Assembly (NCBI GenBank): GCA_945862505.1
Contig: CAMAYJ010000025.1
Location: 1-33,008 of the forward strand
Length of the DNA: 33,008 nt
DNA from: Bifidobacterium breve
GTDB taxonomy: Bacteria > Actinomycetota > Acidimicrobiia > Acidimicrobiales > Acidimicrobilacustridaceae
Direction: 5' to 3'
Shown: positions 1-33,008 of the stretch, one piece after another
Layout of the letters: each line of letters starts with the position of its first letter
Position numbering within the stretch: the stretch's first letter is position 1
The notes under the pieces: generated by a model
Seen by the model: only the letters and a program-made list of their open reading frames with translations
Told to the model about the DNA's origin: nothing
The model's database searches: none
Program-made: the position numbers and the translations under genes

Positions 1-618
1 TGGAGTGGTCCGATTGGTTGCACTTTTCCTGGGGTAGTGAAGGGTGGGGTGGTTTACACCGCGGCCAATGTCGATCACTCATGGATTAATGCCGATGCAG
101 CTCGCATCATCGGGGACGCAACTGGGTGTCCTGTGACGATCGTGAATGATGCAGATGCTGCGGGCGAAGCGGAAACTCGCTTCGGTGCGGCACGCGGAAA
201 ATCTGGAGTCATCTTGACGATCACTTTGGGGACCGGCATCGGTTCAGCATTGATGATCGACGGAACGCTTGTTCCGAATACCGAACTTGGTCACTTGTGG
301 TTGCGTGGTGGCGATGCCGAGAAGTGGGCGGCGGCTTCGGTTCGTGAACGCCTTGAACTTGATTGGCAGGAATGGACAGCTCGCGTCGACGAGTACCTGT
401 GCTCAGTCGAAAAATTGTTCTGGCCCGACCTTTTCATCATCGGTGGCGGAGTCTCAAAGAAGGCCGACAAATTCATTCCGAATCTGACCTGTCAGACGCC
501 GGTCGTGCCGGCAACGCTTCGCAACGCGGCCGGGATAGTTGGCGGCGCACTTGCCGTAAGCCGTCATCGCGAAAAACATGGAACCGACGGCCAGTCTCAC
601 TTGGGAAAAAAGAAGTAG
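1..618 (+). CDS. ppgK: Polyphosphate glucokinase, 3' part (5' end outside window)
   Basis: The frame is open from base 1, so the gene starts upstream; 205 C-terminal residues are visible. The family phosphorylates glucose in the cytoplasm using polyphosphate (and usually ATP) and belongs to the ROK sugar kinases. Visible marks are TFPGVVKGGVVYTAANVDHSW near the start, the catalytic NDADAAG segment, the phosphate-binding LTITLGTGIGSAL loop, the ELGHL motif and a C-terminal IIGGGVSKKADKF stretch, all in family order. The ATG at base 37 is internal, not the true start. The gene ends in a lysine-rich tail and converges with the histidine phosphatase gene, with 10 bp between stop codons. Assignment over generic glucokinase rests on the VYTAANVDHSW segment, which I recall from actinobacterial PpgK proteins. 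Confidence 0.88.
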   Translation, partial: WSGPIGCTFPGVVKGGVVYTAANVDHSWINADAARIIGDATGCPVTIVNDADAAGEAETRFGAARGKSGVILTITLGTGIGSALMIDGTLVPNTELGHLWLRGGDAEKWAAASVRERLELDWQEWTARVDEYLCSVEKLFWPDLFIIGGGVSKKADKFIPNLTCQTPVVPATLRNAAGIVGGALAVSRHREKHGTDGQSHLGKKK

Positions 619-628
619 AAGAACGTTC

Positions 629-1306
629 TCAGCGGGTGTGAAGTTCCGTTGGGAGATGAGCCGTATCGGAAAATCGAAAAAGGCTGAATGACAACGACGA
701 TGCGATATGCATTGGGCGAATTACGCTGATTGAGGCGTGGAAGGCAACGAAACGTTCCCATTCCCATGGAACGGGTTCGATTCCAAGAAGGTGTCCGAGG
801 CTGACAGCATTCGCACCGGAGTGAGCGACGAAAACAATTCGTGGGCCTTCGTGGTTCATGTCCCAGAGCGGCGGGAACTGACGCGCTCGGGTGCAGCCGA
901 GGTCTGAAAGAAACGCTGTGAGTCCACCTACGACGCGGTCATGGAATTCTCGAAACGATTCCGCACCTGGAATTGCTTCCCACTGCTCATTGAGGGGACG
1001 GCGTCGTTGCTGGGCGAACGCTTTCTCGATGACTTCAGACGGAGTTCCCTGCCATTCGGGCGCGCGAATTTCGGCGATCCAGTCATGAGTTTCGGGTTCG
1101 AGGTTGAACGCCTCTATTAAGGGCTGAGCTGTTTGTTGCGCGCGAACAAGCGGCGAAACGACCAAACGATCGATCGGAAGATCGGCAAAGAACGAAGGGA
1201 TGAGCTCGGCCTGGCGATGGCCAATGTCGGTAAGCACCGGATCGTCGACACCACCTCCGTCGATTTCCCATTGTGGTTGTCCGTGACGAATGAAGATCAG
1301 TTCCAT
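629..1306 (-). CDS. Histidine phosphatase family protein (phosphoglycerate mutase-like)
   Basis: A 225-residue cytoplasmic protein of the histidine phosphatase superfamily. The RHG motif carrying the phospho-accepting histidine is at residues 7-9 (FIRHGQ), followed by LTDIGHRQAE, the substrate-phosphate arginine region SPLVRAQQTA and the second catalytic histidine in VFVAHSGANA. This is the layout of dPGM-like, CobC and broad-specificity phosphatases, and the substrate cannot be told from sequence. It is the last gene of a small minus-strand cluster: the CxxC protein stop lies 14 bp upstream of this ATG. The ATG at 1306 starts directly at the conserved first beta strand; I see no strong ribosome binding site, which suggests translational coupling. 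Confidence 0.85.
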   Translation of the reverse strand: MELIFIRHGQPQWEIDGGGVDDPVLTDIGHRQAELIPSFFADLPIDRLVVSPLVRAQQTAQPLIEAFNLEPETHDWIAEIRAPEWQGTPSEVIEKAFAQQRRRPLNEQWEAIPGAESFREFHDRVVGGLTAFLSDLGCTRARQFPPLWDMNHEGPRIVFVAHSGANAVSLGHLLGIEPVPWEWERFVAFHASISVIRPMHIASSLSFSLFRFSDTAHLPTELHTR

Positions 1307-1320
1307 AGTTGGTCCAAGGG

Positions 1321-1545
1321 TTAGCCGCGACCTGGTCGGCGGCGATGGCGATTACTCCAGCACCCATGGTGCCAGTGGCGTCGAAGGTCTGGAGCATCCA
1401 ACGGGACTGCGACGATGTGTCCTGTTCCCGAGGGAATGTCGCGGTTGCATCCCGGGCAGATGTAGGTCTTGTTCGCTTCGTAGGGTTGCACCCGGCGAAC
1501 ATCAACTTCGAGCCCCATTGGGTCGCGCTCGGGTTCGTTCGTCAT
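1321..1545 (-). CDS. Small conserved CxxC/His-Cys protein (possible zinc ribbon)
   Basis: A 74-residue protein starting at ATG 1545 (MTNEPERDPM). A longer frame opens at 1611 but would overlap the upstream small gene. The core reads TYICPGCNRDIPSGTGHIV and later RRHWHHGCW, so a CxxC pair and an HWHxxC group could bind one metal ion. The end is strongly basic (RHRRRPGRG). I recall short actinobacterial proteins with the same CPGC...GTGH...RRHWH...CW layout, often misnamed ATP/GTP-binding protein; no biochemical role is known to me. The start lies 1 nt after the stop of the single-helix protein, and the histidine phosphatase follows 14 bp downstream, so the three genes probably share one transcript. 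Confidence 0.7.
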   Translation of the reverse strand: MTNEPERDPMGLEVDVRRVQPYEANKTYICPGCNRDIPSGTGHIVAVPLDAPDLRRHWHHGCWSNRHRRRPGRG

Positions 1546-1546
1546 C

Positions 1547-1657
1547 TCAACCGAAAAACGCCCAGATGACGAGACCCAGGCAGATGACGATTGCGGCACT
1601 GACCATGACATAGTCGAACGGTGTGCGGCGTTGTTGGCGATGCGGATTGAATCCCAC
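1547..1657 (-). CDS. Tiny single-helix membrane protein (36 aa)
   Basis: A 36-codon frame from GTG 1657 to TGA 1549-1547. It begins with a basic arm (GFNPHRQQRRTPFDYV) followed by one hydrophobic helix (MVSAAIVICLGLVIWAFFG) that runs to the stop, a typical N-in/C-out single-pass layout. The other two minus-strand frames here give low-complexity sequence without domain character, while this one ends one nucleotide before the next gene's ATG (TGAGATG). That tight spacing supports a real gene. Small basic-arm plus one-helix proteins are common in actinobacterial operons, but I cannot name this one. It is divergent from the cytochrome c gene. Confidence 0.55.
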   Translation of the reverse strand: MGFNPHRQQRRTPFDYVMVSAAIVICLGLVIWAFFG

Positions 1658-1731
1658 CTTCTAAGTATTCCCTGAGAATGACGCGCCCCCGCACGCGGGT
1701 TGCGATGGGTCCACTGGTATCGTCCTCAGCC

Positions 1732-2085
1732 ATGCGTTCCCCCCGAGTTCTTGCTGCTGGATTGATGCTGGTTGCTGGCGTGACGATCGTTGCCGCCTGC
1801 TCGAGTGGGAGTTCCACGCCGGCCGCACCAGCGGGTGATGCGGTGCTGGTCGAAGGACAGAAGGCCTACTCGCAGAACTGCGCCGGGTGCCATGGTGCCG
1901 CTGGCGGCGGAGCGTACGGGCGGAAGTTGGCGGGAGTCGTAACGGTGAAATACCCAAACATCGACGATCAAATTGCCCTGATCACAAATGGGAAGGGCGC
2001 TATGCCATCGTTCTCAAAGAAGTTGACGGCTGACCAGATCACGGCGGTCACCCGATATACGCGCGAGGTTCTTGTAGCGAAGTAG
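1732..2085 (+). CDS. Cytochrome c class I lipoprotein
   Basis: A 117-residue exported c-type cytochrome. From ATG 1732 the product starts MRSPRVLAAGLMLVAG and has a lipobox ending VAAC, so it should be lipid-anchored outside the membrane. A Ser/Ala/Pro linker precedes the haem site CAGCH, and GAMPSF supplies the likely axial methionine. The C-terminal helix (TADQITAVTRYTREVL) is typical of small mono-haem cytochromes such as the cytochrome c oxidase/cbb3-associated kind. An upstream ATG at 1678 would add 18 residues in front of the signal peptide, so 1732 is preferred. It probably shuttles electrons; the partner is not encoded nearby. Confidence 0.82.
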   Translation: MRSPRVLAAGLMLVAGVTIVAACSSGSSTPAAPAGDAVLVEGQKAYSQNCAGCHGAAGGGAYGRKLAGVVTVKYPNIDDQIALITNGKGAMPSFSKKLTADQITAVTRYTREVLVAK

Positions 2086-2198
2086 TCATTCGCTCGCAAC
2101 AGTGCGAACGGCCCGTGTGTGTCATTTCAGCAGTTCGTAGTGTCAGTGCCTCGGCGGCAGTTATCGCCCTTCGACCCATTCATTGTCGCGGAGGTTCG

Positions 2199-3076
2199 AT
2201 GCTTGCCACCATCGGGTCGGCAACGTTGTCAGGTATCGATGGTGTACCTGTCACCGTTGAAGTGCATGTTGCCAACGGCTTACCCGGATTTACTGTGGTC
2301 GGGTTACCCGATGCGTCATGTCGCGAAGCGCGAGATCGTGTGCGCGCTGCACTTCTTACCTCGGGTTACGCGTGGCCCGACCGACGAACAACGGTAAATC
2401 TTGCGCCAACTTCGGTGCGCAAAGTCGGGGCATCGTTAGATCTTGCGATCGCGATCGGTGTTCTTGTGGCCAGTGAACAACTACCCGCCGATGTCGTCAC
2501 CGACCGGGCCTTTCTCGCCGAAGTCGGTCTCGACGGTTCACTCCGCCATGTTCCTGGAGCCCTTTCACTTGCCGCTGCGTGTTCGCAGCCCGAAATCATC
2601 GTTGCACCTGACTCATATTCCGAAGCATCGCTTGTGGCTCGGCCGAAGATCCGATGCGCTGCAGATTTGCGAACCTTGGTCGACGCTCTGCTCGCAGAAG
2701 CACCATGGCCGCGGCCTCCGGACGAACCCATTGCCGCGTCGAACACTGGCGATGCCGATCTTGCCGATGTTCGCGGCCATCGGCTGGCTCGCTTCGGTCT
2801 CGAAGTCGCTGCTGCCGGTGGTCACCACCTTCTGATGGTTGGTCCGCCTGGTTCGGGCAAGACCATGTTGGCCGAACGTCTTCCTGGTCTATTGCCCGAC
2901 CTTGACGATCACACCGCGTTCGATACCACGCGTGTGCATTCAGCGGCGGGTGAATCAATGGTTGGTGGTTTGGTTCGGCGTCCACCATTGCGCGCTCCGC
3001 ATCACGGAATGAGCGCAGTGGCCATGGTCGGTGGAGGCTCGCATCGGCTGCGCCCGGGCGAAATTTCGATGGCGCA
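2199..3076 (+). pseudogene. comM: comM (yifB) 5' fragment, interrupted by integrative element
   Basis: Codons 1-292 of a YifB/ComM AAA+ ATPase (Mg-chelatase-like). The ATG at 2199 has a GGAGG site about 5 nt upstream. Visible are the N-terminal domain (TIGSATLSGIDGVPVTVEVH, GLPGFTVVGLPDA, VNLAPTSVRKVGASLDLAIA) and Walker A at residues 215-222 (GPPGSGKT). The frame reaches GEISMA at residue 292, then enters foreign DNA. Walker B and everything after it lie about 6 kb away at 9145-9789. ComM is a branch-migration helicase that helps integrate incoming DNA during natural transformation; this copy cannot work unless the element excises. The frame stays open into the integrase gene, so a fusion product is formally possible. 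Confidence 0.93.
3069..3076 (+). repeat. attL core (ATGGCGCA)
   Basis: Left copy of the 8-bp core. It encodes Met-Ala and the first two bases of codon 293 of comM. Sequence left of it (GAAATTTCG) is comM; sequence right of it (GGCTAGTAG) is element DNA. The arm ATGTTCC at 3092-3098 is the mirror image of GGAACAT at 9129-9135. Confidence 0.88.
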
Positions 3077-3085
3077 GGCTAGTAG

Positions 3086-3091
3086 TACAAT
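3086..3091 (+). promoter_or_regulatory. Integrase -10 box (TACAAT), leaderless start
   Basis: TACAAT lies 7 nt before the integrase ATG at 3099, the spacing expected for a leaderless transcript. In the integrated state the position 17 bp upstream reads ATTTCG, a poor -35. In the joined circle that position would read TGGACA, brought from 9139-9144, a 5 of 6 match to TTGACA. The promoter is inferred from spacing and consensus only. Confidence 0.55.
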
Positions 3092-3098
3092 ATGTTCC

Positions 3099-4496
3099 AT
3101 GAAGAGAGCAGCGATCTACTGCAGAATTTCATCGGATCCTCTGGGCGAAAGCAAGGGAGTGGAGCGGCAGGAACAGGACTGCCTCGCCCTCGCAGAAAAA
3201 GCTGGGTTTGAAGTGATTGGGATATTCGTCGACAACGACACAACGGCGTTTCGAGGGCGTCCCCGCCCGAAGTATCAGCAACTGATCGAGATCGTTCGCT
3301 CAGGAATGGTGGACGTAATCGTTGCGTGGCACCCGGATCGCCTTCATCGCAACATGAGAGAACTCGAGGACTTCATTGATCTCGTAGAAGGCGCAAAGTG
3401 TGATGTTCAAACTGTCCGTGAAGGCTCGTATGACTTAACGACTCCAAGTGGGCGGGGCATCGCTCGCGTGATTGGCGCACTGGCGACGGCTGAGTCAGAA
3501 CACAAAAGTGCGCGGTTGAAACGAAAACATGAGCAGATTGCTCAAGAAGGTCGACTGTCGGGCGGGGGAAGACGTCCTTTTGGCTACGAGGAAGATCGGC
3601 TTGCAATTCGAGAAGACGAAGCTGAGTTGATTCGATCTGCGGTTAAGGATGTCCTCAATGGCAGAAGTATTCGTTCGATAACTAACGAATGGCGGAACTC
3701 TGGAGTCCCCACGGTGACAGGAGCGCGGTGGACGCCAAATGTCATCAAAGGAATTTTGACTCGAGGACGAATCGCTGGGCTGCGTGAGTTGGGGGGTGAC
3801 GTCATTGCGAAGGCGGTGTGGCAAGGAATAATCACCCCTGAGGAACTGACTCGAGTTCGAGCGATCCTGCTGGATCCATCACGACGGACGAATCAACGCT
3901 CACGTCGCTATCTTCTGACTGGCGGAATTGCTCGCTGTGGACATTGTTCTGCCAACTTGATCGCCCGGCCACGGGCGGATCGCCGGCCTTGCTACGTGTG
4001 TGCGAAAGATGTTGGTGGCTGCGGAGGAATCCGTGTGCTCGCTGAGCCACTTGATGACGCAATCATTCAAATGGTTTTCATTGCACTCGAAGGCTCTGGA
4101 CTTAATAAGGCCTTGTATCGAGGTAAGTCCAAAAAATCAGATACCTCGGAAACGATTCTCACTGAGATCATGAGATTCGACACGAAACTCGAAGAACTCT
4201 CCGAAATGTTTGCGGCTGACGAAATTCGAAGAGTTGATTACCTAAATGTCACGAAGGGTTTGCGGGCGAAACGTGAGGAAGCGCAGCGTCGACTTGGAGT
4301 GATCGAGGGAAATGCTGCACTTGCACGATTCGCAGGTGGCATCGACGTACTTCGAGCTGCGTGGCCTGAGATGAGCGTTGATGATCGCCGACTTGTGATT
4401 TCCTCGGTTCTTGATCACGTTCCGGTCATGCCCGCTGTGAGGGGACGCAACTTCTTCGATGCTGGGAGAATCGGCGAACCAGTTTGGCGTGTCTAA
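3099..4496 (+). CDS. Large serine recombinase (site-specific integrase)
   Basis: A 465-residue recombinase that should catalyse attP x attB integration of the element. The N-terminal catalytic domain has YCRISSD (Arg9 and nucleophile Ser11), ERQEQD at 22-27 and DRLHRN at 80-85 with the two active-site arginines. A recombinase domain follows (RRPFGYEED near 158, with SITNEWRNSGVPT and GILTRGRIAG). The zinc ribbon uses Cys280, Cys283, Cys298 and Cys301, and a coiled-coil stretch runs about 355-405. Length and order fit the large serine integrase family. The ATG at 3099 is chosen because the catalytic domain begins there; no ribosome binding site precedes it, in line with a leaderless transcript. 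It sits 23 bp inside the left end, the usual place for such an enzyme beside its attP site. Confidence 0.92.
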   Translation: MKRAAIYCRISSDPLGESKGVERQEQDCLALAEKAGFEVIGIFVDNDTTAFRGRPRPKYQQLIEIVRSGMVDVIVAWHPDRLHRNMRELEDFIDLVEGAKCDVQTVREGSYDLTTPSGRGIARVIGALATAESEHKSARLKRKHEQIAQEGRLSGGGRRPFGYEEDRLAIREDEAELIRSAVKDVLNGRSIRSITNEWRNSGVPTVTGARWTPNVIKGILTRGRIAGLRELGGDVIAKAVWQGIITPEELTRVRAILLDPSRRTNQRSRRYLLTGGIARCGHCSANLIARPRADRRPCYVCAKDVGGCGGIRVLAEPLDDAIIQMVFIALEGSGLNKALYRGKSKKSDTSETILTEIMRFDTKLEELSEMFAADEIRRVDYLNVTKGLRAKREEAQRRLGVIEGNAALARFAGGIDVLRAAWPEMSVDDRRLVISSVLDHVPVMPAVRGRNFFDAGRIGEPVWRV

Positions 4497-4837
4497 CGTG
4501 CCCTGATTGGTCCCTCAGTTGCGTTCTAAGCATCTGAATTTCGAAACAGCAGTCATTGGGACACGTTTCGAAAAATGAGAGTCTTTCGCCCGGTTTACTC
4601 ATAGCGCGACTTAGTAGATTCGTCCTTGTTGGTTGGACTACTGGCGGGTCAGGTAAGTGGCAAAGCAAATTGATTATCGCCGCCTAGTCATTGTCAACTG
4701 GCCTAGCTGATGGCTACGTTCGAAAAGACTGAACTGCCTGTTCAATTAAGGGTTCAATTCGAGGAACGCGATTCGAGCACGAGATTCGAGGATGGCTTAG
4801 GCTTTTTCGAAATTGATCGGCGAGAAAAGGGCAACTT
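4497..4837. other. Intergenic stretch after the integrase
   Basis: 341 bp with no convincing gene. A minus-strand frame overlapping 4426-4668 has no recognisable motif and runs into the integrase gene, so I reject it. The last 100 bp hold several GATTCGAG/ATTCGAG-like words (near 4755, 4770 and 4783) and GAGAAAAGG at 4822-4830, a ribosome binding site for the next gene. No clear terminator hairpin was found. Confidence 0.5.
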
Positions 4838-5227
4838 GTGAAGAGCGGGCAGAAATTTACGACGGGAATCTTTTGTGTATCGATGCTGGGTATGGGCTTG
4901 TTGACGGCGTGTGGATCGTCGAGTTCTGAGAAGCCCAAGTCTTCATCGACTAGCAGCACGATTGCGAAGTCAACGACAACCATGATGAGTACCACGACGA
5001 CTCAAGTCACGACTACGACTACTGCTCCGCCGGTTACAGCGCCTCCTGCGAAATCGGCACCCGCCACTTCGCCTCCGGCAACAGCTGCTCCTCAGCAACA
5101 GCCCAGTGTGAGCTACGCAAACTGCGCTGCGGTGAAGGCCGCTGGAGCTGCTCCGCTTTACCGTGGTCAGCCGGGTTACTCGTCAAGTCTTGATCGAGAC
5201 GGCGACGGTGTGGCCTGTGAGAAGTAG
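4838..5227 (+). CDS. Excalibur-domain lipoprotein
   Basis: A 129-residue exported protein from GTG 4838, with AAAAGG upstream. The signal peptide (IFCVSMLGMGLLTAC) ends in lipobox LTAC with Cys25, predicting a membrane-anchored lipoprotein. Residues 26-90 are a Ser/Thr/Pro/Ala-rich tether. Residues 93-128 form an Excalibur calcium-binding domain, with NCAAVKAAGAAPLYRGQPGY followed by LDRDGDGVACE, where the aspartates form the EF-hand-like calcium loop and two cysteines can pair. Excalibur domains occur on secreted nucleases and surface proteins; here there is no nuclease domain, so the protein seems to be a bare surface module. It is the first cargo gene after the integrase. Confidence 0.82.
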   Translation: MKSGQKFTTGIFCVSMLGMGLLTACGSSSSEKPKSSSTSSTIAKSTTTMMSTTTTQVTTTTTAPPVTAPPAKSAPATSPPATAAPQQQPSVSYANCAAVKAAGAAPLYRGQPGYSSSLDRDGDGVACEK

Positions 5228-5458
5228 GAAGCTCTAGGTCTGGAAGCACAAGTAGATTCGGAGGTTCTTCGGAACGGGTTTTCGAATTCGAGAAATGCAT
5301 TAAAGATCTCCCGAATCTGGCCCGTGTCTGGCGGGTTCAAGACGAGCGAGCGAGCGATCCGGTCCCCCCGTCTTCTTTTGACGTGAAATCCTTCAAGGAT
5401 CTTCATGAGTAACGACGGTCCGTTAGGATTTCGATGAAAATCTCGGGCGGAGGTAGAT

Positions 5459-6802
5459 ATGAAACGATTGCGATCGTCTGTTTATGTACTTGGCGTACTG
5501 GTGATCGCCGCAGTTCCAAATTCGGGAGTGTTGGCTTGGTTTGGGATTAGCGGTTGGCAGTACAGCGGAGCGTATAACTCCTATTCAGCAGAGATAGCAC
5601 CGGCGAGGTTTACTGACATCTTTACTTGGCGATTTGGCGTTCCTCCCGGCTACCTGTTGATAGGGGCGGCTCTACTAACTGGACTGTTTCTCATGATGGG
5701 CTTCGGCAAGTCGATCGCCGATCCTCGAGTTAGGTATTGCGGTCTAGTGGTCGGCTCTATGGGCGCTGTGAACCTTGTGCTTGTTGCGTTGAATTCGAGC
5801 CCTTGGAGTTCTCAGGAAAGCCCAAATGCGAGCCCCTTCACTGCAAACAATAAAGGGCCTCGCTTGACTTGGAGCGAGGTCGCCGACGTTGAGATCGGGC
5901 TCTATGTCTCACTTCTCTGCTGCGCTCTGCAGATTGCGTTCGGAATTTACATTGCACTCGGATTGAAACTCGGCTGGGAAGCCGTCGTGGAGTCGCCGGA
6001 ATTGAAACAAGAGGATCTTCGGCGCACAGCAAAGAATTCTGAAGATGCTCAAATTTCTGACGCCAATTTGTTTTCGAACGATCAGGGACAGGCTTCGAAC
6101 AGAATTCCGGATGCGATGGCCGCACTCGAATCCCCGACGAAAAAACACTCACGCGAAATCGCTATCAATGCAGTCCTATTTCTCATGGTCGCTCTGATCG
6201 GCCTACTCCCATTTTTGTCGTTTGGGGCTCTCGGTATGTCCGTGTCGGTGAACGCATTTAGGACTGAAAAGGGCGAAGACCTGAGGGTCTGGCTCACGGT
6301 TATTCCGATTGGTTGGGTCGTGGTCGCCATTTCTGTCATTGCACTTGGTGTTATTGCAATGGGGTTAAGGAAATCATCTCGGCCCACAAAACGGTTCGAG
6401 AACCATGCTCTTGGTGGTTTCGGATTAATTATTGGTGCGGGGCTCGTTGCGAGTTGGTACTACGCCAACAAGCAGATTGAGAACGCAATGGGAGCAGCAG
6501 TGGGTGAACCCGTCGCTGGTGGAGACCCATTCGCTGCTCTAGGCGCAGCCCTAGGCGCAGCGATGTTTCGCATTTCTTTCACCCCGGCGATTGGCTTTTG
6601 GCTGATGCTTGCCGTCGCTCTCGGAATTGCCGGGTACAACTTCTTCCTTATCCGGAAAACTGGAAAGCCGGCACCTTCTCGTGAGGTAATTCCCAACGCG
6701 ACTCTCGCTGATGGAATCCGCGACTTATCTGAACTTCGAGATCAGGGAATGATTTCTGATGAAGAATTCAGCCTCGCCAAGCGAAAACTTCTCGGGGAGT
6801 AA
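5459..6802 (+). CDS. Eight-helix membrane protein with C-terminal SHOCT domain
   Basis: A 447-residue integral membrane protein with a strong GGAGG site before ATG 5459. Hydrophobic segments lie near residues 7-27, 64-81, 93-111, 144-172, 236-258, 278-302, 318-336 and 374-398, with a hydrophilic cytosolic loop of about 60 residues (175-235) dividing them 4+4. The last 30 residues (IRDLSELRDQGMISDEEFSL onward) match the SHOCT short C-terminal domain, an oligomerisation module. An alanine/glycine-rich segment (345-368) precedes the final helix. I recognise no transport or catalytic motif. Its neighbours are lipoproteins, so a role in a cell-envelope assembly is possible but unproven. Confidence 0.7.
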   Translation: MKRLRSSVYVLGVLVIAAVPNSGVLAWFGISGWQYSGAYNSYSAEIAPARFTDIFTWRFGVPPGYLLIGAALLTGLFLMMGFGKSIADPRVRYCGLVVGSMGAVNLVLVALNSSPWSSQESPNASPFTANNKGPRLTWSEVADVEIGLYVSLLCCALQIAFGIYIALGLKLGWEAVVESPELKQEDLRRTAKNSEDAQISDANLFSNDQGQASNRIPDAMAALESPTKKHSREIAINAVLFLMVALIGLLPFLSFGALGMSVSVNAFRTEKGEDLRVWLTVIPIGWVVVAISVIALGVIAMGLRKSSRPTKRFENHALGGFGLIIGAGLVASWYYANKQIENAMGAAVGEPVAGGDPFAALGAALGAAMFRISFTPAIGFWLMLAVALGIAGYNFFLIRKTGKPAPSREVIPNATLADGIRDLSELRDQGMISDEEFSLAKRKLLGE

Positions 6803-6828
6803 TCGACTCTCTGAGTGTGATCAAGAGA

Positions 6829-6895
6829 ATTTAATTATCACACTTTTACCCATAATTATCGCACAGTTTGATATCAACTTTTTGAACGATTTGGG
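6829..6895 (+). repeat. Leader repeat, copy 1
   Basis: About 67 bp nearly identical to 8029-8095, exactly 1,200 bp away, with roughly three base differences. It starts at TTTAATTATCACAC and includes CATAATTATCGCACAG and ATATCAACTTTTTGA. Each copy lies upstream of a lipoprotein gene with the same signal peptide. Repeat 1 is 243 bp from its gene, repeat 2 only 121 bp. Confidence 0.85.
6833..6860 (+). promoter_or_regulatory. Paired AATTATC operator-like sites
   Basis: AATTATCACAC at 6833 and AATTATCGCAC at 6854 are spaced 21 bp, about two helical turns. The same pair recurs at 8033 and 8054. The half-palindromic ATAATTAT form fits a dimeric regulator bound on one DNA face. No promoter elements can be fixed next to them with confidence. 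Confidence 0.45.
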
Positions 6896-6967
6896 AGAAG
6901 TCGGGCGGCTGAAAGTTGAGTCGGGAGGGGACGAAGCAACAACTCGAGCGACTCCAGACGCAGATTG

Positions 6968-6997
6968 AATTATCACGGTTATTCGATAATTATCTCA
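6968..6997 (+). promoter_or_regulatory. Second pair of AATTATC sites (GATAATTATC palindrome)
   Basis: AATTATCAC at 6968 and AATTATCTC at 6988, 20 bp apart. The second sits in a perfect 10-bp palindrome GATAATTATC (6986-6995). This pair exists only in the longer leader of lipoprotein A, inside the roughly 120 bp that copy 2 lacks. A further inverted repeat, GATTCCTC (7022-7029) with GAGGAATC (7061-7068), lies downstream. Confidence 0.4.
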
Positions 6998-7137
6998 AAT
7001 ATTTTGAAAGAAAAGTTTCATGATTCCTCGAAAATTCCCGTTCCAGTTGAGCAGTTGCTTGAGGAATCGAGCTGCAATTTCGCGGGTGGAGAGTTGAATC
7101 AATTGATTGGCTTCAGATCATGCCTAAGATTGCCAAT

Positions 7138-7569
7138 GTGAAGCGAAACTTGGCGGCAGTAATGGCGGTATCGACTGCGGCGATGCTGTTCGCTGGTTGC
7201 GGCGGAAGTGGCGACACCGAAGCCAAGACTCGCATTCTGAATGGAACTTTCACCCTGAGCGGCTCTAGCAACAGCACACATCCACAGGGAGACGGTGGAT
7301 TCTGTTATGGAGACGACGGATATGACGATATTGAAGCAGGCCTTCGGGTGGTCGTTGCCGACGGCAACGGCAAAACACTCGCAACCGGATCTCTTGGAAA
7401 TTCTCGTTACAACGCCGCAGAGCGCGACTGCGTTTTTCCAGTCATCGTCACCACACCTTTGCCGAAGGCGGACTTTTACAGCGTCGAGGTCGGCAGACGA
7501 GGTGACTTGACGTATTCCTATGACGAAATGGTGCAACGCAATTGGGCCGTTGCGTTCACGCTTGGCTAG
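7138..7569 (+). CDS. Lipoprotein A (duplicated signal cassette)
   Basis: A 143-residue predicted lipoprotein. I prefer GTG 7138 over ATG 7120 because the paralogue at 8216 starts at the aligned codon and the product then begins with a compact signal peptide, KRNLAAVMAVSTAAMLFAGC, lipid-modified at Cys21. The mature part has FCYGDDGYDDIEAGLRVVV, a GKTLATGSLG turn, CVFPVIV and FYSVEVGRRGDLTYSYDEM, with two cysteines that could pair. I recall this C-GxGGYxDI...FYxVEVxRRG pattern from other actinobacterial exported proteins, without a known function. It converges with the minus-strand small gene; the two stop codons overlap in CTAG. Confidence 0.75.
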   Translation: MKRNLAAVMAVSTAAMLFAGCGGSGDTEAKTRILNGTFTLSGSSNSTHPQGDGGFCYGDDGYDDIEAGLRVVVADGNGKTLATGSLGNSRYNAAERDCVFPVIVTTPLPKADFYSVEVGRRGDLTYSYDEMVQRNWAVAFTLG

Positions 7570-7856
7570 TTGAGCGTTTCCGGTGGCAGTCCGTAGCCGG
7601 TGGCTCGCAGGATCTTCTCTAGTTGCTGTGTCGTGAGTTGATTGCCGTATCTGCCAGCGACAACGTCACGCACCGCCGCCGCCGCATCGACGACTGACTG
7701 CACCGCCGCATCATCTGACGATGCACTCAATGCTTCGAGTGATGCCATGCAGGCGAGATACTCGGCCGCAACGCTGAGCAGACGGTCGACGAGTTGCTGC
7801 GATAGTTGCGGCACCATCTGGTCGAACAGTTCTTCGGGATCTTCTGGAGTCGACAT
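7566..7856 (-). CDS. Small acidic helical protein of unknown function
   Basis: A 96-residue protein from ATG 7856 (MSTPEDPEELFDQMVPQLSQ), with GAGAGG upstream. A TTG two codons earlier is less likely. It is predicted to be mostly helical, rich in Ala/Asp/Glu, with no signal peptide or membrane helix, so it should be cytoplasmic. It ends LRATGYGLPPETLN. I recognise no family. The plus strand also carries a 77-aa frame here, but that one is Ser/Thr/Ala low-complexity and lacks domain character. Support for the minus frame comes from a decayed second copy of its 3' end downstream of lipoprotein B (8556-8600), where TGYGLPPETLN corresponds to TG-stop-GLPPKTLN. Confidence 0.6.
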   Translation of the reverse strand: MSTPEDPEELFDQMVPQLSQQLVDRLLSVAAEYLACMASLEALSASSDDAAVQSVVDAAAAVRDVVAGRYGNQLTTQQLEKILRATGYGLPPETLN

Positions 7857-8028
7857 TGCCAAGGCCTCTCATTAGGTGATACCCGAAAGGTACTCATCGA
7901 GCGGGCGCCGGGGAGTAGGGGATTCTCATTTGTGATCTGTCGAAGTGTGATTCTCCGGTGACATCAGCACCTCCGCAGCAGCAAGCGGTGCCTACGATCA
8001 CATGGCGAAAACTTTGGCCGGTGCTGAG

Positions 8029-8095
8029 ATTTAATTATCACACTTTCACCCATAATTATCGCACAGTTTCATATCAACTTTTTGAGCGATTTTGG
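8029..8095 (+). repeat. Leader repeat, copy 2
   Basis: Second copy of the 67-bp leader repeat, including AATTATCACAC (8033) and AATTATCGCAC (8054). Downstream homology with copy 1 fades and returns at CGCGGGTGG (8159 here, 7081 in copy 1), so about 120 bp present in copy 1 is missing here or was gained there. Confidence 0.85.
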
Positions 8096-8215
8096 GCAAA
8101 TATGTGTCTGGAAGTTGAGTCCTGGTCGGCTGAATCAGCAACGCAAGTTCTCCAACTTCGCGGGTGGGAAGTTGATTCACCTCATTCGTTTCAAATCTTC
8201 TTTAGGATTTCCAAT

Positions 8216-8539
8216 ATGAAGCGGAAATTGGTGGGAGTCATGGCGGTATCGATTGTGGCGTTGCTGTTCGCTGGTTGCGTGACTGTCGAGGCTCCGAAGG
8301 CGGAACCTGCGACCACGACCACGATGTCTAAGGATCAGATCTGTGCGGAGATCTATAAAAAGAATCAAGATGCAATCAAAAGAGGCATCGCCGCTGCAAC
8401 TGACAAGACTTATGCCTCGATCGAAGGAGAGTCAAGGTTGGAGATACTCAGACTTCAGAGCATTTACGACTCGGCCTTGATGGAGGCCAAGCAATTCGGC
8501 GATGAGTTCACAGCCAAGAGTTGCCCCCTTCCGAAGTAG
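8216..8539 (+). CDS. Lipoprotein B (paralogous signal, unrelated mature part)
   Basis: A 107-residue predicted lipoprotein from ATG 8216, with AGGA about 8 nt upstream. The signal peptide KRKLVGVMAVSIVALLFAGC (Cys21) is nearly the same as that of lipoprotein A, and the DNA around the start is also alike. After Cys21 the two proteins differ completely: this one has a short Thr-rich tether (PATTTTM) and then a helical domain with two cysteines (QICAEIYKKN, AKSCPLPK). A longer frame from 7958 reads through the leader repeat and is not the real start. It looks like a swap of cargo behind a shared export and control cassette. Confidence 0.72.
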   Translation: MKRKLVGVMAVSIVALLFAGCVTVEAPKAEPATTTTMSKDQICAEIYKKNQDAIKRGIAAATDKTYASIEGESRLEILRLQSIYDSALMEAKQFGDEFTAKSCPLPK

Positions 8540-8555
8540 TAGGTCAGCAGTAATC

Positions 8556-8600
8556 CGAGTTCAGCGTCTTCGGCGGTAATCCTTACCCGGTGCGTGAATC
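8556..8600 (-). pseudogene. Remnant of the small acidic helical gene
   Basis: Reverse translation gives TG-stop-GLPPKTLN, matching the end of the 7566-7856 product (TGYGLPPETLN). The Tyr codon TAC has become TAA. Homology is about 70 percent over roughly 42 nt and fades upstream. Its place, just after lipoprotein B, mirrors the intact gene just after lipoprotein A. Confidence 0.6.
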
Positions 8601-9144
8601 AGAATACGAAACACAATCCTAAATAGTTGTGTATCTCATGTCTACGTTTCATCGAAATTGAGAGAACGTGGGCTGCTTTCATGCGACGTGCGTTAAAGAT
8701 TTCCTCAATTTTGAGATTGGCGGGGAAGACATGAGAGGGATTCGTTCGACTGTGCTGATACCCCCATCGCTGAAATAATTCGAATGAGAGTCAACTCGTC
8801 AGAAACCGAGGGTTGAAGTCCTTGCGTCATGCGCGACTTAGCAACGAGTGACTGAATCACTTCATTGTTTCTCGCGGCACGAAGCTCGTGGACGGTCTCC
8901 ATGCATACGAGAGAACACCATGAGGTGCCTCACAACTACGGGAATCTCATAGTTCCGATTGATTTTTTTATAGCGACTAGCGCTGTCGGAAAGATTGAAC
9001 TCGAGATCTCATCGCCACTCAATTTTCGAATGAGTACATCGCGAATTCGGCAAGGAATCCTGTACAATTGTGTAGAGCCAATTTGCTCGTAGTGGCATCG
9101 ATCCTGTCTCGAGGTTGGCGGCACTCAAGGAACATCAGTGGACA
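8601..9144. other. Right end of element, mostly non-coding
   Basis: About 540 bp with no confident gene apart from the doubtful 65-aa frame. It is AT-richer than the flanks. The last 20 bp matter: GGAACAT at 9129-9135 mirrors ATGTTCC at 3092-3098, and TGGACA at 9139-9144 directly abuts the right core and becomes a -35 box when the ends are joined. Confidence 0.5.
8705..8902 (-). CDS. Possible 65-aa protein, unrecognised
   Basis: An open frame from ATG 8902, starting METVHELRAARNNEVIQSLV. The first 47 residues look helical and protein-like (LTLIRIISAMG), the last 18 do not. There is no family match and no clear ribosome binding site. Position near the right end would fit an excision or regulatory factor, but nothing in the sequence shows that. 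Confidence 0.25.
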   Translation of the reverse strand: METVHELRAARNNEVIQSLVAKSRMTQGLQPSVSDELTLIRIISAMGVSAQSNESLSCLPRQSQN

Positions 9145-9152
9145 ATGGCGCA
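9145..9152 (+). repeat. attR core (ATGGCGCA)
   Basis: Right copy of the 8-bp core. Bases to its right (TGGCGGTGTC) continue comM in frame as His-Gly-Gly-Val; bases to its left belong to the element. Confidence 0.88.
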
Positions 9153-9789
9153 TGGCGGTGTCTTGTTTCTTGACGAAATGGGGGAGTTCAGTGCCGTTGT
9201 TCTCGACTCCCTGAGGCAGCCTCTTGAAGAAGGTGTTATTCGTTTGGCGCGAGCCGAGACGCGCGTGGAATTGCCAGCACGCTTTTTGCTCATCGGGGCG
9301 ATGAATCCCTGCCCATGCGGTGAGGGTGTGGTTCCGGCGGCGTGTCGTTGTTCCGATCGAGCACTTGAGCGGTACCGCAGGCGTCTCTCAGGCCCGCTGC
9401 TTGATCGATTCGACCTTCGTATCGACGTGCATCGCCCCGATCCGAGGCAATTGCTAGGTGGAGGCCCGGCGGAATCAAGCGCTGTCGTTGCCGACCGTGT
9501 TCGCAACGCTCGATGTCGTGCTGTCGAGCGTGGCGTTCGATGCAATGCCGAGCTTTCATCTTCGGCTCTTGAGCACAGCTCTCCACTCGAAACCAATGCG
9601 TCTGCGCTAATCGAACGGTCACTTGAATCTGGCCGTCTTTCGGCACGGGGAATGCGGCGAGTGTGGCGGGTGGCGCGCACCATCGCCGATCTCGAAGGCT
9701 ACGAAGGCGCTCTCACCGCAGAACATGTGGCCAGCGCACTGCATTTGCGAACTGATCCTGCCTTTCTTGTCCGTTCGTTGGTGAAGTAA
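9145..9789 (+). pseudogene. comM: comM (yifB) 3' fragment
   Basis: Carries codons 293-504 of comM. It begins with Walker B (GGVLFLDEMGEF) and continues with LRQPLEEGVIRLARAE, the AAA+ sensor region LIGAMNPCPCGE, the CRCSDRALERYRRRLSGPLL segment, DRFDLRIDVHRP, and the C-terminal SARGMRRVWRVARTIADLEG helix. All conserved parts are intact, so the split is recent or reversible. On its own the fragment lacks the nucleotide-binding P-loop and should be inactive. The stop codon directly abuts the dprA GTG. Confidence 0.92.
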
Positions 9790-10938
9790 GTGGTCAAGTC
9801 GCGAATTCCCGACGAAGCGTGGGTTACTGCACTCTCACGCGTGCCCGGAATAGGGCCGGCTCGGCTGCGAGCACTTCTTGCGAGTGACGAACCTGCATCG
9901 CTGTGGCGTTCTGTGTGTAACGGCTCACTTCCAAAGGAACTTCCCCCTGATGCGAGTTCCGGCGGTGCCGGGCTTCGACTTCCTCAAGCGCTTCGTGATC
10001 AATGGCGTTTCGCGGCAAGAACGATCGATCCCGAGGCGTATTGGAACGCACACGTCGAAGCCGGTATCGGCGTGATGCTCCGATGGTCTCCCTCATTTCC
10101 AGAAGAACTCGCCAACGACGATGACGCGCCAGCCATCTTGTTTTGGCTCGGCGATATCGATCGGTTAGCCGGCACACGTGTCGCGATCGTCGGCACACGG
10201 CGGGCCAGTCGCTATGGCATCGATGTTGCCAACGAGTTTGCTCGAGAACTTTCTCTTGCCGGCGTCTCTGTCGTCTCGGGACTGGCTCTAGGAATTGATG
10301 GAGCCGCGCATGCTGGTGCACTTGCAGTCGAGGGAGCCCCGCCAATTGCTGTGGTCGGGAGCGGGCTTGATCGTGTCTATCCCCGTGCGCATCGCTCCTT
10401 ATGGAGAGCAGTGGCCGAACGCGGCGTTGTGTTGAGTGAATACCCGTTGGGCTCGTCGGCAGTCGCTTGGCAGTTCCCGGCTCGCAATCGAATCATCGCC
10501 GCGCTTTCTGATGTGGTTGTAGTGGTCGAATCGCAATCAACTGGGGGAGCGTTGGGTACTGCAGTTGAAGCAGCCCGGCGGGGCCGAACAGTTCTTGCTG
10601 TTCCCGGGCCAATCACGGCACCCAGTTCAGCGGGAACGAATCAACTGTTGTTCGATGGCTGTGGACCTGTTCGTGATGTTGGCGATGTGCTGCTTGCGCT
10701 GGGTCGTGAACCAGAACGTCGACGAGTCGCAGCCGAGCAGCGTCCGACTCCCATTGGAACCGCCAAGGATGTGCTGGACGCCTTGCCTTGGCAGGCGATT
10801 CCCGTGGAACAGGTCCTCTCCACGACAGGTCTCGAATTGGGTTTGGTCATGCTCGTGCTCGAGCAACTCGAGAACGATGGTTGGGTCTCACAACGCTCCG
10901 GATGGATCGAACGGATTGGCCGCGGGGGAGCGAGATGA
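9790..10938 (+). CDS. dprA: DNA-processing protein DprA (Smf)
   Basis: A 382-residue DprA, which in naturally transformable bacteria protects incoming single-stranded DNA and loads RecA. The GTG at 9790 follows the comM stop with no gap, so the two were translationally coupled. An N-terminal helix-hairpin-helix region (SRVPGIGPARLRALLA) is followed by the Rossmann-like DprA core with IVGTRRASRYG, VVSGLALGIDGAAHAGAL, VVGSGLDRVYP and SEYPLG. The C-terminal winged-helix domain (TGLELGLVMLVLEQLENDGW) is present. The comM-dprA pairing is common in actinobacteria. With comM interrupted, dprA now depends on element-internal or local promoters. Confidence 0.93.
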   Translation: MVKSRIPDEAWVTALSRVPGIGPARLRALLASDEPASLWRSVCNGSLPKELPPDASSGGAGLRLPQALRDQWRFAARTIDPEAYWNAHVEAGIGVMLRWSPSFPEELANDDDAPAILFWLGDIDRLAGTRVAIVGTRRASRYGIDVANEFARELSLAGVSVVSGLALGIDGAAHAGALAVEGAPPIAVVGSGLDRVYPRAHRSLWRAVAERGVVLSEYPLGSSAVAWQFPARNRIIAALSDVVVVVESQSTGGALGTAVEAARRGRTVLAVPGPITAPSSAGTNQLLFDGCGPVRDVGDVLLALGREPERRRVAAEQRPTPIGTAKDVLDALPWQAIPVEQVLSTTGLELGLVMLVLEQLENDGWVSQRSGWIERIGRGGAR

Positions 10939-11900
10939 CGGCGTGCGCAGACATCGCCAAGTATCCGAGGGAACGTTCAACTCTCGCCGTTACAGTTTTG
11001 TTTGTGGCTCGCGACGCAGACCCGTGGTTTCTTGATGAGTTCCAAGCGTCGCTGACGTCGGTCTCTGCCGCCACCCTGCGCGCGTATCGCAGCGACATCA
11101 GTCAGTTTGTTGAATGGGTTGCGCGCCAAGACATCGAAACGCCAGCCGACGTGAGCCGCACGATTTTGCGGCGCTATATCGGCGCCATGACAACGAGAAA
11201 ACTTGCGCGGCGTTCGATTGCCCGAAAAGCCTCTGCGTTGCGTCGTTACTTCTCATGGCTTGTTCGTAGCGGCCATCTCAATGCCGACCCCTCGGCTGGT
11301 CTCAGTGCTCCCGGTTCAACTGGTCGACTCCCACGAGTTCTTCGTGACGATGAACTCACGCAGGTTCTCGACAATCCGCCGGGGACAACTGCGAATGATC
11401 CTCCGGCGATTCGCTCTCGAGACGACGCGGTGCTTGAACTTCTTTACGGAAGTGGTTTGCGCGTATCGGAAGTGTGCAGTCTTCGCCCCGAGGACCTCGA
11501 CCTTGCTCGTCGACGTGTTGTGGTGTGGGGTAAAGGTTCCAAACAGCGCGTCGTGCCGCTGAGTGCTCCCGCAGTCGAAGCGCTTGAACAATGGCTTGGC
11601 CATGGTCGGCGCGTGCTGGCCACGGCATCGTCACCATCCGATGCGGTGTTTCTCAATCGCAAGGGAACGCGACTCGGCACTCGGGATGTTCGTCGTCTGC
11701 TCGACCGTCGCGCACCTTCCCCGACACATCCGCACGCGTTGCGCCACACCTTCGCTACGCATTTGCTCGACGGCGGAGCCGATCTTCGCGCCGTGCAGGA
11801 ACTGCTCGGACACTCCGATCTCGCCACAACGCAGCACTACACGCACGTGAGCAAAGAACGCTTGCGCTCAGTGGTCGACTCAACTCACCCACGCGCTTGA
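10935..11900 (+). CDS. xerC: Tyrosine recombinase XerC/XerD
   Basis: A 321-residue tyrosine recombinase, the type that resolves chromosome dimers at dif. The ATG at 10935 overlaps the dprA stop (ATGA). A GTG at 11003 would give a protein starting just before the SAM-like DNA-binding domain and is a fair alternative. The catalytic set is complete: Arg176 (GSGLRVSEV), Lys200 (WGKGSKQR), His267 and Arg270 (HALRHTFATHLL), His293 (LLGHSDL) and Tyr302 (THYTHV-type motif, QHYTHV). Because it lies outside the att sites and in a conserved chromosomal order (dprA-xerC), it is a host enzyme and not the integrase of the element. Confidence 0.9.
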   Translation: MTACADIAKYPRERSTLAVTVLFVARDADPWFLDEFQASLTSVSAATLRAYRSDISQFVEWVARQDIETPADVSRTILRRYIGAMTTRKLARRSIARKASALRRYFSWLVRSGHLNADPSAGLSAPGSTGRLPRVLRDDELTQVLDNPPGTTANDPPAIRSRDDAVLELLYGSGLRVSEVCSLRPEDLDLARRRVVVWGKGSKQRVVPLSAPAVEALEQWLGHGRRVLATASSPSDAVFLNRKGTRLGTRDVRRLLDRRAPSPTHPHALRHTFATHLLDGGADLRAVQELLGHSDLATTQHYTHVSKERLRSVVDSTHPRA

Positions 11901-11919
11901 CCTAGCGATACCGCATCCT

Positions 11920-11950
11920 CCTTCCCCGGTGAGAACTCATAACCGGAAGG
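11920..11950 (+). promoter_or_regulatory. Hairpin covering the ribosome binding site of the next gene
   Basis: CCTTCCCCGGT (11920-11930) can pair with ACCGGAAGG (11942-11950), leaving two bulged C. The right arm holds GGAAGG, the ribosome binding site 6 nt before GTG 11957. A folded leader would hide it. Confidence 0.35.
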
Positions 11951-11956
11951 ATCAGT

Positions 11957-13639
11957 GTGCGGTCAACGGTGTTCAGTTTTCGGGCGCGTCTCTTCACGCT
12001 CGCTCTTGTTTCTGCAGTCGTGTGTTCGGTCCTCGTGGGCCTGACACCGGTCGCCGCTGCTGCGTCTTCGCCACTGGGGGATTACCGCCCACCGAGCGAT
12101 GCTCCGATTGTCGACCACTTCCGGCCACCGCCGAAGCCGTGGATGGCCGGCAATCGTGGAGTCGATTACGGCACCGAACCTGGCGCTGAAGTCTGGGCTG
12201 CTGGCGATGGCCGGGTGATTTTTGCAGGGCAGGTCGGTGGTCAGTTGCATGTCACCATCGAGCATCCCGACGGATTGCGCACGAGTTATTCATTCTTGGA
12301 ATCGATTTCTGTTCCCCTCGGCGATCAGATTGATGCCGGTGATGCGCTTGGAATTGCAGGAGGGCCGTTTCATTTCGGTGTTCGTGCGCCCGACAACTCG
12401 TACCTCGATCCTGAAGCGCTTCTTGCAGGTTCTCTTCGACCATCAGTGCGACTCGTACCGGGTACCGATCAAGGCCTCGAGCGCCTCGGCGCACAAGAGC
12501 GTCGTTCGTTACTCGAGACACTTCTTGACGACGGTGTTGCCGCGCTCTCAGCAGCGGCAAGTTTTTCTTCACGAACATCTACGTTGCTTGCTCACTACGT
12601 CGTTGAATTGAATCCAGAAACACACGCGGCGCGTCTCGCCTATGCGGTTGGAAAATGGTTCAAGGACCGTAGGGCCTGCACGGAGTCTTCAACTCCAGTT
12701 CCTTCTCACACGTCACGACGAATCGTTGTCTTGGTGAGCGGACTAGGTACTGCGAGCGACTCGAATACGGCGTGGGAGATCGACACCAAATCACTCGGCT
12801 ATGCCGATACCGATGTCGTTCGTTACTCCTATAAAGGTGGTCAAGCGCCACGAGTTGGTAGTGATCAGGGATCACCAGTGCGTTCGGTTGCGTCGCACCC
12901 ACTCGACGCGATCAAAACTCGTCCGTTCGATGCCGCCGACAGCCAACAGTCGATTGGAACCTCCGCAGATCATTTGGGTGCTCTCTTGCAGTCGGTTGCG
13001 ATTGCGCAGCCGGGCGTTCCGATTGATGTTGTTGGTCATTCCCAAGGTGGAGTTGTGGCGCGTCTCGCGGTGGAGCGTTCTGGTGCCGAGAATCGACTTC
13101 CATCAGAGGTCGAGACATTGGTGACGGTGTCCTCTCCACAACAAGGGGCGCCGTTGGCCACCGGCGTGGTCGCTCTTGGTGACACCCCCGGAGGCGCCGC
13201 GGCGTTGTCGCAGTTGCGCGCCGCGGGCGTGGCCGAGAATCTGGACAATCGGCTGCCCGCACTGGCGGATTTGGCCGAAACTTCAGCGACCATGGACGAA
13301 CTGCACACCCGACAGGTCCCGCGCGGGGTCCGGTTCGTCACGATCGGCGGCTCGGGCGATCTGGTGGTTCCGGGGTCTACGGCAGGAGATTCAGCCGCCG
13401 ATGCCTCGATCATTTTGCCTACGTCCATGGGGAAAGAGGTCCATGGTTCGCTTCCATCGACTCCAGCGGCCACAAGAGAAATCGGCCTTGCCGTGGCAAG
13501 AATGGATCCCACGTGTCAAAGCTTCGGTGTGGCCGTCTCAGGCTTTCTGACGGCCGAAACTGTCCGATACGGGGAGACCGTTGCGAGCGCCACTGCCGCT
13601 ATCGGGGCAGGCGTACTGCCCATCCCGCCCGCCGGCTAA
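11957..13639 (+). CDS. Secreted fusion: degenerate M23 (LytM-like) domain plus alpha/beta hydrolase
   Basis: A 560-residue exported protein from GTG 11957 with GGAAGG upstream. A signal peptide (LFTLALVSAVVCSVLVGLTP, cut near AAAAS) is followed by an M23-like fold at about residues 45-160: NRGVDYG, VWAAGDGRVIFAGQVGG, LRTSYSFL, VPLGDQIDAGDALG, FHFGVR and YLDPEALL. The usual zinc ligand His of HxxxD is Asn66, and the HxH motif reads PFH, so peptidase activity is doubtful. From about residue 240 a lipase-like alpha/beta hydrolase begins (RIVVLVSGLGT), with nucleophile elbow GHSQGG (Ser362). The M23 part may serve as a peptidoglycan-binding anchor for an extracellular esterase or lipase. The substrate is unknown. 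Confidence 0.75.
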   Translation: MRSTVFSFRARLFTLALVSAVVCSVLVGLTPVAAAASSPLGDYRPPSDAPIVDHFRPPPKPWMAGNRGVDYGTEPGAEVWAAGDGRVIFAGQVGGQLHVTIEHPDGLRTSYSFLESISVPLGDQIDAGDALGIAGGPFHFGVRAPDNSYLDPEALLAGSLRPSVRLVPGTDQGLERLGAQERRSLLETLLDDGVAALSAAASFSSRTSTLLAHYVVELNPETHAARLAYAVGKWFKDRRACTESSTPVPSHTSRRIVVLVSGLGTASDSNTAWEIDTKSLGYADTDVVRYSYKGGQAPRVGSDQGSPVRSVASHPLDAIKTRPFDAADSQQSIGTSADHLGALLQSVAIAQPGVPIDVVGHSQGGVVARLAVERSGAENRLPSEVETLVTVSSPQQGAPLATGVVALGDTPGGAAALSQLRAAGVAENLDNRLPALADLAETSATMDELHTRQVPRGVRFVTIGGSGDLVVPGSTAGDSAADASIILPTSMGKEVHGSLPSTPAATREIGLAVARMDPTCQSFGVAVSGFLTAETVRYGETVASATAAIGAGVLPIPPAG

Positions 13640-13829
13640 TCGGTGGGCTGGCCCCGTTCCCTAGTGCTCCCATACACTCGTAACCCGGCCCAACGACCGT
13701 TGGGCATGTTGATCACCCGATCGGCATTCCTCCACACACCCCGCAGCCGTGCACCCCACGGTCGTCTCCATCCTGGAAGACGCCAGCACGGGCCTGCGAT
13801 CCTCCGAACCGATGGGAAGGAACACCCTC
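13640..13829 (+). promoter_or_regulatory. rpsB promoter and structured leader
   Basis: TACACT at 13673-13678 is a likely -10 box. Two hairpins follow: a perfect 8-bp stem GCCCAACG/CGTTGGGC (13688-13705, 2-nt loop) and CGTCTCCA/TGG-A-AGACG (13763-13782, one bulged A). GGGAAGG at 13814-13820 is the ribosome binding site. rpsB leaders are known sites of S2 feedback in other bacteria; a role here is inference. Confidence 0.45.
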
Positions 13830-14735
13830 ATGGCACCAGTTGTCACTATGCGCCAACTGCTCGATTCCGGCGTGCATTTCGGTCATCAGACCCGCCGTTG
13901 GAACCCGAAGATGAAGCGATTCATTCACGGCGAGCGCAATGGCATTTACATCATCGATCTTGAGCAGACGCTCGGCCGTATCGAAACCGCGTACAACTTC
14001 GTACGCGATCTCGTTGCCGACGGTGGCTCGATCTTGTTCGTGGGCACCAAGAAGCAAGCCCAGGATCCGGTTCGTAGCTATGCCGAACGCTGCGGCATGC
14101 CCTATGTCAATGAGCGTTGGCTCGGCGGCATGCTCACCAACTTCCAAACCATGTCTAAGCGCGTCGCGAAGATGAAGGACTACCAGCGCATGCGCGATTC
14201 TGGTGACTTCGAAGCGATGCCCAAGAAGGAAGCCCTTCTCATTAGCCGTGAACTCGAGAAACTCGAGCGCAACCTTGGTGGTATCCGCAACATGGAACGC
14301 CTCCCAAGTGCGATCTTCGTTCTCGACACCAACAAGGAAGACATCGCCGTAACCGAGGCCAACAAACTCGGTCTTCCGATTGTTGCTGTCGTCGACACCA
14401 ACTGCGATCCCGACATCGTCACGTTTGTGATCCCAGGCAACGACGACGCCATTCGTTCAGCGAACCTCATGGCTCGCGTCATCTGCGATGCCGTTGAAGA
14501 AGGACGCTTTATTGCATCGCGCAAGCGTGGCGCCGTTTCTCCTGAAGGCCCGGCCATCGTTGCCGAGCGCACTGCTGAAGAAGAAGAAGCGCACGAGGCT
14601 GCTCAGGCCGACGCTCGTCGTCAGGCTGCAGAAGCGGCTGCTGCTCGCGAAGCACGCATCGCTTCAGAACGCGCAACTGCCGAAGAAGCAATCACGCAGA
14701 CCGATCCCGCAAACGAAACGACCCAGGAGTCCTAA
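13830..14735 (+). CDS. rpsB: 30S ribosomal protein S2
   Basis: A 301-residue S2. Typical blocks are [88 protein letters not shown] and [13 protein letters not shown] 13830 is chosen because it follows a GGGAAGG site and gives the family N-terminus ([11 protein letters not shown]); the longer frame from 13749 is not supported. The C-terminus beyond residue 250 is a charged Ala/Glu/Arg-rich helix ([20 protein letters not shown]) common in actinobacterial S2. First gene of a tight rpsB-tsf-pyrH-frr-cdsA run. Confidence 0.97.
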
Positions 14736-14741
14736 ACCCCC

Positions 14742-15536
14742 ATGGCTGAATTCACCGCCAAGGACGTCCAGAACCTTCGCCAGATCACTGGCGCCGGAAT
14801 GATGGACGCCAAGAAGGCGCTCACCGAAAACGATGGCGACTTCGAAGCCGCCAAGCAGTGGTTGCGCGAGAAGGGTCTGGCCAAAGTCGCCAAGCTCGGC
14901 GACCGCGAAAACTCGCAGGGTTCAGTGTGTGTGGTTGTCGACGGTTCCGTTGGCGTCATCGTGCAACTTAAGAGCGAAACCGATTTCTCGGCCAAAGCTG
15001 CTGACTTCATTTCAGTGGTGCAAGACCTCACTGAAATCGTTGTTGAAAAGGGCGCCGACGCGGTGTCCGAACTCAGCGATGAACTCGACGCACTGAAGAT
15101 CGCCAAGAAGGAAAACATCGAACTCGGCACCGTCGTTCGTTTCGATGCCGCTGGCGACAACATCCTCGATTCCTATCTGCATCTTCAAGATGGTCGTGGT
15201 GTCAATGCCGTTCTTGTGGAACTCCAAGGTGGAACCAAAGAGATCGCTCACGATCTTGCGGTGCATATCGCGTTCTCAAAGCCGGCATACCTCAACCGCG
15301 ACGAAGTTCCGGCCGAAGATGTCGAGCGTGAGCGTCAAGCGCTTCTCGACATCACCAAGGCTGAAGGAAAGCCTGAAGCCGCCTGGCCGAAGATCGTCGA
15401 AGGACGAATCAATGGCTGGTACAAGGAACAGGTTCTCCTTGAACAGCAGTTCGTGCGAGACGACAAGAAATCGATCACCGATCTACTTGCCGGCGCAACG
15501 CTCGTTCGTTTCGCTCAGGTGTTCATCGGGGTCTGA
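14742..15536 (+). CDS. tsf: Elongation factor Ts
   Basis: A 264-residue EF-Ts, the nucleotide exchange factor for EF-Tu. The N-terminal UBA-like domain ([16 protein letters not shown]) is followed by the core with RENSQGSV, the EF-Tu contact motif [31 protein letters not shown] and a C-terminal part with [20 protein letters not shown]. It starts 6 bp after the rpsB stop; GGAGTCC at the end of rpsB serves as ribosome binding site. The stop overlaps the pyrH start (TGATG). Confidence 0.97.
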
Positions 15537-16267
15537 TGGCATCCGCGCTCCCCCGCTGGTCGCGGGTCCTTCTCAAGGTTTCGGGTGAAGCATTTGCTGG
15601 CGATGCCGGTTACGGCATCGACGGTCATGTCGTGCAACGCATAGCGAAAGACATCGTTGATGTTCTCGCTGATCATCCCGACGTTCAGATCGCCATTGTT
15701 GTTGGTGGCGGAAACATCTGGCGAGGAATGGTTGGCGCCGGCGCTGGCATGGATCGCGCGCAAGCCGATTACATGGGAATGCTTGCCACAGTGATCAACG
15801 CGCTTGCATTGCAGGACACACTCGAGCAATTGGGCCAACCCACTCGCGTGCAGTCCGCTATTCAGATGGCGCAGGTTGCTGAGCCGTACATTCGCCGTCG
15901 GGCGGTGCGACATCTCGAAAAGGGTCGCGTCGTTATCTTTGCTGGCGGAACGGGCAACCCGTTCTTCACCACCGACACCACCGCCGCTCTGCGGGCAGTT
16001 GAGATTGAAGCTGGAGTTCTGCTGAAGGGCACCCATTCAGGGACCGACGGCATCTATACCGACGACCCCCGGACCAATCCTGAGGCGACCAAACTTGAAG
16101 AGGTCAGCTACCTCGATGTCCTGAATCAGGGGCTTCGGGCTATGGATTCCACGGCGATCACCCTCTGTATGGACAACAATTTGCCCATCGTTATGTTCGA
16201 TCTCACTGGCGAGGGAAATGTGCGTTCGCTACTTGAGGGCGGTTCGGTCGGTACTCTCGTCCGTTGA
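15536..16267 (+). CDS. pyrH: UMP kinase
   Basis: A 243-residue bacterial UMP kinase, which makes UDP from UMP in pyrimidine synthesis and is a hexameric amino acid kinase-fold enzyme. Motifs include [76 protein letters not shown] and the C-terminal [15 protein letters not shown] 15536 overlaps the tsf stop by one base, so translation is coupled. Confidence 0.96.
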
Positions 16268-16319
16268 GGCGGATGTTGGAGTCCCCGTCGCTTTTGTTGA
16301 TTTCTCCTGGAGTGTTCCG

Positions 16320-16889
16320 ATGACATCAGAGATGGCCGACCTGCTGCTTGCAGAAACAGTTGACAAGATGAAGAAAGTCGTGGTTCACACACGCGCCGAC
16401 TTCGCGTCTATACGCACCGGACGAGCAGCGCCTGCTCTCGTCGAGAAAATTTTGGTCGACTACTACGGCTCGGAAGTTCCGTTGCAACAAATCGCTGGCT
16501 TCAATGTTCCTGAGGCTCGGCAACTTCTCATCACTCCCTACGACAAGGGAGCGATCGGAGCGATCGAACGTGCTCTTCAGCAGTCCGATCTCGGACTCAA
16601 TCCAAGTAACGACGGAATTTCGATTCGCCTCACGTTTCCTCCACTCACTGGTGAGCGTCGGAAAGAACTCGTGAAGGTTGTCAAGAACATGGCCGAGGAA
16701 GGCAAGGTCTCGCTGCGTAATCAGCGACGATCAACTCGCCAAGAACTTGAGGCGCTCGAAAAGTCGGGAGACCTGTCGAAAGACGAACTTGAACGCGCCG
16801 AGAAAGAACTCGACAAAATCATTCACACTCAAGAGGCAGAAATCGGTGACGCATTGGGTGCCAAAGAAACTGAATTGATGGAGGACTGA
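16320..16889 (+). CDS. frr: Ribosome recycling factor
   Basis: A 189-residue RRF that, with EF-G, splits post-termination ribosomes. Typical parts are LAETVDKMKKVVVHTRADFA, IRTGRAAPALVEKILVDYYG, PLQQIAGFNVPEARQLLI and the C-terminal VKVVKNMAEEGKVSLRNQRR helix. ATG 16320 (MTSEMADLL) follows CCTGGAGTG and gives the usual family length; the frame upstream to 16218 overlaps pyrH and is not used. The stop overlaps cdsA. Confidence 0.96.
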   Translation: MTSEMADLLLAETVDKMKKVVVHTRADFASIRTGRAAPALVEKILVDYYGSEVPLQQIAGFNVPEARQLLITPYDKGAIGAIERALQQSDLGLNPSNDGISIRLTFPPLTGERRKELVKVVKNMAEEGKVSLRNQRRSTRQELEALEKSGDLSKDELERAEKELDKIIHTQEAEIGDALGAKETELMED

Positions 16890-18361
16890 TGGCGCCTGAT
16901 GACATGTCCCGAGAACCGAGAGTGCTAGGCGATCCCGAAGAAATTCGGATCATCACCGTTGACGAAATAGCCGAGGCATCGAGTCGTCCCGATGTTGCTA
17001 CTCGACTTCCCGAGCGCGACCTTCCGCCCCCTCCGCCGCTGGTAATGAATGTCGGACCGCCAACGGGCGAACACGAAATGCCACATTGGACCGAGCCGGC
17101 CACTGGTCAGGTGCCTGCGGTTGTCATTGGTGACAATGCGATCGATGACGATCGCGCATCGATGACCGATACCCCGCGTTTTCGAAGTGAGCACGACACA
17201 ACTGCTCTCGGCGATCTCTTCGCCGATCTCTTCGCCGATCTCGGATCGATTGAACCCGATGAACCAGTCGCTGAACGGCTTGGCGCGCTCGACACCGATG
17301 AACGCATCTCCGATGAGGCGTATTTGAATTTCGACGATGTTGAACTCGGCCCGCAGCCGCGCCGCCGCGGTTCGCGTCGAGGTCGGGCCTCTCGTTCTGC
17401 CGCTACCAATAATGATCCGTTGTCGGTTAATCTTTTTCCGCCCGATCTTGTCGGACCATCAACGCAGGCGCCATCCCCACCTCCTCCGTCGGACGAACGC
17501 GCTGAACGCACCTGTGAGCGAGACGAAGAACGTCTGTCCGAGGCAGCAAAGGGCCGCAATGTTCCAATTGCTGTCGCAGTTGGTATTGGTATGGCGATCG
17601 TTGCTGCGCTGTTGTTCAAAGCGGGTCCCGCGCCCGCAATGCTTCTCATCGAGGTTGTGCTGGTTGCCGCAGGATTCGAGTATTTCACTGCCATGCAGCG
17701 CAGCGGGTTTCGACCTGCAACCTTGCTTGGTCTCGCCGCAGTCGCTGGACTTCCGATTGCATGTTACTGGAAGGGCGAGTCTGCGATTCCGGCAATCATC
17801 GTTCTCACATTCATCTTTGGTGTTGTGTGGTATCTCAGTAGTGCCAGTGGGCGAGCTCGTCCGACTGCGAACCTCGGTATCACGCTTATCGGAGTTATTT
17901 GGATCGGCGTCCTCGGCAGTTACGCCGCCCTGATCGTCGACATCCCTTCTCAGGGTGTGAGCTTGCTACTCGTTGCCGTCATCGCTGCGGTCGCTACCGA
18001 CGTTGGCGGATTCTTCTTTGGTCGAGCGATGGGTCGGAGTCCGCTGAGCGCGATCTCTCCGAATAAAACTGTCGAAGGGCTCGTTGGCGGAATTGCGGTC
18101 ACGATTATTGCCGTCTTTGTGTTTGTTGTGGTCTTGGGCGTGAGTTCGCTGAGTGCAGGCAAAGCGCTTGTACTTGCGGTCGTCCTCGCCATCGTGGCTC
18201 CATTGGGCGATCTCGCGGAGTCGCAGTTCAAACGTGATCTCGGCCTCAAGGACATGGGCTCGATGCTGCCAGAGCATGGGGGGCTACTCGATCGCTTCGA
18301 CGCCCTCCTGTTCGTTCTGCCCACGACCTACTACGTCGTGCGAATCCTCGGATTGGGCTGA
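16889..18361 (+). CDS. cdsA: Phosphatidate cytidylyltransferase with long N-terminal extension
   Basis: A 490-residue CdsA, which makes CDP-diacylglycerol for phospholipid synthesis at the membrane. The catalytic part occupies roughly residues 225-490, with several helices and the signature SQFKRDLGLKDMGSMLPEHG followed by GLLDRFD; SPNKTVEGLVGG is also typical. The first 220 residues are acidic, proline-rich and probably disordered, ending in a basic RRRGSRRGRASRS patch; an in-frame 12-nt repeat encodes DLFADLFADL. The normal enzyme is about 270-300 residues, so the extension is unusual. ATG 16889 overlaps the frr stop (TGATG), which supports the early start. Confidence 0.93.
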   Translation: MAPDDMSREPRVLGDPEEIRIITVDEIAEASSRPDVATRLPERDLPPPPPLVMNVGPPTGEHEMPHWTEPATGQVPAVVIGDNAIDDDRASMTDTPRFRSEHDTTALGDLFADLFADLGSIEPDEPVAERLGALDTDERISDEAYLNFDDVELGPQPRRRGSRRGRASRSAATNNDPLSVNLFPPDLVGPSTQAPSPPPPSDERAERTCERDEERLSEAAKGRNVPIAVAVGIGMAIVAALLFKAGPAPAMLLIEVVLVAAGFEYFTAMQRSGFRPATLLGLAAVAGLPIACYWKGESAIPAIIVLTFIFGVVWYLSSASGRARPTANLGITLIGVIWIGVLGSYAALIVDIPSQGVSLLLVAVIAAVATDVGGFFFGRAMGRSPLSAISPNKTVEGLVGGIAVTIIAVFVFVVVLGVSSLSAGKALVLAVVLAIVAPLGDLAESQFKRDLGLKDMGSMLPEHGGLLDRFDALLFVLPTTYYVVRILGLG

Positions 18362-18391
18362 ACCCGCGGGGAATTATCGGTTCTCGCTCGG

Positions 18392-18397
18392 TAGGCT
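18392..18397 (+). promoter_or_regulatory. Candidate -10 box for dxr (TAGGCT)
   Basis: TAGGCT ends 6 nt before the dxr ATG at 18404 and no ribosome binding site is present, suggesting a leaderless transcript. No good -35 box is visible. Confidence 0.4.
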
Positions 18398-18403
18398 GAT
18401 CCC

Positions 18404-19603
18404 ATGTCGTTGACCCGTGTCGCTCTCGCCGGATCTACTGGCTCAATAGGTACGCAAGCGCTCGAGGTCATCGACGCCGAATCGGAACACTTTGAACTCA
18501 CCGCAATTGGGGCTACGGGTCGCCAACCTGAAGTGATCATCGAACAGGCCCGACGTTATCGACCCGCTGTTGTTGCGATTAGTGATCCCGACGCAGCCCG
18601 ATTCATTGCTGTCGAACTCCCCGGCATCGAAGTTCGAGGTGGTGCCGATGCAATGGCGAGCCTCGCTCTCGAAGCCGATGTCGTGGTGAACGGTGTGGTC
18701 GGATTTGCCGGCTTGTCGGTCACGTTGGCGACACTTGAAGCAGGTCGCCGACTTGCATTGGCCAATAAAGAATCGTTGATTGCGGCCGGCCCTGTTGTGC
18801 AGATTGCGCGACGCACTCCTGGCGCTGAACTTGTTCCCGTCGATAGTGAACACGGAGCCATCCATCAGTGTCTTCGTGCGACCGATAATCGCACCCGAGT
18901 TGCTCGACTGCTTCTCACGGCAAGTGGCGGCCCATTTCGTGGTCGCAGCAGTGAAGATCTCGCAAATGTCACGATCGAAAATGCGCTCGCACATCCGACC
19001 TGGAGCATGGGTCCCAAGATCACAATCGATTCTTCGACGCTCATGAATAAGGGCCTCGAAGTGATCGAAGCGCACGAACTCTTCGGTGTGCCGGCAGGCG
19101 AGGCTGGATACGGCATCGGCTTCGACGAGATCGATGTTGTTGTTCACCCTCAGTCGATCGTGCACTCAATGGTCGAGTTCACCGATGCATCAACCATTGC
19201 GCAACTCTCGACGCCAGACATGCGGCTGCCTATTGGTTATGCGTTGGCCTGGCCCGATCGCATAACAACACCATTCGGCCGCATCGATTGGTCAACCCTC
19301 GGACGACTCGATTTCGAACCGCCCGACCTCAAGGCTTTCCCGTGCTTGGCCCTTGCCTATGCCGCCGGCCGCACAGGCGGAACGGCGCCGGCCTGGATCA
19401 GTGCAGCAAACGAGGTTGCGGTTGAAGCATTCCTTCAAGGCCAGATCGCATGGCGTGATATCGCCGCGGTCATTGCGGCCACACTCGATCGACATGACGG
19501 TGCCCCGGCAACAGATGCTCCGTCGGTGATCGAGGCCGATGCGCAGGCTCGGCGAGTCGCAGCGGAAGAACTCAATCGATTCGCGGCGGTGGTGAGCTTA
19601 TGA
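18404..19603 (+). CDS. dxr: 1-deoxy-D-xylulose 5-phosphate reductoisomerase
   Basis: A 399-residue DXR, the NADPH-dependent second enzyme of the MEP isoprenoid pathway. The NADPH site GSTGSIG is at residues 10-16, followed by LALANKESLIAAG, the metal-binding PVDSEHGAIHQCL, LLTASGGPFRG, HPTWSMGPKITIDSSTLMNK, GLEVIEAHELFGVP and VVHPQSIVHSMVEF, all intact. The downstream ispG belongs to the same pathway, with the protease gene rseP between them, an order common in actinobacteria. Stop and rseP start overlap (ATGA). Confidence 0.97.
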   Translation: MSLTRVALAGSTGSIGTQALEVIDAESEHFELTAIGATGRQPEVIIEQARRYRPAVVAISDPDAARFIAVELPGIEVRGGADAMASLALEADVVVNGVVGFAGLSVTLATLEAGRRLALANKESLIAAGPVVQIARRTPGAELVPVDSEHGAIHQCLRATDNRTRVARLLLTASGGPFRGRSSEDLANVTIENALAHPTWSMGPKITIDSSTLMNKGLEVIEAHELFGVPAGEAGYGIGFDEIDVVVHPQSIVHSMVEFTDASTIAQLSTPDMRLPIGYALAWPDRITTPFGRIDWSTLGRLDFEPPDLKAFPCLALAYAAGRTGGTAPAWISAANEVAVEAFLQGQIAWRDIAAVIAATLDRHDGAPATDAPSVIEADAQARRVAAEELNRFAAVVSL

Positions 19604-21123
19604 CGACTCCACCAGAGGTCGAACCAATGAATCAGGGCGATGAAGAACCGGCGGCTCAGTCCTCGCTACTCGAACGCGTATTTGGAAATCAGTTTGTGCT
19701 GTTAGGCCTCTTGATTGCATTGCTCGTTTGGGTCGCATTCACGCAAATCTGGCTCTTCGTTCTCATTGTTGCCATCGTCGGGTCGGTCTTTTTGCATGAG
19801 ATGGGTCACTTTCTCATGGCGAAGAGAAATGGAATGAAGGTCACAGAGTTCTTTATTGGCTTCGGCCCACGCGTGTGGTCATTTCGGCGTGGCGAAACCG
19901 AGTACGGGCTCAAACTGATTCCCGCTGGTGCGTATGTGCGCATCATCGGTATGCACGGCCTTGAAGAAATCGAACCCACCGATGACGAAGATCGCACGTA
20001 TCGGGCAAAGTCCTATTGGCAGCGCATGCCCGTCGTTCTCGCCGGGCCAGTGGTCAACCTGGTGCTGGGCTTGTTGTTGCTTGTTGTCGTCTTTGCTGGG
20101 TTCGGTCACCCGTCAGCCGATCAGTGGAAGATCGAATCAGTTTCAAGTGGTTCGGCTGCTGCGGCGGCTGGCCTTGAGCCCGGCGATCGTATTTTGGCAT
20201 TCGATGGTCAACCCGTCGGTGCATTCGATGATTTCACCTCGACAATCCGCGCACAGGGTGGCACCGTTGGCGAACTCACCATTCAGCGTGGCGCCGAACA
20301 GTTCACAATTCCCGCCACCATCGGGTGGTCGCTTAACGCCGATGGTGCCCGTGCGTTGCAGCCGCTTGTCCCAGGTGATCGAGTTACGAAGGTGGGCGAC
20401 ACTGTTGTGTCGTCCTATTCCGAGGCGCGGTCGGCAATGCTTCGAGTCTTAGGTCCGGTGGTCGTCACGTTCGATCGCAACGACCGCGCGTTCACAACCA
20501 CGATCGAGGGCCCGATCGCATTGCCGATTGACGGCTACCGCGGTTTCCTCGGGGTGAGTCCCCGTTCAGTGCTTGTTCACGCTGGCATCGTGGAAGCGAC
20601 GGGCAAAGCGGTCACTGCATTTGGCGACACTGTTGTTGGATCAGTGCAGGGAATCGGCCAAATCTTCTCGCCATCAGGTTTTGGCAAGTTGGCGACCCAG
20701 GTTGCCAACGGTGGAAGCTCGGAATCATCCAGTTCGGTTGAGCCGGCAGGCTCAGGCTCCGCAAGTTCAGCGCCAGCACCAGCGGCTTCGTCGAATGCCG
20801 ATCGTCCGATGTCACTGCTCGGCATCGTGAACGTAGGCGCCCAACTTGGCGAGCAGGTGGGTTGGGCGGGCGTCCTGGCGCTACTGGCCACGGTCAATAT
20901 CTTCCTTGGTCTCATCAACCTCGCGCCGATTCTGCCATTCGATGGCGGACACATCGCTGTCGCAACTTATGAAGAGATACGTACCCGAATGTCGGGCAAG
21001 GCCTATCGGGTCAACATGGCCAAACTGATGCCCGTCACCTATGTGGTGGTGCTTCTCATGGTTGGGCTCTTCGCGTCCACGCTGTATCTCGATGCCGTGG
21101 ACCCCGTGAAACTCTCGCCGTAG
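19600..21123 (+). CDS. rseP: Site-2 protease family M50 metalloprotease (RseP/Rip1-like)
   Basis: A 507-residue intramembrane zinc protease. The first helix carries HEMGH (HExxH zinc motif) just after a hydrophobic run (LFVLIVAIVGSVFL), with GPVVNLVLGLLLLVVVF as the next. A PDZ domain follows (SGSAAAAAGLEPGDRILAFDG), and a second, weaker PDZ-like stretch is seen at LQPLVPGDRVTKVGD. The third zinc ligand is in the LAPILPFDGGHI motif near the C-terminus. A Ser/Ala/Pro linker (about residues 366-395) separates the PDZ part from the last helices. The family releases membrane-bound anti-sigma factors; the substrate here is unknown. ATG 19600 overlaps the dxr stop. Confidence 0.93.
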   Translation: MTTPPEVEPMNQGDEEPAAQSSLLERVFGNQFVLLGLLIALLVWVAFTQIWLFVLIVAIVGSVFLHEMGHFLMAKRNGMKVTEFFIGFGPRVWSFRRGETEYGLKLIPAGAYVRIIGMHGLEEIEPTDDEDRTYRAKSYWQRMPVVLAGPVVNLVLGLLLLVVVFAGFGHPSADQWKIESVSSGSAAAAAGLEPGDRILAFDGQPVGAFDDFTSTIRAQGGTVGELTIQRGAEQFTIPATIGWSLNADGARALQPLVPGDRVTKVGDTVVSSYSEARSAMLRVLGPVVVTFDRNDRAFTTTIEGPIALPIDGYRGFLGVSPRSVLVHAGIVEATGKAVTAFGDTVVGSVQGIGQIFSPSGFGKLATQVANGGSSESSSSVEPAGSGSASSAPAPAASSNADRPMSLLGIVNVGAQLGEQVGWAGVLALLATVNIFLGLINLAPILPFDGGHIAVATYEEIRTRMSGKAYRVNMAKLMPVTYVVVLLMVGLFASTLYLDAVDPVKLSP

Positions 21124-21126
21124 CCC

Positions 21127-21132
21127 TAACCT
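21127..21132 (+). promoter_or_regulatory. Candidate -10 box for ispG (TAACCT)
   Basis: TAACCT ends 7 nt before GTG 21140, without a ribosome binding site between. Fits a leaderless transcript that starts right after the rseP stop. Confidence 0.4.
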
Positions 21133-21139
21133 CATCATC

Positions 21140-22369
21140 GTGAGCGAGCTCTTCCCGCAGACCCGATACCAGCGACGCGTAACTCGTCAGTTGCACGTTG
21201 GCAATGTTGCCGTTGGTGGCGGCGCACCCATCACGATCCAGTCGATGACGACCACCAAGACGGCCGATGTCGAAGGCACGCTGCAACAGATCTACGCGCT
21301 TGCCGGAGCCGGTTGCGACATCGTGCGCTGCACCTGCAACGAACAAGAATCTGCTGAAGGTCTTGCACACATCATTCCGCGTTCGCCCCTACCGATCATT
21401 GCCGACATTCACCATCAGTATCGGCGCGCTCTTGAAGCGATGGAAGCGGGTGTTCAAGGTTTGCGTTTGAACCCCGGCAATATTCGTCGGCCCGAACACA
21501 TCAAGGCCGTTGCCCTCGAAGCAAAAGATCGCGGCATCCCGATTCGTATTGGCGTCAATGGCGGTTCGCTCGATCCGGAGTTGTATGAGAAGTACGGCGG
21601 CAGAGTCACCGCCGAAGCAATGGTCGAATCGGCCAAGCGTGAACTCGCGTATTTCGAAGAGGTCGGTTTCGACAACGTAAAGATTTCGGTCAAGGCATCG
21701 AACGTGGCATTGATGATTGATGCGTACCGATTACTTGCCGACACGGTCGACTATCCGCTGCATCTTGGCGTGACCGAAGCGGGTCCGCCTCCTGCAGGGC
21801 TCGTAAAGGCCACCGCGGGTATGGCCACGTTGTTGGCCGAAGGAATTGGCGACACCATCCGCTATTCGCTCACTGCTGATCCGGTCGAAGAAGTGCGCGC
21901 CGGTCGCTGGTTGCTTGAAAGTCTTGGCCTGCGAGAACGCCGCGGTCTCGATCTCATCGCGTGTCCATCTTGTGGTCGTGCCGAAGTCGATGTCATCGAC
22001 GTTGCGGCCCGAGCTCAAGAGGCACTCACGGGCTTGAACATTCCCATTCAGGTCGCGGTTATGGGTTGTGTCGTGAACGGACCAGGCGAGGCTCGCGAAG
22101 CCGACCTGGGAATCGCTGCTGGTCGAAAGCGCGGCCACTTGTTCGTCAAGGGTGAAGTTGTCAAGGTCGTGCCCGAATCCGAGATGGTTGAATCCCTCGT
22201 CGAGTGGGCGCAGATCATTGCCGACGGGGGAGTCGAAGAAGCGCTTCGCCGCAAGGACGAGGGCGCAGCCGCCGAAGCTGAAGCCGATCGCATGGCACTG
22301 CTCGACGACAAGGGTGACGATGCCAATCACGCCGAAGAGCGGATCGAACTGATCCGTAAACTCGATTGA
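21140..22369 (+). CDS. ispG: 4-hydroxy-3-methylbut-2-enyl diphosphate synthase (flavodoxin-type)
   Basis: A 409-residue IspG (GcpE), the [4Fe-4S] enzyme converting MEcPP to HMBPP in the MEP pathway. N-terminal TIM barrel motifs are PITIQSMTTTKTADVEGTL, GCDIVRCTCNEQESAEGL, PIIADIHHQY and LRLNPGNIRRP. The cluster ligands are in CPSCGR and GCVVNGPGEA. A charged helical tail of about 40 residues (RRKDEGAAAEAEADRM) follows the usual end. GTG 21140 gives the expected N-terminus. Downstream, the expected neighbour proS is displaced by a restriction-modification pair. Confidence 0.96.
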   Translation: MSELFPQTRYQRRVTRQLHVGNVAVGGGAPITIQSMTTTKTADVEGTLQQIYALAGAGCDIVRCTCNEQESAEGLAHIIPRSPLPIIADIHHQYRRALEAMEAGVQGLRLNPGNIRRPEHIKAVALEAKDRGIPIRIGVNGGSLDPELYEKYGGRVTAEAMVESAKRELAYFEEVGFDNVKISVKASNVALMIDAYRLLADTVDYPLHLGVTEAGPPPAGLVKATAGMATLLAEGIGDTIRYSLTADPVEEVRAGRWLLESLGLRERRGLDLIACPSCGRAEVDVIDVAARAQEALTGLNIPIQVAVMGCVVNGPGEAREADLGIAAGRKRGHLFVKGEVVKVVPESEMVESLVEWAQIIADGGVEEALRRKDEGAAAEAEADRMALLDDKGDDANHAEERIELIRKLD

Positions 22370-22422
22370 CTCGAGATGTGGCCTAAAAATGCTGCGTCCC
22401 GAGGTGTGTCTTAGGGACTCCG

Positions 22423-22444
22423 TACACTGACCATCGTGTACACG
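22423..22444 (+). promoter_or_regulatory. Methyltransferase promoter and start-codon palindrome
   Basis: A -10 box TACACT (22423-22428) lies 7 nt before GTG 22436. The perfect 10-bp palindrome CGTGTACACG (22435-22444) covers that start codon, and GTACAC occurs in both elements. This could be a site for self-control by the methyltransferase. Confidence 0.4.
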
Positions 22445-23395
22445 AGTATCGAGGTTTGCGCAGGTGCAGGTGGACAGGCCATAGGGCTCCACAAGGCTGG
22501 ATTTCGCCATCTCGCGCTTGTAGAGATTGATCGTCACGCTGCCGAGACGCTTCGCGTGAACGGTTCCTCGAAAAAGTGGTGGCCGAAGCGGGCGGTTTAT
22601 GAAGACTCTTTAGTTGGGTGGAGTCCTCCCTCCGATATTGGCGAAGTGACATTGGTGGCGGGGGGAGTCCCGTGTCCTCCATTTAGCATCGCCGGGAAAC
22701 AGTTGGGGGCTTCAGATGAACGGGATCTCTTTCCAGCGATTCTTGATCTGGTGGCGGAGGTGAGGCCCAAAGTTGTCATGATCGAAAACGTGCGCGGTCT
22801 GCTGGGGAAACGATTCGATGGATATCGAGCCTCAATCCTTCAGAGGCTAAAGCGCATGGGCTATGTGGGTGAGTGGGAGTTACTCGAAGCTCATGACTTT
22901 GGAGTTCCACAGCTCCGTCCGCGATCGGTGCTCGTCGCTTCTTTGCCGGAAATTTGGCGAGGGTTTAAATGGCCAGTCGCAACTGACCGTCGTGTGAGCG
23001 CCGGTGAAGCCCTTGAGGCATCGATGGCTTCGGCAGGTTGGCGCGGAGCTTCTGAATGGGCGAAGCAGGCGGACGAGATAGCTCCGACGCTCGTCGGTGG
23101 GTCAAAAAAACACGGAGGTGCTGACCTTGGGCCAACGCGAGCGCGCAAAGAGTGGTTGGATCGTCTAGGGGTTGATGGTCGTGGATTAGCGAATGAGCCT
23201 CCAGCTCCGAACCATGTTGGACCGCCGCGACTTACGGTGGAGATGGCTGCGTTGATACAAGGTTTCCCGCCATTTTGGGAATTTTCCGGCGGCAAGACCG
23301 CTCGTTATCGGCAGATTGGTAATGCCTTTCCGCCCCCTGTAGCTGAGGCTCTTGGACGTTCGATAAGAACTGCGATTGAGAATTCGTTGGCATGA
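22436..23395 (+). CDS. DNA (cytosine-5) methyltransferase of a type II R-M system
   Basis: A 319-residue C5-cytosine methyltransferase. Motif I is VCAGAGGQAIGL at residues 7-18, motif IV GGVPCPPFS has the catalytic Cys80, motif VI is ENVRG (117-121), motif VIII is PQLRPRSVLVA and motif X QIGNAFPPPVAEALG closes the fold. The target-recognition region between VIII and IX is short. GTG 22436 directly precedes the conserved first strand and has no ribosome binding site, fitting a leaderless transcript. It is followed 18 bp later by an HNH nuclease gene, so this is the protective half of a restriction-modification pair. Recognition sequence cannot be read from here. Base composition is closer to the comM element than to ispG or proS. 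Confidence 0.93.
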   Translation: MYTSIEVCAGAGGQAIGLHKAGFRHLALVEIDRHAAETLRVNGSSKKWWPKRAVYEDSLVGWSPPSDIGEVTLVAGGVPCPPFSIAGKQLGASDERDLFPAILDLVAEVRPKVVMIENVRGLLGKRFDGYRASILQRLKRMGYVGEWELLEAHDFGVPQLRPRSVLVASLPEIWRGFKWPVATDRRVSAGEALEASMASAGWRGASEWAKQADEIAPTLVGGSKKHGGADLGPTRARKEWLDRLGVDGRGLANEPPAPNHVGPPRLTVEMAALIQGFPPFWEFSGGKTARYRQIGNAFPPPVAEALGRSIRTAIENSLA

Positions 23396-23413
23396 TCGCG
23401 TTGGAGCAAACCT

Positions 23414-24097
23414 GTGGCTGAGAGTAGAGCGGACGCGTCAAGGAAGGCCGTGCGCGACTACTTAGTTAATGAAGTGGGCTTAGGTGGCGTCTTCACGATG
23501 CAGCAAGTTCGGGAAGCAATTCCCAATGTGAGTCAAGTTGACCGCCGGATGAGGGAGCTTCGGCAGATGATTCCGCCGTGGGTAATCCGTTCTGCTCAAA
23601 GTGATGCTTCACTTGCATTAAACACCTATCGACTTGATGTCATCGGCGGCGAAGAAAAGGCAAAACTGCCGTCGTCGAAGGCCCGACGGGAAGTTTTTGA
23701 ATCATCTGCACACCGATGTCAGGTCTGTGGGATTGGTGTGGGCGAGGAGTACAGCGAGTACCCAGGTGAGGTTGCCCGACTCCAACTAGGTCATTGGGTT
23801 CCGCTCGAGCAGGGCGGAAGCCCGACATCTAAGGGAAATCTTCGGGCGGAATGCCACCGATGCAACGGCGGCATTCGGAATTTGACTGGTTCTGCAGTGA
23901 CCGCAGAGTCTGTCGAATCCAGAGCACTTGCGCTGCCGCGGAAAGCCCGCGAGGACTTGGTGCAGTGGATGCGCCAGGGCAGTCGTGAAGTTCCAACCGC
24001 GGAAGTTCTCTACTACGAATTACGCAGCTTGCCCTTGGCCGCTCAAGAAGAAGCGGTCGCTCGAATCCGCGCGTCAGTTGAACTCAGAGACAATTGA
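23414..24097 (+). CDS. HNH endonuclease, likely type II restriction enzyme
   Basis: A 227-residue protein from GTG 23414. The first 75 residues look like a winged-helix domain (RKAVRDYLVNEVG, FTMQQVREAI, QVDRRMRELRQM). The HNH part follows: Cys102 and Cys105 (CQVCG), His127 in QLGHWVPLEQGG, Asn142 in KGNLR, and CHRCN (Cys147-Cys150), a beta-beta-alpha metal nuclease with a structural zinc site. The C-terminus is helical (REDLVQWMRQG). The coupling with a cytosine methyltransferase in one operon is what marks it as a restriction enzyme and not a homing enzyme. No separate control (C) protein gene is present. Confidence 0.87.
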   Translation: MAESRADASRKAVRDYLVNEVGLGGVFTMQQVREAIPNVSQVDRRMRELRQMIPPWVIRSAQSDASLALNTYRLDVIGGEEKAKLPSSKARREVFESSAHRCQVCGIGVGEEYSEYPGEVARLQLGHWVPLEQGGSPTSKGNLRAECHRCNGGIRNLTGSAVTAESVESRALALPRKAREDLVQWMRQGSREVPTAEVLYYELRSLPLAAQEEAVARIRASVELRDN

Positions 24098-24125
24098 CTG
24101 GGGCCAAGGTGATCAAGGCGTCGCC

Positions 24126-24131
24126 TAGCAT
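24126..24131 (+). promoter_or_regulatory. Candidate -10 box for proS (TAGCAT)
   Basis: TAGCAT ends 8 nt before ATG 24140; no ribosome binding site is visible between. Consistent with a leaderless transcript. Confidence 0.35.
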
Positions 24132-24139
24132 CATGAGCC

Positions 24140-25552
24140 ATGGCAAAGGCCCCTGTTCTCACACCGCAGTCTGAAGATTTCCCGCGCTGGTATCAAGACA
24201 TTGTTGCCAAGGCGGAACTGGCCGACAACGGCCCGGTGCGCGGCACGATGGTCATCCGCCCCTATGGCTATTCCATCTGGGAACAGATGCAGGCCGAAGT
24301 TGACCGCCGCATCAAACTGGCCGGAGCGAAGAACGCGTACTTCCCACTGTTCATTCCCGAGAGCTACCTCAAGCGCGAGGCCGAACACGTTGAAGGCTTT
24401 AGTCCCGAACTTGCGGTCGTAACCGTCGCCGGTGGAAAAGAACTTGAAGAGCCCGTCGTTGTTCGTCCCACATCAGAAACCGTCATCGGCGAGTTCATGG
24501 CGAAGTGGGTGCAGAGTTACCGCGACCTTCCACTTTTGCTGAACCAGTGGGCCAACGTGGTTCGATGGGAGTTGCGTCCGCGCATCTTCCTCCGCACGAG
24601 CGAGTTCCTTTGGCAAGAAGGCCACACCGCTCATGTGTCTGAAGAAGACGGCCGTCAGTATTCCGAACGCATTCTTTATGACGTGTATGCATCGTTTATG
24701 CGCGACATCCTGGCCATGCCTGTCGTTGTTGGGCGTAAAACGGTCAAGGAGCGTTTCGCTGGCGCAACAAACACGATGACCTGCGAAGCGATGATGGGTG
24801 ACGGAAAAGCGCTGCAGATGGGCACGAGTCACGAACTTGGTCAGAACTTCTCCAAGGCATTCGATATTCAGTTCCTTGATAATGAAGGTACGCAGCAACA
24901 CGCGTGGACAACGTCATGGGGTGTTTCTACGCGAATGGTGGGCGGACTCATCATGTGTCATGGCGACGACAATGGTCTCCGTGTTCCACCAGCGCTTGCC
25001 CCGGTGCAGGTTGTCGTGATCGCTGTTCGCGACGACGAGGCCGTTATCGAGCGTTGTCGTTCGCTTGCTGCTGAACTCACCGATGCCGGGGTGCGCGTGG
25101 AACTCGATGTACGAGTCGAAACGTCAATGGGCCGTCGCGCCACCGACTGGGAACTGAAGGGTGTGCCGGTTCGTCTTGAACTTGGCCCGCGAGATTTAGC
25201 TGAAGGTGTTGTCACGCTCGCGAACCGAGTGAGCGGATCCAAAGATGCCGTGGCCCTCGACGGACTCGCCGCCACGGTGCGAAGCGCTCTCGACGCTGCG
25301 CAAGCGCAACTGCTGGCCGAAGCGACCGAACGCCGAGACTCTCGTACCGTCGATGTCACAACGATTGGCGAAGCCGCCGAAGCTGCCGCAACTGGATGGG
25401 CCCGAATCCCATGGGCCACCCTGGGCACCGACGGCGAGGCCGAACTGGCCAAATCGAGCGTCACGGTTCGCTGCCTGGTCATGCCCGATGGCTCTTTGCC
25501 AGCTTCCGATAGCGCTGAAGGTGCAGTCGCCATCGTTGCTCGCTCGTACTGA
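24140..25552 (+). CDS. proS: Prolyl-tRNA synthetase (eukaryote/archaeal-type)
   Basis: A 470-residue class II ProRS that charges tRNA-Pro. The catalytic core has RGTMVIRPYGYSIWEQMQ, YFPLFIPESYLKREAEHVEG, motif 2 NVVRWELRPRIFLRTSEFLWQEGHTAH (split here as a long conserved block) and HELGQNFSKAF. The anticodon-binding domain begins near PVQVVVIAVRDDE, and the C-terminal zinc-binding-like domain ends VAIVARSY as in the short-type enzymes. No editing domain is inserted, as expected for this type. Confidence 0.95.
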   Translation: MAKAPVLTPQSEDFPRWYQDIVAKAELADNGPVRGTMVIRPYGYSIWEQMQAEVDRRIKLAGAKNAYFPLFIPESYLKREAEHVEGFSPELAVVTVAGGKELEEPVVVRPTSETVIGEFMAKWVQSYRDLPLLLNQWANVVRWELRPRIFLRTSEFLWQEGHTAHVSEEDGRQYSERILYDVYASFMRDILAMPVVVGRKTVKERFAGATNTMTCEAMMGDGKALQMGTSHELGQNFSKAFDIQFLDNEGTQQHAWTTSWGVSTRMVGGLIMCHGDDNGLRVPPALAPVQVVVIAVRDDEAVIERCRSLAAELTDAGVRVELDVRVETSMGRRATDWELKGVPVRLELGPRDLAEGVVTLANRVSGSKDAVALDGLAATVRSALDAAQAQLLAEATERRDSRTVDVTTIGEAAEAAATGWARIPWATLGTDGEAELAKSSVTVRCLVMPDGSLPASDSAEGAVAIVARSY

Positions 25553-25656
25553 GGATCCCTTTCGATCCTACAAAAAGAGGGTCTGAACAGGGATTTTGCC
25601 GGTCCAGGGAGGGCCCCGGGCTCGGTCTCGGGTGGTCGTTTTGGGGCCGAGGGGTC

Positions 25657-25662
25657 TACACT
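25657..25662 (+). promoter_or_regulatory. Candidate -10 box for the rimP operon (TACACT)
   Basis: TACACT lies between proS and the hairpin at 25695-25720, about 130 bp before rimP. The same hexamer is found ahead of rpsB and of the methyltransferase. No convincing -35 box at 17-18 bp. Confidence 0.35.
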
Positions 25663-25694
25663 CTCGGTATCGCAATCGTTCTGCAGTACTGACG

Positions 25695-25726
25695 AAGGCG
25701 TGGGCTTCTGCCCACGCCTTTTGTTT
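25695..25726 (+). terminator. Strong hairpin with T-rich tail in the rimP leader
   Basis: AAGGCGTGGGC / GCCCACGCCTT form a perfect 11-bp stem with a TTCT loop, followed by TTGTTT. The sequence looks like an intrinsic terminator. It could end proS transcripts, but it lies downstream of a possible -10 box and 72 bp before rimP, so it may act as an attenuator of the rimP-nusA-infB operon. Confidence 0.65.
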
Positions 25727-25791
25727 CGGCCGGATTATGGCGATGAACCGGCAGTCGGTGATCTTTGAAACCCTTTGGAAGGAGGCCAACA

Positions 25792-26397
25792 ATGAGCGTG
25801 TCTACACGTGTACGAGCACTTATCGAACCATTGGTGGCCGCAGAGGGTCTCGAACTGTTCGATCTCGAACAGGTTGGACCAGTACTTCGGGTCACGGTTG
25901 ATCGTGAAGGTGGCGTCAGCATCGACGACATCACAAAGACCACTCGAGCAATTTCTCGGGCATTCGACGAACACGATCCGATTTCCAGTGGTTACACACT
26001 CGAAGTTTCGAGCCCCGGGCTTGAGCGTGTGCTGCGCACACCAGCGCATTACGCATGGGCGGTTGGCCGGACCGTTGCGATCAAGACATTCCCGAACAAC
26101 CCAGTCGGCCGTCGTTTCGCCGGCACTGTTTCCAGTTCCACCGATACCACCGTCACTATCGCTCTTGAAGAACCAATCGGGGAGAGCCTCACGCTCAACC
26201 TCGGCGAAATCGAAAAGGCGCGCACCACCTTTGTGTGGGGACCAGCGCCGAAGCCCGGCGGTCCGAAGAACGGCGAGAAAGCCGAGAAATCGACAAAGGG
26301 CGCGAAGAAAACAAAAGAGATAAAAGCCAAGAAGGACAAGAAAGACAAAAAGGACGTGTCAATCGCGTCCCATAAGGAAGAGAAGGTCCAGTCGTGA
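25792..26397 (+). CDS. rimP: Ribosome maturation factor RimP with lysine-rich tail
   Basis: A 201-residue RimP, needed for 30S subunit assembly. Family blocks are VRALIEPLVAAEGLELFDLE, LRVTVDREGGVSIDDITKTT, YTLEVSSPGLERVL and the C-terminal SH3-like part (FAGTVSSSTDTTVTI). ATG 25792 is preceded by GGAAGGAGG, the strongest ribosome binding site in the window. The last 40 residues are a run of Lys-rich repeats (KKTKEIKAKKDKKDKKD), likely RNA- or ribosome-binding and not part of the normal family. The stop overlaps nusA (ATGA). Confidence 0.93.
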   Translation: MSVSTRVRALIEPLVAAEGLELFDLEQVGPVLRVTVDREGGVSIDDITKTTRAISRAFDEHDPISSGYTLEVSSPGLERVLRTPAHYAWAVGRTVAIKTFPNNPVGRRFAGTVSSSTDTTVTIALEEPIGESLTLNLGEIEKARTTFVWGPAPKPGGPKNGEKAEKSTKGAKKTKEIKAKKDKKDKKDVSIASHKEEKVQS

Positions 26398-27632
26398 TGA
26401 ACTCCCCTGACCTCATCGAGGCACTGCAGGCGCTGGCCGTCGACAAGGGAATCTCGATCGACACGCTGTTCGGTGCACTCGCCGACGCGTTCGAATCTGC
26501 CTACAAACGGCTCCCAAATTCGCAGGAATATGCGTGGGTCATCATCGATCCCGATTCTGGCGAAATCCGTGTGATGGCACAAGCCCTCGACGACGACGGA
26601 ATCCCCGAAGGCGAAGAGTTTGATGTCACCCCACCACCCGAGGTGTGGGGTCGCGTCGCGGCGCAGACGATGAAGCAGGTCATGAACCAGCGCATTCGTG
26701 AAGCCGAACGCGAAATGAAGTACGAGGAATACGCGGGTCGCGAAGGCGACATCGTCACCGGCATCATCCAACAGACCGATGCGCGTTACACGTTGCTCGA
26801 TCTCGGACGCGTCGAAGCGCTTATGCCGCAGGCCGAACAGGTTCCCTACGAGCGTCCCGAACCCGGTGCGCGAGTCAAGGCCTACATTGTCGAAGTTCGT
26901 AAGACTGCAAAGGGTCCGCAGATCGTCACGAGCCGCACGCATCCCGGTCTCATCAAGCGACTGTTTGAACTCGAAGTCCCCGAAATCGCCGACGGTGTTG
27001 TCGAGATCAAAGCCTGTGCTCGTGAACCAGGAGCACGCACCAAGATCGCCGTGTTGTCGAACGATTCCAACGTCGATCCCGTCGGCGCTTGCGTCGGTGC
27101 CCGTGGCGCGCGAGTGCGCATGGTCGTCAACGAACTTCGCGGTGAAAAAATCGACATCGTTCCTTACAGTGATGAACCAGCTGACTTCGTGATGAAAGCG
27201 CTCTCGCCGGCCAAGGTCAAAGAAGTCCGTATCCACGAAGACACCGGCACCGCCGAGGTCATCGTTCCTGACTATCAACTCTCATTGGCGATCGGTAAGG
27301 AAGGGCAGAACGCTCGACTTGCTGCTCGACTCACTGGTTGGCGCGTGGACATCAAGTCCGAATCCCAACTTGCTGAAGAAGAGGCTTACGCCAATCAGGA
27401 TTGGGCCGAAGGCGAATGGGTCGTCGACGCAGAGTCGGGCGAACAGGTATGGCAGCCCGCCGAAGGGGGCGAAGCAATGTCCGCCGAGGCCTACGCCCAA
27501 GCTGCAGAAGATCTCGACGAGAACGTTGCCGAGGCCGTTTCCGAGGCTGAGGTTGTCGTCGAAGCCGAAGCAATCGTTGCGGCCGAAGAGCAGGTCGCAG
27601 AGGAAGAATCCGGATCGGAAGATCCGGCATAG
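26394..27632 (+). CDS. nusA: Transcription factor NusA
   Basis: A 412-residue NusA, which binds RNA polymerase and controls pausing, termination and antitermination. An N-terminal polymerase-binding domain ([20 protein letters not shown]) is followed by S1 ([20 protein letters not shown]), KH1 ([19 protein letters not shown]) and KH2 ([19 protein letters not shown]). The C-terminal 70 residues are acidic Ala/Glu-rich ([20 protein letters not shown]) and replace any further domain. ATG 26394 overlaps the rimP stop. The gene between nusA and infB in many actinobacteria (ylxR) is absent. Confidence 0.95.
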
Positions 27633-27762
27633 TCGACACCATTCCTCGTTCGGCGCCTTGCCGTGCGAGGATAGAGACCCATTCCGTGGCCCTGCCATGG
27701 GGGGTTGAGCCCGTCTGACACTCCGTTTGATGGGTCCCGAACCACGATCACTGAGGTAGCAG

Positions 27763-30642
27763 TTGCCGTCCAACATCCGTGTGTACGAGCTGGCACGAGA
27801 ACTGGGTCTGACCAATAAGGAGACCTTGGATCTGTGCGTCGCGCTCGGGATCGGCGTGAAGAGTCACTCCTCAAGCGTTGTCGAGCCGCAAGCAGACCGC
27901 GTTCGCCGTAAGGCCGAGCGCGAAGGCCTCGTGCGCGATGTCCAGCCTGAGGAACCTGAAGCTCCCACCAAGAAGGCAGCGGCAAAGAAAACTGCGGCCA
28001 AGAAAGCCCCTGCCAAGAAGGCAGCGGCGAAGAAGGCCGATGCCGAACCGGCAGAGGTCGAAGCTCCCGTTGTGGCCGACGAACCCGTGCCCGCAACCGC
28101 AGTTCCAGTTGCAGAGACCGCGCCAGTTGTTGATGTTGCGCCTGCACCTGAGATCGAACCTGCTCCGACACCTGCCCCGGCGTTAAAGCCTGCGGCTCCG
28201 AAGCGAGTCATTTCTTCTTCCGGTAGTGCTGGGCCACGCCGCGAAGCTCCGGCTCCTGCACCGGCCGCTCCTGCAACTCCGGCTCCTGTCGCTTCTGTTT
28301 CTGAGGCTCCTGCAACTCCGGCTCCTGCTGCTCCAGCAGTCGACGCACCGGCAGCGCGCGCGCCAATGCCGCAGCGCCCACCCACCTCCACAACCGGCAA
28401 GCCCATTCCACCTCCCCCCGGCGGGCGTCCTCCTACTTCTTCAACGGGCAAGCCCATTCCACCTCCTCCTGGTGCGCGTCGTGAAACACCCGCTCCCGGC
28501 GCGCGTCCTGGTGGACGCCCCGGTGGTGCTGGTGTTGGAACTGGTCGTCCTGGTGGCGGCGGCTTCAGTGGTCCGCGTCCTGGTGGCGGTGGCGGCTTCA
28601 GTGGTCCGCGGCCCGGCGGCGGTCCTGGCGGCGGTCCTGGCGGCGGTCCTGGTGGCGGTCCTGGTGGCGGCGCTCCTGGTGGCGGTCCCGGTGGTCGTCC
28701 TGGTGGTGGCGGTCGTCCTGGTGGTGGCGGTCGTCCCGGCGGCGGTCCTGGTGGGCCGCGTCCGAAGCGCAAGGGTCGTCGTCGTCGTAACCGCGATGAG
28801 CTTCAGCCGATCGATGCACCGAGCTATACCCCTCGTGAAACGCCGATCCCCGTTGGTGAGGTCGTTGTAGAACGCGCCTCGACCGCGCAGGATCTCGGTC
28901 CCAAGATGAATCGAACAGCGGCTGACGTTGTTCGATTCCTCATGCAACAGGGCGAAATGGTCACCGCAACGCAGTCGTTAAGTGACGACATGATCGAGTT
29001 GTTCGCTGCTGAAATCGGCGCGTCAATTCGACTTGTGAATCCGGGTGAAGAGCAAGAAGTCGAACTGCAGAAGATGCTCTTGCTCGAGGTCGATGTTGAC
29101 GATACGACGTATGAAGCATGGCCGCACCGTCCGCCGGTGATCACTGTTATGGGTCACGTCGATCACGGCAAGACCAAGCTTCTCGATCAGATCCGCAATG
29201 CAAACGTTGTTGCGGGCGAAGCGGGCGGTATTACCCAGCACATCGGTGCTTACCAGGTCACCCAAGACAATCGAGCAATCACGTTCCTCGATACCCCTGG
29301 CCATGAGGCGTTTACCGCCATGCGTGCCCGTGGTGCCGATGCGACCGACGTCGTCATTCTTGTGGTTGCTGCCGACGATGGTGTGATGCCGCAAACCATC
29401 GAAGCCATCAATCACGCAAAAGCTGCCGATGTTCCGATCATTGTTGCCATCAACAAGGTCGATCGTGACAACGCCGATCCGACTCGCGTGATGCAGCAGT
29501 TGTCTGAGCACGCTCTTGTCCCCGAAGCTTGGGGCGGCGAAACCGTCATGGTCGAGGTTTCTGCATTGCAGAACCTCGGCATCGATGATCTTCTCGAGAA
29601 CGTGCTCATCATGGCCGACCTCGAAGATCTTCGAGCGACTCCAGACGGACGTGCACGCGGTGTCGTGCTTGAGTCGAACCTCGATATTGGTCGCGGTCCT
29701 GTCGCCACTGTGCTCGTGCAGCACGGAACACTTCGCGTCGGTGACCCAATGGTCGCTGGTGCGGCATGGGGACGCGTTCGCGCCATCATCGACGACCAAG
29801 GCAACCAGATCAAAGAAGCGGGCCCTTCGGCGCCGGTGCAGGTTCTCGGATTGTCCGATGTTGCAGTCGCTGGCGATCGATTTGTCGTCGCTCCCGACGA
29901 GAAGACGGCCTCGAAAGTCGCGTCGACTCGTGAACATTGGTTGCGAGTTGCCACGATTGGTCGTGAGGCACACGCAATGAGCGGCGGAGCGAAGCTCGAA
30001 GACATCTTCCAGCAGATTCAATCTGGCGAGTCAGCAACGCTGAATCTCATCTTGAAGGCCGACGTCACTGGTTCTCTCGAAGCGCTCACCGAAAGCCTCA
30101 AGAAGCTTGAGCGCGACGAGGTCAAACTCGCATTCGTGCATCGCGCTGTCGGAGGCATCACCCAAAACGACGTGCAGTTAGCGGCCACATCAAACGCCAC
30201 GATCATCGGCTTCAATGTCCGACCCGATCGGCAGGCTCGCGAGTTGGCCGACACCGAGCATGTCGAAATCCGCACTTACGAAATCATTTACCAGATCCTC
30301 GAAGATATTGAAAAGGCCATGCTTGGCATGCTCAAGCCTGAGTTCGAGGAAATCGTTACTGGTGAAGCCGAGGTTCGCGAGATCTTCCGTGTTCCCAAAG
30401 TTGGCGCCATCGCTGGTTGCTATGTCACCAATGGCCAGATCACGCGTGGTTCCAAGGTGCGCTTCCTTCGAGAAGGAACGGTCATCTGGAAGGGTTCGAT
30501 CGCGTCGCTTCGTCGCTTCAAAGACGATGTCCGCGAAGTTGCAGCTGGTTTCGAGTGCGGTATCGGTCTCACCGATTTCCAAGACCTCAAGCCCGGCGAC
30601 ATCATCGAAACCTACGAAGACCGCGAGATCCCGCGCACCTGA
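27763..30642 (+). CDS. infB: Translation initiation factor IF-2
   Basis: A 959-residue IF-2, the GTPase that brings initiator tRNA to the ribosome. TTG 27763 with GAGGT upstream gives the family start ([19 protein letters not shown]). Residues 60-330 are low complexity: Lys/Ala repeats, a doubled PIPPPPG unit 51 bp apart, then Gly/Pro/Arg repeats encoded by 12-bp GGC-GGT-CCT-GGC units. A basic patch ([14 protein letters not shown]) leads to the conserved part. The G domain starts with GHVDHGKT at 464-471, then DTPGHEAF and NKVD. Domains II-IV end at [13 protein letters not shown]. All functional motifs are intact. Confidence 0.96.
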
Positions 30643-30698
30643 GTTCTGTTGGGCGGTCCGCCGTTCGCATTCCTTAGGGTCAACCAGGAGGCGTTTGC

Positions 30699-31091
30699 AT
30701 GAGTCGACGAAGTAACCACGGCTCGGCCCGTCAGTATCCGCGCACTGCTCGACTCAACGAGTTGTTGCGCGAGATCATCGCCGGCGAACTTGAGCGTATG
30801 GACGATGACCGTTTGCATCTCGTAACCGTCACGTCTGTCGATATCGAGGGCGATCTTCGTCACGCCAAGGTGTACTTCGATTCGATTCAAGACGAAGAGG
30901 GCGATCCCGAAGTTCTTGAAGCATTCGGCGAAATTCGCTACAAGCTCCAGGCGGCTATCGGGCGCGAGGCGCGTATGAAGCGCACGCCCGAACTTTCGTT
31001 TGCGCCTGATCCCGCAGTTCGGGCCGGCGCACGTATTGAATCGCTTCTGGCCGAAGGACCCCGCCCGGAACCCGATCCCACCGAATCGTGA
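30699..31091 (+). CDS. rbfA: Ribosome-binding factor A
   Basis: A 130-residue RbfA, a 30S maturation factor of KH fold. Motifs are YPRTARLNELLREIIAGELE, VTVTSVDIEGDLRHAKVYF and FGEIRYKLQAAIGREARMKR followed by PELSFAPDPAV. CAGGAGG precedes ATG 30699. The stop overlaps truB (GTGA). Confidence 0.93.
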   Translation: MSRRSNHGSARQYPRTARLNELLREIIAGELERMDDDRLHLVTVTSVDIEGDLRHAKVYFDSIQDEEGDPEVLEAFGEIRYKLQAAIGREARMKRTPELSFAPDPAVRAGARIESLLAEGPRPEPDPTES

Positions 31092-31987
31092 GTGTGAAGA
31101 AACGCGAAGACGGACCAGATGGTTTGGTCGTTGTCGACAAAGAAGCGGGTTGGACCTCACATGACGTTGTGGCCAAGTCGCGGGGGCTTCTAGGCACGCG
31201 CAAAGTCGGCCACTCCGGCACGCTTGATCCCGACGCCACTGGGATCTTGCTCCTAGGGGTCGGAAGAGTCACGCGGTTGCTGAAGTACCTGACCGCACTG
31301 CCGAAGACCTATACCTGCGAAATCGTTTTCGGAACGGAAACCTCAACACTTGATTCCTCCGGTGACGTCACCGCAACGCATGAGATGTCAGCGTTAACGT
31401 TTGCGCAGGTAGAAGCCGCCGTTCCTCAACTCACTGGCGACATCATGCAAATTCCTCCGATGGTGTCAGCGCTAAAGATCGACGGGAAACGTCTTCATGA
31501 ACTCGCTCGCGAAGGAATTGAAGTTGAGCGTGCGCCGCGTCCAGTCACGATTTATCGCTTTAGAGTGGCGCCGACTGCTGATCCACTTGTGATCACCGCC
31601 GAGGTGGAATGTTCCTCGGGCACCTACGTGCGAACCCTCGCTGCTGACCTAGGCCATGCCCTCGGCGGCGGCGCACACCTGCGTGAATTGCGCCGCACTG
31701 CTATTGGGTCGTTCACGCTGAACGAAGCGCACCCCCTCGAGAAGATTTCGCCCGAACAACTGCTGACGCCAGCCGAGGCCATGCGTGATCACCCCAAAGT
31801 GATGGCCACTGAAGCGGAACGTATCGATGTCGGCCACGGCAAGGTGCTTACGATCGATGAACGCTTTGCCGGAGATGGGCCCTGGGCAGTCGTGAACGCC
31901 GAAGGCACATTGTTAGCGATGTACATCGCCCATCGTGGTGGCACGGCCAAGCCCGATGTTGTCGTCGCTCCGGTCGACGGACGGTAG
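31088..31987 (+). CDS. truB: tRNA pseudouridine(55) synthase
   Basis: A 299-residue TruB, which makes pseudouridine 55 in the T-loop of tRNAs. The catalytic Asp47 sits in KVGHSGTLDPDATG, after VVDKEAGWTSHDVVAKSRG. Other marks are VSALKIDGKRLHELAREGI and VECSSGTYVRTLAADLGHAL. The start is GTG 31088, overlapping rbfA; a second GTG two codons on is possible. The C-terminus carries a short PUA-like part (VGHGKVLTIDERF). Confidence 0.95.
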   Translation: MSVKKREDGPDGLVVVDKEAGWTSHDVVAKSRGLLGTRKVGHSGTLDPDATGILLLGVGRVTRLLKYLTALPKTYTCEIVFGTETSTLDSSGDVTATHEMSALTFAQVEAAVPQLTGDIMQIPPMVSALKIDGKRLHELAREGIEVERAPRPVTIYRFRVAPTADPLVITAEVECSSGTYVRTLAADLGHALGGGAHLRELRRTAIGSFTLNEAHPLEKISPEQLLTPAEAMRDHPKVMATEAERIDVGHGKVLTIDERFAGDGPWAVVNAEGTLLAMYIAHRGGTAKPDVVVAPVDGR

Positions 31988-32000
31988 CGTTCAAGACGAC

Positions 32001-32948
32001 ATGGACGTCATCTACGACAACCAACAAAGCGATCGTTTTGATCAGGGCGCAGCGATCACAATCGGTGCATTCGATGGCGTGCACTGCGGTCACCGTCAGG
32101 TGATCTCAACCTTGAAGGCCCTCGCTGCCGAACGTGGTCTGCGAACTGTTGTGGTTACATTTGATAGACATCCCGCTTCGGTTGTTCGGCCTGAATCGGC
32201 GCCACTCTTACTTACTGACTTAGATCAGAAACTCGAACTTCTCGCCGAGTGTGGGGTCGATGCCACCTTTGTTGTTCGATTCGATGAGCAACGGGCACAG
32301 CAAACGGCTACCGAGTTTGTCGCTGAAGATCTTGTTGGGTTGTTGAACGCAAAACTCATCACGGTCGGAAGCGATTTTCACTTCGGCACGAAGCGTGCTG
32401 GCAATGTTGCGTTGCTTGTCGAGATGGGTGCGCACCTCGGATTCGAAACGCTGGCTCATGAACTGGTTGATCTGAACGGAATCCCATCGACCGAATCTGT
32501 GTCCTCCACGCGAATCCGTGCGGCCTTGAGTGGTGGAGATCTTGAAGCGGCCAACGCGATGTTGGGTCGACCGCATGAGGTCCGAGGCATCGTCGGTCAT
32601 GGTGATGGGCGTGCACGAGACCTTGGTTTTCGAACTGCGAATCTCGCCGTTCCTCAGACCATTTGCTTGCCGAAAGATGGAATCTACGCAGGTTGGTGTC
32701 GAACACCTGACGGCACGAACCGTGCGTGCGCGATTTCACTCGGTCGGCGGCCCACGTTCTACGAATTCGCTGAAACGTCACTGCTCGAAGCGCATCTCAT
32801 CGATTTCGAGGGCGACCTCTACGGCCAGCAACTCGCCGTTCAATTCATCACTCACTTGCGCGATGAACTGAAGTTTGAATCGGTCGATGCGCTCATCGCT
32901 CAAATGGGCAAAGACGTCGATCAGTGTCGGACCCTGTTGCTGGGTTGA
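32001..32948 (+). CDS. ribF: Bifunctional riboflavin kinase / FMN adenylyltransferase
   Basis: A 315-residue RibF making FMN and FAD from riboflavin. The N-terminal adenylyltransferase domain has TIGAFDGVHCGHRQVI (HxGH-type nucleotide site), VVVTFDRHPASVV and VSSTRIRAAL. The C-terminal kinase domain has RARDLGFRTANLAVP, KDGIYAGWC and LEAHLIDFEGDLYGQQLAVQ. ATG 32001 is used; it lies 13 bp after truB and gives the usual N-terminus. The longer frame from 31935 overlaps truB. Confidence 0.94.
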   Translation: MDVIYDNQQSDRFDQGAAITIGAFDGVHCGHRQVISTLKALAAERGLRTVVVTFDRHPASVVRPESAPLLLTDLDQKLELLAECGVDATFVVRFDEQRAQQTATEFVAEDLVGLLNAKLITVGSDFHFGTKRAGNVALLVEMGAHLGFETLAHELVDLNGIPSTESVSSTRIRAALSGGDLEAANAMLGRPHEVRGIVGHGDGRARDLGFRTANLAVPQTICLPKDGIYAGWCRTPDGTNRACAISLGRRPTFYEFAETSLLEAHLIDFEGDLYGQQLAVQFITHLRDELKFESVDALIAQMGKDVDQCRTLLLG

Positions 32949-32967
32949 TTTTCCACTGAGCGACGGT

Positions 32968-33008
32968 TCACCAAGGAGCGCCACCCAAGACCTCAATGCC
33001 GTCCCAGG
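32968..33008 (-). CDS. Possible 3' end of a minus-strand gene
   Basis: Minus-strand codons from the window edge read WDGIEVLGGAPW then stop at 32970-32968, converging with ribF. Only 12 codons are visible, so neither family nor reality is sure. Confidence 0.25.
   Translation of the reverse strand, partial: WDGIEVLGGAPW

Follow-up and report, generated by a model that had tools for sequence, protein, structure and literature searches.

Circularisation of the transposons Tn4451 and Tn4453 reportedly forms a promoter for their large serine recombinase TnpX, as described by Lyras and Rood in 2000, and the circularisation of IS911 is likewise said, after work by Ton-Hoang in 1997, to assemble a strong promoter. 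IS911 encodes a DDE transposase and has terminal inverted repeats and no serine recombinase, and the integrases of ICEKp1 and ICEclc are tyrosine recombinases. Tn4451, a mobilizable transposon of clostridia, is described as having a target of 2 bp (PMC3158075). ICEKp1 has been reported to use a host promoter for its integrase when integrated and a promoter at its own end when excised (PMC13023037). Magnesium chelatase genes are a common insertion target of serine recombinases: among large serine recombinases (LSRs) predicted to be site-specific, 12.4% have been assigned such genes as their target (PMC10083194).

In the stretch of DNA analysed here (33,008 nucleotides, referred to as the window), the gene comM (yifB), which encodes an Mg chelatase-like AAA ATPase, is split in two by an element of about 6.1 kb. 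The 5′ part of comM (2199..3076; Pfam ChlI and Mg_chelatase) and the 3′ part (9153..9789; Mg_chelatase and Mg_chelatase_C) join without interruption in relatives, the cut falls at the His codon of SMAH/GGVLF, and dprA lies downstream of the 3′ part. These parts, the first gene of the element and the motifs described below are given on the plus strand unless stated otherwise. This first gene, int (3099..4496), encodes a large serine recombinase of 465 amino acids, in which the Resolvase, Recombinase and zinc-ribbon (Zn_ribbon_recom) domains each score above the Pfam curated cut-off, as expected for the class. The site in comM is uninterrupted in 17 of 20 other genomes of the same genus, as is expected of a specific target that is empty in relatives, and the nearest genome with an empty site (G006) is identical to the rebuilt empty site at 327 of 344 positions. 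No match to the 3′ half of comM was obtained in two of these 20 genomes (G009 and G013), and in G020, which belongs to the same genus, comM is interrupted at the identical point by other DNA. The end of this foreign DNA at the comM cut (L093/L039, G020:C157) carries GAAACAT 15 nt before CA; the integrase belonging to the insertion was not found in the G020 assembly. By its domains, by the form of its attP and by the empty site in relatives, the element of the window is identified as a specific-target large serine recombinase (serine integrase) element.

The cargo of the element includes an Excalibur calcium-binding domain protein (4838-5227) and a membrane protein (5459-6802) that ends in a SHOCT domain at its C terminus, and known phage or conjugation domains were absent from the proteins scanned. 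Two diverged direct repeats, 6829-6895 versus 8029-8095 (94% over 67 nt) and 7072-7201 versus 8150-8279 (80% over 130 nt), stand before and at the start of two small lipoprotein-like genes and look as if they came from a duplicated regulatory region and gene start.

The two ends of the element carry copies of the core ATGGCGCA, at 3069..3076 on the left and at 9145..9152 on the right. The putative crossover dinucleotide CA (3075-3076 and 9151-9152) was placed from the symmetry of attP and from relatives inserted at the same site. Joining of the ends gives a near-symmetric attP, which reads GGAACAT (9129..9135), 15 nt, CA, 15 nt, ATGTTCC (3092..3098) and thus forms a 7-bp inverted repeat about CA. 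The left arm contains the inner half-site motif AGTAGT (3081..3086) at positions 5-10 from CA (consensus AGT.TT) and the outer, zinc-domain type integrase motif ATGTTCC at positions 16-22 (consensus ATGTT); in the right-end arm the inner motif occupies 9141-9146. Outward from CA, the consensus AGT.TT.....ATGTT is common to all nine half-sites compared, which come from six comM-site elements. The structure of the LI integrase places its ZD motif at positions 16-24, and the outer motif of the element coincides with these positions (PMC3783163). With its length of about 50 bp, its inverted half-sites around a central dinucleotide and its ZD-like motif near positions 16-24, the joined site has the form of a serine-integrase attP. 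When right ends were paired blind, by symmetry and core, the true site of the window came first (20.3 versus 16.5); many relatives had no clear single winner, and blind pairings were dropped as evidence in favour of ends at the comM site, for which the host gene serves as an anchor.

The hexamer TACAAT (3086..3091) sits in one inner arm of attP, and the ATG of int follows directly after the outer motif. A preliminary description of this DNA had proposed that TACAAT, 7 nt before the ATG at 3099, directs a leaderless int transcript; its letters and distance were confirmed, and the proposal is well supported by comparison with related loci. In 61 of 121 relatives, TANNNT precedes a possible int start by 5-8 nt, mostly by 6 or 7 nt, compared with 2-14 at seven control offsets; in these counts the relatives are not independent of each other, the starts of int are predictions and more than one candidate start was accepted per locus, in the controls likewise. 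This set goes back to 149 loci, of which 121 stayed after the removal of identical ones; loci scoring below 120 bits, with a match that begins beyond residue 8 of the query, with less than 110 nt upstream or without ATG or GTG had been left out. The window itself agrees with the leaderless actinobacterial promoter, in which a gap of about 6-7 nt separates TANNNT from the start codon, and only one of its 486 plus-strand ATGs is preceded, at a distance of 5-8 nt, by a −10 with 5/6 matches or more. At phage loci, where attP is uncut, a leaderless-type TANNNT was present in six of seven (eight were fetched, and L120 was excluded by the filters used for the relatives). G021, the nearest comM-site relative found, has no good −10 at the matching place (ACGAAA, 2/6), and a consensus scan of 1600-9800 gave fewer promoter-like sites than shuffled sequences did (3 versus a mean of 4.7). 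In Mycobacterium tuberculosis, leaderless mRNAs with TANNNT have been described as widespread, and the mapping of transcription start sites gave promoters without a conserved −35, from which the −10 was considered the dominant determinant (PMC3898074). Taking the recurrence of the motif in relatives into account, we suggest that TACAAT is likely the −10 of a leaderless int mRNA.

The same description held that an excised circle would place TGGACA (9139..9144) exactly 17 bp before TACAAT, and that the −35 position of the integrated form reads ATTTCG (3063..3068), with 2/6 matches. All letters, coordinates and distances proved correct, including the equal spacing in attL; TGGACA is a −35-like hexamer with 5/6 matches, and ATTTCG is host DNA. 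In the joined ends (608 nt of the right end and 324 nt of the left end were scanned), TGGACA-17-TACAAT is the only plus-strand site with at least 9/12 promoter matches at spacings of 15-19 bp; the attL stretch 2701-3400 has no such site, and the best −35 alternative there at 15-19 bp is TTTCGA (3/6). These candidate −35 and −10 hexamers come to lie about 17 bp apart only when the ends join, as in a promoter of the Tn4451 TnpX kind. A second circle promoter deeper in the right end, where TACAAT recurs at 9063-9068, was considered and rejected, as this place has no 9/12 site.

Of the proposed circle-built promoter, the hexamers and their 17-bp spacing stand, whereas the assignment of TGGACA as a −35 is weak, this being one 5/6 hexamer that lies on an integrase-binding motif. 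Hexamers matching TTGACA at 5/6 or better number 31 out of 6063 in the element, or about 0.5% for exactly 17 bp if the hexamer were free; the chance of a 5/6 match calculated for a free hexamer is 0.4%. However, TGGACA overlaps the inner half-site motif at 9141-9146, which is read on the other strand, so that integrase binding may dictate two or three of the bases that match. The hexamer is then not free, and the chance rises to 5% with two bases given and to 17% with three. For this reason, a statistic that treated the two hexamers as independent (about 0.5%) was discarded as too generous. Among the 61 leaderless relatives, a −35 with at least 4/6 matches at 16-18 bp occurs in 15, compared with 1-11 at seven control spacings, and one with at least 5/6 in three, compared with 0-4, so that a −35 exceeds the control spacings only by a little and is not clearly enriched; since most of these loci could be either integrated or free, any circle-only −35 signal would be diluted in these counts. 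One of the six phage loci that have a leaderless −10 also has a −35 of at least 4/6. A circle-specific −35 role of TGGACA is put forward here as possible.

Relatives inserted at the same comM site differ in this respect. The place of TGGACA reads CCAACA in G645 (3/6; the ends lie on different contigs and their pairing is inferred), CGAACA in G491 (3/6) and AGTTAT in G020 (0/6), and the split promoter layout, the retention of which we added as a criterion of our own, is not kept among them. From CA to the ATG, the window and G021, whose Int is 54% identical over 331 amino acids, both have 22 nt; the distance is 43 nt in G645, 44 nt in G491 and 33 nt in G553, where the crossover is uncertain because the assigned point misses the codon boundary of comM on which the others fall. 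The right ends of G021 and G553 were not found, the 3′ half of comM being absent from those assemblies, and L029 (Oerskovia) was excluded because comM is cut elsewhere. Candidate promoters in G645 (TTGCAA-17-TAACGT) and G491 (TTGACC-18-TAGGGT) have both hexamers within the left end, and integration would therefore leave them untouched. This arrangement agrees with a reading in which int is driven to the same extent before and after integration by its −10 alone, while TGGACA merely results from the arm to which integrase binds and integration has no effect, and the same reading is favoured by the conditional chance of 5-17% for the overlapping hexamer and by the dominance of the −10 in M. tuberculosis. 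Against it stands that the match is 5/6 at exactly 17 bp and that the junction has no second site of this kind, and we consider this reading possible but rather doubtful.

Several further serine recombinase loci were noted. A related integrase (43-45% identical; L223/L236, G915:C55) adjoins comM but is oriented the other way, close to the same part of the gene. At L112 (G061:C6 226500-246499, reverse-complement 5392-10544), a related serine recombinase is followed downstream, over about 5.2 kb, by ten copies of an att-arm-like repeat of about 32 bp, which share one orientation and are separated by ORFs, and the row resembles a tandem array of cassettes. In G061, a strict pattern of the repeat matches 14 times, always on the same strand and 10 times on C6, and the reversed-pattern control has no match; a literature search gave nothing fitting an array of this type. 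Att-arm-like repeats are also present at L103 (five copies) and L107 (five weaker copies), and three related serine recombinase genes follow one another on one strand at G426:C22 171823-176597.

It has also been proposed in the preliminary description that the integrase is down once integrated. This does not follow, because the −10 and the ATG survive intact in attL, promoters without a conserved −35 are the case in M. tuberculosis, and read-through from comM is possible. An open frame at 2115-4496 is continuous from the comM ATG at 2199 to the int stop at 4496; int thus lies in an open frame behind the 5′ half of comM, and comM read-through could supply the integrase in this genome. A switch, in which the circle builds a full promoter and integration dismantles it, leaving int nearly off, would account for the hexamers and their spacing as observed, and ICEKp1, ICEclc and ICEEc1 are reported to change their int promoters by state (PMC13023037). 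However, such a switch is at odds with the intact −10 and start codon in attL and with the open frame from comM, its layout is not conserved in same-site elements, and the −35 lacks clear enrichment across relatives; in the on/off form first stated, we therefore regard it as quite unlikely, and as the least probable of the readings considered. The open frame might instead point to promoter capture, in which comM transcription in the integrated form reads into int, so that the host gene supplies the integrase, possibly as a ComM-Int fusion. The frame is likewise open in G021, and integrated ICEKp1 has been described as using the neighbouring tRNA-asn promoter (PMC13023037). However, among the five comM-site elements with a left end, only the window and G021 are open in this way (in G645, int is in the comM frame with a TAA between, and in G491 and G553 it is out of frame), which argues that the open frame is not a kept feature; furthermore, a ComM-Int fusion may be inactive. 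We consider promoter capture unlikely, somewhat less so than the switch; it is compatible with the reading preferred below, and both can hold.

The att sites and their symmetry, the hexamers, the leaderless −10 that recurs in relatives and the open frame from comM can be read directly in the DNA; from them we infer promoter activity, any difference between the states, and autorepression. The best reading overall, to which we give a probability of roughly 0.55, is that attP doubles as a leaderless int promoter, the output of which may be modestly higher in the circle. On excision, the near-symmetric attP would be rebuilt from the two ends, to be bound by an integrase dimer. TACAAT would act as the −10, with transcription starting at or beside the ATG to give a leaderless int mRNA, and the other arm would set TGGACA 17 bp upstream, probably raising transcription somewhat. 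After integration, the −35 position would be taken by host DNA, and int would depend on the −10 alone and on comM read-through. Because the integrase-binding DNA overlaps the promoter, an integrase that occupies attP would shut off transcription of its own gene from there.

If the circle and the integrated form do differ in integrase output, reinsertion would be favoured and followed by quiet, without a regulator, and a leaderless int −10 that often lies beside or inside an attachment arm would couple integrase binding directly to expression. It is conceivable, and we suggest it only tentatively, that attP itself is the leaderless promoter of int in many serine-integrase elements of actinobacteria, which would form a large group, serving as recombination site, promoter and operator at once; the integrase would then repress itself on attP, and recombination would exchange the promoter's upstream half, so that the circuit limits itself without a separate regulator. 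In a limited literature search, we found no paper uniting serine integrase, attP and leaderless promoter, and none on a serine-integrase attP promoter in the circular versus the integrated form.

Compared with the described systems, the element shares its target gene family and its enzyme family with the LSRs that target magnesium chelatase genes, for which the passage concerned makes no promoter claim (PMC10083194). It resembles ICEKp1 and ICEclc in that the int promoters would differ by state, with a host promoter in use when integrated, but the excised-state promoter of those elements is described as lying at the 3′ end upstream of attP and is not split by the crossover (PMC13023037). The candidate promoter of the window, with its hexamers inside the attP arms and a leaderless start, and the specificity of the element for comM set this locus apart from Tn4451. 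With IS911, it would share the assembly of a promoter on circularisation. With Tn4451/Tn4453 TnpX, the candidate here would have in common that the gene of a large serine recombinase gains its promoter on circle formation, a principle which is already known from Tn4451 TnpX.
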